In this document: positions 1 through 64,000 of the stretch, in pieces
Layout of the letters: each line of letters starts with the position of its first letter
How positions within the stretch are numbered: the first letter of the stretch is position 1
IMG/VR virus record: IMGVR_UViG_3300023184_000030
Span: 1 to 64,000 of that record
DNA from: a virus
DNA length: 64,000 nucleotides
Reading direction: 5' to 3' (one strand)
Program-made: the position numbers and the translations under genes
Notes under the pieces: model-generated
What the model saw: the letters and a program-made list of their open reading frames with translations, nothing else
What the model was told of the DNA's origin: nothing
The model's database searches: none

Positions 1-256
1 CCTCAATGTACAATGTTATTGAGGTGTGACCTATATCAGTCGGTATTCCGTACACCTTAACAAGCTGTCCTTCTTTCGCTGGTTTTTCGAAATAGCATTT
101 GTCAATAAGTACAGTTACCATTCTTGGGGTGTCACATAGTTGCATAGAGTATCCCGCCGCAGCTGCATCTATCCATGCCAATAATTTCCCACCGAAAAGA
201 TTCCCATGGAATCCAAGATCAGATTTTTTAATCGGATGTGTGTTTAATAATTCCAT
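1..256 (-). CDS. Acyl-CoA thioesterase-like hotdog protein (partial, 3' end cut by window)
   Basis: An open frame starts at ATG 256 and runs off the left edge without a stop. Its 85 visible residues contain the pattern FGGKLLAWIDAAAAG, then TPRMVTVLID and a KEGQLVKVYG stretch. This is the typical order of YciA/acyl-CoA hydrolase hotdog-fold thioesterases (H/N-G-x-LFGGxLLxWID, then TxxVTVxID, then GD/Q-L-V). Family members hydrolyse acyl-CoA thioesters. A role in the phage is unknown; lipid or membrane remodelling is only a guess. It lies directly downstream of the GH16 gene in the same direction. Confidence 0.75.
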   Translation of the reverse strand, partial: MELLNTHPIKKSDLGFHGNLFGGKLLAWIDAAAAGYSMQLCDTPRMVTVLIDKCYFEKPAKEGQLVKVYGIPTDIGHTSITLYIE

Positions 257-269
257 TCTTTATATCGAT

Positions 270-1160
270 TTAAGATTTTTGTGAAACTGAAACCGATCTG
301 ACAATCATTGCGCTTTCGTTGGGTAAACCATTAGGCTGATGCTCTGTTCTACCGTGATTCAGTATTATTTTCATTTGATCTTTCTCTCCGTTGTACCAGC
401 TCAATATTTTTTGGTCTGTAGTTTCGAAAACTAAAGCTCCATCATAATAAATTCTGATAAAATCTTTCTCCCAGTGGCAAACATACTGTACAAGTCTATT
501 AGTACAATTAGCAACTGCCACATCGTAAGATCCGTACATTTCTTTTGTTCCATCTTCGACAACACCATAATGAAGATTTGGTTGTATCCTACTGGTCTTA
601 CCTAAAGAGTGCTTTTTAGCGTAGTCAGGACTTTGATCACTGTAAGCCTCAAAGATGTCAATTTCTGGTGGCCAACTATTAACTCCGCTTAACCAAAAAG
701 CTGGCCAATATGATTGTCCATATGGCAATTGGACCCATGACTCAAACCAACCATACTGCCATCCAATTTTTGACGTGACATAGCCAACACCAGTAGGTAT
801 AGTAAATTCATCAGGGAGCTGTGGGGTTTGTCTCCAATCAGGTAACTCTGATTTAACATACGTCTTTGGTATATTTCTCAGCTCGAGAATAAGTCCTTCA
901 TGTGAAACGTATGATAAGGTACCGTCAGTGTCGTAGTACTGATATAAACCATCGGGATGAAAATCTCCCCAACCAGGTCCATATCTCCAATTTTCTTGGT
1001 CTAGTGGCGATTCGAATTTATCTAAGAAAACCTGGGAATATCCATTAGGTAAGGAAACCGATCTTGTCTCACCATTATAATCCCTTGCCCTTAACTGTGC
1101 CTTTATCTTGCGGATGAAGTTAAGCAACGTATCTTTTAGATTATGTTTGATTTTTTTCAT
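270..1160 (-). CDS. Glycoside hydrolase family 16-like glycanase
   Basis: This 296-residue protein has the GH16 concanavalin-like pattern: FLDKFESPLDQENWRYGPGW near residue 45, an aromatic-rich centre (QYGWFESWVQLPYGQSYWPAFWLSG) and the catalytic signature PPEIDIFEAY near residue 165. The first Glu is the expected nucleophile and the second the acid/base, although the canonical E-x-D-x-x-E here reads E-I-D-I-F-E. GH16 enzymes cleave beta-1,3/1,4-glucans and galactans. There is no obvious signal peptide; the N-terminus is basic. It may be a virion depolymerase acting on host capsule, or a host-derived polysaccharidase. The exact substrate cannot be read from the sequence. Confidence 0.8.
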   Translation of the reverse strand: MKKIKHNLKDTLLNFIRKIKAQLRARDYNGETRSVSLPNGYSQVFLDKFESPLDQENWRYGPGWGDFHPDGLYQYYDTDGTLSYVSHEGLILELRNIPKTYVKSELPDWRQTPQLPDEFTIPTGVGYVTSKIGWQYGWFESWVQLPYGQSYWPAFWLSGVNSWPPEIDIFEAYSDQSPDYAKKHSLGKTSRIQPNLHYGVVEDGTKEMYGSYDVAVANCTNRLVQYVCHWEKDFIRIYYDGALVFETTDQKILSWYNGEKDQMKIILNHGRTEHQPNGLPNESAMIVRSVSVSQKS

Positions 1161-1164
1161 TTTT

Positions 1165-1398
1165 TTAGATGTTTATGTTTTTAATTTCTGTATATTCTTT
1201 ATTGTAATATTCTTCAGAGCTTCCGTTACATCCTTGATTGAACTCGCCCTTATCGTAGGCATCCATTATTTTTTCTTTCTCATTAGGTAGGCTATTTTCC
1301 AACATGGTTACAATTCCACTCATGGTTAAAGTTATCCCTCTTGATTCAATTTCCTTAACCGATTCTATTAGGTGCTGAAGTGTTGTTTTATTTTTCAT
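1165..1398 (-). CDS. Small hypothetical protein
   Basis: This 77-residue acidic protein sits 4 nt upstream of the GH16 gene. The C-terminal half has a D-x-G-x-x-N and EEYYNKEY arrangement like that of small phage proteins with an 'EYYxxTY' ending, but I cannot name a family. Function unknown. Confidence 0.6.
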   Translation of the reverse strand: MKNKTTLQHLIESVKEIESRGITLTMSGIVTMLENSLPNEKEKIMDAYDKGEFNQGCNGSSEEYYNKEYTEIKNINI

Positions 1399-1442
1399 GC
1401 TGATATTAATGGGGTTTCCTATTCCTAATTTAATGATTTTAT

Positions 1443-1709
1443 CTATTTATGTTTCTGTTTAATTGAGTCATATTTCTGACCCCAATAACTAATTTCAGAT
1501 TCTCTAAACTGTAGTTCTTCTCTGAGAAAATCTATTTGATCTTTTTGATCTACTATAATATTGTTTAGCGAGTCTATTAAATCCACGCAGGCATCTTTTT
1601 TTGTATCAGGGACTTCTGTGTTTAGTGTATTAAATTTTGGCATGCATACAATCAAACCTGAAAGTACTACTGCTCCACAAAATAATATTGCTTTTTTAGT
1701 TGATGTCAT
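1443..1709 (-). CDS. Small membrane-anchored coiled-coil protein (spanin-like architecture)
   Basis: In these 88 residues an N-terminal hydrophobic segment (about 8-24, AILFCGAVVLSGLIVCM) is followed by a heptad-like charged region with repeated Leu/Ile (DLIDSLNNIIVDQKDQIDFLREELQF). One membrane helix plus a periplasmic coiled coil is the layout of inner-membrane spanins or Rz-like proteins. No lysis cassette surrounds it, so the functional reading is only tentative. Confidence 0.55.
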   Translation of the reverse strand: MTSTKKAILFCGAVVLSGLIVCMPKFNTLNTEVPDTKKDACVDLIDSLNNIIVDQKDQIDFLREELQFRESEISYWGQKYDSIKQKHK

Positions 1710-1734
1710 AAGCTTAGTTTTAAAGATTATATTT

Positions 1735-2829
1735 TTAATTTGATAAGGGTGCTTTAATTGACGGGTGTGATTGATAATTTTCCAATATAATATGTTCGTG
1801 ATTTATAGTATCCATCATATTGGGAGAAACCGAACTAAATTTGTAATCATCTTTTATTGTTACTGTTGGTAATTCCATAGGTTCTCTACCAATCTGTTCT
1901 TTGGCTTGTTCAATATGGTTACTATATAAGTGTACGTCTCCTAAGTTACCAATTAATTCATCAGGTACCATATTAACTTCCTTAGCAATGATTTCAAGTA
2001 GTAAACCATAAGATGCAATGTTGAATGGTAACCCTAAGAATGTATCTGCTGAACGTTGGTTCCACATTAAGGAGATTGCTCGTTTAGGTACACCATAAGG
2101 TTTAAAAAACTCATCCATAGAAAACTCAACACTAGGGTCTCTCATTGGTAAAACAACATTACTTTTATTTTGTTTCATCCAAGATAATCTTTCCTCATCA
2201 CTCAACTCTCTTGTATAAACTTGAAATCCATAATGACAAGGTGGAAGTACCATTTGATCTATTTCACCTACATTCCAAGCATTAACCATTAATCGTCTTG
2301 AGTCTGGATTTGTTTTAAGGTCGTTGATTAGATTTTGTATTTGGTCTATACCACCATACATTGGAGGTTCATAGTCACCATATCTTTTTTTACTTCCCCA
2401 ATCTCTCCATTGCTTGCCATAAATAGGTCCTAGATCACCCCAACGCTTAGCCCAACCTTCATCAAGCCCAATTGCTTTAATAAAGTTTTCCTTTGTCATT
2501 CTTGGCACCTCACCAAACGGAGAATGAACTGCTACCTCATCGTACCACTTTTCATATGCTTTATAAGCATCACCATCCCAAATATGGCAATCGTTGTCAA
2601 CAAGGAATTTAATATTCGTATCACCACGAAGGAACCAAAGTAATTCAGTCACCATTGTCTTCCAAGCCATCTTTTTGGTAGTTAACAGCGGAAACCCATC
2701 CTTCATGTTATGTCGGATAGTGTAACCAAAAATAGATTTGGTTCCAGTGCCTGTACGGTCTTTCTTTTCTATTCCATAATCCAAAATAGATTGGAGAAGA
2801 TCTGTGTATTGTTTATCTAGATTATTCAT
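1735..2829 (-). CDS. thyA: Thymidylate synthase (ThyA type)
   Basis: It converts dUMP to dTMP with methylenetetrahydrofolate. All signatures are present: LLWFLRGDTN near residue 65, the LPPCHYGFQ active-site Cys, the arginine in the WNQRSADTFLGLPFNIASYGLL block and the Asn of LPFN, which selects dUMP over dCMP, and GDVHLYSNH near the end. At 364 residues it is about 100 longer than E. coli ThyA. The extra length is mostly an insertion around residues 85-140 and another between the catalytic Cys and the RSAD block. It overlaps the next upstream gene by 8 nt. A second, divergent ThyA-fold protein lies at 18370-19155. Confidence 0.96.
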   Translation of the reverse strand: MNNLDKQYTDLLQSILDYGIEKKDRTGTGTKSIFGYTIRHNMKDGFPLLTTKKMAWKTMVTELLWFLRGDTNIKFLVDNDCHIWDGDAYKAYEKWYDEVAVHSPFGEVPRMTKENFIKAIGLDEGWAKRWGDLGPIYGKQWRDWGSKKRYGDYEPPMYGGIDQIQNLINDLKTNPDSRRLMVNAWNVGEIDQMVLPPCHYGFQVYTRELSDEERLSWMKQNKSNVVLPMRDPSVEFSMDEFFKPYGVPKRAISLMWNQRSADTFLGLPFNIASYGLLLEIIAKEVNMVPDELIGNLGDVHLYSNHIEQAKEQIGREPMELPTVTIKDDYKFSSVSPNMMDTINHEHIILENYQSHPSIKAPLSN

Positions 2830-3142
2830 TGATAATATCTTGTAATCGTTTAATTTCTGCTATCACATCATCACCTAATTCAATTTTGGACATCATGGTT
2901 AGATCTATTACTTGAGAGTACAATACTTTGATTAATTCATCTCTAAATTTAATTTGTTTATCTTGTACTTGTATATGTTCATCAATCATCCACTTTATCT
3001 TATCAAACTCAGTTCGAATGTCATCTTTTAGTCTATTTGAGTGAGTATCTGATGTTATTTTTTCTTCCCTATTTTTCATTAGTTGGTTACGTTTTTTCAG
3101 GATGCCCTTGTTTAACAGGTCTTTTGCTTCTTCTTTATTCAT
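2822..3142 (-). CDS. Hypothetical coiled-coil protein
   Basis: A 106-residue, highly charged and mostly helical protein without a recognised domain. It overlaps the start of thyA by 8 nt, so translation is probably coupled. Confidence 0.6.
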   Translation of the reverse strand: MNKEEAKDLLNKGILKKRNQLMKNREEKITSDTHSNRLKDDIRTEFDKIKWMIDEHIQVQDKQIKFRDELIKVLYSQVIDLTMMSKIELGDDVIAEIKRLQDIINE

Positions 3143-3147
3143 GGGTT

Positions 3148-3408
3148 TTATTTTAAAAAATTAAGTAACTTAAACATACTTGGTTTAGCATCCCGGTGCT
3201 CCTTGGTCCAATACCAGCTCTTACCCTGTGAATCGGTTAGCCCGATATTTCCATCTAACCATTCACAGAAATTCTGAATATCCATTATATCAACTAGGTC
3301 TTCCCATTGATCATATACTACAACTTTATCGGCATCACGGATTGCCCATAGACAATCTCCTTCGTGGTTAATTAGCGAGAATTTTTTCATGATTTTATTT
3401 TTACTCAT
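3148..3408 (-). CDS. Small hypothetical protein
   Basis: 86 residues, Trp- and Asp-rich (CLWAIRDADKVVVYDQWEDLVD, then CEWLDGNIGLTDSQGKSWYW). No family recognised. Its first codon touches the stop of the next upstream gene, so the two are translationally coupled. Confidence 0.6.
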   Translation of the reverse strand: MSKNKIMKKFSLINHEGDCLWAIRDADKVVVYDQWEDLVDIMDIQNFCEWLDGNIGLTDSQGKSWYWTKEHRDAKPSMFKLLNFLK

Positions 3409-3641
3409 TAATAAATTTTAAGGTGTGGATATTCTGTTATCTCTACGAATCTTTTATCAACTTCGTAGTACTTTTCCAACACTTCATCTAACAATTTCTC
3501 TTTTGAATCCTGGCAATAAAGATAACGAACTGATCCGTATCCCATATCAACTGTGTAGCCAATATATTTCCAACCGGTAAATAATTTTCTTTGAATTAGA
3601 TAGTCATTTTTTCTTTTTATGAACCTTATCTTAATTCTCAT
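3408..3641 (-). CDS. Small basic hypothetical protein
   Basis: The Met at 3641 (MRIKIRFIKRKNDY) was chosen because the longest frame (start 3662) overlaps the upstream gene by 32 nt; from 3641 the overlap is 11 nt. It gives 77 residues that are basic and aromatic-rich, with no recognised domain. Confidence 0.5.
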   Translation of the reverse strand: MRIKIRFIKRKNDYLIQRKLFTGWKYIGYTVDMGYGSVRYLYCQDSKEKLLDEVLEKYYEVDKRFVEITEYPHLKIY

Positions 3642-3825
3642 TTTCATCATTGTTAATTTCACCTGTTTCTAAATCAAACCAAACTGTTTCTGGTCCTTCG
3701 TTACCCATCTGTGATAGAGCTTTCTGCAGCATTGGCACTAAAACTTGATTCATCCATTGGTCCTGGGTCAGATCCGAATCTGGATTATTCTTTAGGTAGT
3801 TTTTGTACTGTGATTCTAATGTCAT
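3631..3825 (-). CDS. Small acidic hypothetical protein
   Basis: 64 residues; the helix-prone N-terminus contains DLTQDQWMNQVLVPMLQKAL and the C-terminus is Asn/Glu-rich. Function unknown. Confidence 0.55.
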   Translation of the reverse strand: MTLESQYKNYLKNNPDSDLTQDQWMNQVLVPMLQKALSQMGNEGPETVWFDLETGEINNDENEN

Positions 3826-3842
3826 ATCGATTTATTTTAATA

Positions 3843-4850
3843 TTAATGCGATCCAAATCCAACCTCTTTTTGCTTCTTACCTTTCGGTGTTTTTTTCATC
3901 CCTTTAAGATGCTCTATTGCATTTTCGTATTTGTTGTCCAGCAATATAACCGAGATAAAAAGTTCTTTTAAATGAGACATAGAAAGATCCTCTGTATCAT
4001 CTAACCATTTCTCTATGTTGATATCGATTTTATTATCTCCAATTTTATTTTCTAGATAGGATTTTCTAACCTCTCTAGAAGGTGGCGAAACATAATATCT
4101 TCGGTCAAAACGGGAAGGTCTATTAGTAATTCTTTCCTCTAGTTTTTCTGGGTAGTTCGTTGTTGCTATGTAAACAACATTTTCGATTTGTTTAATCCCA
4201 TCAAGAATATTGAGTAACACCGAAGTTGAATAATTACTATCTCCTGCAACGCTATCAATATCTTCGATAATAACAACTAGCGGACGATCAGGTTCAATCT
4301 GTCTTAACTTCGGAACCATTTCAACGTATGCTTTGATGGAGTCTTCATTTTTGATATTGATAACAACACCAGATAACTCCTTGATGATGTGCATCATGCA
4401 AAGCTGCAAAATACCTGACTTACCACATCCAGGATCCCCATATAAAAGAATCCCTCTTTTGTGCATAAGCTTATATGATTTATAAAGTTCTGCTTTTTTC
4501 CAGAATGATTTTATATCGGTTAATATTTCTCCAATCTCAACTGTGGGAAGCTCGTATAGCTCATCAGTATTAATGGCTTGTCGCATTACGCACCACTCAT
4601 TAGCTCTGCTGTTCCATTCGAATTCATACAGACCTGCAGGAAGTTGTTTCTCTGCTTTAGGAGCTGCGATGTAACTACCGTCACCCATAACAGACCATTG
4701 GGCAAAATCCATCTTCTTTTCGTCCCCCGCTGAATCCGATGGAATTGCAACTTCATCATTAAGATAGTCATCAACTTCCATTTCAATATTTCGAATACCT
4801 AAATCTGCCATTATCTTTTCTTTATCATACTTAATTTTTCTGCTTGCCAT
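3843..4850 (-). CDS. AAA+ ATPase (BCS1/ClpX-like fold, phage type)
   Basis: In this 335-residue protein the AAA core begins near residue 120: Walker A GDPGCGKSG, Walker B LVVIIEDIDSV, sensor 1 IATTNYPEKL, and the arginine-finger block ITNRPSRFDRRYYV. The N-terminal 110 residues are acidic and of unknown fold. The core resembles classical AAA proteins (BCS1, FtsH group) rather than the gp44 clamp loader, because the SRC motif is absent. It may remodel a protein complex in virion assembly or replication; the partner is unknown. Confidence 0.8.
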   Translation of the reverse strand: MASRKIKYDKEKIMADLGIRNIEMEVDDYLNDEVAIPSDSAGDEKKMDFAQWSVMGDGSYIAAPKAEKQLPAGLYEFEWNSRANEWCVMRQAINTDELYELPTVEIGEILTDIKSFWKKAELYKSYKLMHKRGILLYGDPGCGKSGILQLCMMHIIKELSGVVINIKNEDSIKAYVEMVPKLRQIEPDRPLVVIIEDIDSVAGDSNYSTSVLLNILDGIKQIENVVYIATTNYPEKLEERITNRPSRFDRRYYVSPPSREVRKSYLENKIGDNKIDINIEKWLDDTEDLSMSHLKELFISVILLDNKYENAIEHLKGMKKTPKGKKQKEVGFGSH

Positions 4851-4899
4851 TTTATGTATATTATATTATTTTATATTTTCTAATATTATTTAGTTTCGT

Positions 4900-5637
4900 T
4901 TAGCTTAAATAATTTGACATGTTGATAGCGGCTTGTTCAGCTTGCTCCCATGTCCTTATCGTTATCTTCCCTCTTCTATTAAATGGTATAATCGATGCTA
5001 TTTCAAACTCTTTACCCTCCTCTAGCCATCCGTCTTTTCTGTTTCTGATTTCCGCCTTATTAGCTAATTTTTTATACTTGTCCCATTCTTCTTTTAAGTA
5101 ATCAGATTCAACAGGAACGTAATTTTCATCGAATAGCCTATCACCCAGTCTAAATGTGTTTCCCCCTCTGTGGCTGTATCCATAATATCCCTTTACAAAA
5201 GATGAAAAGTAATCTTCAACCACACCCTTTCTTTCAGAAGGAATATGGAAGAAATTTTTTTCCAATAATAAAGCAACACCATTAGGCTTTTTCTGTGTTA
5301 CCATCATTTGGTTTTTGTAATATCTCCATCCATCAGAAATACTTCCTAGATAAGTTCCGTCCGGTGCTAGAAATGAATTTTCCAAAATGAATTCATCATT
5401 ATCGGAAGTGTGTTTACCGATCGCTCCCCCTGTATACTTGTTGATAAGTTCAATCTTCTCTGGATCAGGAATAAAACCATCTAGGTCTCTCTTGACATAG
5501 ATTCTAGAGACCAACTTGGTAAATCCAAGATTCAAATGAATCTTATTAAGCTTGTTGTTTCCCGAGGAATACCCAGGAGACTTCTCGAATTTTAATCTGA
5601 TCTTTCCCAGATAAGGGGTTTGGTTTTTTATAAACAT
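4900..5637 (-). CDS. Hypothetical protein
   Basis: 245 residues with a basic, beta-rich N-terminal half and a charged C-terminal half. No membrane segment and no motif that I can assign. It is separated from the next upstream gene by only 4 nt. Confidence 0.6.
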   Translation of the reverse strand: MFIKNQTPYLGKIRLKFEKSPGYSSGNNKLNKIHLNLGFTKLVSRIYVKRDLDGFIPDPEKIELINKYTGGAIGKHTSDNDEFILENSFLAPDGTYLGSISDGWRYYKNQMMVTQKKPNGVALLLEKNFFHIPSERKGVVEDYFSSFVKGYYGYSHRGGNTFRLGDRLFDENYVPVESDYLKEEWDKYKKLANKAEIRNRKDGWLEEGKEFEIASIIPFNRRGKITIRTWEQAEQAAINMSNYLS

Positions 5638-5641
5638 CTTT

Positions 5642-6043
5642 CTATTTGTTTTCTTCTACTTCTATTACCACTATTCTATCATTTGTATATGATAAAAATA
5701 AAACGAAAAACCTAACCGGTATTTCAGAATTTTTTGAATACTGTGATAGCGTTATCACTCTCCCTGCATTGCTTGACGAGTTCCACTCAAATTTGGATTC
5801 CTTATTGTTGTATCTTTTTTTAATAAATTTCGATATGTCTTTTTTAGCTAATCCATAGCTATCATTTCTCTTTCCTATACTTGTTAATAGTACTGTGTCT
5901 TCACACAAATCCTGAATATAGAAATTATTTAAAGCATCCACATATGTCTGTGGATCTATCTTAGGTGCTCGACCCTGTGCTCTTAACCCAGAACCAAATA
6001 TTATCATTGAGATTGCAATGATTGCTGTTTTTAATTTATTCAT
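5642..6043 (-). CDS. Secreted/periplasmic small protein
   Basis: A clear Sec signal peptide (basic MNKLK, hydrophobic AIIAISMIIFGSGL, predicted cleavage after the Ala of RAQG) precedes about 110 residues with no named domain. An exported phage protein could act in the host envelope, for example in superinfection exclusion or cell-wall interaction; this is inference. It forms a pair with the adjacent two-helix membrane protein. Confidence 0.6.
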   Translation of the reverse strand: MNKLKTAIIAISMIIFGSGLRAQGRAPKIDPQTYVDALNNFYIQDLCEDTVLLTSIGKRNDSYGLAKKDISKFIKKRYNNKESKFEWNSSSNAGRVITLSQYSKNSEIPVRFFVLFLSYTNDRIVVIEVEENK

Positions 6044-6045
6044 TT

Positions 6046-6378
6046 TTATAATAAATAGTTAACTAATAAGTATGATAATTTATAACCGGTAAATGCACCT
6101 ACTGCAGATGGGATTGGAAACACTATCAGTTTTCCCAGATCTGTTACATACTTTGGCCTATTTACTATTCTTCCTAAATAAGAATAATAAACAAAATAAC
6201 CAATCAATACAGCAAAGTCAACTTTAGTTGATATGAAAACAATCAATGTAGCACTTATAAATCCATAAAGGAAATTATCCCTAACACCCTCCCAGATCTC
6301 TGCCGTGGTAGCATCCTTATATTCCTTAACTATTTTATTGATTGAGATAATCTTTTTATCTGGTTTCTGTATTTCCAT
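6046..6378 (-). CDS. Small integral membrane protein
   Basis: The N-terminal 40 residues of this 110-residue protein are cytoplasmic and charged. Two to three hydrophobic segments follow (about 43-60, 62-78 and 90-110). No Cys pattern or family recognised. It is preceded by a good match to the 32-nt promoter motif at 6384-6415. Confidence 0.6.
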   Translation of the reverse strand: MEIQKPDKKIISINKIVKEYKDATTAEIWEGVRDNFLYGFISATLIVFISTKVDFAVLIGYFVYYSYLGRIVNRPKYVTDLGKLIVFPIPSAVGAFTGYKLSYLLVNYLL

Positions 6379-6383
6379 TTCTA

Positions 6384-6415
6384 CAAATATAATGTTTGGT
6401 TACGTATTAAAAAAA
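6384..6415 (-). promoter_or_regulatory. Phage promoter, fixed 32-nt architecture
   Basis: On the minus strand: seven T, AATACG, 11 nt, then TATATTTG, which is the Bacteroidetes -7 box. It lies 6 nt upstream of the start at 6378. Confidence 0.6.
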
Positions 6416-7021
6416 TTAAATACTGGATTCTTTTAAACTTTTTATCTGAGCTTCATAAAGCTTATTTTTATCCTCGAGCAAGCTAAGGCTGCTTCTTGTA
6501 TTTTTCCAGTAGTAGTAGAACTTATCGCAAAGTTTTTTTGTTAGCTCAATCTTTTCTTTGTGCAAGAACTTAGCTTCTTTTATAGTGGTAACTACACCAT
6601 AAGAACTTACGTACATTAGCCCTGCATAATCTGGAACTTCCTCCTTTTTAATTAGACCCTCTGGTACGCAATAATAGAATTTATTTGGTCTGAATTTCCA
6701 TTCGGTTGGAGAGTAGTACTGCTCTGATATTCTTTTCTTTGTTATCGGATCAGCATGATACCTATACTTCTTTTTCATATAGACACCTTCGTTCAGTATA
6801 AGGTGCTTATTTTTCTTTTTGAAATCATTTAAGAAGTCGCATCTGCTAATTTTTATTTCTATCTCGTAGCAGTATCCACTTTTCTGAACTACCAGAAAAT
6901 CTGTTTCCCAGTCATCCTTAAATAGATATAGATTTCCTACGGTGTACTTTATATTTCCGCTATCAAATCTTTTCTCTAGATTTTTCTGGATTGTTTTTTC
7001 GCTGTGCTTGATATCTGCCAT
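6416..7021 (-). CDS. PD-(D/E)XK nuclease-like protein
   Basis: 201 residues. The stretch DDWETDFLVVQKSGYCYEIEIKISRCDF (about residues 30-60) has the D...(E)-x-E-I-K arrangement of PD-(D/E)XK nucleases, and an RSSLSLLE helix closes the protein. Such small phage ExK proteins may be restriction-like or recombination nucleases; the substrate is unknown. Confidence 0.55.
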   Translation of the reverse strand: MADIKHSEKTIQKNLEKRFDSGNIKYTVGNLYLFKDDWETDFLVVQKSGYCYEIEIKISRCDFLNDFKKKNKHLILNEGVYMKKKYRYHADPITKKRISEQYYSPTEWKFRPNKFYYCVPEGLIKKEEVPDYAGLMYVSSYGVVTTIKEAKFLHKEKIELTKKLCDKFYYYWKNTRSSLSLLEDKNKLYEAQIKSLKESSI

Positions 7022-7030
7022 TTCAATTAA

Positions 7031-7687
7031 TTAATCCCACCACCCGCGAAGACCTGTTCCATCAAACCATTTATAATAATGATCCTCATCTTTGTGTTCT
7101 TCTTCAGTTAATGATTCTGATATTTTTTGATATTCCTTGTGATCCTGACCTTGTAGAATTCTCCATAGTTCTTTCCATTCTTGCTCGCCTATTTCATGGG
7201 ATCTTTCAAACACCTTTCTGTTGTGAGCTTTCTCCTCTTCAGTTTCTTTATCAATCAATTTAGAATATCCTGGCTTATCATCAACAGCTTCGAATTCCCA
7301 ATCGTGGTTTATAATCTCCCCTAATTCTGCCTCAGCCATTTCGATATACAGATCCTCGTTATAGTTCCGCATAAGCTCCGCAGCTCTCTTCATCGCTTTA
7401 ACTTTTTTTAGTCTGCTGATGTCAACCTCGTGGCCATGTTTTTCCATTTTGTCTCCCATATCAGAAATCCCTATTTCCATGAATTTAAGTAAAGAGTGAT
7501 GATCCCACCAGTAGTGATTTGCTAACGGCTTTCTAAATCTCCAGACATTCTTTAAGAACCTGGGAATGTCATATCTAAACAGCGAGTATGTTTTATACCA
7601 CCATGTATTGTGTCTTATTAATCTTTTGATGCTATCACCAAATGTGTCTGCAAACTCTACTTTCATAAAAAATGGTTTGTTTTTCAT
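7031..7687 (-). CDS. Conserved large-phage hypothetical protein
   Basis: 218 residues rich in Trp, His and charged residues. The block NHYWWDHHSLLKFMEIGI followed by a helical KKVKAMKRAAELMRN segment resembles an uncharacterised protein of T4-like and cyanophage genomes, recalled from memory and not verified. No function can be assigned. Confidence 0.6.
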   Translation of the reverse strand: MKNKPFFMKVEFADTFGDSIKRLIRHNTWWYKTYSLFRYDIPRFLKNVWRFRKPLANHYWWDHHSLLKFMEIGISDMGDKMEKHGHEVDISRLKKVKAMKRAAELMRNYNEDLYIEMAEAELGEIINHDWEFEAVDDKPGYSKLIDKETEEEKAHNRKVFERSHEIGEQEWKELWRILQGQDHKEYQKISESLTEEEHKDEDHYYKWFDGTGLRGWWD

Positions 7688-7712
7688 AGATTATGATCAA
7701 TACAAAGTTCCA

Positions 7713-7744
7713 CAAAAAAAGCCAGATAAACTATATCTGGCTTT
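7713..7744 (-). terminator. Rho-independent terminator
   Basis: An 11-bp stem (AAAGCCAGATA with its complement) followed on the minus strand by seven T and GTG. It closes the transcript of the tagged acidic gene at 7764-8171. Confidence 0.85.
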
Positions 7745-7763
7745 AAATATTATAAGGTTTTAA

Positions 7764-8171
7764 TTATTCCTCGTCTTCGTCTTCCTCTTCACCTTCTTCT
7801 TTTTCTCCGTCTTCAACCTCTGGTTTTTCGTCATCTTCAACTTCAACCTCTATGTTTTCTGGTTCGATCATTTCTTCTCCTGATTCTTCTGATGATCCTG
7901 CACCTTCCATTTCGTTTCTGATCCAATCAGCAACTTCTTGAATATCGTCTTTAGACGTAGCAATATGATCAGCAGCCCAATCGTGACCATTCTTAAGATA
8001 TTTATCAACTTCTGCTGGATCCATTTTAAGAATCTCCTCTATGTAATGCTTGATTGAAGTTAGGTTTGCGAAAAACATGTAGTGTTGTTGTCCACCCTCC
8101 ATGTTGTTGTCGTCTTCAGCTATTTCCATAGCTTTTTTCTTGAAGTCGTCAAATGATGCTATTCTTTCCAT
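7764..8171 (-). CDS. Tagged acidic protein, candidate virion internal protein
   Basis: 135 residues. The N-terminus MERIASFDDFKKKAMEIAED matches the capsid-targeting-like tag (I-x-x-F-x-x-F, then I-A-E as a possible prohead-protease site). The last 50 residues are almost entirely Glu/Asp (EVEDDEKPEVEDGEKEEGEE), as in the T4 core protein gp67. A GATATATA element lies at 8194-8201 and a terminator directly follows, so it is a single-gene unit. Role as an internal head or scaffold-core protein is inferred. Confidence 0.65.
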   Translation of the reverse strand: MERIASFDDFKKKAMEIAEDDNNMEGGQQHYMFFANLTSIKHYIEEILKMDPAEVDKYLKNGHDWAADHIATSKDDIQEVADWIRNEMEGAGSSEESGEEMIEPENIEVEVEDDEKPEVEDGEKEEGEEEDEDEE

Positions 8172-8193
8172 TTTTTAAATTTTTATGTTTATG

Positions 8194-8201
8194 TATATAT
8201 C
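8194..8201 (-). promoter_or_regulatory. GATATATA late-type promoter element
   Basis: The octamer is on the minus strand about 23 nt upstream of the start at 8171; there is no other promoter candidate. Confidence 0.4.
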
Positions 8202-8252
8202 TATTTTGATTATCTAATTGCGTAATCTGCGTATTTATCAGAATAGCTGAAT

Positions 8253-10604
8253 TTATTTAGTCCATCCCACGGACTCTATCGAATCCATTACCTGCTTGGC
8301 AGATATTCTTTTAGTGCATTCAAATTGTCTAGATGTTCCTTTATGTTCAGGACACCAGAACCAATCTCCTGGGTCAAATGGGAATTTTTCGGGCGAGTTA
8401 AAACAAGAGTTACAAACGTCTTCTCTATGGATTCTAAGACAATCCTCGTCAAACTCGTTATCTTTTTTAGTTACCCCTGATATCACAACCACCTTTTTAC
8501 CCAATGCATGTGCCACCCAAGATAATCCACTTGAAAGACCTACGAAGAATTCGCAATGTTCTATCCAGTGCATCATTTCTGTAAGTTCCATGCCTGTTTT
8601 ATTCATGCAGTTCTTAGGGATCTCGTTCCAATTTCCCTCCGTACCAAAGCTATAATATCGATCTATGCAAACCGGGGTTAGCCCCTTCTTAGTAAGCATG
8701 TCGCATAATTTTTCCCAGGAATTGTTATTGTTCCAATGCTTAGCCTGTGCAGTACTGTGGCTGGAAAAGCAAACATATTTCTTATTTAGTGGAGAAGGTT
8801 TGCCCGATGTCTTTAGTTGTGGCCTAACTTTGCCCATATCGGCTAATCCTAGCTGTTTAGCGAAGCCTATTTGTAAAGGTAAGTCATAGATATAGTCACA
8901 GCATATAATGTCTGTATAAGCGCTTAAATCGCCTGGCATTTGTATCAGATTCACGTTGGGATATAGATCTTTGTAGAGAAATCCAAAATTACCAACAACA
9001 TCACATTTAATTCCGTGTCTTTTAGCGTATTCGTCTGCATATGGCATGAACGATATGGTATCGCCCAATGCAGCTGTTTTTAAAATTATAAGTGGATTAT
9101 GGGATTTAACATAATTTGGGCTAAAGTAAGATATTATCTGATCTGTGTTTAGTACTCTATAAAATCCAGACTCGTCATCACCATTATATTTAAAATGCGG
9201 TACATAAATGTCTTCAAGGCATTTTGATTTTTCAGATATTGAAGGAATACACTTAGTCGAAGACACAAAGTCCTTGACAATGTCCTTGATGTCGTTTCTT
9301 CTTATATTACCGTCCTCTATTAACACGTGCTGATCTGTTAGATCCATCTTAATTGTTTTTAGAACTTCTGAGCCATCCTTTATAACAATCTCCCAATCGA
9401 TATACTCGTTCCTATCATCAGGAACAGTTGACCAAGCTCTTCTGCTTTTACCGACATTTAAAAATGATTTAATTGATCCGCTTCTAGCATCTCTGAAAAA
9501 TATAGCCTGGCCTTCTCCTTCCGGATATGAACACTTATAAAAATGCGGGTCTCTTTTAAACCAAGAGTAAAATCCATGATCCTCTCTCTTTTCTATTCTC
9601 TTAGGAATTGACAGATAGTCATTAAGTATAAGATTCTTCTGTGATATCTTACCAAATGATGCATAGTCCATCAGCATTCTCGAAACAACAACCTCCCACG
9701 ATATTAGGCTCCTCTCATCTTTACATTCAAGAACATACTGGGAATACCTTTGGAGAACTTCAGAAACACCATCAACTAGATCTACTGTGTTTGCGGTATC
9801 TATTCTTTTCATTCCTTTTAGATCAGCCTCCATTAAACCAACAACAGGAATACCCATCGCTATACTTTCAGTAACTGTTAGGTTAGGATGTCCTGCTTCA
9901 ATAGCTCCTGGATTTAAAAAGACGTGATGTTTTCTTATTTCAGTAAGCGAATCCTCATAATTCATGTCGTATATCACATTGAGTCTTATGTATGATGCTA
10001 TCACATTGTTCTTCTCGAAAAACTCCTTGTTGTTTTTACTAGGGCATATTATTGTTATAGGTAGATTCAGTACTGCTGCACACTCTATGCCTGGAATAAA
10101 TCCCTTTCTGTCGAATAATGGATCTCCTAAAAGACCATTGTTTGCCATCATGACTAAACTTGGACCTTTTTCAATAAGATCTTTGGATCTATCCTCAAAA
10201 TAATAATCTTCCAGATTAGCTCCGTGGCTAAGATATCTTAATTGTGGTAAAGAACCGAAATAATCAACAAGATATTTAGCATGGACAAATGACAGAACAG
10301 ATCCTTTTATAGCTTCCAGATTTTGTTTGTAAACATCAGAATCCTTTCCTAAATGATGTGCATGGTGATCGTGATGGGAAAAAACGTAAGGAATTCCTCT
10401 CTCTTTTAAAAGTAAAGCTAGATTAGCCATGTGTACATGTACAATGTCCCATTCTCCTAACCTAACATCATCCGTGTAAATTATTTCAACCTCATGACCA
10501 AGACCTCTTAATACCTTTGTGTATTCCCAGATTATTTTTTCTACTGCTCCCCATCCGTTAGGTGGTATAGGAATTACCCCTGGTGTGATTTGTGCTATTC
10601 TCAT
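8253..10604 (-). CDS. Bifunctional glycosyltransferase: GT4 fused to GT9/BAHT-like heptosyltransferase
   Basis: A 783-residue protein. Residues 1-330 are a GT-B glycosyltransferase of the GT4 type (ITPGVIPIPPNGWGAVEKI at the start; GHPNLTVTESIAMGIPVVGL as the E-x7-E sugar-nucleotide site). About residues 500-783 are GT9-like (LKTAALGDTISFMPYA; FFVGLSSGLSWVAHALGKKVVVISG). The end carries CNSCFN ... FDPGDWFWCPEH ... RQFECT, which matches the four-Cys iron site of bacterial autotransporter heptosyltransferases such as TibC. It forms a pair with the adjacent GT4-methyltransferase protein, with a 3-nt gap. Targets could be a surface protein, virion protein or modified DNA; the sequence does not say. 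Confidence 0.85.
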   Translation of the reverse strand: MRIAQITPGVIPIPPNGWGAVEKIIWEYTKVLRGLGHEVEIIYTDDVRLGEWDIVHVHMANLALLLKERGIPYVFSHHDHHAHHLGKDSDVYKQNLEAIKGSVLSFVHAKYLVDYFGSLPQLRYLSHGANLEDYYFEDRSKDLIEKGPSLVMMANNGLLGDPLFDRKGFIPGIECAAVLNLPITIICPSKNNKEFFEKNNVIASYIRLNVIYDMNYEDSLTEIRKHHVFLNPGAIEAGHPNLTVTESIAMGIPVVGLMEADLKGMKRIDTANTVDLVDGVSEVLQRYSQYVLECKDERSLISWEVVVSRMLMDYASFGKISQKNLILNDYLSIPKRIEKREDHGFYSWFKRDPHFYKCSYPEGEGQAIFFRDARSGSIKSFLNVGKSRRAWSTVPDDRNEYIDWEIVIKDGSEVLKTIKMDLTDQHVLIEDGNIRRNDIKDIVKDFVSSTKCIPSISEKSKCLEDIYVPHFKYNGDDESGFYRVLNTDQIISYFSPNYVKSHNPLIILKTAALGDTISFMPYADEYAKRHGIKCDVVGNFGFLYKDLYPNVNLIQMPGDLSAYTDIICCDYIYDLPLQIGFAKQLGLADMGKVRPQLKTSGKPSPLNKKYVCFSSHSTAQAKHWNNNNSWEKLCDMLTKKGLTPVCIDRYYSFGTEGNWNEIPKNCMNKTGMELTEMMHWIEHCEFFVGLSSGLSWVAHALGKKVVVISGVTKKDNEFDEDCLRIHREDVCNSCFNSPEKFPFDPGDWFWCPEHKGTSRQFECTKRISAKQVMDSIESVGWTK

Positions 10605-10607
10605 TTC

Positions 10608-12542
10608 TTAACCTTTTCTTTTTGCAAATATTACTCCGTGATCTGCATTTTTATCAACCTCTTTCTGTATTAATTCATCATAAAGCTTAACCGCAAAATC
10701 AGCGCTAACTAATTTTTCTATTAACATATTGACCCTTCCGTCGTTATTGTCGTGGAATTCTAAAATTATATTTTTAGCTTTAGCTAGAGATGCAATATCA
10801 GTTTTATCAAGCAAATCATATTCAGCACCTTCTATATCAATCTTTAATAGATCAACTGAATCATGATCAGACATCAGAGAGTTTAGTGTTTGTGATTTAA
10901 CCAAAACAGTATTCTCACTTATAGTTTTTGCAATGCTAGAAACTAAAGTGTTCCCTGGATTCACGCTAAGATTAACATCCTCGCCGTCACCAGTCAAAGC
11001 AATCTCACTGAAAATAACATTTGGATTTTCCGAGTGCATCTTTCTGAATTCATTAGCTGCTAAAGGATTTGGTTCTATTGAGATAACTTTTTCGAAACCT
11101 ACATCTAAACAATACTCTGTAAATAATCCAACATTAGCACCAACGTCAATAGCAAGTTTCTTTCCGAATATGCTATCCGTCATAATGTCATATATTCGGT
11201 CAGTGAAGAACTCTTCATAATTTCTAAATATAGGATCTTTTGTATCCAATCTGCAAGTCTTCTTTGTTACGTTTCTAAATCTTATTACTGATTCAGAAAT
11301 CACTTCCTCTCCCTGCTTATATTCAATTAAGAATCCACCAAAATTTGGGTTATTTTGGAAATCATAAATATGGATGGGTACTGGAATTATCCAATAAGAT
11401 CCACCTAAACTAAAGTTTATAGTGCAATGGAATATATTAGAACCGCTGTCCACGTCCTTAACATAAACATCACAATTAAGTTCCTTTATGTTTCTTGAAT
11501 CCCCTATATAAACTATATCAAGTTTATTATCCCAAGGGGAAAATTTGTGGATAAACATATCGCTTTTATTATTCATAACTAATTCTTTTTTAGGGTTTAG
11601 TATTTCTCTTATCTGGTTTGCTATCTCTGTCATATCATCACTTCTAAAAAACTTTAGATTTTTTGATTCCTGATACATGTCAACATATACTGAGAGATTT
11701 CTTAGAAGCAGTGGTGCTTTCCAAGATATTGCTTCTTTGATAACAAGTGGACTTGTTTCTTTATCATTAAATAGAGGTATTGATGGGAATATAACAAGAT
11801 CCGCTGCCTGATAGAATAAATCAACATCATCTCTTTCACCCCATACTTTACAATTGGAAGGAAGATTACTTGTGATAGGATTCCAATACCATTTAAAATT
11901 ATCAGCCATTGTACCGATGAAATGAAATTCAACTTCCGGTAGCAATCTTGCAATCTCTGCGGTTTCTCTTTGATTTTTTCTTGGGGTAAATATGCCTATC
12001 TGGATTATGTGTTTCTTATTAGGATCCAATCCAAGTTTTGCCCGGCTATCTAAATAATCTCTTACTGGTTTCTTAGCTATCTCGTGTTCAATAACTTCAA
12101 TTGGTACTTTAAGATCTCTTAATAAGTTAACCTGCCAAGGGCTAACAACAACAAATTTATCAGGGAGATATATTTTTTCTTTAGGAGAAACAGACGAATC
12201 GTGCATGGTCTCGAATATTTTATATTCTCTGTCGTCAGAGAATATAATATCCAGAAGATGGTGGCTTAAGAATTGCTCACATGGTTCTTCGAAATGTATA
12301 ATATCAGGCTTCATCTCCTTGATTGCCTTAATGAGAATATCCTCCGGTTTTTCGCCCCAGGTTATTATTCTCTCCGCACCAAGTATGGATTCTATTCTTT
12401 TCCTGATTGTATTATAGGAAACTTCGTGTCTTTTCTCAAAAACCCAAACTTCCGCTTCGTCTTTGATTTTGTCTATTTTATTCTTTAAATATTCCGGCAT
12501 TCCTCCGGTAGACAGGTAAGGTACAATATAAAAAACTCTCAA
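10608..12542 (-). CDS. Bifunctional GT4 glycosyltransferase + FkbM methyltransferase
   Basis: 644 residues. The N-terminal GT4-like half includes IIQIGIFTPRKNQRETAEIARLLPEV and SPLVIKEAISWKAPLL (E-x7-type donor site). A linker of about 100 residues follows (around 330-425, beta-rich). The C-terminal domain is FkbM-type: LAIDVGANVGLFTEYC, VISIEPNPLAANEF, then DLLKIDIEGAEYDLL. FkbM enzymes O-methylate sugars. With the neighbouring GT4-GT9 protein it suggests synthesis of a decorated glycan, with capping by methylation. Confidence 0.85.
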   Translation of the reverse strand: MRVFYIVPYLSTGGMPEYLKNKIDKIKDEAEVWVFEKRHEVSYNTIRKRIESILGAERIITWGEKPEDILIKAIKEMKPDIIHFEEPCEQFLSHHLLDIIFSDDREYKIFETMHDSSVSPKEKIYLPDKFVVVSPWQVNLLRDLKVPIEVIEHEIAKKPVRDYLDSRAKLGLDPNKKHIIQIGIFTPRKNQRETAEIARLLPEVEFHFIGTMADNFKWYWNPITSNLPSNCKVWGERDDVDLFYQAADLVIFPSIPLFNDKETSPLVIKEAISWKAPLLLRNLSVYVDMYQESKNLKFFRSDDMTEIANQIREILNPKKELVMNNKSDMFIHKFSPWDNKLDIVYIGDSRNIKELNCDVYVKDVDSGSNIFHCTINFSLGGSYWIIPVPIHIYDFQNNPNFGGFLIEYKQGEEVISESVIRFRNVTKKTCRLDTKDPIFRNYEEFFTDRIYDIMTDSIFGKKLAIDVGANVGLFTEYCLDVGFEKVISIEPNPLAANEFRKMHSENPNVIFSEIALTGDGEDVNLSVNPGNTLVSSIAKTISENTVLVKSQTLNSLMSDHDSVDLLKIDIEGAEYDLLDKTDIASLAKAKNIILEFHDNNDGRVNMLIEKLVSADFAVKLYDELIQKEVDKNADHGVIFAKRKG

Positions 12543-12595
12543 TGTTTTGTATTTATAGGTTCTACTGTAAAAGTCAAATAAAATTTCGGGTAAAA

Positions 12596-12618
12596 GTATT
12601 GAAGGGGTGCCTTTGTAC
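12596..12618. repeat. Inverted repeat arm, left
   Basis: A 23-nt element beginning GTATTGAAGGGGTGCC. Its reverse complement recurs at 13541-13563 with two single-base indels, so the arms flank the zinc-ribbon gene. Confidence 0.8.
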
Positions 12619-12623
12619 GAAAT

Positions 12624-13463
12624 TTATTGATCTAGAGATTCGCCACAGTTAGGGCAAAATTTCCATGTTTTTTTCTTGGATCTTGTTCCACATCCTGTAC
12701 AATAATCTCTAATCTCAGTAACCTCTACAGGTTTAACTGATCTTGGAAGAATTTGATACTCTGACGTGTAACTACAATACCAGGAGTAACTACCTGAATC
12801 TTTTCCGAAGTCCTGATCAGATTTTTCACCTTTTTCTACTCTACCGGTTTCAAGCGAACCCGCACCTGAGCAGTTAACTACTCCAGATAAACCAGTAGTA
12901 GTGTAACCAATCGAACTACCGCTTAACGTTGAAGTGTTTGAAGTGTTGGTGAAGTAAACATTAGGTGTAGTATTTACCGTGGTTCCTCCGAAAATAATTG
13001 GATTTACTGTTCCCGGATTGTTCGTCCAAGTTAGGTGATTTGTGTGATAAGGAACATAGGTTGTTCCAGTTGAAAGTGTGCTCCAACTGTAATTTGTGTG
13101 TTCCGGATAGAACTCAACCTTTACCTTACCGTTGTTTTTGATTGCCTCTTTAACCTCATCTGTAGCATCAACATCGTAAGTCGAAAATAAGAATTTCTTC
13201 TTCTCATCGATGAAACGATCCAAGAAGTATCTTTGTCCAGGTCTAAGTACTAAACCCGAGCTACTGATCACCTTGTCGTTGAGATAGATTTTAGCTAAAT
13301 AGGATGTTGATGTTGGATTATAGAGTTCGATTTGAAACTCTTGTCCATTGTCTAGATAAACTAGATCATCCTTTGCGCCGTAGATTTTTTGTCTGTTGTT
13401 GGATACGGCTACCCAAGCTTGTGGTTTTGGAGTACTGTGTACTCCGATTGTGTTGTTTTTCAT
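12624..13463 (-). CDS. Zinc-ribbon protein with low-complexity Ser/Thr-rich centre, possible structural protein
   Basis: 279 residues. Residues 1-120 look like a compact beta domain (QEFQIELYNPTSTSYLAKIYLN; VLRPGQRYFLDRF). The middle is Thr/Ser/Asn/Gly-rich (about 130-205). The C-terminus has a double CxxC zinc ribbon (DYCTGCG ... FCPNCGESL). Such an architecture occurs in virion-associated proteins of large viruses; this is recalled knowledge and not verified. The gene stands alone between two inverted-repeat arms. A 13-codon frame at 13481-13522 just upstream could be a leader peptide, but nothing else supports it. Confidence 0.7.
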   Translation of the reverse strand: MKNNTIGVHSTPKPQAWVAVSNNRQKIYGAKDDLVYLDNGQEFQIELYNPTSTSYLAKIYLNDKVISSSGLVLRPGQRYFLDRFIDEKKKFLFSTYDVDATDEVKEAIKNNGKVKVEFYPEHTNYSWSTLSTGTTYVPYHTNHLTWTNNPGTVNPIIFGGTTVNTTPNVYFTNTSNTSTLSGSSIGYTTTGLSGVVNCSGAGSLETGRVEKGEKSDQDFGKDSGSYSWYCSYTSEYQILPRSVKPVEVTEIRDYCTGCGTRSKKKTWKFCPNCGESLDQ

Positions 13464-13540
13464 TTACCTTTTTCTTTTTTTTAAAATCCCATCGCTGCTA
13501 TTGCTAACAACTCTAAGGCCATTTTGACCCGGGACACTAA

Positions 13541-13563
13541 GTACGAAAGGCACCCTTCAATAC
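13541..13563. repeat. Inverted repeat arm, right
   Basis: This is the counterpart of 12596-12618. It lies about 80 nt upstream of the zinc-ribbon start and would pair with the left arm in the transcript. Confidence 0.8.
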
Positions 13564-13587
13564 ATTCTATATATAATCACTGGTTTA

Positions 13588-14049
13588 TTACCAGAAATCA
13601 TCTCCTTCTTGTCCATTCGAAAGATCGTTATAACCTCCGAATGAATTATCATAGTCATCGTCTTCGAATTCTGCATCACTAAAGAATTCTCTTTCTGATT
13701 CAGAAATTCTTTCGAACCAATCACCATTATCTTTATACCAAACAGTGTTTATAGCAGGTGTTCCTGCTGTCCACTCTATTTTTGAATCATTTGATAAACC
13801 CCCTGGTATAATTGAGTCTAAATCATTTACTACTTTTTCCAAATCGTTCTGCAGATCTGTGTCTAATTCTACATCCTCAACGTATATTTCTAAACATCCG
13901 TTGAAGTTAGGTTCCATACAATCAATAAAGATATTATATAAAATAATGAAATCTTCCCTTGATTCCATTAGTAATTTAATATCCAATATCTCTTTAGCTG
14001 TGAACTTATTATTGGTTATTAGCTCCGCATTTAAAATATAATTCTTCAT
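13588..14049 (-). CDS. Acidic hypothetical protein
   Basis: 153 residues from ATG 14049 (MKNYILNAELITNN); the longer frame from 14073 adds eight unlikely residues. The C-terminal third is Asp/Glu/Gly-rich. No domain recognised. Confidence 0.55.
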   Translation of the reverse strand: MKNYILNAELITNNKFTAKEILDIKLLMESREDFIILYNIFIDCMEPNFNGCLEIYVEDVELDTDLQNDLEKVVNDLDSIIPGGLSNDSKIEWTAGTPAINTVWYKDNGDWFERISESEREFFSDAEFEDDDYDNSFGGYNDLSNGQEGDDFW

Positions 14050-14083
14050 TATTTTTTTAGTTGTATATACCATACATGATTCT

Positions 14084-14365
14084 CTATTTTATTTGACTTT
14101 CCCTGATTTTTACAGTTTCTTCTGTTATTGGTCGGGAATAAAGACTCATTACCTTGGTTCCATTTATATTGGTAAAAGTAATTCTACTTTTCTCGTTTGG
14201 CTTAAGAGTGATGGTAACATCTCCTGGTTCTCCTGAGCTGTCGCTCCATGCAAAAACTACAGGTTTCTCGTCATCGAATTGAAAAACCCATTCGGCATCT
14301 TTGAAATTTTTAATCTCTGCTATAGTAGCTGGAGTTCCTTCTAGTTCTATATTATTATCTTCCAT
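14084..14365 (-). CDS. Small hypothetical beta-rich protein
   Basis: 93 residues; acidic, with alternating hydrophobic strands (WVFQFDDEKPVVFAWSD; VTITLKPNEKSRITFTNI). A small immunoglobulin-like or decoration fold is possible but not provable here. Lies 6 nt downstream of the RNase HII gene. Confidence 0.55.
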   Translation of the reverse strand: MEDNNIELEGTPATIAEIKNFKDAEWVFQFDDEKPVVFAWSDSSGEPGDVTITLKPNEKSRITFTNINGTKVMSLYSRPITEETVKIRESQIK

Positions 14366-14371
14366 GTTATT

Positions 14372-14950
14372 TTATATAAAGTTTTGACAAAATGTTTTTC
14401 TGTGATGTTTGGATAAACCAATTTCCCTTATTGCTGAGATGTGTTCTGGTGTACCGTAGCCAACATTCTTTTCCCATAGGTAGTGAGAAAATTCTGGGCT
14501 GATAGATTTCATTAGCCTATCTCTATGAACTTTAGCTAGGATAGATGCTGCGGAGATACACGGTACTTTAGAATCACCTTTTATCACGCACTCGTAATCT
14601 ATTCCTTTATGTCCAGGGAATTTATCCCCATCAACATAAAGAAAATCAGGAACTACCTTACAAGAATCAATAGCTCTTTTCATAGCTAAAAATGTTGCTT
14701 GCAAAATATTAATCTGATCTATCTCCTGTGGCGATGCCGCACCTATTCCCCATGCTATTGCATTTTCTTTTATTAGTGCTTCAACCTCTTCTCTTTTCTT
14801 TAGACTTTTTATAGCTTTGCTATCTTTAATTCTAGGATCAAAGAAATCATTTGGCATGATAACTACTGCAGCAACAACAGGACCACTTAAACAGCCTCTA
14901 CCTACTTCGTCTACCCCGGCGATAAAATTATATTTTGATACGTCTAACAT
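14372..14950 (-). CDS. rnhB: Ribonuclease HII
   Basis: It hydrolyses RNA in RNA-DNA hybrids, removing primers or misincorporated ribonucleotides. 192 residues from ATG 14950 (MLDVSKYNFIAGVDEVGRG); this start follows the stop of the upstream gene at 14952 by 1 nt, whereas the longer frame from 15013 overlaps it. Catalytic motifs: GVDEVGRG (Asp, Glu), then FLYVDGDKF and the SAASILAKVHRD block. T4 uses an unrelated RNase H, so this is a functional replacement. Confidence 0.93.
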   Translation of the reverse strand: MLDVSKYNFIAGVDEVGRGCLSGPVVAAVVIMPNDFFDPRIKDSKAIKSLKKREEVEALIKENAIAWGIGAASPQEIDQINILQATFLAMKRAIDSCKVVPDFLYVDGDKFPGHKGIDYECVIKGDSKVPCISAASILAKVHRDRLMKSISPEFSHYLWEKNVGYGTPEHISAIREIGLSKHHRKTFCQNFI

Positions 14951-14951
14951 A

Positions 14952-16514
14952 TTATGGTTTAAGTGTGGTGAATTCACCTTTAATGAAATTGATGTGCTGA
15001 GCTTTACTGTCATGGTGAATTATCACGTGTGACTGAAGCCATCCGCTAGGACCAATGTTATAATTAACCCTTAGCTTAGTTGATGTACCTACTGCAAGTG
15101 CTCCATCCTTTCTACCTGGTGAATGATAGTGACCAACTACAATTTTAGTATTTAGCTTTCTGAACTGTAATAAAGAACCCCTAGATCCGTTTGAACCAAC
15201 ATCACCATGTTGGGCTAATTCCCATCCATTAACTACTAAACTGTCACTTCTTCCCAGAGTTCTATATTTAGGGTATTTAGCGTTTATTAAATAAGGTATA
15301 ACCCCGTTTGGCGCAGCACCTTTAAGTAGTAATGCACTGTATTCCATATACTCAATGGAATTTTTCATGGTTGAAGCTTTTCTCCAATCTGTTCCTTTTA
15401 GCCATCTGTCTAAGAAGTCATCATGGTTACTTCTAACTATTATAACATTATAATCTTCGAAACTTTTTAATCCATCGAGCATCGCATCGACTTCACCTCT
15501 CAAAGAATTAGTTCCGTCTAATTCTCTTTGATATTGGATAAAAGGGTCTTTTGATTCGTGGTGGTTAATAGAAAGCCCATCAAAGACATCATGCAGAACT
15601 ACGTGATCTGGTTTTAGATTCTTAAATAGATCAAGTGTTTTTGAAATGACCCTTTCGTCATGCTGTCCGTAGTGGATATCACCTAATACAGCAGCTGCAA
15701 TTGAATCAATCTTAGAAACTTTGCCTTCCTCAACTTTATAATATAGATCACAGAAATCTCCATCATCGGTAGCTGTAACTTGTCTGGCAAAAAATGTATT
15801 CGCATCTTTTATCTCCACAACAACAAAACCTAATGTGTGGTGGAATTCCCCCTTCTTTCCTGATTTTGAATCTGTGTAGTTTTTAAGAGTACATGCTCCG
15901 GTGGTCATCATCATCTTCGGAAGATTCCCTTCAAGAACTGGGATTGTTTCCATGTGAACTTTTGGTGATCCAAATACGCAGGAATTAATTCCGCTCATAC
16001 CTTGTAATCCTGTCATTGGGTCTACTGCAGTAGGCTGGATCTTAACATCTGACATGATCCACATATGCTTGTGAACCTCGTGGCGATTGGCATCAAGATA
16101 TATTGCTATTCTATTTGACCATTCGTCGTAACTTTTGTCGGAAAAAACTGAAGTTGGATTTTTATATCTTCCTGCAATGACGTGGATGTCTGCAGCTATC
16201 TCTTTTGCATAAGCCTCAATATTTACTATAAAATCCTCGTGAACTGGTGTATCGTTCTGAGCCCAAGTAATTATAAACCTTTTCTTCTTCTTATCGAATT
16301 TTTTTTCCTTGGCCCTTATGTACTGGGGTGATTCCGTTAGTGCTTTTTCTGTTATACCTAATTTGGAAATCCAGTTTTGGATAGTCCTTTCTGATTTTCC
16401 GATGAGATCACTTAGACTTTTCATTCTCTGATCCCATGTCAAATCCCTGTTCCAGTAAATATCCGACATTTTAGATATTTGCTCGTCGTTTAATTCTTCA
16501 AACTTCATTAGCAA
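14952..16514 (-). CDS. Calcineurin-like metallophosphoesterase with N-terminal HTH
   Basis: 520 residues. The N-terminus (residues 10-55) resembles a helix-turn-helix (IGKSERTIQNWISKLGI). The phosphoesterase core begins near residue 275: GDIHYGQHDE, HDVFDGLSINHHES, SNHDDFLDRWL, LAQHGDVGSNG and GHYHSPGRKDG supply the metal ligands. Length and the HTH distinguish it from T4 gp47 (Mre11-like). It is likely a phage nuclease or phosphatase directed to nucleic acid. An unusual perfect inverted repeat lies just upstream (16524-16581). Confidence 0.78.
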   Translation of the reverse strand: MLMKFEELNDEQISKMSDIYWNRDLTWDQRMKSLSDLIGKSERTIQNWISKLGITEKALTESPQYIRAKEKKFDKKKKRFIITWAQNDTPVHEDFIVNIEAYAKEIAADIHVIAGRYKNPTSVFSDKSYDEWSNRIAIYLDANRHEVHKHMWIMSDVKIQPTAVDPMTGLQGMSGINSCVFGSPKVHMETIPVLEGNLPKMMMTTGACTLKNYTDSKSGKKGEFHHTLGFVVVEIKDANTFFARQVTATDDGDFCDLYYKVEEGKVSKIDSIAAAVLGDIHYGQHDERVISKTLDLFKNLKPDHVVLHDVFDGLSINHHESKDPFIQYQRELDGTNSLRGEVDAMLDGLKSFEDYNVIIVRSNHDDFLDRWLKGTDWRKASTMKNSIEYMEYSALLLKGAAPNGVIPYLINAKYPKYRTLGRSDSLVVNGWELAQHGDVGSNGSRGSLLQFRKLNTKIVVGHYHSPGRKDGALAVGTSTKLRVNYNIGPSGWLQSHVIIHHDSKAQHINFIKGEFTTLKP

Positions 16515-16523
16515 GTGTTAAGG

Positions 16524-16581
16524 TTATTCGTTGTTATATACTTTTTACCATTAAAGGTTTCGATTATATAACAACGAATAA
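16524..16581. repeat. Perfect 17-bp inverted repeat upstream of phosphoesterase gene
   Basis: TTATTCGTTGTTATATA at 16524-16540 and its exact reverse complement at 16565-16581, with a 24-nt loop. The centres are 41 bp apart. No T-run follows, so it is not a typical terminator. An operator or RNA structure is more likely. Confidence 0.85.
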
Positions 16582-16585
16582 GTGG

Positions 16586-16864
16586 TTAAAAATTATAAGC
16601 TTTATCGGAAAAACTTTCTCCTGTAGCTCCTACTATATCTTCATATATTTTAGACTCTTCTGCTTCTCTTTCAAGTTCCTCAAAGAATCCTTTTATATAA
16701 TTACATTTCTCAAATTCCTCGGTAGACTCATAGTATACAAGAAGAGATTTTCTGATGCTTTCTCTCTTGGGATATATCTTTGTCGACAATATGCTACTGA
16801 CCCCATATTTTTTCATAGTAGCTATTGCATTCTCAAATACTCCTCTATCTATTTTTCTTTCCAA
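16586..16864 (-). CDS. Small hypothetical protein, 'EKC' family
   Basis: 92 residues. It contains LLVYYESTEEFEKCNYIKGFFEELE, a motif (Y/F-E-x-x-E-x-[FY]-E-K-C) shared with the next gene (16869-17057) and, less well, with 32329-32670. Helical; function unknown. Confidence 0.6.
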   Translation of the reverse strand: MERKIDRGVFENAIATMKKYGVSSILSTKIYPKRESIRKSLLVYYESTEEFEKCNYIKGFFEELEREAEESKIYEDIVGATGESFSDKAYNF

Positions 16865-16868
16865 TTCT

Positions 16869-17057
16869 TTATGTTGTTGTTGGGTTATCTATCTCTTTTA
16901 TTATACTCAAAAGATGATTGCATTTTTCATAGTCCTCAAAATATTCGAGTAATTTTATACAATCTAATATTTTATCTTTATCCCTGATTCTTTCCCTTAC
17001 TATCGCAGAATAGATTATTAGATTCTTATTGTATATTTCCTTCTCATTTTCTTTCAT
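16869..17057 (-). CDS. Small hypothetical protein, 'EKC' family
   Basis: 62 residues with LLEYFEDYEKCNHLLSIIKE near the C-terminus, the same motif as its downstream neighbour, indicating a tandem duplication. Function unknown. Confidence 0.55.
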   Translation of the reverse strand: MKENEKEIYNKNLIIYSAIVRERIRDKDKILDCIKLLEYFEDYEKCNHLLSIIKEIDNPTTT

Positions 17058-17133
17058 GAGATCATCATCCTGATATTATTTAGCTTACAAAAATTGTAGT
17101 ATTTGTGAATAACTAGGTTCAGTTTTTTACAAA

Positions 17134-17167
17134 CAAAAAACCCTCATGCTATATATTAACATGAGGG
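17134..17167 (-). terminator. Rho-independent terminator
   Basis: An 8-bp stem CCCTCATG/CATGAGGG and T6 on the minus strand. It ends the transcript of 17189-17599. Confidence 0.8.
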
Positions 17168-17188
17168 CCATTTTAACTAGTTGTTATC

Positions 17189-17599
17189 CTAAGGAGCTAC
17201 TCCAAAAATAACTTTTAATGCGATGGCTAATATAGCTCCGAAAATAATCCAGAGTGCTTTGTTAACACCGCTTTGCCATTTCTTAAGTGAATCAACATCG
17301 ATATTAACTTTCATATAATCTTCGTACCTGTTTTCTTCTGCTAATCTGAATTTAGTATTCTCGTTAACTTTAACAATAACACCAGCTTCGGGATCAAGAA
17401 GTTTTTTCTTCATGTCCGAAATGTCATCCTTCATAGACCTTTGGTCTTTCTTAAGATCCTCCATTGTTGTTTGTAGATGTTTAAGCTCACCATTAGGCAT
17501 GTTGGTTTTAAGATGATTCAGTTCATCTAAGATCTGTTTCATCAAAAACGTGCTAGTTATATCTTTTTCTTCCATTCTCTTTTGGTTAATTTTGCCCAA
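17189..17599 (-). CDS. Coiled-coil protein with C-terminal membrane anchor (XhlA-like layout)
   Basis: 136 residues. Residues 15-75 form a long amphipathic coiled coil (LKHLQTTMEDLKKDQRSMKDDISDMKKKL), and one membrane helix ends the protein (ALWIIFGAILAIALKVIFG). This is the layout of XhlA-type haemolysins or holin accessory proteins. A terminator follows directly and a GATATATA element precedes it, suggesting late expression. A lysis role is inferred. Confidence 0.6.
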   Translation of the reverse strand: MGKINQKRMEEKDITSTFLMKQILDELNHLKTNMPNGELKHLQTTMEDLKKDQRSMKDDISDMKKKLLDPEAGVIVKVNENTKFRLAEENRYEDYMKVNIDVDSLKKWQSGVNKALWIIFGAILAIALKVIFGVAP

Positions 17600-17618
17600 T
17601 TTCCAAAAGATAACTGAT

Positions 17619-17626
17619 TATATATC
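17619..17626 (-). promoter_or_regulatory. GATATATA late-type promoter element
   Basis: The octamer is 20 nt upstream of the start at 17599. Confidence 0.4.
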
Positions 17627-17661
17627 CCGGAAGACCTAAGAACTAAAGGGGTTTAAAAAAA

Positions 17662-17886
17662 TTATCGGAGGGTTTTTCCGGGAGGGTATTCAACGGTTAT
17701 GCCAATCGAGAACTCACTGAATACCTCGAAAGCATCTTCTGATGCTTTTACGTAAAATACGCCATAGAAAGGCTCATCTTTTTCACACACCTTATCCGTT
17801 ATTATTTCGCAGTTAAAGTAGTTTATAAGGGAGCAAGCCTCTATGTGGGATTTTGGATCATGCGTTTTTACGTAAAATTCAACCAT
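17662..17886 (-). CDS. Small hypothetical protein
   Basis: 74 residues, start overlapping the stop of the upstream gene by 1 nt. Two FYVK(T/A) strands flank a central Cys-containing helix. The pattern could be a small ferredoxin-like fold, but no family is recognised. Confidence 0.55.
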   Translation of the reverse strand: MVEFYVKTHDPKSHIEACSLINYFNCEIITDKVCEKDEPFYGVFYVKASEDAFEVFSEFSIGITVEYPPGKTLR

Positions 17887-18170
17887 TATCTCTTACCTGT
17901 TACTATTTCTGATATGGTATTACAGTCCATTCTATAGTAATTTTCTTCCGAATCCTTAACTAACATCAATACCTGATCTATAGTACCCATCAATTTCATA
18001 TTCTTTTCCTCGAACACAAATTCTGAACCCAGATGGCTAACCTCTAAAGAGGCTCTACGAATCCATTTGGTTTGGTTTCTTGAATAAAGATCTGCATAGT
18101 GTTTAAGCATCTCCTTACTGGGAGCTTTAAATGGTATTAGTTCTGATTTTTTATTTTTCTTATCTTCCAT
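17886..18170 (-). CDS. Small hypothetical protein
   Basis: 94 residues; basic N-terminus, and a strand-rich centre (LEVSHLGSEFVFEEKNMKLMG). Function unknown; coupled to 17662-17886. Confidence 0.55.
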   Translation of the reverse strand: MEDKKNKKSELIPFKAPSKEMLKHYADLYSRNQTKWIRRASLEVSHLGSEFVFEEKNMKLMGTIDQVLMLVKDSEENYYRMDCNTISEIVTGKR

Positions 18171-18171
18171 A

Positions 18172-18348
18172 TTAGATTGAGTTCGTTGTGAGTTCTTTAA
18201 TGTCTAGGGGTTTATTGTCTTTTAGCGAGCTTGCTATTTTTCTCATTTTAACACCCAGCGTCATGTCGTTTGGCGTTTCACTGGTGATCGTGAGAATTAA
18301 ATCTTTTAGATCCTCGTAGTTTTTTGGTGTTTGTAGTTCATCACTCAT
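18172..18348 (-). CDS. Very small hypothetical protein (58 aa)
   Basis: An open frame from ATG 18348 to TAA 18172 reading MSDELQTPKNYEDLKDLIL... and ending LDIKELTTNSI. It fills an otherwise empty 200-nt gap and ends 1 nt before the ATG of the next gene, as is usual here. It is charged and helical; function unknown. Confidence 0.6.
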   Translation of the reverse strand: MSDELQTPKNYEDLKDLILTITSETPNDMTLGVKMRKIASSLKDNKPLDIKELTTNSI

Positions 18349-18369
18349 TGTGAATTTAGTTATTTTTTT

Positions 18370-19155
18370 TTACATATTAGACTGCTTCAATATGCCTTTC
18401 TCGCTATTAAAGCAATGTAACGAAGTTATGTGCATAACAAAGTAACCTGGGGTAACATCTGACCATCTTTCGGGATCTCTTTGTTTTAGGTTGTCTAACA
18501 ACCACATAAGTTTTCTGCATGCCATATAAACATCGTCTCTAAAGTGTCTTATATAATCGCATGACCTTATGTAATATGTCATATGTAACCAATTTCCTCT
18601 TCGAATAAACTGATACCCTAAGGTACATGGTACACGTTCTCCGTGAACTGTCCCGGTATCTTCGGGAAACCAAATAGGTAAAAATGCTTGTCTAGTGAAA
18701 GGTTCTCTTTCCATAAGATCCAGCACATCTCCAAAATCCCCGTATTCATATCTGATACCCTCCATTTTACTGTTAGGAACTTCAGAAGCAAATTTAGGCC
18801 AAATTCTTTCTGGGTATGTATGAGAGAATTTATCATGTCCGCCAAACTGTGCGTTATTCTTCTGAGCAAAAGGCCATCTAACGTGTGATGGTGGGGGATT
18901 TAAAGGTTGTCCGCCAACTCTCTCGTCAAAATGTTCATCTGCCCAAGGAAGATTTGGTCTGATCTCAGTTACTAACTCGTCTATGGTGTGTGGCATAAAA
19001 AACTGGAATGAATGATTCATAGTCTCCCACATATCGTCAGGAGATTCTATCCCCTGCCATTTTTCTGTTTTGACTACATAACCGTGATTAAATAATTCAT
19101 CCTTGGTCCATTTGATCGCTTCATTCGGTTTGAAAAAAGTTTTTATGCCTCCCAT
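18370..19155 (-). CDS. Divergent thymidylate synthase-fold enzyme, predicted dCMP hydroxymethylase-like
   Basis: 261 residues. RVPCTLGYQF carries the catalytic Cys. Twenty to 23 residues later comes RSCD, exactly the spacing of E. coli ThyA C146 to R166-S167-D169. The residue 31 after the Cys, where ThyA has the dUMP-selecting Asn177, is Asp (RSCDYIRHFRDDVY). T4 dCMP hydroxymethylase also has Asp there. The N-terminal part (PNLPWADEHFDERVGGQPLNPPPS) resembles the folate/phosphate region of this superfamily. The sequence is otherwise remote from ThyA. Prediction: methylenetetrahydrofolate-dependent modification of dCMP. It could instead be an inactive or differently specific relative. Confidence 0.7.
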   Translation of the reverse strand: MGGIKTFFKPNEAIKWTKDELFNHGYVVKTEKWQGIESPDDMWETMNHSFQFFMPHTIDELVTEIRPNLPWADEHFDERVGGQPLNPPPSHVRWPFAQKNNAQFGGHDKFSHTYPERIWPKFASEVPNSKMEGIRYEYGDFGDVLDLMEREPFTRQAFLPIWFPEDTGTVHGERVPCTLGYQFIRRGNWLHMTYYIRSCDYIRHFRDDVYMACRKLMWLLDNLKQRDPERWSDVTPGYFVMHITSLHCFNSEKGILKQSNM

Positions 19156-19202
19156 TTTTTTAGTTTATAAAGGTTTTAGAATAAAATGAGAAATAAATTT
19201 CA

Positions 19203-19862
19203 CTATACATGTAAAATTACTGGGGAATTTCTAACTTCATAATGGAAATCCAGAACGCTAGCATTTACGTAGATTACATCATCCTTTTCGGCTATGCCCG
19301 AAGCCTCGTGGATATGACCAAAAACATGAATCTTTAAATCCGAAAGATCATTTATTTTATTTGCTAATCTAGGACATCCAACTCTAAGTCCCGTTCTAGT
19401 AGCATCGAGTGTTAGGTATGGAGGGCCGTGGGTTATCAGAACATTAATGTCATTAGGTATAAGATCCCAATGTCTATTTATTTCATCCCCGACTCTATTG
19501 AATGCCCAATTATGAAACCAAGGTGTTACTGGGCTACCCCAGAATTTTAAACCCTCTAGTTCCACCCCACTATCATTTAGATATACTATTCCAGATCCCA
19601 TGCTATCCAGTATATCTTTTGCTACCTCGGGTGAGTCTTCAAACAAAAAATCATGATTACCAGCAATCATGATCTTATTCTTAAATGGTAATGATGAATA
19701 CCACTCCATAAATTCTTCAACCTCCCATTTTCTCCCCCGATATGAAATATCCCCTGCATGTACTATAATAGAATCCGGATAGTCGTTGTATATCTGTTTC
19801 AGCTGATCGTCTATCTCAAGGTGTTTGGTGTGTGTATCTGAGATTAAAACTAAAGTTGGCAT
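19203..19862 (-). CDS. Metallophosphoesterase, MPPED/YfcE-like
   Basis: 219 residues. All five motifs are visible: LISDTHTKH, VHAGDISYRG, AGNHDFLFE, THGPPYLTLD and FGHIHEASG. The HGPP-x4-D plus GC-x2-L combination resembles the MPPED1/2 group of cyclic-nucleotide-type phosphodiesterases. It might degrade host cyclic (oligo)nucleotide signals used in anti-phage defence, but no such specificity can be read from the sequence. Confidence 0.85.
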   Translation of the reverse strand: MPTLVLISDTHTKHLEIDDQLKQIYNDYPDSIIVHAGDISYRGRKWEVEEFMEWYSSLPFKNKIMIAGNHDFLFEDSPEVAKDILDSMGSGIVYLNDSGVELEGLKFWGSPVTPWFHNWAFNRVGDEINRHWDLIPNDINVLITHGPPYLTLDATRTGLRVGCPRLANKINDLSDLKIHVFGHIHEASGIAEKDDVIYVNASVLDFHYEVRNSPVILHV

Positions 19863-19876
19863 CGATTTATATTTTT

Positions 19877-20200
19877 CTAGTTAGTTGATTTGTCAGCATT
19901 ATTAGTATCGTTAGAACCTTTCGAAGATTCAGGTATTATTGGCTTGTTCTCAATAGAAACATGTTCTCTGTGGCAAGCCTGTGGGGTCTTTATATAGACT
20001 GTATCGTGAACATAAACTTTCTCTGGCTTAGGACAAACGTGTTCCTGTACTATCTGATTCGGATTAACTGATTCCTTATCTGGCTTTTTGAATGCCGCGT
20101 ATAAAGTTCCGACGACGAACATAATAATGATAAAAAATATGATTGCAATTGGGATAATGCCTACCCAAAATACCCCTCTGAAGTTATTGCTCTTTTTCAT
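19877..20200 (-). CDS. Single-pass membrane protein
   Basis: 107 residues. One long membrane helix (about 9-35, VFWVGIIPIAIIFFIIIMFVVG) is followed by a hydrophilic region with two Cys and a Ser/Asn-rich tail. It could be a spanin or an envelope-tethered protein. It overlaps the upstream gene by 17 nt. Confidence 0.55.
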   Translation of the reverse strand: MKKSNNFRGVFWVGIIPIAIIFFIIIMFVVGTLYAAFKKPDKESVNPNQIVQEHVCPKPEKVYVHDTVYIKTPQACHREHVSIENKPIIPESSKGSNDTNNADKSTN

Positions 20201-20606
20201 TTAGTTTTTTTATGATTGCTTTAAGACTATGTTGAACATTATTTTTATACTCCTCTTCCATTTGGGTTCTTCTTTTCTCTACCTCCTCTATGAAAGTTTC
20301 AGTTAGCATTTTTTCCGATTTGGGTGAAAGAGGAACGTTATATCCATATACGTGATTTACTATGGATATCTGATTGTGGCCAAGAACTAAAAGCATTGAC
20401 TTGTCATGAGCTCTTATATAGTATTTTCCTGATAGAGGAGAAGTAAGAAGCTCTGATTCTGGTTCTTTTAAGAGCTTCCTGAATATTGCTGATGTTTCTC
20501 TTTCACTCTCATCCATTTTAGAGTTATTCAGGGGATTCATCATACGAGAAAATTTAATTCCTACTTTCTGGGTAATCCTTTTTAGAGTATGAATTCTGTT
20601 GTCCAT
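20184..20606 (-). CDS. Hypothetical protein
   Basis: 140 residues; charged, helical at both ends with a strand-rich centre (GKYYIRAHDKSMLLVLGHNQISIVNHVYG). First gene behind the 20645-20676 promoter, with an AAACTAAAAAAATG start context and no Shine-Dalgarno sequence. Function unknown. Confidence 0.6.
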   Translation of the reverse strand: MDNRIHTLKRITQKVGIKFSRMMNPLNNSKMDESERETSAIFRKLLKEPESELLTSPLSGKYYIRAHDKSMLLVLGHNQISIVNHVYGYNVPLSPKSEKMLTETFIEEVEKRRTQMEEEYKNNVQHSLKAIIKKLNEKEQ

Positions 20607-20644
20607 TTTTTTAGTTTATTGATTAGTACCTTTTTTATTTTATG

Positions 20645-20676
20645 CAAATTTATATAGTGACCTCGGATAAAAAAAA
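20645..20676 (-). promoter_or_regulatory. Phage promoter, fixed 32-nt architecture
   Basis: Minus strand: eight T, ATCCG, 11 nt, TAAATTTG. It stands just downstream of the terminator at 20684-20720 and drives 20184-20606. Confidence 0.65.
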
Positions 20677-20683
20677 TATTTTC

Positions 20684-20720
20684 ACAAAAAAACCTGCTAA
20701 TTTATAATATTAGCAGGTTT
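20684..20720 (-). terminator. Rho-independent terminator
   Basis: A 12-bp stem with AAACCTGCTAAT as one arm, then T7 and GTG on the minus strand. Ends the unit containing 20744-21043. Confidence 0.85.
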
Positions 20721-20743
20721 TTATAATATAGTTCCGTTATCGT

Positions 20744-21043
20744 TTAGCTTAAAAGCATATCGTTGCCTTTATCCTTCGGTTTTCTTTCTTTCTTAATTAT
20801 AATTTCTTTCTTAACTGGCTTCGCTTTAGGCTTAGGCTTCTTTACCACTTTTGCTTTCACTGGTTCTTCTTTAATCGTCATTTTTTCCAATTCCTGTGTA
20901 GATAAAGGTTCTTCTAATATAACAGGATATTCTTTCTCAGTAACAACAGGTTCTGTTACTGCTGGTTCTTTTTTTACATTAAATAATGAATATCCGATGT
21001 AGGAAACTGCCAATATGATTAATAAGACGATTAAGGTTTGCAT
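20744..21043 (-). CDS. TonB-like Pro/Lys-rich membrane-anchored protein
   Basis: 99 residues: an N-terminal membrane helix (TLIVLLIILAVSYIGYSLF), an acidic stretch, then KAKVVKKPKPKAKPVKKE, a proline/lysine spacer like that of TonB and LysM-linked proteins. There is no TonB C-terminal domain. It may span the periplasm, for example as a structural part of the lysis apparatus; this is uncertain. Confidence 0.55.
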   Translation of the reverse strand: MQTLIVLLIILAVSYIGYSLFNVKKEPAVTEPVVTEKEYPVILEEPLSTQELEKMTIKEEPVKAKVVKKPKPKAKPVKKEIIIKKERKPKDKGNDMLLS

Positions 21044-21092
21044 AATTTAGTTTTTTAATTTGATTATTATATATTGATTAAGTGGATTTGTT

Positions 21093-21130
21093 TCAAAAAA
21101 AAATCCTTGTCAATTAAATGACAAGGATTT
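21093..21130 (-). terminator. Terminator of the tmRNA gene
   Basis: A 12-bp perfect stem AAATCCTTGTCA/TGACAAGGATTT with a T-run on the minus strand, beginning 5 nt after the tmRNA acceptor end. Confidence 0.9.
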
Positions 21131-21135
21131 GGGCG

Positions 21136-21598
21136 TGGACCTAGAGAGATTCGAACTCTCGTCTCCTTCAGTTAATACTAAGAATTCATTCACAGGCTTA
21201 GAAAGTTTTTTATAAACTTACAAACTAATCTGGTTTATGACACCAGCAAACATTTTGCTGTCTTTTAGTGACTTACAGCGTCAGTCAGAGAACTTATACT
21301 AACAGCGATCTTAAGGGTATTGATATTATCTCAGGGTTACTGATCATAAGCTCTACTTTTTTGGTACTGTTAACCCTTTTTCCCAACGTCACATTTTTTT
21401 AAACGGAGTAAGTGAGACTCCGGAGGTTATGCAGCGTAAGCGTACTCAACCTCAGCTACAGGTGCACCAAACATGTTGATAACGTCCCAAACTGATTTTT
21501 TGCCATTTATAGCGTTATATAGGTTATTAAAGTGTTTCCAATACTAACACTGCCTGCATTCAAAGAACTACGCCTGCGGATCAATTCCGGTTAGGCCC
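21136..21598 (-). ncRNA. ssrA: tmRNA (transfer-messenger RNA)
   Basis: Rescue RNA for stalled ribosomes. The 5' end GGGCCTA pairs over 7 bp with TAGGTCC near the 3' end, giving the G3-U70 wobble required by alanyl-tRNA synthetase. The T arm is GAGAG-TTCGAAT-CTCTC. The discriminator A at 21136 is followed by CGC, so the CCA end is not encoded. The tag frame (21456 to 21427) reads AEVEYAYAA then TAA, with GTA before the GCT resume codon. A strong terminator follows. At 463 nt it is longer than usual (about 350-400). No SmpB gene is seen in the window, so host SmpB would be needed. Confidence 0.92.
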
Positions 21599-21618
21599 AT
21601 TTATTATGTATCTATAGA

Positions 21619-22554
21619 TCAGGGTAAATTATTTGTTTCGATCCCATATAATTCTCTGTTCTTAATGACACATTCTATTATATGATCTTTCAAATTTAAT
21701 CTTGATGATATCAGATTAGCGAATAGGGACTGTTCTTCCTCTTCTATATTAAATATTCTTTTCTTGAATCCCCATACATGGAGAAATCCCTTCTCGCTTA
21801 TTTCGTCTATATCTGAATCCTCAAAGTAGCATTTGGTTTTTCTTAGTTTATCCTCCGGCTGGTATATTCCGCTTATGAGAGAAGAAACCTTAAGCTCCTT
21901 TTCTTTACAGAACTCATAAAGGAATCTCTGCTCAGCTAGCAATATGTAACCTAGCTCAAATGCTGGATTTATTTTGTCCGTACCGTTAACAAAATTCAAG
22001 GCCTCTGTAGCATATTCTTTTGCAATTTGGATGTCTCTAAAGTAAAGTAAACTGGTGTTATAAGCTTTTTTATCCCAGCTAAATCCGTATCTGCTTGTAA
22101 AATAGCCCCTTGTATCTATGAATTCCGGATCTGGATAGTGTATAAGATCGTGGTCCAATATTGCTTCCGCATGTGCACAGAAAACATCGCAATCTGAAAA
22201 ATCAATCTCAAATCTAACTTCGGCGTCAAGATCAACCATGAGGAAATTTTCTTCGATGTCATTTATCGCTATAAATTTTCCAGCTGCCCAAAATATTGAC
22301 GGGTCAAATTCTGGATTGATTGGTAGTATAGGTCTTATCTCATCAAAGCATCTGTCCAGTCCAACCTCCTTGTAATATTCATGAATTTCGGGATCACAAT
22401 ATAAGACAGGGCTTAGATTATTATATTCCTTGGCGAAATGTGTTGATCTCACAATCATAGCAATCTCCCAAGGCTTTTTAAATTTGCTAATCGCTCCCCT
22501 TTTTTTTCTTGGCATAAACCAATCAACATATATGGCTTTAGTCGGTCTCATCAA
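21619..22554 (-). CDS. DUF6734-like glycosyltransferase
   Basis: 311 residues, starting MRPTKAIYVDWFM. A GT-A-like core is suggested by FWAAGKFIAINDIEENFLMVDLDAEVRF with a D-x-D motif (LDAEV context MVDLDAE), and a terminal FLHVWGFKKR. This matches the Bacteroidetes family DUF6734, predicted as glycosyltransferase. Substrate unknown. Together with three other glycosyltransferases it makes this region sugar-rich. Confidence 0.65.
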   Translation of the reverse strand: MMRPTKAIYVDWFMPRKKRGAISKFKKPWEIAMIVRSTHFAKEYNNLSPVLYCDPEIHEYYKEVGLDRCFDEIRPILPINPEFDPSIFWAAGKFIAINDIEENFLMVDLDAEVRFEIDFSDCDVFCAHAEAILDHDLIHYPDPEFIDTRGYFTSRYGFSWDKKAYNTSLLYFRDIQIAKEYATEALNFVNGTDKINPAFELGYILLAEQRFLYEFCKEKELKVSSLISGIYQPEDKLRKTKCYFEDSDIDEISEKGFLHVWGFKKRIFNIEEEEQSLFANLISSRLNLKDHIIECVIKNRELYGIETNNLP

Positions 22555-22589
22555 TTAAAATTGTTAATTTTTTTATTATAGCGGGAAAA

Positions 22590-22620
22590 CAAAAAAAAAT
22601 CCAGATTTCTCTGGATTTTT
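22590..22620. terminator. Terminator (bidirectional hairpin)
   Basis: A stem AATCCAGA/TCTGGATT with TTTC loop and A/T-runs on both sides, so it can end minus-strand transcription from the lysis gene group. Confidence 0.8.
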
Positions 22621-22628
22621 TAGATCTG

Positions 22629-22697
22629 TTATTTTTCTTCCCTTAGTAGCCAAAGTGCAATGATGCAAAGGCATGCCATCAATAAAACTTCTATCAT
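22629..22697 (-). CDS. Possible 22-residue membrane peptide
   Basis: MIEVLLMACLCIIALWLLREEK, one hydrophobic helix with a charged end, starts 3 nt after the stop of the transglycosylase gene and ends just before the terminator. Its position suggests a tiny lysis-associated peptide. Length makes it uncertain. Confidence 0.35.
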   Translation of the reverse strand: MIEVLLMACLCIIALWLLREEK

Positions 22698-22700
22698 AAT

Positions 22701-23222
22701 TTATCTTACCTTATAATTATAAACATCCAAAGCATATTGATTCACCATTGGTCTTCCCGTATTATAAGCTCCGAAGACAATTTGCCAATTACCGTATTTA
22801 TCATATAGGTGTCTTAATAGCTTCATGCTGGTCTCGACATTAAATCCTATATCGTTCTTAAGGTTTTCTTTTTTAATTGACTTTCCCCTCCACATCATAT
22901 TAGCTGTTGCGGGCATGATCTGCATTGGTCCAATCGCACCAACGCAACTTTCTTGAGCCGGATTATATTTCCAATGAAAGGGACCTTCGTATCTTGTTTC
23001 CTTAAATGCTATTCCAAAAGCATAGTTTCTTGGTATTCCGTATTGTTCGGAATATTTTTCAATGTAATAATACATCTGAAGACAAGGGGGAGACTGGGAA
23101 TTTATAATATCCCCTCTTGTCGCTAATTCTGCTTCATGTTCTATCTCTTTAGTTTCGAAGAAGAAAAAGGTCAGAACAGCAAGCATCATTGCACCCAAGA
23201 GTGTGTATATGCCCCTGAACAT
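22701..23222 (-). CDS. Lytic transglycosylase (SLT type), membrane-anchored
   Basis: It cleaves peptidoglycan. A signal-anchor helix (GIYTLLGAMMLAVLTFFFF) is followed by the SLT domain: FGIAFKETRYEG (catalytic Glu), SCVGAIGPMQIMPATANMMW and a closing FGAYNTGRP. 173 residues is short for the family and suits a phage endolysin delivered by a signal-arrest-release-like helix. The next gene upstream shares its first codon boundary (overlap of 1 nt). Confidence 0.9.
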   Translation of the reverse strand: MFRGIYTLLGAMMLAVLTFFFFETKEIEHEAELATRGDIINSQSPPCLQMYYYIEKYSEQYGIPRNYAFGIAFKETRYEGPFHWKYNPAQESCVGAIGPMQIMPATANMMWRGKSIKKENLKNDIGFNVETSMKLLRHLYDKYGNWQIVFGAYNTGRPMVNQYALDVYNYKVR

Positions 23223-23554
23223 TATTTAGATTTTTGGGCAGTATAAAGCTTCGATGCATAAAGATTGAAAACTTCTTGACCTACCTGAGCATCAAACATT
23301 TGATAAGTTCCTGAGCTCCTATCCATAAGAATTAGTTCGCTTTTCTCGTTCATCGCAACAGAAACATCCTTTTCTAAGGTTTTTACCACTTGCATTTTGT
23401 GGGTTTTTAGTGTCGTCTCGTATCTATGATAGATCTCGGATGTTGCATAACCTGAAGCCATTGCAGTAAAGATGATAGCCACTTTGCCTAGATTGTTAAA
23501 GAATTTTTTCAGATTCTCTGTAAAGGACTTGAAGTTAAAATTGTACTTTTCCAT
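23222..23554 (-). CDS. Small membrane protein paired with the transglycosylase
   Basis: 110 residues: a hydrophobic segment about 21-40 (LGKVAIIFTAMASGYATSEI) followed by a helical hydrophilic part. Co-transcribed with the endolysin from the promoter at 23581-23612. It may be a holin or spanin component (inferred from position). Confidence 0.55.
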   Translation of the reverse strand: MEKYNFNFKSFTENLKKFFNNLGKVAIIFTAMASGYATSEIYHRYETTLKTHKMQVVKTLEKDVSVAMNEKSELILMDRSSGTYQMFDAQVGQEVFNLYASKLYTAQKSK

Positions 23555-23580
23555 GTTTTTTCTTTTTTTAAAGATTTAAA

Positions 23581-23612
23581 CAAATATAAGACCAGTACAC
23601 GGGATAAAAAAA
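23581..23612 (-). promoter_or_regulatory. Phage promoter, fixed 32-nt architecture
   Basis: Minus strand: seven T, ATCCCG, 11 nt, TATATTTG. Precedes the membrane protein/transglycosylase pair. Confidence 0.7.
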
Positions 23613-23623
23613 TTTTTCAGAGA

Positions 23624-23836
23624 TTATTCACAACAGGGAACGAATCTCCAATCCCTAAGATCGATGGGAACATCAGATAGCTCAGCGGGTAATAGATTTC
23701 CGATGTCTGCTACTTTAATATTTAGGTGTGCTAGGTTAGATAGCTGTACTTTAGCCATAACGTAACCAAGTTCAGTTAAATAAATGCCAACTATTTTTTG
23801 TGGCTGTGGGTCGATTGATTGTTCTATTTCTGTCAT
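23624..23836 (-). CDS. Small hypothetical protein
   Basis: 70 residues ending DWRFVPCCE. No family recognised. Its start is preceded by a weaker promoter-like sequence (T7, then TATATTG, around 23855-23885). Confidence 0.5.
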   Translation of the reverse strand: MTEIEQSIDPQPQKIVGIYLTELGYVMAKVQLSNLAHLNIKVADIGNLLPAELSDVPIDLRDWRFVPCCE

Positions 23837-23890
23837 ATTGTTGGTTTACTATTCCACAATATATCGTTGACACACAGGAAAAAAATGGAT

Positions 23891-24208
23891 TTAATACTGG
23901 AATCTTTGAACCTGATCTATACCGTTATAATTAATCTCCGGATTAGGTGCCATTATAACAGAAATACCATCTGATAAATCATATATGCTCTCGATGTAGC
24001 TTTGAACCTCATCTTTCTTTGACTTATCTATACCCAGCTGATTTAATGCATCTGTAGTAATTTGATCAACCGAATCCATAAAGTTTCCGCTATCATGAAA
24101 GTTGAAGTATTTCTCATATTTTTTTAGCCAGTTCCTAATCTCTGCTTGCTCTTCAGGATTAAGATCTAAGTCGTCCATGTAGTCGGAGAATTCTAGTATT
24201 TTTTTCAT
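23891..24208 (-). CDS. Tagged acidic helical protein, candidate virion protein
   Basis: 105 residues. The N-terminus MKKILEFSDYMDDLDL has the I-x-x-F-x-x-Y tag pattern, though no clean L-x-E site follows. Acidic and helical; function unknown. Divergent from the plus-strand gene at 24238, with a GATATATA element in the 29-nt gap. Confidence 0.6.
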   Translation of the reverse strand: MKKILEFSDYMDDLDLNPEEQAEIRNWLKKYEKYFNFHDSGNFMDSVDQITTDALNQLGIDKSKKDEVQSYIESIYDLSDGISVIMAPNPEINYNGIDQVQRFQY

Positions 24209-24212
24209 ACAA

Positions 24213-24220
24213 TATATATC
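24213..24220 (-). promoter_or_regulatory. GATATATA late-type promoter element
   Basis: It sits only 4 nt from the start at 24208. If it is a promoter, the transcript would be leaderless, so its role here is doubtful. Confidence 0.25.
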
Positions 24221-24237
24221 ATCTAAATTACATTCAA

Positions 24238-24552
24238 ATGGAAGACCAGCAATTACCAGGAGACGAGATATCTGCGGATGCGTCTCAATTAAATCAAGAA
24301 ATAGGAAGAGAAGAAGGACAGGGATCTTGGGATCAGTTCGAAACGGAGCCGGAAGAAGATCCCAACACAGAGATTGAATCTGGACAAGAAACTGATGATG
24401 AAACCACAGATGATATCAAGAGTACTGAGGAAGAACCTGAGGTGGATTCAATTAACGAGCCACACGAAGAGGAAGAAACAGACCAAAAAAATACTCTGCA
24501 TGGCGAACCAAACAGAGTATTATCATTTAAGGACTTCTTTAATAAGGATTAA
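24238..24552 (+). CDS. Very acidic protein with tag-like C-terminus
   Basis: 104 residues, nearly half Glu/Asp/Gln (EEDPNTEIESGQETDDETTDD). The last ten residues, LSFKDFFNKD, resemble the tag seen at the N-terminus of other proteins here. Such acidity suits a head-core (gp67-like) or DNA-mimic protein. One of only four genes on the plus strand; its stop meets that of the convergent RHH gene in a GGATTAATCC palindrome. Confidence 0.65.
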   Translation: MEDQQLPGDEISADASQLNQEIGREEGQGSWDQFETEPEEDPNTEIESGQETDDETTDDIKSTEEEPEVDSINEPHEEEETDQKNTLHGEPNRVLSFKDFFNKD

Positions 24553-24731
24553 TCCTCCGAAGTATTCTTACCTAAATCTCTTCTAATTAGTTTTCTAACA
24601 TAGTGAGATATGGATACTGGCGCATCGCCTTTAGCCAATGCGCTTTTTGCGATTTTTCTACTAAGATCGGTTAAATCCTCTTCAGATAGAAGTACCTGTA
24701 TTTTTTCTGTTTTTTCTTGTTGATTGCTCAT
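24549..24731 (-). CDS. Small ribbon-helix-helix-like DNA-binding protein
   Basis: 60 residues. A strand IQVLLSEED, a helix and a second helix SISHYVRKLIRRDLG follow the CopG/Arc (RHH) layout. It could be a repressor for the palindromic operators found here, for example at 49877-49920; that link is speculative. Confidence 0.5.
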   Translation of the reverse strand: MSNQQEKTEKIQVLLSEEDLTDLSRKIAKSALAKGDAPVSISHYVRKLIRRDLGKNTSED

Positions 24732-24737
24732 ATTGTT

Positions 24738-26198
24738 TTATTTATTTTCAAAGTAGATTCCTGCATGGGCTTCACCCTTTGCTTTACCCGGACTATATTT
24801 ATCTTCAGGCTCTTCAGTAACCACGAATGCCTTATTAGGATTTACTATTAACCCCATTCTTCTCATTAGTGTTCTATTTGCTAAGAATGGCGTGCTTTTA
24901 TCTGTTCTGTCGACAGGGGAAACTTTAACATTAGGTATTAGGCTTCCGTTAAATTCAAGGTTAATTTCTATAATAGGTCTAGTGTGTGTATCCCTTCCAA
25001 TTTCAGCATCGGAATATCCGACAATATCATTAACAAACTTCTTATCCCCAACAGTCCAAAGAAGCTTTTTACCATTCTCTTCAATTTCGTCTGCATGAAG
25101 TGTGCAAGATTTTGCTCCATTTCCAGTATCGAATTTAGCTATCATATTACCAATTCCTGGTATAGATATTTGCTCGAGATAGCCAATTTCTAAGTTAGCA
25201 TAGCTCCAATTCTCCTTATCTAAAATGTAATCAAGCACATCGTTAACAATAGGTTTACCTATAGCCTTAGAAATACCCTCTGTTCCCGGAGATGAATTAA
25301 CCTCTAAAATATAAGGTTTCTTAGTTTTCTTATCTATCATGATATCTACCCCACACCAGTGACATCCAACTGCGTTAGCTGCTTTGCAAGCTATTTCTAC
25401 TAAATCCTCTGGGATTTCGTAATTTGATACAGATCCACCTAAAGAATAGTTAGTTCTAAAGTCTTTATCCACCGCCTCTCTTTTCATAGATCCTAAGATA
25501 ATACAGTTGTCTGAAGATGGTTTGATTGGATCGAAGTTCTTAATTATAACCTGAATTCTAAGGTCAAAGTTTGAATCAATTTTTTCCTGAACCAATATCT
25601 CACTGTTCTCATCAAGTTTTCTTATCGTTTGATAGACAGACTTTAAAGATGCGTAAGAATCCACAATAGAAACTCCAATGCCTTGTGTTCCCGATAAAAG
25701 CTTCATGATAATAGGAAATTTACCTCCTATCTTTTCTAATGCAGAATCGAGAAATTCCTCATTCGGTACTAAAGCATATTTAGGAACGGGTAATCCCGCT
25801 TCCTCCATGTATTGTGAAGTTATGTACTTGTTTTCGCAAACCTCGATGGATTCCAGTGTATTTACAGTGAAATATCGGTCAGCTTCTAATTGTGTCAGAA
25901 TTTGCTTAGTGTAAGAGTTTTCTATTACTCCTCTTCTTGGTATAATCACTGTTGAATTGGGATCGATTAGGATTCCCTCTTCCCCAGTTTTTAATAGGTG
26001 CCCATTATAAACTTTCTCTATTACCACCTGGTTTACATCAACCACGTAGCATTCAACACCTCTTTTTTCACATTGTTCTTCAAAAGACTTAGAGGTCTTA
26101 CTTCCCTGGGTATTCCCAGTCAGAACTATAACCTTAGTGGTTTCTCCTTTTGCTTCATTTAAAAAGGACCAAAAATCCAATACTTTACCGGCCATCAA
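24738..26198 (-). CDS. RimK-like ATP-grasp ligase fused to retropepsin-like zinc-protease domain, tagged
   Basis: 486 residues. The N-terminus MMAGKVLDFWSFLNEAKGE is a full tag with an L-N-E/A cleavage-like site. Residues about 20-320 are ATP-grasp (FPIIMKLLSGTQGIGVSIVDS; CGVDIMIDKKTKKPYILEVNSSPG), as in RimK, which adds glutamate to ribosomal protein S6. The C-terminal part (AKFDTGNGAKSCTLHADEI ... NRTLMRRMGLIVNPNKAF) matches the RimK-associated aspartyl protease-like domain. Cellular genomes often keep the two as neighbours. A GATATATA element precedes it at 26220-26227. If packaged, it could modify host proteins soon after injection. Confidence 0.85.
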   Translation of the reverse strand: MMAGKVLDFWSFLNEAKGETTKVIVLTGNTQGSKTSKSFEEQCEKRGVECYVVDVNQVVIEKVYNGHLLKTGEEGILIDPNSTVIIPRRGVIENSYTKQILTQLEADRYFTVNTLESIEVCENKYITSQYMEEAGLPVPKYALVPNEEFLDSALEKIGGKFPIIMKLLSGTQGIGVSIVDSYASLKSVYQTIRKLDENSEILVQEKIDSNFDLRIQVIIKNFDPIKPSSDNCIILGSMKREAVDKDFRTNYSLGGSVSNYEIPEDLVEIACKAANAVGCHWCGVDIMIDKKTKKPYILEVNSSPGTEGISKAIGKPIVNDVLDYILDKENWSYANLEIGYLEQISIPGIGNMIAKFDTGNGAKSCTLHADEIEENGKKLLWTVGDKKFVNDIVGYSDAEIGRDTHTRPIIEINLEFNGSLIPNVKVSPVDRTDKSTPFLANRTLMRRMGLIVNPNKAFVVTEEPEDKYSPGKAKGEAHAGIYFENK

Positions 26199-26218
26199 TA
26201 TTCTATTATTTTTATAAG

Positions 26219-26491
26219 CTATATATCACTTATCTGATCTCTTAAAAAGTGCTTGACCATTATTGCCTTCTTTAATTCATTCAGCTCCTGTACAATTTCA
26301 TGTTCTTCTTCCAAATAGAATAAGTCAATCATCTGATCCAGATTAAATAGCTTAGTTATTGAGCCTATAGAATTTGTTTGAATATACCGCTTTTTCCCCT
26401 TTAGAACTAGTTCGGCCTCCTCTAATATAAATCTACGATATAAATCATAGTTATCGAGTATGTTTTCCTGCGGCGCGTTTTCTCTCTCCAT
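26219..26491 (-). CDS. Small hypothetical protein
   Basis: 90 residues, acidic and helical (LFYLEEEHEIVQELNELKKAI). Remote similarity to the 'EKC' small proteins, lacking the Cys. It overlaps the upstream gene by 41 nt, so its true start could be later. Confidence 0.45.
   Translation of the reverse strand: MERENAPQENILDNYDLYRRFILEEAELVLKGKKRYIQTNSIGSITKLFNLDQMIDLFYLEEEHEIVQELNELKKAIMVKHFLRDQISDI
26220..26227 (-). promoter_or_regulatory. GATATATA late-type promoter element
   Basis: 22 nt upstream of the ATP-grasp/protease start, overlapping the end of the 26219-26491 gene. Confidence 0.4.
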
Positions 26492-26663
26492 GGGATTTTA
26501 TTTTTTCATAAAGTGAATCTAGATAGTCCATCGATTCCTTTGAGCCTATTAGTGCATCGGATTTTCCCACAACCGCATTCAGAAATTCCTCATCTGAATT
26601 ATATTCTTTTCTTCTTTCCTTCAGTACTTCTATCTTCTGAATATATCTTTTATTGAATCCCAT
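26451..26663 (-). CDS. Small basic hypothetical protein
   Basis: 70 residues, highly charged and helical, ending in KSHGERKRAAGKHTR. Lies 4 nt upstream of the next gene in the operon. Function unknown. Confidence 0.55.
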   Translation of the reverse strand: MGFNKRYIQKIEVLKERRKEYNSDEEFLNAVVGKSDALIGSKESMDYLDSLYEKIKSHGERKRAAGKHTR

Positions 26664-26667
26664 ATTA

Positions 26668-27816
26668 TTAAAATAAAGCGTTTATTAAGAATAAATTTGG
26701 GCTTATTGTATTATAGCCCATAACCTCGATGAATCTATTAATAGGGTCCAGGATCGTTTTGGTAAATTGCATGTCATGGTCTATTGGTGGTGCATATTCA
26801 TAAGGGTATGTTCCCTGTGCATAAGCAAAAACGTTATTGTCCATTATGGACTTAGTCTTAACAAAATAATAATTTATTTTCTCACCACTTCTAATCAAAG
26901 GGTATTTGTCTTTATATTTTGATCTGTTTAGCAAAAGATTATGATAAGCTGCTGCTCTAACTTGAATAGGACATCCTTTTGTGACTTCTAAGGCACTTAC
27001 ATCATTAAGGATATACTTTTCATAGTTATTAATTGCTATTGCAGCAGAGATGTTCCTAGGCTCCTGTATTTTAAAGTCTCTCTTAATATCCTTAAGCTCC
27101 TTTACAAATTCTCTTATATCGAATGCACGGCCTTTAGCAAAGATGAATTTCGTTAGATAAATTAGTTTCTCCCTAACAAAAGGCGGGGTTCCGCCTTTGA
27201 TCATTTCCACCCCTACCGTCTTTATTTGTGAGAGCGGATCCATATGTAGACCATCTGAATAAACTAGATTAGTAACATACTTCTTCTTTCCCAAGAATAT
27301 ACCATTTATTGCCAGGTTCTCCATCTCGAAATCCTGGTAATTTATCGTACCCCATTTTTTGGAATATTTCTCGAAGCATGTCTTAAGATATTCAGCTAAT
27401 CTAAATTCATTAATTTTTAATATCAGATCCTTGGGATCACCTTTCCAATCGCAAGAATCTACAACCTCCTGGAAGGTAACGTAGTTAGAATCAGTATCCC
27501 CATAAACAACTAGAGGCTTAACCACTCTTTTAACTGTGGTAACACCTAGCTTTTCGTGAAGATCCTTATCGGAGTGCCAGAATTCATGGAAATATTTATG
27601 TAATACTTTCTCTGAATATTTGATCAAATCCTGACCCTGTAGTGTAACTGCCTCTGCAACATCAGGATTAAAGCAAACAAACCAGTTATTTCCAATCGCT
27701 CCATAGATGGAGTTCATTGTTAATTTTACTGCTTGCTCCTCGTTCTTTAACTCGTTCTTTAGAGAGGTAAGTTTTTCTATTCTTTCTTCAATTTCTTTTA
27801 TTTCTTCTTGAGTCAT
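26668..27816 (-). CDS. DNA polymerase (family B, gp43-like), C-terminal half
   Basis: 382 residues with motif B KLTMNSIYGAIGN, motif C YGDTDSNY and the GKKKYV thumb-proximal motif, but no exonuclease or motif A. Those reside in the other half at 43009-44409. The first 30 residues (EIKEIEERIEKLTSLKNELKN) are a strongly charged helix, presumably the second fingers helix. The break lies at the tip of the fingers, so the two polypeptides could assemble into one enzyme. No intein or ligation sequence is visible at either end. Confidence 0.92.
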   Translation of the reverse strand: MTQEEIKEIEERIEKLTSLKNELKNEEQAVKLTMNSIYGAIGNNWFVCFNPDVAEAVTLQGQDLIKYSEKVLHKYFHEFWHSDKDLHEKLGVTTVKRVVKPLVVYGDTDSNYVTFQEVVDSCDWKGDPKDLILKINEFRLAEYLKTCFEKYSKKWGTINYQDFEMENLAINGIFLGKKKYVTNLVYSDGLHMDPLSQIKTVGVEMIKGGTPPFVREKLIYLTKFIFAKGRAFDIREFVKELKDIKRDFKIQEPRNISAAIAINNYEKYILNDVSALEVTKGCPIQVRAAAYHNLLLNRSKYKDKYPLIRSGEKINYYFVKTKSIMDNNVFAYAQGTYPYEYAPPIDHDMQFTKTILDPINRFIEVMGYNTISPNLFLINALF

Positions 27817-28737
27817 TTATCTTAAATTTGTTGGATCGAGCTGTGATCTCTCTACCAAATCTGGATTTCTTGGGGTTTTCGAATATTTCCATTCATTGTT
27901 AATGAACGTGTTCCTATAAATATACTGACTGGGTCCTACGTTAGTTTCAATGAATTGATAATTATAATCTTTTCTGCAGAAATTGTAAAAATTAAATCCC
28001 CCTGGATTTTTTAGTATCTTTAAATTTCCATCGTTAACTAATAGTCCAGAAATCGATTGATCGTGTCTGTGTCCTATTTTTCCGTGTGTTTTAACATCAT
28101 CACTATAGTAAGTATCCTTACCGTCAATAGATTTAAGACTTGCACACTCATCTATCAAATTCCATTTTAACCATTCAGAAACGAACTCCACCGATTTTTT
28201 ATTCTTTTGTAATACCATAAATCCTGATGCGTGCTGGATTGAGTGTCTGTATTTTTGCATACCCATTCTGTCCATACATCTTTCAGTTGTGAAATTTTCG
28301 TGGGTGTGTGGGGCTAATTCATTATTGACAAACCAAACTGTTTCTGTTGTTAATATTCCATCATTAGAGGAACAAAGTTCTTTAATAGTTTCTAGCGAGT
28401 GAACAGAAGAATCGAACGAGAAGTTTATCCAGTGTTCAGGTGATACATCATTGTATATCAGGAAATCCCCATCATTAATTGATTTTAGTGATTCCAATAT
28501 AGCAAATGGTTTATAGCATCTTCCATTCATATCAGGATTTGTCTCATCCAATATCCTTTTATTCTTTGCATAAAAATCATTGGATATGATATCGGCCCAT
28601 TTCCAAAAGAAAAGATTAGAAAAACCTAGGCCCTCGATTATATTGAAGGCCTGGTCTTGCGTTTGTGAATATTTTCCGTCTTTTCTTCCGAATCTATCGT
28701 CGGATACAGTTACGAATGAAATGCTATTTGAACTCAT
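27817..28737 (-). CDS. GT-A-like glycosyltransferase
   Basis: 306 residues. KPFAILESLKSINDGDFLIYNDV (D-x-V metal-type site) and HASGFMVLQKNKKSVEFVSEWLKW followed by HRHDQSISGLLV are the layout of small GT-A transferases of the capsule/LPS type. Overlap-free junction with both polymerase and clamp genes. Acceptor unknown. Confidence 0.65.
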   Translation of the reverse strand: MSSNSISFVTVSDDRFGRKDGKYSQTQDQAFNIIEGLGFSNLFFWKWADIISNDFYAKNKRILDETNPDMNGRCYKPFAILESLKSINDGDFLIYNDVSPEHWINFSFDSSVHSLETIKELCSSNDGILTTETVWFVNNELAPHTHENFTTERCMDRMGMQKYRHSIQHASGFMVLQKNKKSVEFVSEWLKWNLIDECASLKSIDGKDTYYSDDVKTHGKIGHRHDQSISGLLVNDGNLKILKNPGGFNFYNFCRKDYNYQFIETNVGPSQYIYRNTFINNEWKYSKTPRNPDLVERSQLDPTNLR

Positions 28738-28743
28738 TGTGGA

Positions 28744-29505
28744 TTATTTTTCAACTAATCCAATTGCGATGGAAGTTGATGATTGTTCCGAGCACATAAC
28801 CAATCTATTATCATGTACGTAAACCTGACAAGTCTCAGCTTCCATGTATGATAATTGTCCCTTATAGATATTAGAGATAACAGATTCTGATATAGTTATT
28901 TCAGAAGAACCTAAATTAAGTTTATATCTGAATGAATCACCAAATGCATGAGCATTTTTTTCATTTATTTCAAATGCTAATACTTCTTCCGAGTTTGTTT
29001 CCAATCCACACAATGAAAGAATTGTAGTAAAGTCTGATTGGTAGATCTTGAATTGTGCAAGTGCATCTTCCTGTGAATGTACCATGCTCAAGATCTTATC
29101 TTCGACATAAGATAATAATCCCAGATCTGCACATCTTAATCTGATATTCAGTGAAGCAGAAATAAGTTTGATCTCAGTCGATACGCAATCACCATCTACA
29201 TTATCAGTAGTAAGTTCTAAGTAAACGTCCTCTTCTGGTCTGAAATGTTTAAATGCTTCCATCAATCTTGTAGCATCTAAAATACCAATTTTAACACGAT
29301 CAGTTTTCAATTTTGCCCAATCAACATCCCCTTCCATAACATCAGACAATAAAATACTAGTGTATTTCATAACCGATTTATCCGCGGTGTGAACTTTAGA
29401 GAACAAGTTATCCTTTGTTAGTTCAAGGATTACACTTTTCTCTACTGATTTAAGTCTTTTTAAAAAGACTAGAAAATTTTGAATGCTTGTTATTCTTAAT
29501 TTCAT
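28744..29505 (-). CDS. DNA polymerase sliding clamp (gp45-like)
   Basis: 253 residues. It starts MKLRITSIQNFLVFLKRLKSVEKSVILELTKDNLFSKVHTADKSVMKY, the first lobe of a T4/PCNA-type clamp, with repeated beta-alpha-beta pattern. Placed next to the polymerase C-half and gp52, as expected in a replication cluster. The fold assignment is from pattern and context; sequence identity is low. Confidence 0.78.
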   Translation of the reverse strand: MKLRITSIQNFLVFLKRLKSVEKSVILELTKDNLFSKVHTADKSVMKYTSILLSDVMEGDVDWAKLKTDRVKIGILDATRLMEAFKHFRPEEDVYLELTTDNVDGDCVSTEIKLISASLNIRLRCADLGLLSYVEDKILSMVHSQEDALAQFKIYQSDFTTILSLCGLETNSEEVLAFEINEKNAHAFGDSFRYKLNLGSSEITISESVISNIYKGQLSYMEAETCQVYVHDNRLVMCSEQSSTSIAIGLVEK

Positions 29506-29543
29506 TTTTCTTATTATTTGATAGTTCTAGTTTGATTTTATAA

Positions 29544-30950
29544 TTAAATTTCGTTTTCGTCTGAATCTTCATTCGAAATTACCGTATCTTCTTCATCGGG
29601 TACCTGATAAACTTCTATTCCTTCTATTTGATTTGTCTCGAATAGATTTACCATTGGCTTAAAGGACTTAATTTTACCTAATGCCTGTATTTTCTTAGCC
29701 GCTTCTTTGTGTATTTTTTCCTGGTCTTTTACAAGCTTTTTAGCTTCAGCTATTTTTTCTTTTAACTCCTTGATATCAATCTCAGTTTGTTTGATGTGAT
29801 CAGAGCTTAATCTTATTATTTCAATTCTCTGCAATCTCTGTGAAATCCAATTTTCGAATTCCCCTAGGAATGATATGATCTCATCGTTTGTTCTTTTCTT
29901 AGATATCATGAAATTAAGGAACTTCAGTTTTGCTTCCAAAAACTGTAGCTCTCTAGAATAGTCACTAAGATCCTTCAATAACCTTTTTAACTTAACTAAT
30001 TCAAGATGACCCTTAAAATGATCTAAGTACTCTTTGACAGAAGTGAATTCCATAACGCCACCGTCACGAATGAATATAACATCCTCAGTAACTATAATCT
30101 TACATAGTCTTGATATGACTTCAACAATTTCAGTAAACCTAGTATTATCCATACCTCTTAGTGAAACTATAAGATCACACTTACTTTGAGATCTGTTTTC
30201 TATCCTATACTCACATCCAGAGTTTTCTAATTTAGAATCTAGCTTATTTATAAAGCTATCATATCTCATTACCGGAGGTAAATCGTAGATGTGTATTGTT
30301 TTTTTCTTAACATCAACATCAAATCCGCTTTCAAATAACCACGTATTATCCTCGTTTCTAAATTTTGATATCTTACCCGAGAAATCTTTAAAATATGGCT
30401 TAAGCAATTTTGGAGATCCGTTTAGATACTCTATGATATCCTCTAATTTTCTAGGAAGGATGTTACTTCTGTACCCTACTGCAATACCAACAACATGGGT
30501 TAGTAATCCGACAGGAACTTCAACGTGAAGCCAATCGTGACCACCCTCTTCGTTCTTGTCATTAAGATCATAGTTTTTGAATAGAAAATCTTTGATCTTA
30601 CTATTGATTTTAACTGACGTATACCTAGGTGCGGATGGGCTTGGATTAACCGGAGATCCGAAGAATCCATCACCTTCTAAAACACTAAATGAGCATCCGA
30701 AAGGTCTAGCTAATTTTGATATAGCTCCTGAAAGAGAGGAATCACCGTGGTGATATAAACCAGTTTTTATTACCTCACCAACCAATCCTATGGTCTTATT
30801 AAATTTTCCTGGCGAGTTCTCCAATATCAATCTTTGAACTGGCGTTAAAGCATCATAGAAATTTGGTATGCCTCTGCTTTGTAAAACATATAATGCGTAC
30901 GTTCTATATTGATGATTTATTTGATCTGATATGCTTAAATTTTGTAACAT
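29544..30950 (-). CDS. DNA topoisomerase II medium subunit (gp52-like)
   Basis: It cuts and rejoins DNA. 468 residues: YALYVLQSRGIPNFYDALTPVQRLIL is the GyrA/ParC N-terminal signature, and APRYTSVKIN carries the probable catalytic Tyr near residue 110. A coiled-coil stretch runs from about residue 310 to 430 (KLKFLNFMISKKRTNDEIISFLGE ... KELKEKIAEAKKLVKDQEKI). Partner of the ATPase subunit at 33861-35648. Its C-terminus is acidic. Confidence 0.9.
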   Translation of the reverse strand: MLQNLSISDQINHQYRTYALYVLQSRGIPNFYDALTPVQRLILENSPGKFNKTIGLVGEVIKTGLYHHGDSSLSGAISKLARPFGCSFSVLEGDGFFGSPVNPSPSAPRYTSVKINSKIKDFLFKNYDLNDKNEEGGHDWLHVEVPVGLLTHVVGIAVGYRSNILPRKLEDIIEYLNGSPKLLKPYFKDFSGKISKFRNEDNTWLFESGFDVDVKKKTIHIYDLPPVMRYDSFINKLDSKLENSGCEYRIENRSQSKCDLIVSLRGMDNTRFTEIVEVISRLCKIIVTEDVIFIRDGGVMEFTSVKEYLDHFKGHLELVKLKRLLKDLSDYSRELQFLEAKLKFLNFMISKKRTNDEIISFLGEFENWISQRLQRIEIIRLSSDHIKQTEIDIKELKEKIAEAKKLVKDQEKIHKEAAKKIQALGKIKSFKPMVNLFETNQIEGIEVYQVPDEEDTVISNEDSDENEI

Positions 30951-30965
30951 TATAGATTTTTATTA

Positions 30966-31277
30966 TTAACTATTTCTTGATCCTTTAACTAGATAAATTA
31001 TAAATGATTCAATCAATACTGAAACACCGCTTTGAATTATCGGGTATGCTATGTAACCAAACCATTCGTAGCTTGATATGTAGGGAACTTCACCTACCGC
31101 TAAAAGAGGAACGAATATGATTGCACCAACCCATACACCTGTGCATTGTATACACGAAAGTAACTTTCCAAAAAATGGATACATTACAAGAAGGTAATTT
31201 CTAAACTGATCAAATATGGATCCGTTTACTAGGATGGACGTAAGTGACCATCCAAGAAATAAATATAGTATAGTCAT
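30966..31277 (-). CDS. DUF1360-like membrane protein
   Basis: 103 residues with three hydrophobic segments and the LLSCIQCTGVWVGAI CxxC motif typical of the DUF1360 family of small membrane proteins found in bacteria and phages. Function unknown. Confidence 0.7.
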   Translation of the reverse strand: MTILYLFLGWSLTSILVNGSIFDQFRNYLLVMYPFFGKLLSCIQCTGVWVGAIIFVPLLAVGEVPYISSYEWFGYIAYPIIQSGVSVLIESFIIYLVKGSRNS

Positions 31278-31280
31278 AGC

Positions 31281-32324
31281 TTAAAAGTGTTCGATTGCTT
31301 TCATTTGTTCTTCGGTAAGGAATTCAGGTATTTTAACATTCACCTGGACTAAGATATCACCAAATCCAAATCCATTAAATTCAGGTAATCCCTTTCCTTT
31401 TAATCTGAATATTTTACCTGGTTGCGTTCCTGGTGGAACTTTTATTCTAAAGCTAGATCCGGTTAAGTTGGGGAAATCCATTTCGGTACCTAGACAAATC
31501 TCTCTAAATGAAATATATTTCTCGCTTACTAGATTTACTCCATCTCTACGATAAACCGGATGTGCATATTCTTCTATTGTTATAACAAGATCTCCCGGAT
31601 TTGAAGGTGCCTTTGCCCAATCCCCTTTAGCAGCCAAAACATAAGAAACACCAGCTATAGATCCTTTAGGTATATTGAAATCAACCTCTTCATCTTTCCT
31701 GACCGTGCCTGTTCCCGAGCAATCATTGCAAGGCTTTCTCGGTTTAGTTCCGTGCCCTCCGCAAGATCTACATGTTTCCTGTGTGACCATTTCTCCAAAT
31801 TGGTAGTGAACAGTTTTATTAACTCGTCCTATTCCTCCACAGTTAGAACAATTTACAACATCAGCATTCTCTGCACCTGTACCTTTACATGGCTCACAGT
31901 GGACTCTCCTATTAAGTTTAACCTTCTTATTCGTCCCCGTCATCATTTCTTCTAATGTTAAAGCTACGATAGTGTTTATATTCCTACCCTTGTTTATCAT
32001 TGGCTCTTGAGATCTTTTACTCTGGCCATTGAAAAACGATGAGAAGTCTCCGCTTTGAAATGGATTTGTTCCGTTCCAGTATTGTTCAAATGGATTACCA
32101 CCACCCGCTCCAGAGAAGGGACTTGGGTTATCATATTTTGATTTTTTGTTTGGGTCAGATAAATTATCATAAGCCTCCGAAACCTCTTTAAATTTTTTCT
32201 CCGCTTCAGGATCATTTCCTGTTTTGTCCGGATGATATTTTATAGCTAGCTTTCGGTAAGCCTTTTTTATCTCTTCTGGTGAAGCTCCTCTAGGAACCCC
32301 TAATATTTGATAGTAATCTTTCAT
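31281..32324 (-). CDS. dnaJ: DnaJ (Hsp40) chaperone
   Basis: 347 residues. J domain with HPD ([10 protein letters not shown]), Gly/Phe region (about 75-110), four CxxCxGxG-like zinc repeats ([32 protein letters not shown]) and both client-binding domains: a complete type I DnaJ. Co-chaperone for the DnaK at 47889-49772. Phage-encoded DnaJ is uncommon; it may help assemble or fold virion or replication proteins. Confidence 0.96.
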
Positions 32325-32328
32325 ATTG

Positions 32329-32670
32329 TTATTCCTGAGATTTAAAAAGGTTTTTTATTCTAGAAATACTAGGAGATTCCTCAATGGATTCCCTGTTTTT
32401 CCATCTTTCTTTAAATTCTTTGCTTAAGTCCAGAACTTCCTTACAAACTTCATAATCTTCTAGCTCTTCCCAATAATGGAGGATCCTTTCGGTAAATCCG
32501 TCTATCTGAGACTCTTCATTAAACACATAAAGTAAATCTTCGGTTTTGCTTCTCAAAGAATCTATAAAAAGATCCTGAACAGCTCTTTCTATATGCTTCT
32601 TTATGACTTCAAACTGAGGGTGCTTCCCTCCGTTTCTGAAATCGTCTATTTGAAAACCACCACTGTGCAT
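32329..32670 (-). CDS. Small hypothetical protein, 'EKC'-related
   Basis: 113 residues, helical. [23 protein letters not shown] resembles the motif of the paralogues at 16586-17057. Function unknown. Confidence 0.6.
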
Positions 32671-32673
32671 ATT

Positions 32674-32907
32674 TTATATCGAAGATTCATTTAGTATTCC
32701 AGCTACAGTGTTGAAATTATCAAGATCATGAAGATCAGTCATTTCTAATCCAGATTCTTTGATAGCAGAATCTGTTTTTTCTTTACTGAAACTGTCGCAA
32801 AGATATTCATATCTTACCAAAGCTTCCGTATTACAATCAACGGTATATTTAATTTCTTTTGTATTAAGAATAATATTCTCAAAGTTCTGTATGTTATCTT
32901 CCATCAT
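32674..32907 (-). CDS. Small acidic hypothetical protein
   Basis: 77 residues without recognised motif, in a tight row of genes (3-nt and 1-nt gaps on either side). Confidence 0.55.
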   Translation of the reverse strand: MMEDNIQNFENIILNTKEIKYTVDCNTEALVRYEYLCDSFSKEKTDSAIKESGLEMTDLHDLDNFNTVAGILNESSI

Positions 32908-32908
32908 T

Positions 32909-33823
32909 TTAGCGATTTTTATTTTCTTTTAGGAATTTGAGCAAAGCCAAATCCTTCATTTTTACTTCAAACTCTATATCAAAATTAAGTCCATAAGTTT
33001 CGACATTTCCCCATATCCAGTCTGTATGCGCAAGCTCTTTTGATGTTTCATCCTCATAAAGTTTCTTAGAATCCGAGTAGTGTGTAATGGCAGGGATTTC
33101 TTTAGGCCAAGTAGATAGGCATAGAGCTAGTGCTTCTTCCTCATTAAGTATTGACGGGTTACATTGATTATGCAAATAATCAAAGGTAATTGGGATTCCT
33201 ATATTTTTATGTATTAAATGCAACAGATCAACCACTGTATATTGAGATTTCTTATCATCAACTTCAACAACCAGTCTTTTCTTAACAGAATCTGACAGTC
33301 TTTGGAAATTTAAACAAAATCTCTCTGCAGCTTCTTCCTTGGATGGTTGTGTTGTATTTACGTGTATATTTATGGGATAAAATAAACTCCTATCTAAACC
33401 CATCAAATCGAAGATTTCCCCGTGCTGGTTCAATTCTTTTATTGCCTTAGTAACTACAGATGGATTCAGTGAAGCTAAAACCCCATATGGTGATGGATGA
33501 AAAGTTATTCTCTGATCCGTTACCTTTGCAATTAATCCGCAATTTTTCAAGACTCCTACTATCATCGGGTAATCAGGAAGATCTTTTATTTCATATTCTG
33601 AACACCAGGGAAAGATATCGCTTGACATCCTATACATTTTAATCCCGTTATTGCCATTCCACTGTAACACCTTGCTTAGATCCATCACATTCTTCAAAGC
33701 AAGTTCAGAGGCATAAGCAATACCTTTTTCTTCAAAGGTCTTTTTGACCATTCCTCTATTTGTAGAAATTTTGTCTTTCGCTAAACTTAAATTTATACAA
33801 CAATAACCATATCTTCTTTCCAT
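32909..33823 (-). CDS. uvsE: UV damage endonuclease (UvdE/UvsE family)
   Basis: 304 residues. It nicks DNA 5' of UV lesions. The UVDE TIM-barrel pattern is present: YGYCCINLSL at the start, YRMSSDIFPWCSEYE, TFHPSPYGVLASLNP, HVNTTQ, VVEVDDKK and ITFDYLHNQCN (metal ligands His, Asp, Glu). Driven by its own promoter (33828-33859). T4 uses an unrelated DenV enzyme, so this is another functional replacement. Confidence 0.9.
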   Translation of the reverse strand: MERRYGYCCINLSLAKDKISTNRGMVKKTFEEKGIAYASELALKNVMDLSKVLQWNGNNGIKMYRMSSDIFPWCSEYEIKDLPDYPMIVGVLKNCGLIAKVTDQRITFHPSPYGVLASLNPSVVTKAIKELNQHGEIFDLMGLDRSLFYPINIHVNTTQPSKEEAAERFCLNFQRLSDSVKKRLVVEVDDKKSQYTVVDLLHLIHKNIGIPITFDYLHNQCNPSILNEEEALALCLSTWPKEIPAITHYSDSKKLYEDETSKELAHTDWIWGNVETYGLNFDIEFEVKMKDLALLKFLKENKNR

Positions 33824-33827
33824 TCGG

Positions 33828-33859
33828 TAAATATATTAAAATCCCCCGGGATAAAAAAA
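33828..33859 (-). promoter_or_regulatory. Phage promoter, fixed 32-nt architecture
   Basis: Minus strand: T-run, ATCCCG, 11 nt, TATATTTA. It lies between the topoisomerase stop and the UV endonuclease start. Confidence 0.65.
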
Positions 33860-33860
33860 A

Positions 33861-35648
33861 TTAAACGATGGAACTTAGCCATTTTTTTCTCTCCATCGCA
33901 GACTTACCAAATGCCATATCCAAATGGTACTTAGTTTTCTTGTCTTCAATCAAGATTGTTATCCTTTTATTCTTCATAACATAATCCCAGTCTTCAAGAG
34001 ATAATGAACCAAGACCTTTTAGGTATCTTACGTTTCCTTTATCAGATTTACCAGATCCTTTCTTAAACTCCTCAAGTGAGTAGAAATACTTTTTAGCCTT
34101 ATCCCCAGTAGTAACTAAGGGGGTTTCTAAAAACTGTATTCTCCCTTGCTTGATCATCCAAGGAAACCAAAGATAAAATAGATTTATTAAGAGCGAGGTA
34201 ATGTGTGCCCCATCCGGATCCTGATCTGTAGCTATAACAACCCTATCAAATGGGCATTGAATATTTTGCCCCTCCGGGTCCAGATTTAATATCTGCATCA
34301 ATTCTAATATTTCCCTGTTATCAGAAAGGTCAGATAAACTCCTTGCATTTTTAATCTTTCCCTTTAAGGCATAAACTGCTTCTTTCTTAGGATCTCTTTT
34401 CTGTAATATAGATCCCATGGCGCTAAGTCCTTCCACTATAAAAAGTGTTTCTGGTCTGGAAGATGCAGAAGGAAAATATTTATTTGATTGCTTTATTCTG
34501 ATAGATTTCTTATCTTTTCTAATCTTTTTTAGCTCAGTTTCTTTCTTTCTAGTATCTACCGCCTTCTTAATGTTCTTATAGACCTCACTTTTAAAGAATC
34601 TGGCCAATATAGGATCAAAGTGTTTTGCTATGGTTGGTTCCACTTCTTCTCTCTTAGAAACAAATTTAGTCTTATTCTGATCGCCGAATCTAACTATGCC
34701 TGGCGAAAGATTCAATACTATCAATGTGTCATAAAAATGATGTCCTAAAGAATCGTCCAGCTGTCCATTGATTCTATCAAGTATTATCTTTTGGTGAATT
34801 CCAGTACAAAGAGCACTATTTACAAAAGAGAAAGATCCGGACTCCGAAGTTTTTTCCCAGATTAATATTTCACCTATTGGGGTTTTTGCAGTCCAATCAG
34901 GGGAAAGTAGACTTGTTATATTTTCGGTTTTCCCATCCCAAATAAAATCAATCTTAAGGTTGGTAGTTTTAGATTCGGTTTCTAGTACTCTTTTCTTTAA
35001 ACAAAGGTACGATTTTATTGTTTGGTAATCCCATTTCGAGTTATCAAAAACCTGATGATTGGGTATGAAGGTTACCCTAGTCCCAGTTTGCTTACTCTTT
35101 GCTTTGGGTGTAACCTTAGCAGTAGATGCTTTAAATGTTTTCCAAGTCTGTAAATAAGCTTCTTTTGGATTGACAGTTTCAATCTCAAACATATTCGATA
35201 AGGCATTAACTAAACTAACACCCATACCATTTGTACCTACCAGGGTTTCTGTAATCGAATCATTATCGAAATTGGATCCTGCACGAAGCATAGAAACGGC
35301 AGTTTCGATGTTACTTAGACCGCTCTTTTTGTTTATTGAAGATCCGTTGGTAAATCCGTCACCAGTATCAGTAATAGAAACCGAATTCTCTTTTACGTCA
35401 ACCTCAACTATTATTTTCTTCATCGGCGTAGACATCCTTTTTGCTTCGTCTACTGAGTTTGAAAACACTTCATCGAATAACTTATACATTCCAACCGAAT
35501 GTTCTTTTACGACGCTCTTAATGATGCCTGCGTCAATTATAGGAAGAGTTTCCTCGCTCCTTTTGACACTACCGACATAGATTGTTGGTCTTTTTATAAT
35601 GTGTTCAAAATCCGTAAGGACCTCGATGGTCTTATTAACTTTACTCAT
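33861..35648 (-). CDS. DNA topoisomerase II large (ATPase) subunit (gp39/gp60-like)
   Basis: 595 residues. GHKL ATPase: DEVFSNSVDEAKR, ITDTGDGF, GTNGMGVSLVNALS. TOPRIM: TLFIVEGLSAMGSIL and VVIATDQDPDGAHI. One gene covers what T4 splits into gp39 and gp60. The promoter region carries two dyads (35668-35704). Confidence 0.93.
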   Translation of the reverse strand: MSKVNKTIEVLTDFEHIIKRPTIYVGSVKRSEETLPIIDAGIIKSVVKEHSVGMYKLFDEVFSNSVDEAKRMSTPMKKIIVEVDVKENSVSITDTGDGFTNGSSINKKSGLSNIETAVSMLRAGSNFDNDSITETLVGTNGMGVSLVNALSNMFEIETVNPKEAYLQTWKTFKASTAKVTPKAKSKQTGTRVTFIPNHQVFDNSKWDYQTIKSYLCLKKRVLETESKTTNLKIDFIWDGKTENITSLLSPDWTAKTPIGEILIWEKTSESGSFSFVNSALCTGIHQKIILDRINGQLDDSLGHHFYDTLIVLNLSPGIVRFGDQNKTKFVSKREEVEPTIAKHFDPILARFFKSEVYKNIKKAVDTRKKETELKKIRKDKKSIRIKQSNKYFPSASSRPETLFIVEGLSAMGSILQKRDPKKEAVYALKGKIKNARSLSDLSDNREILELMQILNLDPEGQNIQCPFDRVVIATDQDPDGAHITSLLINLFYLWFPWMIKQGRIQFLETPLVTTGDKAKKYFYSLEEFKKGSGKSDKGNVRYLKGLGSLSLEDWDYVMKNKRITILIEDKKTKYHLDMAFGKSAMERKKWLSSIV

Positions 35649-35667
35649 ATGTTTATGTAATTAGATC

Positions 35668-35704
35668 TGGCCAATCAGGCCAAGATTATATGACCCGATC
35701 GGTC
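35668..35704. promoter_or_regulatory. Two dyads around a -10-like sequence (operator candidate)
   Basis: TGGCCAATCAGGCCA at 35668-35682 and GACCCGATCGGTC at 35692-35704 flank a minus-strand TATAAT-like core. A CCG lies 11 nt from TAATCTTG, matching the spacing of the 32-nt promoters. Upstream of the topoisomerase gene. Confidence 0.5.
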
Positions 35705-35714
35705 AAAGTTTCAA

Positions 35715-35749
35715 CAAAAAACCCCAACATTTAAAAAATATTGGGGTTT
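35715..35749 (-). terminator. Rho-independent terminator
   Basis: AAACCCCAA/TTGGGGTTT stem with T6 on the minus strand; ends the gene at 35773-36309. Confidence 0.85.
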
Positions 35750-35772
35750 ATAGTATTTAAGGGTTCAACTAA

Positions 35773-36309
35773 TTAAGCTTTAGTGAAATAAATTTCAAGC
35801 ACTTGATCCGGAGATATCTTAACTGTATAATAGTCTTTTAAGCTTGGCTCTCTTTCAACCTTACCTACAAAAGAAGCTGGGATACCGATTAGATAATCCT
35901 TTCCAATTTCCCTAACAACACCTTCGATAGCATATTCAGAGTCAACAAAAACGTTGATTTCATCTCTATATTCTTCATCTTCCGGTCTGTCAGCTCTTTC
36001 AATTCTGCTACCATGAATAGCTTGTTGTCTTTGAGCCATTCTTGCTCTTTCCTTTGTCATTAGTTCTTTAACATACTCAGGAGCGTTTTTACCTTGAGTT
36101 GGTAAATCTGCAATAACATTAACAGAAGCAAGCTCTCCAGATTCAACTTTAGATAAAAATCCTTCAATAACTGCAGGAATTTGAGTCCATTTAATTTCCA
36201 TTTCTGGTTTAGACTGTGTATTTTTGACGAATTCAGCCTCATCATAAACAGGGATAGCGCCTTCGTTTACTTGATTTTCGTAAGATTCGTATTCTAGTAA
36301 ATGTTTCAT
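35773..36309 (-). CDS. Tagged protein, candidate virion internal protein
   Basis: 178 residues. MKHLLEYESYENQVNEGAIPV has the tag (L-x-x-Y-x-x-Y, then V-N-E/G). The rest has a charged helical middle and an SH3-like strand-rich C-terminus (EINVFVDSEYAIEGVVREIGKDYLIGIP). Single-gene unit with GATATATA before it and a terminator after it. Confidence 0.6.
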   Translation of the reverse strand: MKHLLEYESYENQVNEGAIPVYDEAEFVKNTQSKPEMEIKWTQIPAVIEGFLSKVESGELASVNVIADLPTQGKNAPEYVKELMTKERARMAQRQQAIHGSRIERADRPEDEEYRDEINVFVDSEYAIEGVVREIGKDYLIGIPASFVGKVEREPSLKDYYTVKISPDQVLEIYFTKA

Positions 36310-36328
36310 TAATTTGATATTTTTTCTT

Positions 36329-36336
36329 TATATATC
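36329..36336 (-). promoter_or_regulatory. GATATATA late-type promoter element
   Basis: 20 nt upstream of the start at 36309, followed by an A-rich leader. Confidence 0.45.
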
Positions 36337-37602
36337 TTATCTTCTCTGCATTTGTTGTGCTTTTTCAGCTGCCTGCATCTGCTGGATCTTCTTCATTTTC
36401 TCTTCTGCACCCTTTTTATAGAAGTCCATATTTTTTCTTAATCTTATCTTCTCATCTTCAGGTAAAGTGTTAAAGAATGGCGCATTTACAATTGCTGCGG
36501 TCTTTTCTACAGATAAATCTGGATTTCCTATGTAATAAGCGCAAAGTGAGTATTCATCCAAAAGTCTCCATTGCCATATTTCTGGCTCAACAAATAAGAT
36601 ATCCCCGGTTCCTCTTGTTTTTATAGCAATATCTCCGTAAGCAAAAGCAATAAGGAATCTTTTTTGATCTCTAAGCTTTCTCATAGTATGGAAAACAGCT
36701 TCTAATCTTTCTGGCCTGTATTCCCAAGCTCTAGAATAACACTCGGTAACTTCCTCGTTAGATGCACCAATTTTCTCTTTGATCTTACCGATCATGTACA
36801 TTGAGTAGTAAACCTCCTCTGGCCATTCCCCCATGTCAATTCTTTTCTGATAAGCTTCAATAGCTTTATCGTGTTGCTCTGAATCTCTATAGCTTTGTGC
36901 TAAATAAAACATGTATCTTGTGTTACTAGGTTCATCTTCTAAAGCTTTTTCTAATATAATAGCATCATTAGCGTATTTCTCTTGCAATGAATTAGCTCTC
37001 TTTAAAGGGGAGATGTCCGCAATAACATAAGCTACCGGAACTATACCCTGTTTAATCTCAGGTTTGTCCAAATGCAGATATTCATGAAGTACCCCTTTAT
37101 AAACCCAGTCCTGATCAGATTTTACAATCTGTACTCTATGATATTGTAAAGCGTTTAATTTATATAGGATTTGATATCCGTCTGGCTCTTTTGTTAATCC
37201 AGCAAATGGATTAGTCCCTATAACTTCAGGGTAGAATGTGTCATCCGCATCTATTATCCACCTGTAATCACATCTTCCTTTTGCTAGTTCCAAACTCTCT
37301 GTTCTATTAACCTCAAAGTTAACCCAAGGTCTTTCGTGAAGTTCACCCTCGATATTAAGTTCCGCCATCGTTTCTCTGATGACATTCAAAGTATTATCCT
37401 TAGATCCTGTATCAACTATAACCCAATACGAAATATACGGTGCAACAGCTTTTAAACATTTTGCTATTGTATCCTCCTCGTCTTTTACTATCATAACCAA
37501 ACATAAAGTGATATCTTGTTTGTTAGATAATGGTTTTGGAATTGATGCAGTAATGGGTTTTATTTTACCCATAGGGACTGCTTTTTTCTTCGATTTATTC
37601 AT
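36337..37602 (-). CDS. Family 2 glycosyltransferase with TPR-like C-terminus
   Basis: 421 residues. The GT2 core begins ITLCLVMIVKDEEDTIAKCL, with WVIVDTGSKDNT and WIIDADDTF (DxD). From about residue 225 come TPR-like helices (YMFYLAQSYRDSEQHDKAIEAYQKRI). This layout occurs in SunS-like enzymes and in glycosyltransferases of large phages. It could glycosylate proteins or a nucleotide; acceptor unknown. Confidence 0.85.
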   Translation of the reverse strand: MNKSKKKAVPMGKIKPITASIPKPLSNKQDITLCLVMIVKDEEDTIAKCLKAVAPYISYWVIVDTGSKDNTLNVIRETMAELNIEGELHERPWVNFEVNRTESLELAKGRCDYRWIIDADDTFYPEVIGTNPFAGLTKEPDGYQILYKLNALQYHRVQIVKSDQDWVYKGVLHEYLHLDKPEIKQGIVPVAYVIADISPLKRANSLQEKYANDAIILEKALEDEPSNTRYMFYLAQSYRDSEQHDKAIEAYQKRIDMGEWPEEVYYSMYMIGKIKEKIGASNEEVTECYSRAWEYRPERLEAVFHTMRKLRDQKRFLIAFAYGDIAIKTRGTGDILFVEPEIWQWRLLDEYSLCAYYIGNPDLSVEKTAAIVNAPFFNTLPEDEKIRLRKNMDFYKKGAEEKMKKIQQMQAAEKAQQMQRR

Positions 37603-37629
37603 TGGTTGTATATTTTAATTATTATAGAT

Positions 37630-38280
37630 CTATTTTTTGTTTTTCCTCCTCTTTTTTGGAAATAAATTAAATGTATCGAGTTCACCTATTTCATTAAAGG
37701 TTATTGTGATTTCATGTCCGGATTCTTCGCTAGATACACTAATTTTTTTCATGTCCCTATTAAAATCTTTAAGCTTTATTGATTCAACATTTATCTCTGA
37801 GTTTTCATAGAACCAGTATTTTATTTCGTGGTAATTCTTTTCAAAGACTGAGTATGCAAATTTATAATCGCAGTGTGATAGTTTAATCTTAAAAGTTCTA
37901 AGTCTCTTAGAAAAAATCTCTAATGAAATTATGTTGTGCGGATTACCTGATGCTACCAATCTATTTTCCAAATCCAATATAAATAAACACTTATATTCTC
38001 CTATCATGGATGACTTGCTAGATATTTCTGATTTTTCTAATAAGTTCTTTATGCTTTCATATGGATCTTCTGGTGAATATACATCAACAAAGCAAGATAT
38101 TTCCGATGTTTCAAAATCCCTAATTGTTCTCACCTCGAGATCAGGATGTTCCTTAAATATTCCAAGTATTATATTAAGAGAATCCTGTAATAGAATTCTC
38201 TTCTTTTGTATTTGGTTTTTTTCTTCCGAAATCTTTTCTTTTAGAGACCTCACAAAATTCCCAGATATACTTTCTGCCAT
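37630..38280 (-). CDS. Hypothetical protein
   Basis: 216 residues: an N-terminal coiled coil (SLKEKISEEKNQIQKKRILLQDSL) and a mixed alpha/beta remainder ending in a basic KKRRKNKK tail. No family recognised. Lies directly downstream of the adenylate kinase gene. Confidence 0.55.
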   Translation of the reverse strand: MAESISGNFVRSLKEKISEEKNQIQKKRILLQDSLNIILGIFKEHPDLEVRTIRDFETSEISCFVDVYSPEDPYESIKNLLEKSEISSKSSMIGEYKCLFILDLENRLVASGNPHNIISLEIFSKRLRTFKIKLSHCDYKFAYSVFEKNYHEIKYWFYENSEINVESIKLKDFNRDMKKISVSSEESGHEITITFNEIGELDTFNLFPKKRRKNKK

Positions 38281-38289
38281 GGTCTAGAT

Positions 38290-38916
38290 TTATTTTTTTG
38301 ATTTCAAACCAAGTCTCTCTCTGACTTGTTTTAGTACTTTATCCTTTCCCTCGTTAGCTTCTACCTTTATAAGCTTACGACTTTTTTGATAAAAGTCTAA
38401 TAATGGAAAAGTCTTCTCGTGATATTCTTTGAATCTTTTCTCGACGATTTCTTCGCTAGCATCATCTTTTCTATTCTCTTCCTTAGCTCTGCTTTTTATT
38501 CTTTCCTTAGCTACCTTATCTGGAAGATCTAGGTAAATTGCATGGTTTAAACCTAAGCCCATTCTACCTAGAAGAGAATCTAGTCTTTTTGCTTGCTTTA
38601 TCGTTCTAGGAAATCCATCAAGAATAACATTAGAACTAGGATCAACCTTTTTAAGTTCTTTCCTAAGAATCTTGATCATCATATTATCGGGAAGTAGATT
38701 TCCAGCATCTATGATTTTTTTTATATCTTCGTCTTCTGAATTTCTTATAAGATCCCCTGTTGACAAATGTATAAAGTTATAGTCTTTTTTTAATTCTTTA
38801 GATAACGTTCCCTTACCTGATCCAGGTGCTCCTAATATAACAAGGATTTTACCCTGGTTATCAGGAAGCTGTCTTTCGTTTAGTGCAAAATCGTCAAAAG
38901 TTTTTATTCTTTCCAT
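38290..38916 (-). CDS. adk: Adenylate kinase with N-terminal tag
   Basis: 208 residues from ATG 38916; the longer frame from 38952 overlaps nrdA. The start MERIKTFDDFALNERQL is the tag with an L-N-E site at residues 12-14, ahead of the P-loop GAPGSGKGT (29-37). NMP-binding STGDLIR and DGFPRTIKQA are present. The lid is short. It interconverts AMP, ADP and ATP and may serve nucleotide metabolism next to ribonucleotide reductase; the tag suggests that some of it may be packaged. Confidence 0.93.
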   Translation of the reverse strand: MERIKTFDDFALNERQLPDNQGKILVILGAPGSGKGTLSKELKKDYNFIHLSTGDLIRNSEDEDIKKIIDAGNLLPDNMMIKILRKELKKVDPSSNVILDGFPRTIKQAKRLDSLLGRMGLGLNHAIYLDLPDKVAKERIKSRAKEENRKDDASEEIVEKRFKEYHEKTFPLLDFYQKSRKLIKVEANEGKDKVLKQVRERLGLKSKK

Positions 38917-38930
38917 CTTTTTAATATTTT

Positions 38931-41408
38931 TTATGATCCGCAGGCGATACAATCGTCTGGGTTGTCCAAGCTACAAACTATGCCAGAGGTAAGCTCTTCT
39001 GCTGCTTTGCTTAATTCCTCGCTAGTCATGTTTCCTAAGTCTATTTTTTTAGATTCTGTTTCAACGTCCTCCATTCTCTTAAGAGATTCTTTAGCTTTAG
39101 TCATATCTATCCCTAATCCTGCAATTGCGTCAACAGCAGATTTAGTTCTTAGATAGTACATACCAGTTTTAAGTCCTAGCTCCCATGAGTGAAAATGTGC
39201 TGCAGTTAATTTAGCAGAGTTAACACCCTCAATAAATAGATTTAGAGACTGTGACTGGCAAATAAATTTACCTCTATCAGCTGACATTTGAATTAGATCC
39301 TTTTGTTTGATCTCCCATACCGTCTTATAGACCTCTCTGATCTCCTGAGGTATTTGCGGGATACCCTGAACAGATCCTTTATGTAAGATAATAAGATTTT
39401 TCATATCCTCACTCCAAAGGCCTAATGAGATTAGATCCTTAACAAGATGCTTATTAACTAAAATAAATTCTCCGCTTAATGTTCTTCTTGTGTAGATATT
39501 AGATGTGAAAGGTTCGAAAGCTTCGTTATTTCCCATGATCTGAGCTGTTGAAGCAGTTGGCATAGGTGCTAACAATAAAGAATTTCTAGCTCCATTCTTC
39601 ATAACATCTTTTCTTAATTTAGACCAATCCCATCTTCCTGAAAGTTGCTCGTCTTTGAATCCCCAAAGGTTGAATTGGAAATCACCTTTACTTAATGGTG
39701 ATCCGTCGAACGTTTCATATTTACCATCTTTCTTAGCTAATTCCATTGAAGCTGTCATAGCTGCAAAGTATATAGTTTCGAAAACTTCCTCATTAGTTTT
39801 CATAGCTTCTTCGGAAGTAAATGCTATTCTCATATTAGCAAAAAGATCTGCTAATCCTTGAATCCCAATACCGATTGGTCTATGTCTAAAGTTTGATTTC
39901 TTTGTCTCTGGTGTTGGATAATAATTAATATCAATAACTCTATTTAAGTTGACTGTTGTTTGATAAGCAACGTCATATAAGGCTTTATGATCAACTTCAC
40001 ATTTACCTCTGTTAATCTTAGCAGTTCTTGCATCAGTTGATTTTAAGAACTTATTAACAGGTATAGAAGCTAGGTTACAAACTGCTTGCTCGTCTTTATC
40101 TGTATATTCTAATATCTCTGTACAAAGATTTGAACTTTTAATAGTACCAAGATTTTGTTGATTTGATTTTCTGTTAGCAGCATCTTTATAAAGCATATAA
40201 GGTGTTCCAGTTTCGATTTGGGAATCGATCACCTTGGTCCAAAGTTCTCTAGCTTTAATAACCTTTCTTGCTTTACCTGCAGCTTCAGCTTCAATATAAG
40301 CTTTTTCGAATTCATCACCGTAAAGTTCCCAAAGTCCGGGAACGTCGGAAGGAGAGAATAATGACCAATCCTCACTGGCCTTAACTCTCTTCATGAATAA
40401 ATCAGAGATCCAAAGGGCTAGAAAAAGATCTCTTGCTCTTAGTTCTTCTTTACCTGTATTCTTTCTTAGGTCTAAGAAATCTTCAATATCTGCATGCCAG
40501 GGTTCAATATAAATAGCAAATGATCCTTTTCTTTTTCCCCCTCCTTGATCTACGTATCTAGCAGTTTCATTGAATACTTTTAACATCGGAACGATACCAT
40601 TTGATGTGCCGTTTGTTCCTTTGATGTAAGAACCTGTACTTCTAATATTATGTATGGCCAAACCTATACCTCCAGCATTCTGTGATATGGTAGCTACATC
40701 GGTTAAAGTTTTATAAATACCCTGTATAGAATCATCAGACATCGTTAAAAGAAAACAAGAAGATAACTGAGGTTTTCTAGTACCTGCATTAAATAATGTA
40801 GGTGTAGCATGTGTCATCATGTGGGTAGATAAAAGCTCGTATGTTTTAAGAACGTTTTTCGTATCTTCTCCCCAAATTCCAGCAGCAACTCTCATGTACA
40901 TATGTTGAGGACTTTCAGATGGACTCCCGTTCATCTTTAACAGATAACTTTTCTCTAGCGTTTTAAATCCAAAATATTCAAAATTAAAATCTCTCTCATG
41001 AATAATAGCACCATCAAATTTCTGCTTGTTTTTCATGACAGAGCTATAAGTTTCTTCATTAATTAAACCCGCAGGTTGATTAGTTTCTGGATCTATATAA
41101 GAATATAAATCTTGGATTGTCTCCGAGAATTTTTTCTTAGTTGATTTATGTAGTTTAGATACTGCAATTCTAGATGCCAATACGGAATAGTCCGGATGTT
41201 TTGGAATTAAAGAAGCTGCAGTTTCTGCTGCAAGATTATCCAGTTCATCGGTTGTAATACCATCATAAATTCCGGCGATTACTTTTTGTGCTATTTCAAT
41301 AGGATCAATATAATCAGAATTTAGACCATAAGTCATTTTTCTTACTCTATTTGATATCTTCTCGAATCTCACTGGCTCTTTCGAACCATCTCTTTTTATT
41401 ACCTGCAT
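38931..41408 (-). CDS. nrdA: Ribonucleotide reductase large subunit (class Ia)
   Basis: 825 residues. ATP cone at the N-terminus (VIKRDGSKEPVRFEKISNRVRKM), catalytic SSNLCTEI and PTASTAQIMGNNEAFEP, and a C-terminal CIAC redox pair. It reduces ribonucleoside diphosphates. Directly upstream of adk and downstream of nrdB in transcription. Confidence 0.97.
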   Translation of the reverse strand: MQVIKRDGSKEPVRFEKISNRVRKMTYGLNSDYIDPIEIAQKVIAGIYDGITTDELDNLAAETAASLIPKHPDYSVLASRIAVSKLHKSTKKKFSETIQDLYSYIDPETNQPAGLINEETYSSVMKNKQKFDGAIIHERDFNFEYFGFKTLEKSYLLKMNGSPSESPQHMYMRVAAGIWGEDTKNVLKTYELLSTHMMTHATPTLFNAGTRKPQLSSCFLLTMSDDSIQGIYKTLTDVATISQNAGGIGLAIHNIRSTGSYIKGTNGTSNGIVPMLKVFNETARYVDQGGGKRKGSFAIYIEPWHADIEDFLDLRKNTGKEELRARDLFLALWISDLFMKRVKASEDWSLFSPSDVPGLWELYGDEFEKAYIEAEAAGKARKVIKARELWTKVIDSQIETGTPYMLYKDAANRKSNQQNLGTIKSSNLCTEILEYTDKDEQAVCNLASIPVNKFLKSTDARTAKINRGKCEVDHKALYDVAYQTTVNLNRVIDINYYPTPETKKSNFRHRPIGIGIQGLADLFANMRIAFTSEEAMKTNEEVFETIYFAAMTASMELAKKDGKYETFDGSPLSKGDFQFNLWGFKDEQLSGRWDWSKLRKDVMKNGARNSLLLAPMPTASTAQIMGNNEAFEPFTSNIYTRRTLSGEFILVNKHLVKDLISLGLWSEDMKNLIILHKGSVQGIPQIPQEIREVYKTVWEIKQKDLIQMSADRGKFICQSQSLNLFIEGVNSAKLTAAHFHSWELGLKTGMYYLRTKSAVDAIAGLGIDMTKAKESLKRMEDVETESKKIDLGNMTSEELSKAAEELTSGIVCSLDNPDDCIACGS

Positions 41409-41425
41409 TTTTTAGTTATTTTTAT

Positions 41426-42409
41426 TTAGAAGTCTGTGTCGAAGTCGAACGAATCTTCCGATTTGTTCATCACTCCTGATTTTTGATACTCGCCAACTCT
41501 TTTTTCAAAGAAGTTAGTTTTCCCTTGTAGTGAAATGTTTGCCATGAAATCAAAAGGATTTTCTACATTGTATACTCTAGAACATCCTAAATCCATAAGC
41601 AATCTATCAGCTACAAACTCAAGATATTGTTTCATCAAATCTGAATTCATTCCTATTAGTCTAACTGGAAGTGATTCGGTAATGAACTCTTTTTCAATCT
41701 CTAGAGCGCTCATAATAATTTCTTTGATTCTCTCCTCCGAAACTTTATTTGATAAATGATTGTTATGTAACATAACAGCAAAATCTGTGTGCATTCCTTC
41801 GTCTCTTGAGATTAGCTCATTAGAGAAGGATAGACCTGGCATAAGTCCTCTTTTCTTTAACCAGAAAATAGAACAGAAAGATCCACTAAAGAAAATACCT
41901 TCAACTGCGGCAAACGCCACGACTCTTTCTTGAAAGTGAGGGGAGTCTATCCATTTAAGTGCCCACTCAGCTTTTTTCTTAACAGCAGGAATCGTATCAA
42001 TTGCATGGAGAAGTGTATTTTTTTCTTCTGGGTCCTGGATGTATGTGTCAATTAAAAGAGAATAAGTCTCTGAGTGTATATTCTCCATCATTATTTGGAA
42101 ACTGTAAAAGAACTTTGCCTCCGTGTATTGAACCTCAGATAAGAAGTTCTCAGCCAGATTTTCATTTACTATACCATCTGAAGCTGCAAAGAAAGCTAAA
42201 ACGTTCTTGATGAAATATCTCTCGTCGTCACTTAATCTGTTTCTCCAATCGTTTAAATCCTGTGCCAGATCGATTTCCTCCGCTGTCCATATGCACGCTT
42301 GTTGTTGTTTATACATCTGCCAGATGTCGTGGTGCTCTATTGGAAATAAAACAAACCTATCTGGATTTTCTTGCAGAATAGGCTCAGGTATAGAATAAAG
42401 ATCTTCCAT
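41426..42409 (-). CDS. nrdB: Ribonucleotide reductase small subunit
   Basis: 327 residues. The di-iron ligands and radical Tyr are in place: [12 protein letters not shown] (Asp), [12 protein letters not shown] (Glu, His and Tyr at the E-x2-H-x3-Y spacing), then the [10 protein letters not shown] block. Co-operonic with nrdA. Confidence 0.97.
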
Positions 42410-42427
42410 TTTTTTAATTAATTTTTT

Positions 42428-42907
42428 TTAGTAATTGTTTTCTTGTCTTCTGATATTTTCTTTGTTCTTACTTAAATAATAATTATAAAGCTCATCTGGT
42501 GTCATACCGACAGAGACCATCATATTAAATAAGAAATGCTGAATATCAACCAGCTCCATTTTAAGTTCTTTAACATCCTCAGGTGACAGATCAGATATTT
42601 TCATGGAATAAGCTTTCTTATGATTACTTTTCCATGGTTTCCAAACTGCGTTACCGATTGATGTTTCTCCGTTATTAGAAACACCGCCTAAAGCGTCATA
42701 TGCTTCCGATATTTCGTCATCTATTGCTCTGGTGTTCCAGAGCCAGAAGTCCTTAATCTCTCCCAGTGAAAGATTTGCGAAATCGTAACCATAGACTTTC
42801 TCCTGAGTGTTCTTTTGGAGTGTCATTAATGTGCCCAAGTGATGCGTGGACTTTACGTAGTCATCCTCAACGGGAAGATCTTTGCATTGATTGTCTGTAT
42901 TTGCCAT
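42428..42907 (-). CDS. dUTPase (all-alpha, dUTPase_2 type)
   Basis: 159 residues. ExxE-type metal motifs: AIDDEISEAYDALGG and MELVDIQHFLFNMMVSVGM, with the nucleotide-binding end YYLSKNKENIRRQENNY. It removes pyrophosphate from dUTP (perhaps also dCTP, as T4 gp56 does), supplying dUMP to ThyA and keeping uracil, or unmodified C, out of DNA. First gene of the nrd operon. Confidence 0.85.
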   Translation of the reverse strand: MANTDNQCKDLPVEDDYVKSTHHLGTLMTLQKNTQEKVYGYDFANLSLGEIKDFWLWNTRAIDDEISEAYDALGGVSNNGETSIGNAVWKPWKSNHKKAYSMKISDLSPEDVKELKMELVDIQHFLFNMMVSVGMTPDELYNYYLSKNKENIRRQENNY

Positions 42908-43008
42908 ATTTGTGATTTTTTGACTAGGTTTTTTTGTCTATGTCTCCACCACCGGGTTTTTATATATCGATCCGATTCCGGGGGACAGGGACCTGACTTG
43001 CTTTATTT

Positions 43009-44409
43009 TTATGTTTTGCTGATCTTTTTTTTCAGCTGATCGATTTCATATTCTAACTCTAACATTCGGTCCTTGGTTTTACGACGTTTACTATACAAAT
43101 CCTTAATAATTATTTTAAGGATAGGGTCTTCTTCGTCGGAGGCAAAGCATGCACCGGATGCGGTTCTAATCCAATCATCCTTGGGATTTACCGGATTTTT
43201 ACCTCTATATGCCTCTGGTGAGATGTTCCATTGAACCATTGTATTTGGATATAGCGATGCAAAGTCATAGCATGCTACCCATTCATGTAATCCCTTTATT
43301 GGCTCTTTAACATATCCACCAGCAAATTTTACATGTACTTCCTCTCTATTCTCTACAACAAATAACTGTTTGCGGTCTAAGAATTTTCTAAGCATCAATA
43401 CTTCGGTTGACCAAACTGGGGAAAGACATCGATTTATCTCCACCCCACTAATCATAGCGATTTTAAAGAAAGTCTGCATGGTCTTTAACTTCTGGTCAAT
43501 GTAATGTACTAAAGCACAGTCAACTACGTTATAGTAAATAAAGTCCTCAAAGTTTGATTGGTACAGGTCTCGAAGTGTTCCGTTATATTCTATCTTTTTG
43601 AGCCCTATTGCTTTGTCCGCTACGTAATCCAATCTATTACTTTCTTTGATCTTAATAACTCGGTCCCACTTTTTGTAGATTTCCAAGTAGTCAAACATTA
43701 ATAAATGAACAGGCAGCTGTTGTTTTCCGATAAGGTATCCTCCGGGAGAAATGATCTTCGGATCAATACCAAGCTTCTTTGCTCTATTGATAAGATAAGG
43801 CCAGTCATACCCTAGCCAGTTCCATCCTGTCATGACTGGCATTTTCGGACCAAGTTCTTTAAAGAACGTGTACATCATATCATATTCAGTCTCGAACTGT
43901 TTATATTTAAAGGACCATTCATCTCCAAACTTCTTGAAATATTCATTGGTCTTCTTGTAAATATTAGCTTGTTGCTCTGGCGTCAATGGATCTAGTCCTA
44001 AAACGATCAATTTACATTTATCTGTCGCAATACCTATTGATATAACACGATTTTTAGCATTCTCTGTGTCTAGAGCTGCTGCCATATCTTCCGTGATCTC
44101 AACCTCAATATCGACGAAGTATTTCTTAGGGTTTTGGTATACCCAAAGTGGAGCTGTTAATTCAGGATCTGCTTCAATTAAGATCTGAGCCATCCTATAT
44201 TTGTCGTATTTTTGAGTTTTTAGTTTCTTTACTGAATCACCTGTCCAGGTTTTCCATTCTTTATCCTTAGAGGAATTGCTGGGGCTGCACTTTTCCCAAA
44301 CGAATCTTTCCGACTCTGGAATGGGCACATCTAAAAAAGCTAAGTCGCCTTCTTCTGTGAAATGTGATACTTTAAGATATTCCCCTCTGTTCTCAATGTC
44401 TACGATCAT
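43009..44409 (-). CDS. DNA polymerase (family B, gp43-like), N-terminal half
   Basis: 466 residues. Exonuclease motifs KYFVDIEVEI, MTGWNWLGYDWPYL and YYNVVDCALVHYID, then polymerase motif A CYDFASLYPNTMVQWNISPE. It ends in a charged helix (YSKRRKTKDRMLELEYEIDQLKKK), the first fingers helix. Motifs B and C are in the separate gene 26668-27816. Confidence 0.93.
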   Translation of the reverse strand: MIVDIENRGEYLKVSHFTEEGDLAFLDVPIPESERFVWEKCSPSNSSKDKEWKTWTGDSVKKLKTQKYDKYRMAQILIEADPELTAPLWVYQNPKKYFVDIEVEITEDMAAALDTENAKNRVISIGIATDKCKLIVLGLDPLTPEQQANIYKKTNEYFKKFGDEWSFKYKQFETEYDMMYTFFKELGPKMPVMTGWNWLGYDWPYLINRAKKLGIDPKIISPGGYLIGKQQLPVHLLMFDYLEIYKKWDRVIKIKESNRLDYVADKAIGLKKIEYNGTLRDLYQSNFEDFIYYNVVDCALVHYIDQKLKTMQTFFKIAMISGVEINRCLSPVWSTEVLMLRKFLDRKQLFVVENREEVHVKFAGGYVKEPIKGLHEWVACYDFASLYPNTMVQWNISPEAYRGKNPVNPKDDWIRTASGACFASDEEDPILKIIIKDLYSKRRKTKDRMLELEYEIDQLKKKISKT

Positions 44410-44478
44410 TTTTTTTATTTACGTATGTTTTATACCAATACCATCTTTTTATTTCGATCTTTACTTAAGTTTCAGGAA

Positions 44479-44486
44479 GATATATA
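44479..44486 (+). promoter_or_regulatory. GATATATA late-type promoter element (plus strand)
   Basis: Five nt upstream of the ATG at 44492; orientation follows the plus-strand gene, which argues against a chance occurrence. Confidence 0.35.
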
Positions 44487-44491
44487 AAAAT

Positions 44492-44797
44492 ATGAAGAAT
44501 TTAAAAAATATTTCCCAGTTTATCAACGAATGGCTCGATTCACCTGGTAGTATAGACGTTCCCGGCCAGAATTCGGAAATTAGAGTCAACTCAAGGAATT
44601 ATAAAACACAGAATCAGCAACTTCCTGAAGTTGTGGATGCCATGTTTGAAGCAGCATATTTTCATGATTTTCTAGACGAAGAGGGTAAATCTGAGAAATT
44701 CAATAAATTTTTAGACGAAGGTAAAAAATCGGGTGCTCAGGTAACAAGCTATATAAAAGACTCTTTTAAAGACAAGTCATCTAAAAAGAGAGATTAA
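44492..44797 (+). CDS. Tagged small protein, candidate virion protein
   Basis: ATG 44492 was chosen over the frame-open start upstream, because it begins with MKNLKNISQFINEWLDSPG, a tag with I-N-E at residues 11-13. 101 residues, charged, no known domain. First gene of the plus-strand island. Confidence 0.65.
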   Translation: MKNLKNISQFINEWLDSPGSIDVPGQNSEIRVNSRNYKTQNQQLPEVVDAMFEAAYFHDFLDEEGKSEKFNKFLDEGKKSGAQVTSYIKDSFKDKSSKKRD

Positions 44798-44829
44798 TTT
44801 TTTATATCCGCATTAAAACATTAGATTTG
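44798..44829 (+). promoter_or_regulatory. Phage promoter, fixed 32-nt architecture (plus strand)
   Basis: Six T, ATATCCG, 11 nt, TAGATTTG. Same layout as the five minus-strand sites and the only one on this strand. Drives the peptidase gene at 44843. Confidence 0.7.
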
Positions 44830-44842
44830 TAAGAAAAACAAT

Positions 44843-45841
44843 ATGTACTCAAAAATATACGACTTTTGTAAAGTTAAAAATTTAGGAAATTGCTACAGAA
44901 ACGGTGAAATCCCAACCCCAAGGGTAAACTTCATATTGGATCTTTGTGATCAAATGGGACTTAAATATGAGTTGGACACTTTTGCCGACAACAAATCTAA
45001 TGCTGGTGAGGAGATGACAATGAGGGATTTCCGCTATATACTAGATACTTTGTCACCAGATAAAAGAAAAGAGGCTTTAGCTCTATATAAAGAATTCAAC
45101 CAAAAAGTAGAAGATCTTGATTCAGACTTCGAAGAATCAGGGTTAGAAGACGATGATGAGGCTATCGATTTTCACGAAGAGCAATACTACCAGCTGGAAG
45201 ATGAATACTCTGAAAAATTAAAAGCAATTGCAGGAGAGATAAAAAGAGGAGTTAACAACTACTTCAATATAGTTCTTCCTGGATCATCAGATAAATTCGT
45301 CGTAGCACATCATGATATCGTAAATAAAGATTCAGATAATGCTAATGACAATTCTTGCTCAGTTATAAACGCTTTAATGATTAAGAAGCTAAGACCTGAG
45401 GTAAACGTCGTTATATTAGATGGAGAGGAATTCGGAGGTATAGGATCTAACCAATTAGCAGAAAGAATTAAAGCAGGTGATTTCAAATGTAAATGGGTGC
45501 TTAATTTAGAGCTAACAGGTAAAGGGGGAAAAAGCTTCTTCGTTGGAGCTATGGGAACACCTTTAACAGATTGGATCGCAAATAGATTTGAATGTCCAAT
45601 CGTAAATGTGCCATTCAATGATTCGGTGATCTTTAAGAAATATGGGATAAATAGCACAGTGATTAATCCACTACCTGTAACAGAGGAAAAAAGCCCAGTT
45701 ATAAATAAGGATGGGGAATACTTAAACTTTAAAATGTTATTCAACTGTCACAAAATGACAGACTCTGTAGACACTATAGATCCTAAAGATATGGAAGAAT
45801 TCGTTAACGAGGTTTGCTTAAAAATAATAGACGAAGCTTGA
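44843..45841 (+). CDS. M28-like zinc peptidase/amidohydrolase
   Basis: 332 residues. The metal site is VAHHDIVNKDSDNANDNS (His, bridging Asp), then VVILDGEEFGGIGSNQ (Glu, Glu), NLELTGKG and a late FNCHKMTD His. An acidic insertion (about 85-140) precedes the core. M28 enzymes are aminopeptidases or deacylases. Its operon, strand and promoter are unlike those of the neighbours. Target unknown. Confidence 0.8.
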   Translation: MYSKIYDFCKVKNLGNCYRNGEIPTPRVNFILDLCDQMGLKYELDTFADNKSNAGEEMTMRDFRYILDTLSPDKRKEALALYKEFNQKVEDLDSDFEESGLEDDDEAIDFHEEQYYQLEDEYSEKLKAIAGEIKRGVNNYFNIVLPGSSDKFVVAHHDIVNKDSDNANDNSCSVINALMIKKLRPEVNVVILDGEEFGGIGSNQLAERIKAGDFKCKWVLNLELTGKGGKSFFVGAMGTPLTDWIANRFECPIVNVPFNDSVIFKKYGINSTVINPLPVTEEKSPVINKDGEYLNFKMLFNCHKMTDSVDTIDPKDMEEFVNEVCLKIIDEA

Positions 45842-45942
45842 GACGTATAAAACTATTCGAAGAATTTATAGAGTATGTTATGCCAGTAAAAAAGCGTAAC
45901 ATGAAAAACATAGTCATTATACCTAATTGGAAGGTCTATTAA
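45838..45942 (+). CDS. Possible 34-residue tag-like protein
   Basis: A TTG start overlapping the peptidase stop (TTGA) gives (M)RRIKLFEEFIEYVMPVKKRN..., whose beginning resembles the I-x-x-F-x-x-F tag. It overlaps the convergent glycosylase gene by 20 nt. Tentative because of its length. Confidence 0.35.
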   Translation: MRRIKLFEEFIEYVMPVKKRNMKNIVIIPNWKVY

Positions 45943-46324
45943 TGGCCTTTAAATAAGCATCCAGCTTTTTATCAGCAACCTCTATATTTAAGTTGCCATT
46001 AATGAAGATTTCCCAGGAATCTCTTCCGTATTTACCTATACCAGGAAGCTCTATAGCATCGATAAATCCATCAACCCATTTCTTACTTAACTTTATTATT
46101 CGGGATGCTTTTACATTCTGAAATCCGGTTGTTTTTATGACCGCTGCTAGTCTTTCGGGATCACACCCAATAGTAGATATGGGTGTTGGGATAAGTTCAA
46201 ATACGGAGCTTAAAATCGGTCTAACCTGCTTGTTATTGGTTTGGTTCAATAAAATACAGCAAACCATCATTTTCCATGGATTATCTAAGTAATCCTCCTG
46301 GATTAAAATCTCCCTTTCCTCCAT
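45923..46324 (-). CDS. MBD4-like HhH-GPD mismatch glycosylase
   Basis: 133 residues. LDNPWKMMVCCILLNQTNNKQVRPIL, then IELPGIGKYGRDSWEIF (helix-hairpin-helix) and NIEVADKKLDAYL align with human MBD4's LNDPWKLLIATIFLNRT, ELHGIGKYGNDSY and PEDHKLNKY, with the catalytic Asp conserved. MBD4 removes T, U or hydroxymethyluracil opposite G. It starts where the Fpg/Nei gene ends (1-nt overlap), forming a base-excision pair. Confidence 0.85.
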   Translation of the reverse strand: MEEREILIQEDYLDNPWKMMVCCILLNQTNNKQVRPILSSVFELIPTPISTIGCDPERLAAVIKTTGFQNVKASRIIKLSKKWVDGFIDAIELPGIGKYGRDSWEIFINGNLNIEVADKKLDAYLKAINRPSN

Positions 46325-47136
46325 TACTTTTGAATTTCAGGAACCCAGTGAGTCATTCTACCATCCGGTGTGATCTCGTGAATAACCTTGTTTCCTAGAG
46401 GATCTGATTCTTTACGGTATACGTTGAACGAGAAAACAAAGTCTCCGTGATTGTTATCCATATCAGTATAGGTGGCTAATGTTGCACCTCCTTGTTCATA
46501 AGAAGTTTTTATTATGGTTCCTATCCAGCTCCAAAGCGACTTTATCTGCTGATCATTCATCTCAGCTGGTGTTATATGTGGATTGATGCCAGCACGGTAA
46601 AGTGCTTCTGATTTTATATAGTTACCAACTCCTGAGATAACCTTCTGGTCCATGAGCAATTGGCAGATATTTTTATTAGATCTTTTATATAGTCTGCTAA
46701 TAAAGGTCTCCAGGCTAACATTCTCATTCAGCATATCAGGTCCTGCCTGTTTTAATTTATTCTCAATTTCCTGGTAGGTGCGATAAAATGAAATGTTACC
46801 AAATCTCCTAACATCCTCGAAGAAAACCTCAGAAGAATCAGGAAATCTAAGAACAAAATGTGAATGCTTACCTCGTAGATCTCTCCATCCCCCGCTCATG
46901 CCTAAGGTGTTCCACATGTACAGATCCCCTATTTTAACATAGATAAATTTACCTTTAACCCTGACCCAATCCACCCGGAGCGGTCCTGTCGATAATGCTT
47001 CCCTAATAAGTGAGACCCCGGTGGGTTCTTTCTTTAGCCATTTTCCCCCGAGTATCTCGGCTTCTACTAGCTCCTTACCAACTATTCTTTTGGCTAATCC
47101 CTCAGCCATTCTTCTTACTTCTGGTCCTTCTGGCAT
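46324..47136 (-). CDS. Formamidopyrimidine/Nei-type DNA glycosylase
   Basis: 270 residues. It starts MPEGPEVRRMAEGL, with the catalytic Pro2 and Glu3. The H2TH region (ICQLLMDQKVISGVGNYIKSEALYRAGI) is present. The C-terminus lacks the four-Cys zinc finger and ends in a 'zincless' form. It removes oxidised bases. Own promoter at 47151-47182. Confidence 0.93.
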   Translation of the reverse strand: MPEGPEVRRMAEGLAKRIVGKELVEAEILGGKWLKKEPTGVSLIREALSTGPLRVDWVRVKGKFIYVKIGDLYMWNTLGMSGGWRDLRGKHSHFVLRFPDSSEVFFEDVRRFGNISFYRTYQEIENKLKQAGPDMLNENVSLETFISRLYKRSNKNICQLLMDQKVISGVGNYIKSEALYRAGINPHITPAEMNDQQIKSLWSWIGTIIKTSYEQGGATLATYTDMDNNHGDFVFSFNVYRKESDPLGNKVIHEITPDGRMTHWVPEIQK

Positions 47137-47150
47137 TTTTCTTCTTTTTG

Positions 47151-47182
47151 CAAATATAAGGAATAGACCCGGTACAAAAAAA
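47151..47182 (-). promoter_or_regulatory. Phage promoter, fixed 32-nt architecture, fused to a terminator
   Basis: Minus strand: seven T, GTACCG, 11 nt, TATATTTG. Its T-run is also the T-run of the terminator at 47175-47211. Confidence 0.7.
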
Positions 47183-47211
47183 TAAAGCCGAGCTTTTTAG
47201 CCCGGCTTTAT
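47175..47211 (-). terminator. Rho-independent terminator
   Basis: ATAAAGCCG/CGGCTTTAT stem and seven T. Ends the ferritin-like gene; shares its T-run with the next promoter. Confidence 0.85.
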
Positions 47212-47231
47212 CGTATAATTTGTTTATGTGA

Positions 47232-47804
47232 TTAGAAATATCTTTCTTCGAAAAATAAAAGATCTAATTTGTTGTCAATGTTAATTAGCATAAGAGCATT
47301 TAGTAGATCTGAGTATTCCCCAACAGCTTCATTTTGTATATCGACATACTTTTGGATGAAATTGAATGTTGCTGGGTGAACTTCACAAAGTGCATGTTGC
47401 ATAGCAGCATAATTCTGAAGTAATTTATATTCGATGTCGTATGCCTCGTCAATAATGTTAACCAAAGAATCAAATTCATTGGGTACGATTACTGCAGGAA
47501 TTTGGGGAAGTATATTCCACTGTGTTAAATAATCCTGTAGACCTTTAGCATGATCCAATTCAGATGCTGCCTCAGCTTCAAAATAAGCAGTTGCTTTTTT
47601 GTAATTTGCGTTTCTACACCAGTTAGCTGCATTTCTGTATGTATAGTGAGCAGTATATTCATCTGCTATTCTTTTTTCGAATACTGCAACGATATCAGCA
47701 GGAAGAGATTTTGGTGTGCTGATCATCGGTGTAGCTGTTATTTCTACCCCTTCTAGCTCTAGCCCTTCATTAGTACCGCCTTTGAAATGTTTAAATGTTT
47801 TCAT
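47232..47804 (-). CDS. Ferritin-like protein with N-terminal tag
   Basis: 190 residues. Tag-like MKTFKHFKGGTNEGLELEG. Then an up-and-down helical bundle with VFEKRIADEYTAHYTYRNAANWCR, AYFEAEAASELDHAKGLQDYL (the E-x-x-H di-iron signature) and DEAYDIEYKLLQNY. Ferritins and bacterioferritins store iron and limit oxidative damage. Single-gene unit between GATATATA and a terminator. Confidence 0.8.
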   Translation of the reverse strand: MKTFKHFKGGTNEGLELEGVEITATPMISTPKSLPADIVAVFEKRIADEYTAHYTYRNAANWCRNANYKKATAYFEAEAASELDHAKGLQDYLTQWNILPQIPAVIVPNEFDSLVNIIDEAYDIEYKLLQNYAAMQHALCEVHPATFNFIQKYVDIQNEAVGEYSDLLNALMLINIDNKLDLLFFEERYF

Positions 47805-47826
47805 GTATTAACTTTTTTTACATTAC

Positions 47827-47834
47827 TATATATC
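47827..47834 (-). promoter_or_regulatory. GATATATA late-type promoter element
   Basis: 23 nt upstream of the ferritin-like gene, directly behind the dnaK terminator. Confidence 0.45.
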
Positions 47835-47870
47835 ACAAAAAAAGCCAGGATAATCAAATCCTGGCTTTTT
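47834..47870 (-). terminator. Rho-independent terminator of dnaK
   Basis: 13-bp stem (AAAAAGCCAGGAT and complement), T-run and GTG on the minus strand. Confidence 0.88.
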
Positions 47871-47888
47871 AATAATTAATATAGTGTA

Positions 47889-49772
47889 TTACTTGATTTC
47901 TTCGTACTCTACATCTTGTAGATCTTCCGCACTATCGGAGGTTTGTTCAGAAGGTGCTTCAGTTGCTTGAGCTTGCTGATCTGCTGCGTATACAGCAGAA
48001 GCTATCTCATTCATCTTATCTGAAAGGGCCTTCATTGTAGATTCGATAGCATCTAAATCGTCACTGTCCATGATTTTTCTTAATTCTTCTATTTTATCAG
48101 AAATCTCTTGTTTATCCGAATCACTTACTTTGTCTCCAAAGTCGCTAATCGCTTTTTCCATTTGGAAACACATAGAAGAAGCCTCATTAGAAAGCTGTGA
48201 TTTTCTTAGCCTCACTTTATCTGCCTCTGCATTTGCTTCAGCATCATTTTTCATTTTTTCGATTTCTTCGTCGGTTAACTTAGATCCGGATTCAATTCTG
48301 ATATTTTGTACTTTACCTGTTCCCTGGTCTTTAGCAGAAACCTTGATGATACCGTTAGCATCAATATCAAATGTAACCTCGATCTTAGGAATACCTCTCA
48401 TTGATGGTGGGATATCGGTTAATTGAAATCTTCCAAGTGATCTATTATCGATAGCCATTGCTCTTTCCCCTTGTAATACGTGGATTTCCACTGCTGGCTG
48501 ATTATCTGCAGCGGTAGAAAATACTTCACTCTTTGTTACGGGAATAGTAGTATTGGATTCTATCAATTTGGTAAATACACCACCTACTGTTTCGATACCT
48601 AATGAAAGAGGGGTAACGTCTAATAAAAGAACGTCCTTAATATCACCAGCTAAAACACCTCCTTGAATAGCAGCACCAATAGCTACCACCTCATCGGGAT
48701 TAACCCCCTTAGAAGGTTTTTTACCAAAAAGTTTTTCAACCTCTTCTTGTACCTTAGGTATTCTTGTAGATCCACCTACTAGGATAACCTCATCAACTTG
48801 AGCAGCTGTTAATCCCGCATCTTTCAGTGCTTTCTTACAAGGTCCTAGAGTTCTTTTAATTAGGTCCTCGCACATAGACTCAAATTGAGCTCTAGATAAT
48901 TTTTTTACAAAGTGCTTAGGTCCGTTTGAATCCGCACTTAAATAAGGAAGATTAATTTCCGTCTCGGTAGAAGCAGAAAGTTCAACTTTTGCTTTCTCTG
49001 CGCCTTCTCTAATTCTTTGATAAGCCATAGGATCTTTAGAAGCATCCACACCAGTTTCATCTTTAAATGCAGCAACTACCCAATCAATAATCATCTCATC
49101 AAAGTTGTCACCACCTAAGTGGGTATCGCCGTTTGTAGAAAGAACCTCAAATACTCCAGATCCTATTTCCAGGATCGAAACGTCAAATGTACCACCACCT
49201 AAGTCATATACTGCAACCTTAAGATCTTTATCCCCTTTATCCAAGCCATAAGCTAAAGCAGCTGCTGTTGGCTCGTTAATAATTCTTAATACTTCTAAAC
49301 CTGCAATCTCACCTGCTTCTTTTGTCGCCTGTCTTTGACTATCATTAAAATATGCAGGTACAGTGATGACTGCTTGTTTAATTTCTTCACCCAAATAATC
49401 CTCTGCTGTTTTTCTTAGATTCTGTAGAACCATAGCTGAAATCTCTTGCGGAACGTATTCCTTTCCGTTTGCTTCCACAATTACTTTTCCTTTAGAGTCC
49501 TTAACTTTATAAGGCATCTTCTTTGCCTCATTTTTAATCTCACTGTACTGTGATCCGATAAATCTCTTTACTGAATAAACAGTGTTCTCGGGATTAGTAA
49601 CCGCTTGTCTCTTTGCAGAGTCTCCGATTCTAATGTCACCGTCTTTAAAAGAAACCACACTAGGTGTAGTTCTTTTCCCCTCCGAGTTAACAATAACTAC
49701 GGGTGTGCTTCCTTCAATTACAGAAACACATGAATTTGTTGTTCCTAGGTCAATACCAATTACTTTTGCCAT
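47889..49772 (-). CDS. dnaK: DnaK (Hsp70) chaperone
   Basis: 627 residues from ATG 49772 ([21 protein letters not shown]); the longer frame to 49853 has a leader unlike any DnaK. Complete nucleotide-binding domain ([23 protein letters not shown]), linker [10 protein letters not shown], substrate-binding domain and EEIK tail (VEYEEIK instead of the EEVD-like ending). It is as long as the bacterial protein and very rarely carried by phages. A leader of about 250 nt (49773-50022) holds twin palindromes and a terminator. Confidence 0.97.
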
Positions 49773-49876
49773 TTGTTTTAAATTTATTATTTTTAGTTGA
49801 TTTTTGAGAAAAGATTCCACTACTTGATCATATTCTCTAAAGTAAGTTATCAAAATGAGTTCCGAAAGTAATTAAA

Positions 49877-49920
49877 AGACATTTTGTCTTCTATATTATA
49901 CCTATGCAGACATTTTGTCT
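49877..49920 (-). promoter_or_regulatory. Twin palindromic operator around the dnaK promoter
   Basis: AGACATTTTGTCT occurs at 49877-49889 and again at 49908-49920, 31 bp apart centre to centre (three helical turns). Between them, on the minus strand, is a TATAAT-like -10 (GGTATAATATAG). Looks like a repressor site. Confidence 0.65.
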
Positions 49921-49932
49921 ACTAAAGACCAC

Positions 49933-49958
49933 AAAAAAACCCCATAATTACGGGGTTT
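49933..49958 (-). terminator. Rho-independent terminator
   Basis: AAACCCC/GGGGTTT stem with seven T on the minus strand; ends the 50023 gene before the dnaK promoter. Confidence 0.8.
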
Positions 49959-50022
49959 AGAATTTTAACTTTTTATGTCTAATCCGGTTGGGTAACCATA
50001 TTGTTTACATAATAAAATCTAT

Positions 50023-50844
50023 TTATTTGAATATTTTTTTAATATCCTCTTTTTTCTCTAAGAAACGTGCAACATCATTTTGGAATGACTTAAATAGCTC
50101 ATCGTCGCTTTCCTTGTACGATTTACCTGTAAATAATTCAAGATATCTCATTGCATTTAGAGTTGATTTTCTAGTATTATCACCATAATCAGAATTTTTT
50201 AGATCATCCTTATCGATCATTCCAATCTCAGAAAGTCTTTCCTTATATTTTTTAACCGCATCTTTATCAGGATCCTTAGATGTAAATGTTAAAATACCTT
50301 TCTTATCTTCTTTCTTATCACCTTTATCCTTTAGAGCTTCAACTTTTTTTATTTCCTCTTTTTTCTTAGCAATAACCTTTGAAGCCTCGATTTTATAAAG
50401 TTTTTCTTCATCCTCATCAGCCTCGTCTTTCTTTGGTAATTCATCATAAGAATCCTCTTTAACACCGGCTATGGCATATGCTACGTAACTTCCGTCAGAA
50501 TTCATTTTAAATAACCTTGTATCTCTTAACGTAGTAGAATTAGCTTCACCGGATAGAGATTTGCCATCTTTTTCAAGCTTGGATTTAAGATTAATAAAAG
50601 ACGCCCCGCGTGCAGATTCAATGGCTTGACCCATATCTGGTGATTTTGCTTCGCCAAAAGCTTTATATTTACTGCCCTTGCACTCATCCTCCATTTTTTT
50701 CTTAACAGATTCAGCGTCATCCTCTTTTTTTATTTCCTCTGGCTTTGGATCTTTTTCTTTTTTAAACTTATTTTTTAGCTTAGCAAAAAACCCCGAGCCC
50801 TCTTTTTCGTTTAAAAATCTATCAAAATCTAATACTTTTTCCAT
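50023..50844 (-). CDS. Tagged Lys/Asp-rich protein, candidate virion internal protein
   Basis: 273 residues. MEKVLDFDRFLNEKEGSG is a full tag (L-N-E at 11-13). The rest is strongly charged and Lys-rich (KNKFKKEKDPKPEEIKKEDDAES), with a strand-rich middle. Lys-rich tails are typical of T4 internal proteins. No enzyme motif found. Confidence 0.6.
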   Translation of the reverse strand: MEKVLDFDRFLNEKEGSGFFAKLKNKFKKEKDPKPEEIKKEDDAESVKKKMEDECKGSKYKAFGEAKSPDMGQAIESARGASFINLKSKLEKDGKSLSGEANSTTLRDTRLFKMNSDGSYVAYAIAGVKEDSYDELPKKDEADEDEEKLYKIEASKVIAKKKEEIKKVEALKDKGDKKEDKKGILTFTSKDPDKDAVKKYKERLSEIGMIDKDDLKNSDYGDNTRKSTLNAMRYLELFTGKSYKESDDELFKSFQNDVARFLEKKEDIKKIFK

Positions 50845-50849
50845 GCTCT

Positions 50850-51311
50850 TTATTTATTTTTCCTTTTTTTCTTTACGAACTCAAGGTAGTTATCAACAGT
50901 CTTTGCTTTTTTATTCTTAGCTGCTCCTGTTCCCGCAGTAAGACTTGTAAATTTGTCGCCTGATCCATTATTAGCTGAATTGTAAAATCCGCTATTAGTT
51001 GCACCTGCTGCGCTAGGTGGAGATGGATTACCCATTCCTGATACATTACCTAATGTAGCTAATCCCGGAGCTGGAGCTGCCGCACCCATATCTTCGTTCA
51101 TTTTATCTTCGTCCATACCTTTAGCTTTAAGATATTCTTTTAGCTGCCAGCATTCTACGCAGTAATCATTCTCGTTTAACCATTCTGTAACGGCTTTAAC
51201 GTATTGTTCTGAAGATTCGCATTCATCGATAATGTTATCCAATTCTTCTTCCTCATCCATCATACAGATTAAGGTTTTTCCGTTTGGTAATTGTCCTGTT
51301 GGGTGAAACAT
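50850..51311 (-). CDS. Hypothetical protein, acidic then Gly/Ala/Ser-rich
   Basis: 153 residues: residues 1-70 are acidic and contain three Cys, residues 80-130 are Ala/Gly/Ser/Pro-rich, and the end is basic (KKRKNK). No family recognised. Same operon as the tagged gene at 50023. Confidence 0.55.
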   Translation of the reverse strand: MFHPTGQLPNGKTLICMMDEEEELDNIIDECESSEQYVKAVTEWLNENDYCVECWQLKEYLKAKGMDEDKMNEDMGAAAPAPGLATLGNVSGMGNPSPPSAAGATNSGFYNSANNGSGDKFTSLTAGTGAAKNKKAKTVDNYLEFVKKKRKNK

Positions 51312-51315
51312 ATTA

Positions 51316-51546
51316 TTAGTCTAAGATTTGTTTTATGTTGCTTTTAAAAATACGAACTATATTACCGTCCGGATTCTTTGTGATATATCCTATTATATCA
51401 TTGTATATATCATATATGGGGGACTGTATTAGTAGTTTTCTGTTTAGGTTGTCCAGTATCCATTTATTTAGGATTTTGCTTTCCTCCTTTGACATATCCC
51501 TTTTAATGGGTTCAAACTCAAATCCGCTTGCTGAACAATTACACAT
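51316..51546 (-). CDS. Small hypothetical protein
   Basis: 76 residues, basic, no domain recognised; overlaps the stop of 51546-51971 by 1 nt. Confidence 0.5.
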   Translation of the reverse strand: MCNCSASGFEFEPIKRDMSKEESKILNKWILDNLNRKLLIQSPIYDIYNDIIGYITKNPDGNIVRIFKSNIKQILD

Positions 51547-51971
51547 TATCTATAATTACCTCTTTCTTGTTTGCGTTTAATATACTGCCAAAGATATCTT
51601 AATCCCTTTGCATACTCGGAAGGTCTACTAAAGGGCTTGCCGAAGTCTTTTATATCGTTTCCGTTACCCTCCATTCTTTCCCCTGGATTATCCTCGTTCT
51701 TTAGCGGATTATATCTTCTAACCTTTCCCGTTGGATGAATAGTGTAGAATACTTTATCGTGGCCCTTCTCGTTTTTATTATTTGTTGATCTAACGAATTT
51801 TAGGGTGTTATTGATTTCCTGCTGGTGCGAGGTATCCTCTTTGAAGCCAAGCTCTATTAGTCTTTTATAGTCAACAGTTTTTCTAACAAGATCAAGGTTT
51901 AAAGATCTTCTAGAGTCGGATTTGTATTCCTCATCCGGACTATATTTTTCATACTCTAATAGAAACTTCAT
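51546..51971 (-). CDS. Tagged hypothetical protein
   Basis: 141 residues. MKFLLEYEKYSPDEEYKSD resembles the tag (L-x-x-Y-x-x-Y, then D-E). The remainder is highly charged and contains FYTIHPTGKVRRYNP, a phrase like that of small phage DNA-packaging proteins, though not enough to name. A near-match (AATATATA) to the late-type octamer lies at 51976-51983. Confidence 0.5.
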   Translation of the reverse strand: MKFLLEYEKYSPDEEYKSDSRRSLNLDLVRKTVDYKRLIELGFKEDTSHQQEINNTLKFVRSTNNKNEKGHDKVFYTIHPTGKVRRYNPLKNEDNPGERMEGNGNDIKDFGKPFSRPSEYAKGLRYLWQYIKRKQERGNYR

Positions 51972-51982
51972 GCTCTATATAT

Positions 51983-52390
51983 TTACTTTAGTTCATCAGG
52001 TTTCATGCGGTTACCCTGACCCCAGTAATCCTCACCGCCATAAAAAGTGCAAATCTCTTCATTCTGCTCTATATCTCTAATTGCATAGAAGAAAAAAGTC
52101 TCCCTTGGTTCAGAACTTTTCCATGCTGCATTCGGAGAATTTGAGTGGTTGTAAAGTGCACCGTATCCTGTTGGGATAACCTGTTTGTTTGGGGAAGCAC
52201 TAGGCCACATAAATCGATAGTGCTCTAATACGTGCCAGCATGATTCGTTTACATGGAGATCCAGTCCTATAACTGTGCATTCTTCTATGATCTCTCCCTT
52301 CCCGATTTTTGATTTAGCAAAAACACCATAGCCATGAATTGGGCTAGGCGACACGTAAACTTTCTCTGGTAAATAAATTTGTACTGCCAT
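51983..52390 (-). CDS. SET-domain protein (lysine methyltransferase-like)
   Basis: 135 residues. YVSPSPIHGYGVFAKSKIGKGEIIEECTVIG at the start, the GALYNHSNSPNAAWKS (RFINHSCxPN-like) block and EEICTFYGGEDYW (Y of the active site) are the SET hallmarks. SET enzymes use S-adenosylmethionine to methylate lysine. Phage examples are few. Target unknown; a histone-like protein is encoded about 1 kb away at 53535-53714. Confidence 0.85.
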   Translation of the reverse strand: MAVQIYLPEKVYVSPSPIHGYGVFAKSKIGKGEIIEECTVIGLDLHVNESCWHVLEHYRFMWPSASPNKQVIPTGYGALYNHSNSPNAAWKSSEPRETFFFYAIRDIEQNEEICTFYGGEDYWGQGNRMKPDELK

Positions 52391-52450
52391 TTAATCTGTT
52401 TTTAAGTATAGATTATACACACAAAAAAGAAAACTGTTCCGGCTTAAGTT

Positions 52451-52840
52451 TTATTTAGAGTTCACCCAATCTCTGTAATCTTTCAGATTTTCTAAATTCT
52501 TTTTGCCCTTCTTCTTTTGCTTAGCGTCAGGATCAAGAAAAGGTACTATTTTTCCTGGGCCTTTTGGCTGGAACGTCGGAATACCTTCAGATCCAACAGG
52601 TTCTAAGCTAACCGGCATATCGCCAATAACTTCTTCATTTACCCCTTCATCAACATGATGAGGTAAGTTCTTATGTTTTGTAGAAGCATATTTCTGAAGC
52701 TCTTTCTTAGTCATACTATCAGCAAGATTCATAATGGCTTTCTTGTATTTTGGATTGAGATCAGAAGGCTCTATTGCTCCCACTTTTATTGCATAGGCCT
52801 GAGCCATTAATCTCTGTTGTGCTGTACTTACTGCTGGCAT
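52451..52840 (-). CDS. DUF3008-like small protein
   Basis: 129 residues. The N-terminus MPAVSTAQQRLMAQAYAIKVG, then KKELQKYASTKHKNLPHHV, matches the DUF3008 family (MPAxSxAQQRxM ... KxxxKxASTKHxxLP). A basic C-terminus is added. Function unknown; the family is common in phages. Confidence 0.8.
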   Translation of the reverse strand: MPAVSTAQQRLMAQAYAIKVGAIEPSDLNPKYKKAIMNLADSMTKKELQKYASTKHKNLPHHVDEGVNEEVIGDMPVSLEPVGSEGIPTFQPKGPGKIVPFLDPDAKQKKKGKKNLENLKDYRDWVNSK

Positions 52841-52864
52841 CTCTTTATTGATTTTTTTGTGATC

Positions 52865-52872
52865 TATATATC
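52865..52872 (-). promoter_or_regulatory. GATATATA late-type promoter element
   Basis: 25 nt upstream of the DUF3008 gene, directly behind the terminator at 52874-52905. Confidence 0.4.
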
Positions 52873-52873
52873 A

Positions 52874-52905
52874 CAAAAAAAGGACTTATAAATATAAGTC
52901 CTTTT
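52874..52905 (-). terminator. Terminator overlapping a stop codon
   Basis: A 13-bp stem (AAAAGGACTTATA and complement) with T-run. The stop of gene 52886-53125 lies inside the stem. Confidence 0.8.
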
Positions 52906-53125
52906 GTTTTTTGTCCCATTCACTTTGTGTTATGGGCTTAGAGGATAAATCCCAATTCTTATCTGGATTGATAATTTTCTTTTTAGATTTGTACCAGTCA
53001 TTGAAGGTCCAAATAAATCGATTATATCCTTTGCCGACTAAGGCAAATCCAGTGTCCCCTGGTTGAATAGCTATTGGCGATTGAGGGGGAGGATAAAATT
53101 TTGTTTCAGAATTACTCTTCGACAT
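52886..53125 (-). CDS. Small hypothetical protein, tandem paralogue
   Basis: 79 residues. MSKSNSETKFYPPPQSPIAI...GDTGFALVGKG...FNDWYKSKKK aligns with the next gene upstream (53112-53297), so the two arose by duplication. Function unknown. Confidence 0.55.
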   Translation of the reverse strand: MSKSNSETKFYPPPQSPIAIQPGDTGFALVGKGYNRFIWTFNDWYKSKKKIINPDKNWDLSSKPITQSEWDKKQKDLYL

Positions 53126-53297
53126 TTTCTTTATTCTCTTTTTTTGACCAATCAGAAAAATTCATGATTGTGTCTCCTTCAAAAGCTTTATCAAAAGCTT
53201 TTTTAACTAGAGCATAGCCTTTATCACCTTTTTGGATTTTCCTAATGGTTTTTGGCGGTGTATAAGAACTTGTTTCAGGATTCTTTGTTTTTGACAT
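53112..53297 (-). CDS. Small hypothetical protein, tandem paralogue
   Basis: 61 residues, starting MSKTKNPETSSYTPPKTIRK, with QKGDKGYALVKKA and MNFSDWSKKE. Same layout as its downstream neighbour. Overlaps that gene by 14 nt. Confidence 0.5.
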   Translation of the reverse strand: MSKTKNPETSSYTPPKTIRKIQKGDKGYALVKKAFDKAFEGDTIMNFSDWSKKENKENVEE

Positions 53298-53299
53298 TT

Positions 53300-53509
53300 T
53301 TAGTTGCCTACGACAGCCTCTATTTTTGATTTCGTAACTTGAGTTGTCTCAAATCCTCCAACTGAACCATCTAAGTATTCAGCCATTTTAGTTTCTACAT
53401 CAAGAACAGATTCACCAGATACTAAGAATTCTGCTTTTTTATAAACAGGATCTCCGTTCTTGTTAACCTCTCCAGATTCGAAACTTGTTTTAACTACGTA
53501 ATAGCTCAT
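53300..53509 (-). CDS. DUF4494-like protein
   Basis: 69 residues. MSYYVVKTSFES...KKAEFLVSGESVLDVETKMAEYLDGS...VTKSKIEAVV fits DUF4494, a family almost confined to Bacteroidetes. Function unknown. Supports the proposed host phylum. Confidence 0.65.
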   Translation of the reverse strand: MSYYVVKTSFESGEVNKNGDPVYKKAEFLVSGESVLDVETKMAEYLDGSVGGFETTQVTKSKIEAVVGN

Positions 53510-53534
53510 TAGATTTTTAGTTTTAAAAGGTTAA

Positions 53535-53714
53535 TTAAGCTTTTTTGTTTTTAAACTCTTGCACTTCTAATCTAAGGTCTTGAGCAAGTTTTTTAAGTTC
53601 TTGCATAGCTTGTCTTACTCTCGTACCAGCTGATCCGTTACCTTTGTCGAAAAACTTTTCAACGTCACCTTGAGTGCTTTCGATTAATGCTTTGATTTGT
53701 TCGAATTTTTCCAT
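53535..53714 (-). CDS. Histone H1-like (Hc1-type) protein
   Basis: A 59-residue frame, ATG 53714 to TAA 53535: MEKFEQIKALIEST..., then KFFDKGNGSAGTRVRQAMQ and ELKKLAQDLRLEVQEFKNKKA. The core K-x-G-N-x-A-A/S-G-T-R-x-R is the signature of Bacteroidetes/Chlamydia H1-like proteins, which are basic, helical and bind DNA. It may condense phage or host DNA or act in nucleoid takeover. Confidence 0.82.
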   Translation of the reverse strand: MEKFEQIKALIESTQGDVEKFFDKGNGSAGTRVRQAMQELKKLAQDLRLEVQEFKNKKA

Positions 53715-53774
53715 GATTTTTTTTTGTTTTTTAATTGTTATTATTTATACTTGTTTATTACTGATTGTTTCGCC

Positions 53775-54338
53775 TTATCTGCTAATTAACACAGATTTTT
53801 TTGTTGATCCTTGTTGAACTGACCAATTTTCTCCCAAGTAAGAGATGATAATAGATTTCATAAACTCAATATATTCTCCCTTGCCATCGAATTCTAAATT
53901 GTCCTGTATTTCATCATATATTCTATTGATCTTAGGATTTGCTTCTAGGTAGCTGCTTAAACATTTTGATGCATATTCCATTATTCTAGAAACCTCGTTT
54001 CCTCCTGCTTTGAACTTCATAGTGTTAGGCTGCGGAACTTCCTCTTTCTCTACCGCTATGTCTTCTATTAATTCATGGGAAATCTCATTTAATGTAAGTA
54101 CACAGTATGAATTTTTAGGTCCATCTATAACTTCATTATTAGAGTATTTACCGATTATGAAATGAAATCCTTTTTCATCTCCACCTTTTTCGTCTTCTAT
54201 ATTAAAGAAGTAGTTGTAAAGATCACCATTTTTTACCAACAGGAAAGGTGAAGTTCCGAATCCATCCGATTCATGCATAGATCTTGAATCCTGATCATTT
54301 ATTTTGAATTGTTCGAATGTAGATATTATTCTTCCCAT
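53775..54338 (-). CDS. Tagged hypothetical protein
   Basis: 187 residues. MGRIISTFEQFKINDQDSRS has an I-x-x-F-x-x-F tag pattern; MHE/S at 20-22 could be a cleavage site. Alpha/beta remainder without recognised domain. Upstream of the H1-like gene in the same direction. Confidence 0.55.
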   Translation of the reverse strand: MGRIISTFEQFKINDQDSRSMHESDGFGTSPFLLVKNGDLYNYFFNIEDEKGGDEKGFHFIIGKYSNNEVIDGPKNSYCVLTLNEISHELIEDIAVEKEEVPQPNTMKFKAGGNEVSRIMEYASKCLSSYLEANPKINRIYDEIQDNLEFDGKGEYIEFMKSIIISYLGENWSVQQGSTKKSVLISR

Positions 54339-54347
54339 TTTTTGATT

Positions 54348-56369
54348 TTATTTTTCTATATTTTCTTTTAAAGCTTTCGTCTCAAGCTCTGCAATTTCGC
54401 TCTCTGTTATAATCTCTTCAGATTCTTTAATTCCCTTTCCGTTAATCGAAGAAAGTAAACTATTATAGAATGAAGAAACCCCCTGAGGTACAAGCTTTTT
54501 AAATGCTAGGAAATCTTCGTTCCCTATGGAATTTCTAATTTCATTTCCTGTTGTTGTTCTTGGAGTTTCCACAACTTCTATTTCTCCGGGAAAATCACCA
54601 CCAGCTTTTTTAAGATATTCAGACTGTTTCTTATAATCTTCTACCCTATCATCACCAGCTCCTATCAGATTAACCTGATATCCCATTTTTTTTGCTATAC
54701 CGTATATAACACCCAATAACCCTTTTTTAGTTGTAAAGTATCCCTCGATTAGTCCAGGGTGATCTTTAACTACTGCTTCCATATATTTGCCAATAAGATC
54801 CTCGTTAAATGGGGATTTCCCCGATTTATTATGTCCAGGATTAACTACAGCAACTATACTAGGTAAACCATTTTTCTCTTTAAGAAATTTTGCCATCTTT
54901 ATATGGCCGTTGTGGAAAGGCTGAAATCTGCCAACCAAAATATTAACTCCCTTAAGCTCTGGCTTTTTGTCTTCATCCTTTTCATCTAATTTAGGTTTTT
55001 CTATATCCTTCTTAGTTGTATCTATTGTTTCCAAAGCCGAGATAAATTCATTATATGAATAGAAGTGATCATCATCCTTAGTGCTCTCTTCAGATTCACT
55101 GGTTACATAATCAACTTTTCTAGGCTTTAAATTATTCTTTTTAAAATCTAAGAATGAAGGCATTTCTGACTCCATCACAGCAGGTTTTTTTGTTTTAGTC
55201 TCTACCCTTTTTTCTATTGATGATACGAGTAAATTGAATTGGTCTATTATACCAGGTGTGATTATTCCGCCTGCTCTCTTTTTAATCTTTCTGAATGAAT
55301 TAAGTATAAGCTTAAATAGGGATTCGAAAGCTTCATCTTCTTCCAAATACTTTAGTACTCTTCTGTCAGTTATAAGATTCCTATTTAGTCTAAAGTCTTC
55401 CTTCTTTAAATACTCAGGCTCTTGAAAATCTGCCCCTTTGTATTTGTATCCATATTCGTCTAGGAATTTAGAGAATACATCAGAAATAAAAGAAATATAT
55501 CTCTCATCCTCGGTAGTTCCTGCTATTTCAAAAGTATCCACACCATTTTCTAGTATGAAGTTCATCACGTCCAGTATAGTAATACCTAAGAAATCGCTAG
55601 GTTTTTCCTCTGTTCTTTTCTTAGCCTTTGATTTTGCAAGCTCAGTAAAAACTGGATCTACCATTTTAGATAATATAGGTTCTTGCTCTTCGTCTTCTTC
55701 ACCAAATCTAAATACTATTCCTTCTATTGCCTTTTCCAAATCTGTATTCAGAGCAGTCTTTTTTAATTCCGGATTAAGTACCCCGATAATAAAAACAACA
55801 AAACTTCTTGTTTTATATTCAGTTACAAGTTCTTCGAAAGGAGTTCTTAGAAAATCCAGTATTCTGTCTTTCTGCTCCTTTTCAAGATATCCCTGAAAAA
55901 TAATAGGTGGTCTTTCAACACCTAATAGATCTGCCCAAGTATCTAGGTCATTCTTACCCTGGATCGTTCCCTTAGGTTTTCCACTAGAATCTTTCTTATG
56001 AACATAAGAAAGTATTAAATTGTTCTTAGGAACTTCATCATAGACAATCTCAACCGGAGCACTATTTGCAAAGTACTCTAATCCAAATCTCCATCCTCTG
56101 GGGATTTCGTTTATTATATGGGGAGGCAGTGATTCGATATACTGTATTGGTTTTTCGTAGTACTTCATTAAAGTCCTATCTACCAAGGTTATCGGATTTC
56201 TCTGATCTCTCTTATAAAAATTAAATTTGCCTGTTTCACTATCCCTTTCGAATATGAAAGCAGACCCGTCCATCTTCTCGTTAACGGTAACATAAGTATT
56301 GAAAAGATTATCAACGAAATCTTTTCCTTTCTTATTATAGAGATCATATAAATGACTAATTCCTGCCAT
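54348..56369 (-). CDS. Fused RNA ligase-like and NMN adenylyltransferase-like enzyme
   Basis: 673 residues. The N-terminal domain has the nucleotidyltransferase motif I TVNEKMDGSAFIF (Lys of KxDGS) and RGWRFGLEYFA, EGIVFRF as motifs III/IV: RNA ligase superfamily. About 190 residues of acidic, helical linker follow. The C-terminal 175 residues are a Rossmann nucleotidylyltransferase with ILVGRFQPFHNGHIKMAKF and TPRTTTGNEIRNSI, as in NMNAT. Phages encode both activities to repair RNA and to restore NAD+. The fusion could couple them; the ligase substrate is unknown. Confidence 0.8.
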   Translation of the reverse strand: MAGISHLYDLYNKKGKDFVDNLFNTYVTVNEKMDGSAFIFERDSETGKFNFYKRDQRNPITLVDRTLMKYYEKPIQYIESLPPHIINEIPRGWRFGLEYFANSAPVEIVYDEVPKNNLILSYVHKKDSSGKPKGTIQGKNDLDTWADLLGVERPPIIFQGYLEKEQKDRILDFLRTPFEELVTEYKTRSFVVFIIGVLNPELKKTALNTDLEKAIEGIVFRFGEEDEEQEPILSKMVDPVFTELAKSKAKKRTEEKPSDFLGITILDVMNFILENGVDTFEIAGTTEDERYISFISDVFSKFLDEYGYKYKGADFQEPEYLKKEDFRLNRNLITDRRVLKYLEEDEAFESLFKLILNSFRKIKKRAGGIITPGIIDQFNLLVSSIEKRVETKTKKPAVMESEMPSFLDFKKNNLKPRKVDYVTSESEESTKDDDHFYSYNEFISALETIDTTKKDIEKPKLDEKDEDKKPELKGVNILVGRFQPFHNGHIKMAKFLKEKNGLPSIVAVVNPGHNKSGKSPFNEDLIGKYMEAVVKDHPGLIEGYFTTKKGLLGVIYGIAKKMGYQVNLIGAGDDRVEDYKKQSEYLKKAGGDFPGEIEVVETPRTTTGNEIRNSIGNEDFLAFKKLVPQGVSSFYNSLLSSINGKGIKESEEIITESEIAELETKALKENIEK

Positions 56370-56379
56370 GCTTTAAATT

Positions 56380-57312
56380 TTAACCAATTCTGTTTATTTC
56401 TGTTGGTATTTCTAGTCCAGCTCTTTCAAGATATTCCAAAAATCTTTGTTTTATTTCAGGTAATCTTTCATGAAGATCAAATTTTGGATCTTCTATTATC
56501 TTTAATAAAGCCTCAAACGTTTTAACATCCTCTGGTTTATATCCTGTACCTAAAGCAAAGTCTATAAATTCTTGAGGATTTCTTGTGACAAATCTTTCAC
56601 TTCCCTCTAATTTCTTAGAGTGTTTTAATCTAGGAATTCTAGTTCCTTTATATGATTTAGTGTGCCAGTATAAGCCATCACTAAGAATCAATACAGGAGC
56701 ATTGTAATCCATGATTTCCCCAGCTTCATCTGTATCTATTACTTCTTTTCTAGCGGATAGTATGGCTGATAAAAGCCAGTTTCTGTGTGCTGATTTGTAT
56801 TTGCTCTCATCCACTTTATAATCGGGGGAGTAATAAATAAAATCTGCCCATTCCATGCTAGATAAAGGAATAAGATCCAATTGGACTATACCTTTTTGTA
56901 GATCACCTTCTATTGGCCATCCAAGGCTAACAACATTTAATCCCTTAAGATAATTTATTTCCGGTTCAAATCCAAGCGCTTCTGCAAGTTGAGTTCTTAA
57001 TATAGTATCAACAGTTGCAGAGCATTCTTTAGTTCCTACCCCATGTTCTTGTGAAAATGAAGTTGCATCGTAGCCAAGATCAAGATCTCCTGATGTGTCA
57101 TCAGGATTCTTTTTCTTACCTATGCTTCCAATTATAATATACTCTTCTCCGTATTTGTCAACATCTATACCTAGAAGCGGGAAAAGAATTTCTTTGATGC
57201 TATCAAGTGTTTTAGGGAATTCATCCTCACGAATTCTCCTTGAGGTTTTTATGGCAGCGCCACCCTCAAATATCTTAGAAAATCCTGAAAAGTTTAAAAT
57301 CCTATTACTCAT
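56380..57312 (-). CDS. Pol-beta-like nucleotidyltransferase with tag
   Basis: 310 residues. Tag MSNRILNFSGFSKIFEGGAA (I-F-E/G at 14-16). IIGSIGKKKNPDDTSGDLDLGYD is the GS-x10-DxD motif of the pol-beta superfamily (CCA/poly(A)/aminoglycoside type). A second Asp/Glu block (LQKGIVQLDLIPL) follows. It may add nucleotides to RNA or a small molecule. Its position beside the RNA-ligase fusion suggests RNA processing. Confidence 0.7.
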   Translation of the reverse strand: MSNRILNFSGFSKIFEGGAAIKTSRRIREDEFPKTLDSIKEILFPLLGIDVDKYGEEYIIIGSIGKKKNPDDTSGDLDLGYDATSFSQEHGVGTKECSATVDTILRTQLAEALGFEPEINYLKGLNVVSLGWPIEGDLQKGIVQLDLIPLSSMEWADFIYYSPDYKVDESKYKSAHRNWLLSAILSARKEVIDTDEAGEIMDYNAPVLILSDGLYWHTKSYKGTRIPRLKHSKKLEGSERFVTRNPQEFIDFALGTGYKPEDVKTFEALLKIIEDPKFDLHERLPEIKQRFLEYLERAGLEIPTEINRIG

Positions 57313-57851
57313 TATTTCTTTTTCATTTTATCGTAATATCTTCCCATAGCACCGGTTAAATAGCTGCTATATTGTTTCTCGTCGTCTGTTTTAGGATTAA
57401 GCGGATCATAGTTTTTACCGAATGATTTTTTACCTTTAAGAGCACCTGATTTATAAAAGTCTTCCGCATCTTTTTGGGTAACGTTCTTATCCCCTATTTT
57501 TTCCTTCTCCCAATCATCCAAGACCTCTTTCTTTTTAGAATTAAGATCAGCTTTAGACATTTTAGAATAACTATCTTTAGAATCCCCTTTGAAGAAAAAA
57601 TCAGAAATAGCAGCACCTGAGCTAGCTATTAATCTTCCAAACAGCGGAACAATCGAATTTATTCTATTTATTGTTGACCTTCCACCATCATCTGGACCTG
57701 GAGTAGTATCTCCTCTAAGCTTGTCATACTCATATTCCATATTTGCATCCACTTTTCTAAGCCATCTGCTTAGTTTAGTGTTGCCCTTATAAAAATCGGT
57801 TTCACCTTCTGTTAGTGATTCGGTAAAGGCATCAAATTTTTTTATCCTCAT
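57312..57851 (-). CDS. Tagged hypothetical protein
   Basis: 179 residues. MRIKKFDAFTESLTEGETD is a tag with a clean L-T-E/G site at 13-15. The rest is Lys/Asp-rich with a hydrophobic stretch (SIVPLFGRLIASSGAAISDFFF). Candidate internal head protein. Shares its last base with the next gene. Confidence 0.6.
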   Translation of the reverse strand: MRIKKFDAFTESLTEGETDFYKGNTKLSRWLRKVDANMEYEYDKLRGDTTPGPDDGGRSTINRINSIVPLFGRLIASSGAAISDFFFKGDSKDSYSKMSKADLNSKKKEVLDDWEKEKIGDKNVTQKDAEDFYKSGALKGKKSFGKNYDPLNPKTDDEKQYSSYLTGAMGRYYDKMKKK

Positions 57852-57867
57852 TTCTGGAGTTTTTCTT

Positions 57868-57875
57868 TATATATC
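57868..57875 (-). promoter_or_regulatory. GATATATA late-type promoter element
   Basis: 17 nt upstream of the tagged gene at 57312-57851. Confidence 0.45.
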
Positions 57876-57882
57876 CCTAAAT

Positions 57883-59421
57883 TTAAAGTTTTACCTTGTA
57901 TATCTTATATTCAAAGGATTCGTTCTTATAAATCTGGATTCTTGCTTCTGAGTGTTTAAGGAGATAGTTTTGGTACTTAGGTGAAGAAAAGTCGTCAACA
58001 AAGTCTATTATATTAACCTTTTCCTTACCCTCCATCTGTCTCATTCCCCTTCCTAAACTTTGCTTAATCAGGACCTCACTCTTATATGACTCGACCAAGA
58101 AGATGTTATGTAAGTTGTTTATTGAGATTCCAGTTGAGAATGTGCCATAGGTTGCAATAAGTATTTTATTATTTCCTGACGCCATTCTTGACTTATATTC
58201 CTCCCTTAAACCTTCGCTTGTGTCACCATCTACATAGAAGACCTCTTTTTCGCTATTTTTCTCCCTAAGTAGATTCCATATCTGCTTACCGTATTCATCC
58301 TTAACTGACTGGAAAAGAACTAGTGAATTTTTCGATGTTTTGCTTATGAAATCCACCACATAGTTAAGTCTCTTCTTACTTTCAACAACAAGCTTTCTCT
58401 CAAGATTATAAACTTCGTTTCCTTCTAAATTGTTATTATTAAGTTTTAGATCCGCGAGTTTGTCCTTATATTCTTTTTCTAACCAATCCATTATAACAAC
58501 CTTGATAGAAACCGGAGTTGCATAATTATTATCAAAAAGAAAACTAGGGGGTATTTCGACTATGAGAGGACCGAGAAATTGCTGTATGGTCAAATAATCA
58601 GCTGTGCCTCTTTTAGTTAGTGTTCCGGTTAATCCAAATCTCCATCTAGAGTGCATACAGTTTGCAACAATTTTTTTAATGGACATACTGTTTGTATGAT
58701 GTGCTTCATCGACAAAAACCAAATCAGCTTCTTCGAAGAATTCTGGATCCTGTTTAACCAAAGATTGGAATGTGCCTATAATAACATCACACCCTTCTCT
58801 TAATTTAGATCCTCCACCTATTTGTTGTATCTTAGATCCTAGCTTATGTAATCCATAATCTTCGAAATCTTCGCTACCTTGAAAAACTAGGTTTGTACTA
58901 GGAACGATCATAAGGAACTTTCTAATAAGACCTTTCTGTCTAAGATATGCAAATATCATAAACGAAATTAGGGTCTTGCCTGAAGATGTGGCAACCTCCG
59001 AAATTGAGTATCTATATTTGATTAGCTTCCATGCTGTTTCAATCTGATAATCTCTTGGCATCTTATTAGGATCACCCCCAATCCCTCCTTCAAAAAATTC
59101 ATTAACCCATTCGGTATATTCCTCCAAGGTCAAGTCTTTACTAACTATTTTATCGAGACCCTTTATCTCAATCTCTATTCTATAATCTTCCCCAATTTGT
59201 AAAACTTCCCTCCATAAACCTATAGGAACTTTCCATGCCCCGCCCTTCTTTTCGATGAAGCATATGTTTCCGTCCCAGATTTTTTTCTTAACTAAAGGGT
59301 GGAAGTAGAAGTTGTGTATCTTCTTGGTTAATGATATGTCTATTTGCTTCTTCTCGACCTCGTCAAGTGCTTCAGTTAGCACTATCCATTGATGGTCGTC
59401 AGAAACTTGGAATTTAATCAT
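57883..59421 (-). CDS. UvsW-like DNA/RNA helicase
   Basis: 512 residues. SF2 motifs: ATSSGKTLISF (I), LVFVDEAHHTNS (II), GLTGTLTKR (III), ILIATYGTFSTGISI and KQSLGRGMRQ (VI). The N-terminal 110 residues match the UvsW-type leader. T4 UvsW unwinds R-loops and stalled forks; here it is followed by a UvsY-like gene upstream, as in T4. Confidence 0.9.
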   Translation of the reverse strand: MIKFQVSDDHQWIVLTEALDEVEKKQIDISLTKKIHNFYFHPLVKKKIWDGNICFIEKKGGAWKVPIGLWREVLQIGEDYRIEIEIKGLDKIVSKDLTLEEYTEWVNEFFEGGIGGDPNKMPRDYQIETAWKLIKYRYSISEVATSSGKTLISFMIFAYLRQKGLIRKFLMIVPSTNLVFQGSEDFEDYGLHKLGSKIQQIGGGSKLREGCDVIIGTFQSLVKQDPEFFEEADLVFVDEAHHTNSMSIKKIVANCMHSRWRFGLTGTLTKRGTADYLTIQQFLGPLIVEIPPSFLFDNNYATPVSIKVVIMDWLEKEYKDKLADLKLNNNNLEGNEVYNLERKLVVESKKRLNYVVDFISKTSKNSLVLFQSVKDEYGKQIWNLLREKNSEKEVFYVDGDTSEGLREEYKSRMASGNNKILIATYGTFSTGISINNLHNIFLVESYKSEVLIKQSLGRGMRQMEGKEKVNIIDFVDDFSSPKYQNYLLKHSEARIQIYKNESFEYKIYKVKL

Positions 59422-59425
59422 TATC

Positions 59426-59433
59426 TATATATC
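59426..59433 (-). promoter_or_regulatory. GATATATA late-type promoter element
   Basis: Five nt upstream of the uvsW start; T4 uvsW is also expressed late. Confidence 0.35.
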
Positions 59434-59886
59434 TTATTTTACTGTAGACCCTCTTAAATAGTCCTCTAACGATATGCGTGATTTCACCCCGTACAGCATG
59501 TGATCAACAGTTTGTATAGTTTGATCTATAAATTTTCGGTGGCTTTCTACAAGCTCTACTTTTTCTGCGATTTCAGTTAAGTCACCCTCAATTAATACGG
59601 TTTTTTCATTAGCACCATATCTAACATCGCTTCTTTCGGAATAATCTTTTAATTTCTTTGCTCTCTCTACTCTTCCCTTTGAATTCAATTTAGATACAAT
59701 AGCTGCTAGCTTATAACTATACTCAAGTAAAACCTGGCGTTGGCTAAAAAGATCAACCTGTGCTTTAGCTAGGGTTTTTATATCCTTCATCAGGATGGCT
59801 ATAACTTGTATTTTTTCCCTCCATTCAGCTCTCTCGTTTTCGAAGATCTTGCTAAAATCAGTCTTTTCAGTTTTTTCTGTTGACAT
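59434..59886 (-). CDS. UvsY-like recombination mediator
   Basis: 150 residues. LEYSYKLAAIVSKLNSKG, a long basic middle and HRKFIDQTIQTVDHMLYGVKSRISLEDYLRG follow the T4 UvsY pattern (helix, basic loop, D-x-I-K-S-R-x-x-I near the end). UvsY loads the UvsX recombinase on gp32-coated DNA. Length (T4: 137) and position next to uvsW agree. The sequence match is remote. Confidence 0.6.
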   Translation of the reverse strand: MSTEKTEKTDFSKIFENERAEWREKIQVIAILMKDIKTLAKAQVDLFSQRQVLLEYSYKLAAIVSKLNSKGRVERAKKLKDYSERSDVRYGANEKTVLIEGDLTEIAEKVELVESHRKFIDQTIQTVDHMLYGVKSRISLEDYLRGSTVK

Positions 59887-60135
59887 CTAAAATAGTTTAT
59901 TTTTATCTTTATTTTTACTGCTAGATAGATTTACAACCTTAACAGTATTCTCACTTTTTTCTTTCTTCTTTTCTTTAGGCTCATCGACTACAGGTTCCGC
60001 AAATTCCATGCTGACCTGATCTATTATATTGTCTTTTAGCTTAAGTGGAAATTTTATGCGGGGAGAACTTCTCTCATCGCACTGTTTTTCCCATTCGCCA
60101 GTTTTGTCTGTGCCTGAGCTAGGATCACTTATCAA
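59887..60135 (-). CDS. Small charged hypothetical protein
   Basis: The TTG at 60135 was preferred as start because the first ATG (60219) overlaps the primase by 95 nt; from 60135 the overlap is 11 nt. 83 residues with a Lys/Glu-rich tail. Function unknown. Confidence 0.45.
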   Translation of the reverse strand: MISDPSSGTDKTGEWEKQCDERSSPRIKFPLKLKDNIIDQVSMEFAEPVVDEPKEKKKEKSENTVKVVNLSSSKNKDKNKLF

Positions 60136-61189
60136 TAAAATATCTAAGGTCAAGTGCTTCGTTGGTAAAGTAGTTATCAAATCTCTTAATTTTTTTCCCG
60201 GTAGTTCTAAGATGAACAACTAGATCATTAAGATCCCATTTTCTATTCTTTGTTATATTATTCTCTTCTAGGAATTTCCCCCAGTTGAAAACTGTAAATC
60301 CTTTAGCTAAAAGATCTACGCTCTTTTCTATTCCTGCTTTATCCCAATCATACCAATATCTTAGATCCTCAAATTCAAACGGAAATTTATTCTCTATCGA
60401 GCAAAGTCCTGCAGAATTTGTCCACATCCAAGAATCCATTGGTCCTTCAAATATTGTAATAGGCTGACCGAAGTCCAAGAATCCTATACCAAAAACGTGA
60501 GATATCGGATCGATAGTTCTTGCTTTTTCTATAAGTTCTACATCTTTCCAATTTAAGAGTTTTTCGTAAATACCACTTAATTTGTAAGTGAGATATTTAG
60601 ATGAGCCTTTTATTGAATTCATGTTTCTAACCTGTAGCCCCATTATCTTATCATCGGGAGTAAGATTAAAAAGAAATAACCTTTCTTTCTTTCCATCCCA
60701 GGCAAATCTTGAATCTATTCTTTGATTTCTTTTCTGGATGTATCTTTGTATTTTAGATCCCCAAACTTCCTGGAGACCCAAAGCATTCATAAAGTCTATT
60801 CTCTTTATTAAAATATCAGAGATGTCATTATCGAAAAAATAGCTGATATCAACCTTACCGTATACAGTTCTTCTTTTGGTTCTGTTTTCTTCGATAATAG
60901 CTTTTATCTGATCCTTCTCACTTCCAGTTAGTTTATTAAACAAACCAAAATCCTTCATGAGTGTTATAGAATCTTTGAATATTCCACAACCTCCATTATA
61001 GCATTTATATGCCATAGTATCCAAATAGAAATTCCCACGTTTCTTTTTACCGTCGTTGGAATCACCACAGTACGGACAGGAGAAATTCAATCTGTTACCC
61101 GCCTTATAAACAATTTGTTTTGCCGGATTACCCTGAAATTCTCTGCTGAGTATTACCCCAATTAGATCTTCTATTCTTTCTGGTTGCAT
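60125..61189 (-). CDS. DNA primase (gp61-like)
   Basis: 354 residues from ATG 61189 (MQPERIEDLIGVIL). A longer TTG start (61210) would put the start inside the gp32 terminator. CPYCGDSNDGKKKRGNFYL and YKCYNGGCG form the zinc site. The TOPRIM core has TIFEGPMDSWMW and WYDWDKAGIEKS. It makes RNA primers for lagging-strand synthesis. Confidence 0.9.
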   Translation of the reverse strand: MQPERIEDLIGVILSREFQGNPAKQIVYKAGNRLNFSCPYCGDSNDGKKKRGNFYLDTMAYKCYNGGCGIFKDSITLMKDFGLFNKLTGSEKDQIKAIIEENRTKRRTVYGKVDISYFFDNDISDILIKRIDFMNALGLQEVWGSKIQRYIQKRNQRIDSRFAWDGKKERLFLFNLTPDDKIMGLQVRNMNSIKGSSKYLTYKLSGIYEKLLNWKDVELIEKARTIDPISHVFGIGFLDFGQPITIFEGPMDSWMWTNSAGLCSIENKFPFEFEDLRYWYDWDKAGIEKSVDLLAKGFTVFNWGKFLEENNITKNRKWDLNDLVVHLRTTGKKIKRFDNYFTNEALDLRYFIDK

Positions 61190-61194
61190 AGGAT

Positions 61195-61223
61195 AAAAAG
61201 GGGACAGCAATAAAGCCGTCCCC
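61195..61223 (-). terminator. Terminator downstream of gp32
   Basis: 9-bp stem (GGGGACGGC/GCTGTCCCC) with a T-run on the minus strand, six nt before the primase start. It should set a higher gp32 to primase ratio. Confidence 0.85.
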
Positions 61224-61237
61224 GGTTAGGTTATCTA

Positions 61238-62215
61238 TTAAAGATCGTTATAAAGATCTTCTAATGAAGATGAAGTTGAACTAGTGTTGGGTCTAGATGG
61301 AGCTTCAGTTTGAGGTGGTTCTTCTCTTTTAGTTGATCCAACTTTAGTCTGAGCAGCTTCAGCGTAGATATCATTTGATGAATTAGAAGGTGCACTAGAC
61401 GACGCACTTTTGGTAGGTGCTGTAGTAACACCGCCTATGATCTCATTAATGATACGAGCTTCAGGTACCGTGTTCTTAATAACACCCATAATTTTTTCGG
61501 TCATATCATCATCCCAATCTTTGTAGTCAAAGCTTGTTAGATTTTTTGGGCCTTCATTTAGGTATTCCAAGATAGTGTTCATGTCATCCTGATTTTTCTT
61601 CATTGGTTTGCCATTCACTTGGATTGGGCATTTATCACCAACGAAAGAACATAAATCGTAGTTGTTCCATTCTCCTACCTTTCTAACTTGAACTGCAAAT
61701 AATTTACCTTCAAATAAATCGAAAGGATTTGATGGCTCGCCATACTCAGGCTGAAGCTGTGCTTCAACAAGTTCATTTAATTTTTTACCGAATTTGAAGA
61801 TCATAATTTTACCCTCTAATTCTGGTTTGTTCTTGTCCTGAACGATTTGGATTAAAGAATAGTAATCCTCTTTTCTAGCAAATTTCTTAGCAAGCTCTTG
61901 ATCTGCTGCAGAATGAGAATTTTTTAATTTCCAGAAAAGATCTTTAAGGATTGATCTTTTTCCCACTGTTGAAGGGCAATCAGCTGAGAAAGCATTTCCA
62001 CTGATAGGATCGTTTAAGTAAACGTAGTACTTGTGAATTTTGGATTTTGCTGGATTAACAGGATTCGGAACGAATCTAATTAAAGCTTTGTAAACCCCGT
62101 CTTTACCATCCTCTGGATAAGGTTTGTAAAATTCAAGGTCTTTTCCACCGCCTTGTTTAGCGGTTGGTGTTACGAACGCCTCTGCGTCGAGATTGAAGAT
62201 GTCTAAATTGCTCAT
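61238..62215 (-). CDS. Single-stranded DNA-binding protein (gp32-like)
   Basis: 325 residues. DNA-binding core (RFVPNPVNPAKSKIHKYYVYLNDPISGNAFSADCP) and an acidic tail ending SSLEDLYNDL follow the T4 gp32 layout; the Ser/Thr/Ala/Pro-rich linker is long. The Cys/His zinc ligands of T4 are not all visible. Its leader (62216-62327) has an A-rich tandem repeat. Confidence 0.9.
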   Translation of the reverse strand: MSNLDIFNLDAEAFVTPTAKQGGGKDLEFYKPYPEDGKDGVYKALIRFVPNPVNPAKSKIHKYYVYLNDPISGNAFSADCPSTVGKRSILKDLFWKLKNSHSAADQELAKKFARKEDYYSLIQIVQDKNKPELEGKIMIFKFGKKLNELVEAQLQPEYGEPSNPFDLFEGKLFAVQVRKVGEWNNYDLCSFVGDKCPIQVNGKPMKKNQDDMNTILEYLNEGPKNLTSFDYKDWDDDMTEKIMGVIKNTVPEARIINEIIGGVTTAPTKSASSSAPSNSSNDIYAEAAQTKVGSTKREEPPQTEAPSRPNTSSTSSSLEDLYNDL

Positions 62216-62232
62216 GTTTTTTTAAAATTTAA

Positions 62233-62268
62233 TTTTTGTTTTACTTTTTGTTTTTGTTTTACTTTTTG
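62233..62268 (-). promoter_or_regulatory. Tandem 18-nt repeat in the gp32 leader
   Basis: Two identical copies of TTTTTGTTTTACTTTTTG on the plus strand; in the transcript A-rich, unstructured CAAAAAGTAAAACAAAAA twice, 17 nt upstream of the start. T4 gp32 represses its own translation through an A/U-rich site at the same place. Confidence 0.6.
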
Positions 62269-62327
62269 TTTTCTGTTTGTTTCTCTTAATTTCCTATTTT
62301 TCCATTAAAATTTTCTTTTTTTTCTAC

Positions 62328-62615
62328 TTATATCTTTGTGATGTTGTATTCTTTTGTAATTAGCCTACATGTACGAGGACTGTTTTGTGCTGAATGTGTT
62401 TTTATTAGAGCACTAGTTATGTCTCCGTAGCGAGCTTGTAAATGACCGTTACGATTGACGTGGGATGCTGTTATCTTTGGGATAATGCTAAATGTATTTA
62501 AAGATAGGGAAGATGCCTCTCCTGCAGAGCATAAATGCTCTGACCTTTTAGAAAAATAGTTTAGATTACTAGAGGCTTGCTGTGTGTTCTGTTTCAAAAT
62601 TTCCTTTAATTCCAT
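62328..62615 (-). CDS. Doubtful 95-codon frame before gp32
   Basis: MELKEILKQNTQQASS..., Ser/Thr/His/Arg-rich, unlike the Lys/Glu-rich proteins around it. It overlaps the RuvC-like gene by 47 nt and begins in a 16-nt direct repeat. It may be the former end of that protein, displaced by a duplication, or non-coding. Confidence 0.35.
   Translation of the reverse strand: MELKEILKQNTQQASSNLNYFSKRSEHLCSAGEASSLSLNTFSIIPKITASHVNRNGHLQARYGDITSALIKTHSAQNSPRTCRLITKEYNITKI
62525..62542. repeat. Short perfect dyad
   Basis: CAGAGCAT/ATGCTCTG with AA between, inside the doubtful frame and 310 nt upstream of gp32. Operator or hairpin possible. Confidence 0.5.
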
Positions 62616-63276
62616 AAATTTCCTTTAATTCTTTCTTTAAATACAATGTTATCCAAGTTGCGTCCACAATATCATCAATCGGTTTGTTAACTACCTTAGC
62701 TGGTGTTATCCACTCAGTTTTGTTAGTTTCTAATATATTAGCAAAGATTGCTAAATTTGTTTCATCCTCTTTGTAAATACATAGAGAATTATAAAGTTCG
62801 TCCTTTTTAGCATTACCCTTTAAGGCAAACTTTTTAATTGAGGTAGGGGAGAAAACGTGGAACTTGTCTGCTCCAACCCTATCTATTATTTTTTTCCTTA
62901 GTAATGCGGTAGCCATAGAGATATCTATAAGTGCATTACCGTTAGAGGAGAAGCTTAATCCCTCCATTGCAACATGGAAATCAGAATCACCCATAACTTC
63001 CTCTATGCTATTCCAAAACGAATCAACAATTTCCAAGAAGTAAACTATTTTGATTCTTTCCCTGCCTGTGTAATCATCCGGCAATTCCTTCTTATCGAGG
63101 AAGATAAATTTAAAATCCTTCTCCATTTCTAAAACGGCAAAGGGTTTCTTTAAACTCTTTCTTAGCGATTCTGGGCTTCTATCTGATCTGGTTAAAGATC
63201 CCCAAATATACTTACCGTCCTTATAGCAGCAAAATGCAGGAGAGTTTATAGAAAAATCTATTCCTACTATATTCAT
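62569..63276 (-). CDS. RuvC-like Holliday-junction nuclease
   Basis: 235 residues. RNase H-fold: MNIVGIDFSINSPAF (Asp), FHVAMEGLSFSSNGNAL (Glu), SIKKFALKGNAKKDEL and PIDDIVDATWITLYL (Asp) as in RuvC. It would resolve recombination intermediates. Its 3' end carries an out-of-frame 16-nt duplication (62595-62629). Confidence 0.82.
   Translation of the reverse strand: MNIVGIDFSINSPAFCCYKDGKYIWGSLTRSDRSPESLRKSLKKPFAVLEMEKDFKFIFLDKKELPDDYTGRERIKIVYFLEIVDSFWNSIEEVMGDSDFHVAMEGLSFSSNGNALIDISMATALLRKKIIDRVGADKFHVFSPTSIKKFALKGNAKKDELYNSLCIYKEDETNLAIFANILETNKTEWITPAKVVNKPIDDIVDATWITLYLKKELKEIYGIKGNFETEHTASL
62595..62629. repeat. 16-nt direct repeat, 19-nt period
   Basis: AAATTTCCTTTAATTC occurs at 62595-62610 and 62614-62629 with CAT between. 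The period is not a multiple of three, so the second copy is read in another frame. Confidence 0.85.
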
Positions 63277-63291
63277 ATAAAAATTTAGGGA

Positions 63292-63525
63292 TTAAGAAGG
63301 GTGAACAATTTGACCAACCGCTCCTGTATATCCATAAACTTTAGAAAGCTTCTCGAAACAAGATTTCATTTGTGCATCCGTTAAACAGTTTACCAAGTCG
63401 TTTAATACTCTTTGGTCGTTACCTGCAGCAGATACCAAAAGGTTTTTCATTTGGTCCTTTTCACCACCCAGTGGCTGACCATACTTCATTTCGTTTAATT
63501 CTTTTACGTCTGAAAACTTTTTCAT
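63292..63525 (-). CDS. Small tagged protein
   Basis: 77 residues: MKKFSDVKELNEMKYGQPLGG carries L-N-E at 10-12. The rest is helical with three Cys. Single transcript unit behind a GATATATA element at 63545-63552. Candidate head or tail-neck component. Confidence 0.6.
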   Translation of the reverse strand: MKKFSDVKELNEMKYGQPLGGEKDQMKNLLVSAAGNDQRVLNDLVNCLTDAQMKSCFEKLSKVYGYTGAVGQIVHPS

Positions 63526-63544
63526 CTTTATTGTTTAATTTAAT

Positions 63545-63552
63545 TATATATC
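63545..63552 (-). promoter_or_regulatory. GATATATA late-type promoter element
   Basis: 20 nt upstream of the start at 63525. Confidence 0.4.
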
Positions 63553-64000
63553 TTACCTAGCTTCAAGAACTATATCTAGATAGTTACATTTAAAACCTAG
63601 GTTAAATGATGTGTATGCAGGGTTATTGTTGGTGTAGTTTAATTCTAGTTCAGAAAAGGAAGTAAATAAAACCTCTTGGAATGTTACCGACATAACTATA
63701 TTACCCTCATTGTCCATTATTCTTAGTGGAAGTGCCTGGATAAAGACCTGATCATTAGCAAAATTAAGAAAATCTAAAACAGTGTCAAGCATTATAAAAT
63801 AGTTTATAAATCCATCAGCCATTTTAAAGTTCATACTAAAATCCTTAGAGAAAAGATCCTGTATAGGGGTAGAACTCTTATAAGCTACCTTTTTACCCAA
63901 GTTTCTAACCTGCTCTACTGAATCTATTGACAATCCTGGGAATCCCACTGATTGTATTGTACTATTTACATATTGAGCAACATCATCAAATGGAATAGGT
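63553..64000 (-). CDS. Tail tube/baseplate-like structural protein (partial, 5' end beyond window)
   Basis: The frame stays open to the right edge (upstream residues PIPFDDVAQYVNSTIQSV), so the GTG at 63948 is not the true start. About 148 residues: SVGFPGLSIDSVEQV, FKMADGFINYFIMLDTVLDF and SFSELELNYTNNNPAYTSFNLGFKCNYLDI resemble the gp19-like tail-tube/baseplate fold of contractile phages. The first sign of the structural module, presumably continuing outside. Confidence 0.55.
   Translation of the reverse strand, partial: PIPFDDVAQYVNSTIQSVGFPGLSIDSVEQVRNLGKKVAYKSSTPIQDLFSKDFSMNFKMADGFINYFIMLDTVLDFLNFANDQVFIQALPLRIMDNEGNIVMSVTFQEVLFTSFSELELNYTNNNPAYTSFNLGFKCNYLDIVLEAR

Follow-up and report, generated by a model that had tools for sequence, protein, structure and literature searches.

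The locus at positions 21136-21598 of this DNA raises the question of whether a phage encodes a working tmRNA and, if so, whether the products of the rescued ribosomes would be handled by proteins of the phage or by those of its host. The window analyzed here, a stretch of 64,000 nucleotides, is part of a 172,849-bp IMG/VR virus record that represents a fragment of a huge T4-like phage. Comparison with related phages suggests that the locus is quite probably a phage ssrA gene that functions and has been maintained by vertical descent, through which the phage would run its own ribosome rescue and pass the tagged products on to a protease.

The tmRNA gene, its flanking signals and its fold

A first-pass annotation, made from the letters of the window, had placed a phage-encoded tmRNA with a G3-U70 acceptor stem, a T arm and a dedicated terminator at this locus, and all of these elements were found in the sequence. 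A covariance search with the Rfam tmRNA model (RF00023) matched positions 21598-21133 of the minus strand with 49.3 bits (E=1.9e-16), over the gathering score of 47, and the match spanned model positions 1-374 of 374, with 466 bases set against the 374-position model. This score is barely over the cut-off; those of relatives reach 91.9. ARAGORN called no tmRNA in the window, and the Rfam scan identified the gene at 21136-21598 as the sole tmRNA in the whole 172,849-bp record. These coordinates (minus strand) delimit the mature RNA exactly, with a G as its first base (21598) and the discriminator A as its last encoded one (21136); the CCA end is not encoded, the sequence there being ACGC. In the Rfam alignment the 5' and 3' domains stand in the normal order, and the gene is of the one-piece and not of the two-piece, permuted form.

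The gene is followed by an intrinsic terminator (21101..21130, minus strand) with a 12-bp stem and a T tract, AAATCCTTGTCA-TTTAAT-TGACAAGGATTT-TTTTTT, which lies at the identical position in sister phages. Upstream, a promoter-like stretch (21599..21639, minus strand) consists of a GAAACAAAT box followed by the A/T-rich TATAGATACATAATAAAT, and both are retained in close relatives. On the coding (minus) strand of the window there are 34 occurrences of the pattern GAAAC[AT]3, versus 9 on the other; this strand bias, together with the retention in close relatives, suggests that the box may belong to a phage promoter. Sites of the same pattern were also observed 41-51 bases upstream of some window genes, as a possible phage promoter element.

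The product of the next gene downstream (20744..21043, minus strand) is a small protein with a membrane anchor and a tail rich in K and P, and proteins that appear similar by eye come after the tmRNA in relatives. An ORF resembling, by eye, a GIY-YIG homing endonuclease lies directly 3' of the tmRNA in loci L103, L111, L113 and L122, where it is preceded by a long palindrome. Similar palindromes without a full gene of this kind follow the tmRNA in L109, L112 and L120. The GIY-YIG-like ORF is absent from the window.

The acceptor stem is formed by GGGCCTA (21592..21598) and TAGGTCC (21137..21143), both on the minus strand, the latter carrying U70 of the G3-U70 pair. All 7/7 pairs form, and 4/7 change on both sides in relatives. 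The T arm, GAGAG-TTCGAAT-CTCTC (21144..21160, minus strand), has 5/5 pairs, four of which covary. Amongst the tabulated genes, 7/7 pairs in P1, 5/5 pairs in the T stem and the G3-U70 pair were found in 23/23. Folding of the pseudoknots, on which the first-pass reading depended, was also confirmed for PK1 and PK2, with covariation across 15 sequences. PK1 (21518..21551, minus strand) combines AGTGTT/AACACT with TATTGG/CCTATA (one mismatch); both stems were 100% paired (n=15 sequences) and 5/11 pairs showed double-sided changes. Just after the tag stop, PK2 (21389..21422, minus strand) combines CGGAGT/ACTCCG with TCAC/GTGA; its second stem was 100% paired (n=15) with changes on both sides in 4/4 pairs, and its first stem was 78.6% paired.

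The covariation counts come from structures written down for 15 phage tmRNAs, comprising P1, P2, PK1, PK2, the 3' hairpin and the T arm. Overall, standard pairs occupied 95.1% of cells versus 81.4% in shuffles, and double-change cells numbered 98, versus 25.6 in shuffles and no more than 23 with slid partners, with changes on both sides in 28/53 pairs. One 3' hairpin covaries; PK3 and PK4 were not made out, because the stretch between PK2 and this hairpin is too variable.

Phage lineage and the proteolysis tag

Relatives were collected by searches with the thymidylate synthase gene (18370-19155), which gave 49 IMG/VR loci, and with an ATP-grasp gene (24738-26198), which gave 36; the related IMG/VR contigs have sizes up to 434 kb. 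Among the T4-like genes of the window are those for ribonucleotide reductase, a gp32-like protein and a B-family DNA polymerase, which is split into two ORFs (43009-44409 and 26668-27816) about 15 kb apart. The DnaK of the window (654 aa; 47889..49853, minus strand; Pfam HSP70, E=1.8e-256) is 60% identical to the DnaK of LR745206 and LR756502, phages of 634-642 kb. In PMC7162821, these largest phages are assigned predicted Bacteroidetes hosts, and PMC9723777 places the marine Mar_Mega_1 (656 kb, one tmRNA) as their sister. Based on the DnaK kinship and on these host predictions, the record probably represents part of a megaphage with a Bacteroidetes host. No tRNA genes were found in any part of the 172,849-bp fragment.

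A full-length tmRNA match was present in 31/49 related records, 29 of them above the Rfam cut-off, a count that leaves out short T-arm matches that are probably tRNAs. In the nearer relatives, the thymidylate synthase gene used for the search lies no farther than about 1-4 kb from the tmRNA. This tmRNA lineage has a 16-base signature, CTAAGCCTGTGAAYGA, which was detected in 111 IMG/VR stretches. One contig of the phage lineage (L124, JAEORV010000306.1), whose thymidylate synthase is 65% identical, has been binned in a Lokiarchaeota MAG, probably through a binning error.

A separate observation concerns the many unrelated proteins that start with M-K-x-I/L-x-x-F/Y-x-x-F/W/Y...(L/I)xE, for example MKKILEFSDYMDD, KVLDFWSFLNEAK, MKHIKLFENYFES, MENLLEYQIWLNEG and MQNIHSYKDFINEA, located in the window (23891-24208 and 24738-26198) and in L135, L136 and L137. 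These starts resemble MKTYQEFIAE, the capsid-targeting sequence of T4, with a cleavage site like that of a prohead protease, and the proteins that carry them, a large set, are possibly packaged or injected.

The tag reading frame (21427..21504, minus strand) runs from the Rfam-aligned resume codon, GGC at 21502-21504, through 25 open codons ending in GCA to a TAA stop, and encodes GKKSVWDVINMFGAPVAEVEYAYAA. With 25 residues this tag has about twice the usual length. AEVEYAYAA, which the first-pass annotation had taken for the whole tag, corresponds to the last 9 of these 25 residues and was rejected as incomplete, the frame running from the GGC resume codon. In relatives the frame recurs with its start and its stop at the same position (e.g., GKKSVWDAINSFGTPVTEVEYAYAA, GKTNVWDAINAFGAPVAEVEYAVAA and GKNNVWETINAFGTPVAKTELAIAA), and from this recurrence we conclude that the entire frame is in use. 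Additionally, amongst 116 pairs of similar tags, pN/pS was 0.55 in frame versus 0.88 and 1.10 in the shifted frames; purifying selection thus acts on the tag in its own frame.

A set of 53 unique tags was compiled, with 13-33 residues and a median of 25; four are short (13-14 aa). Tag types include GK.NVWDAIN.FG.PV..VE.A.AA, GENPFF.LAGLG...EVALAA, DEKSTFTFEDAMAFVGAEYAVAA and ANVYNSEDIMSIPTS...EEVELAVAA. The -AA end, which is the usual host-readable end, closes 38/53 tags. The suggestion that AYAA is a special tag end did not hold, as the residue before AA varies and the final four residues in relatives are AVAA, AIAA, ALAA, AYAA, LLAA or TVAA.

The other 15/53 tags lack the terminal -AA. They include an LR745206-like group with a tag type, GKTNEVASREDLVAALQNNMLKAEELSLV, from which the final -AA is absent, and most of these tags retain an internal block; their observed ends are ...ELSLV, ...LATV and ...ELELA. 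The tmRNA of LR745206 itself (L002:2712-3093) is not reported by Rfam and is divergent, with a tag ending in -ATV and an odd T loop. Members of this sub-lineage are L002 (LR745206.1), L146, L161, L167, L172, L179, L184, L185 and L187, as well as L194, L195, L208, L209 and L216-L218. The T loops of most members lack TTCGA (GGCAGTA, GTCAGTG); L209 and L216 have TTCGTCA.

The members of each tag type share conserved internal blocks. This conservation, in concert with the retention of the block in most tags without -AA, makes it possible, if tentatively so, that the long tag is more than a C-terminal degron and serves as an address specific to the phage, whose internal element (VWDAIN.FG; in other sub-lineages FEDAMSF, SEDIMSI, LDVMNI or REDLVAAL) would be read by a phage factor such as ClpC or an adaptor. 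The ssrA tags of Mollicutes, which are long, carry additional recognition elements and are known to be read by Lon, would be a precedent; the phage lineage differs from them in that no Lon was found in 16 phage records and most phage tags retain the -AA end. The same 16 records held no SspB homologue, so that both Lon and SspB were rejected as phage partners, and this absence, like the four short tags, speaks against an address. The blocks VWDAIN, FEDAMSF, SEDIMSI, LDVMNI and REDLVAAL look alike across types, a likeness spotted after the fact, and the cross-type pattern, chosen after looking, matches 5-25% of shuffled tags, which counts against a shared element. A motif common to all tag types is suggestive only. 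A further step, in which the block and not (or not only) the -AA end would be read by the phage ClpC-ClpP or a phage adaptor as a private degradation code, with the phage picking the proteolytic machine and the host-readable -AA dropped in one sub-lineage, is a similarly tentative possibility.

Candidate partner proteins and their source

Within the 172,849-bp fragment no SmpB, ClpP or ClpC-type unfoldase was found, and SmpB was accordingly set aside as a component of the window's own record. The sister phage G033 (348,582 bp), with DNA 81-92% identical (roughly 88%) to the window's record over shared stretches and with the same gene order, encodes all three beyond the end of the fragment. Its SmpB and ClpP genes lie ~76-78 kb from the tmRNA, on the flank that falls outside the window's record, and by comparison with this sister the phage studied here would carry the three proteins as well. 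SmpB is encoded in 14/49 related records; ClpP was found in 13/16 records and a Clp ATPase in 5/16. LR745206 has SmpB, two ClpP and a Clp ATPase besides its tmRNA. The ClpP and SmpB reading frames have a 1-base overlap in G003 and are 6 bp apart in G016; a single gene separates them in G033.

The phage SmpB is full length, including the C-terminal tail, and the ClpP of G033, aligned with solved ClpP, retains the motifs around the catalytic residues Ser (GMAASMG), His (MLHQ) and Asp (TRDFWLSA). The best PDB match of the Clp ATPase is ClpC. This match begins at residue 155, and the N domain is therefore absent; near the ClpP-binding loop of ClpC, the ATPase has, by eye, GMGF where ClpC has AGFG. 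The ClpC-type ATPase is a putative partner of ClpP.

These proteins strengthen an earlier idea that the phage controls protein quality, which had been built on the tmRNA together with DnaK and DnaJ. Both chaperone genes are real according to Pfam, the DnaJ (31281..32324, minus strand) having J, zinc-finger and C-terminal domains, but nothing links them specifically to the tmRNA.

Exclusive reliance of the tmRNA on SmpB and on ClpXP or Lon of the host, the phage merely raising the dosage and its ClpP and ClpC serving, e.g., head maturation or stress, is unlikely. It would agree with the gene content of the window's fragment, with the host-readable ends of most tags and with two large relatives (the fragments G026 and G038) in which a tmRNA is present and neither SmpB nor ClpP was seen. 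It fits poorly with the back-to-back SmpB and ClpP genes of close relatives and the complete set in G033, and a full-length phage SmpB would be redundant.

Much less probable still is a decoy, an RNA that would titrate out SmpB or inhibit trans-translation in the host, the role suggested for the tmRNA of mycobacteriophage DS6A, which has little beyond the tRNA-like domain; such a molecule inhibits tmRNA (PMC4131195). A decoy would not keep a complete mRNA-like domain, a selected tag frame and compensated pseudoknots, and this phage lineage also encodes SmpB. Although ssrA is a common integration site and known as a prophage attachment site (discussed in PMC9004378), a relic of integration or transduction, with a host ssrA acquired, is contradicted by the full length, the whole-lineage presence, the conserved neighbourhood, the covariation and the gene's own promoter-like box and terminator, and we consider it extremely improbable.

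Proposed function and relation to known tmRNAs

Under the preferred reading, that of a functional phage ssrA, the phage would transcribe the tmRNA from its own unit during infection, and the host alanyl-tRNA synthetase would charge it via the G3-U70 pair. Phage or host SmpB would then bring the charged RNA to ribosomes that have stalled on messages which are broken or lack a stop codon. Translation would restart at the GGC codon, adding (A)GKKSVWDVINMFGAPVAEVEYAYAA, and the tagged fragment would be freed and degraded, most likely by the phage ClpC-ClpP or by host Clp proteases. The gain would probably be that ribosomes are kept free and amino acids recycled in a long infection while host messages break.

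The gene shares with the one-piece tmRNA of RF00023 the G3-U70 acceptor stem, the T arm, the lack of an anticodon arm, and PK1 before and PK2 after the tag frame with its stop; it differs in the 25-codon tag with a conserved internal block and in the CCA that is not encoded. Encoding a tmRNA in a phage had been called rare in the first-pass annotation, a statement that needs qualifying, as tmRNA was already found in 402/18,146 phage genomes in 2021 (2.3% as the paper states; PMC9004378). Methylophage Melnitz and the pelagimyophages (PMC9004378) are, likewise, T4-like phages with a complete tmRNA, but the Melnitz gene is two-piece and under a glutamine riboswitch, whereas that of the window is one-piece and has a promoter-like box and a terminator of its own. 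Phage-encoded ssrA also occurs in the mycobacteriophage Bxz1/Catera group and in Bacillus phage G (PMC4131195), where phages and hosts differ from those considered here.

The Bacteroidetes megaphages LR745206, LR756502 and Mar_Mega_1 (PMC7162821, PMC9723777) are also of a T4-like lineage with tmRNA, and tmRNA together with SmpB is reported in huge phages in PMC7162821. As both phage tmRNAs and their occurrence with SmpB have been published, the category is known. Tag sequences, the ClpP-SmpB pair and the tmRNA lineage are not described in the consulted passages of PMC7162821 (Al-Shayeb et al. 2020) and PMC9723777. A literature search, largely confined to the main text of open-access papers, yielded no description of long conserved tags, abutting ClpP-SmpB genes or tags lacking -AA, and a search for Bacteroidetes tag strings gave nothing.

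Phage tmRNAs are usually listed as curiosities. As ARAGORN misses the gene of the window and Rfam misses the LR745206-like form, they may be under-counted. A single phage lineage here combines the tmRNA with the protein that binds it and with a protease and its unfoldase, and its tags, besides being long, are conserved and diversified. The phage tags provide a ready set of candidate degrons, and together these observations raise the testable question of whether such phages may have their own route from the stalled ribosome to the protease, and whether it could exclude that of the host.
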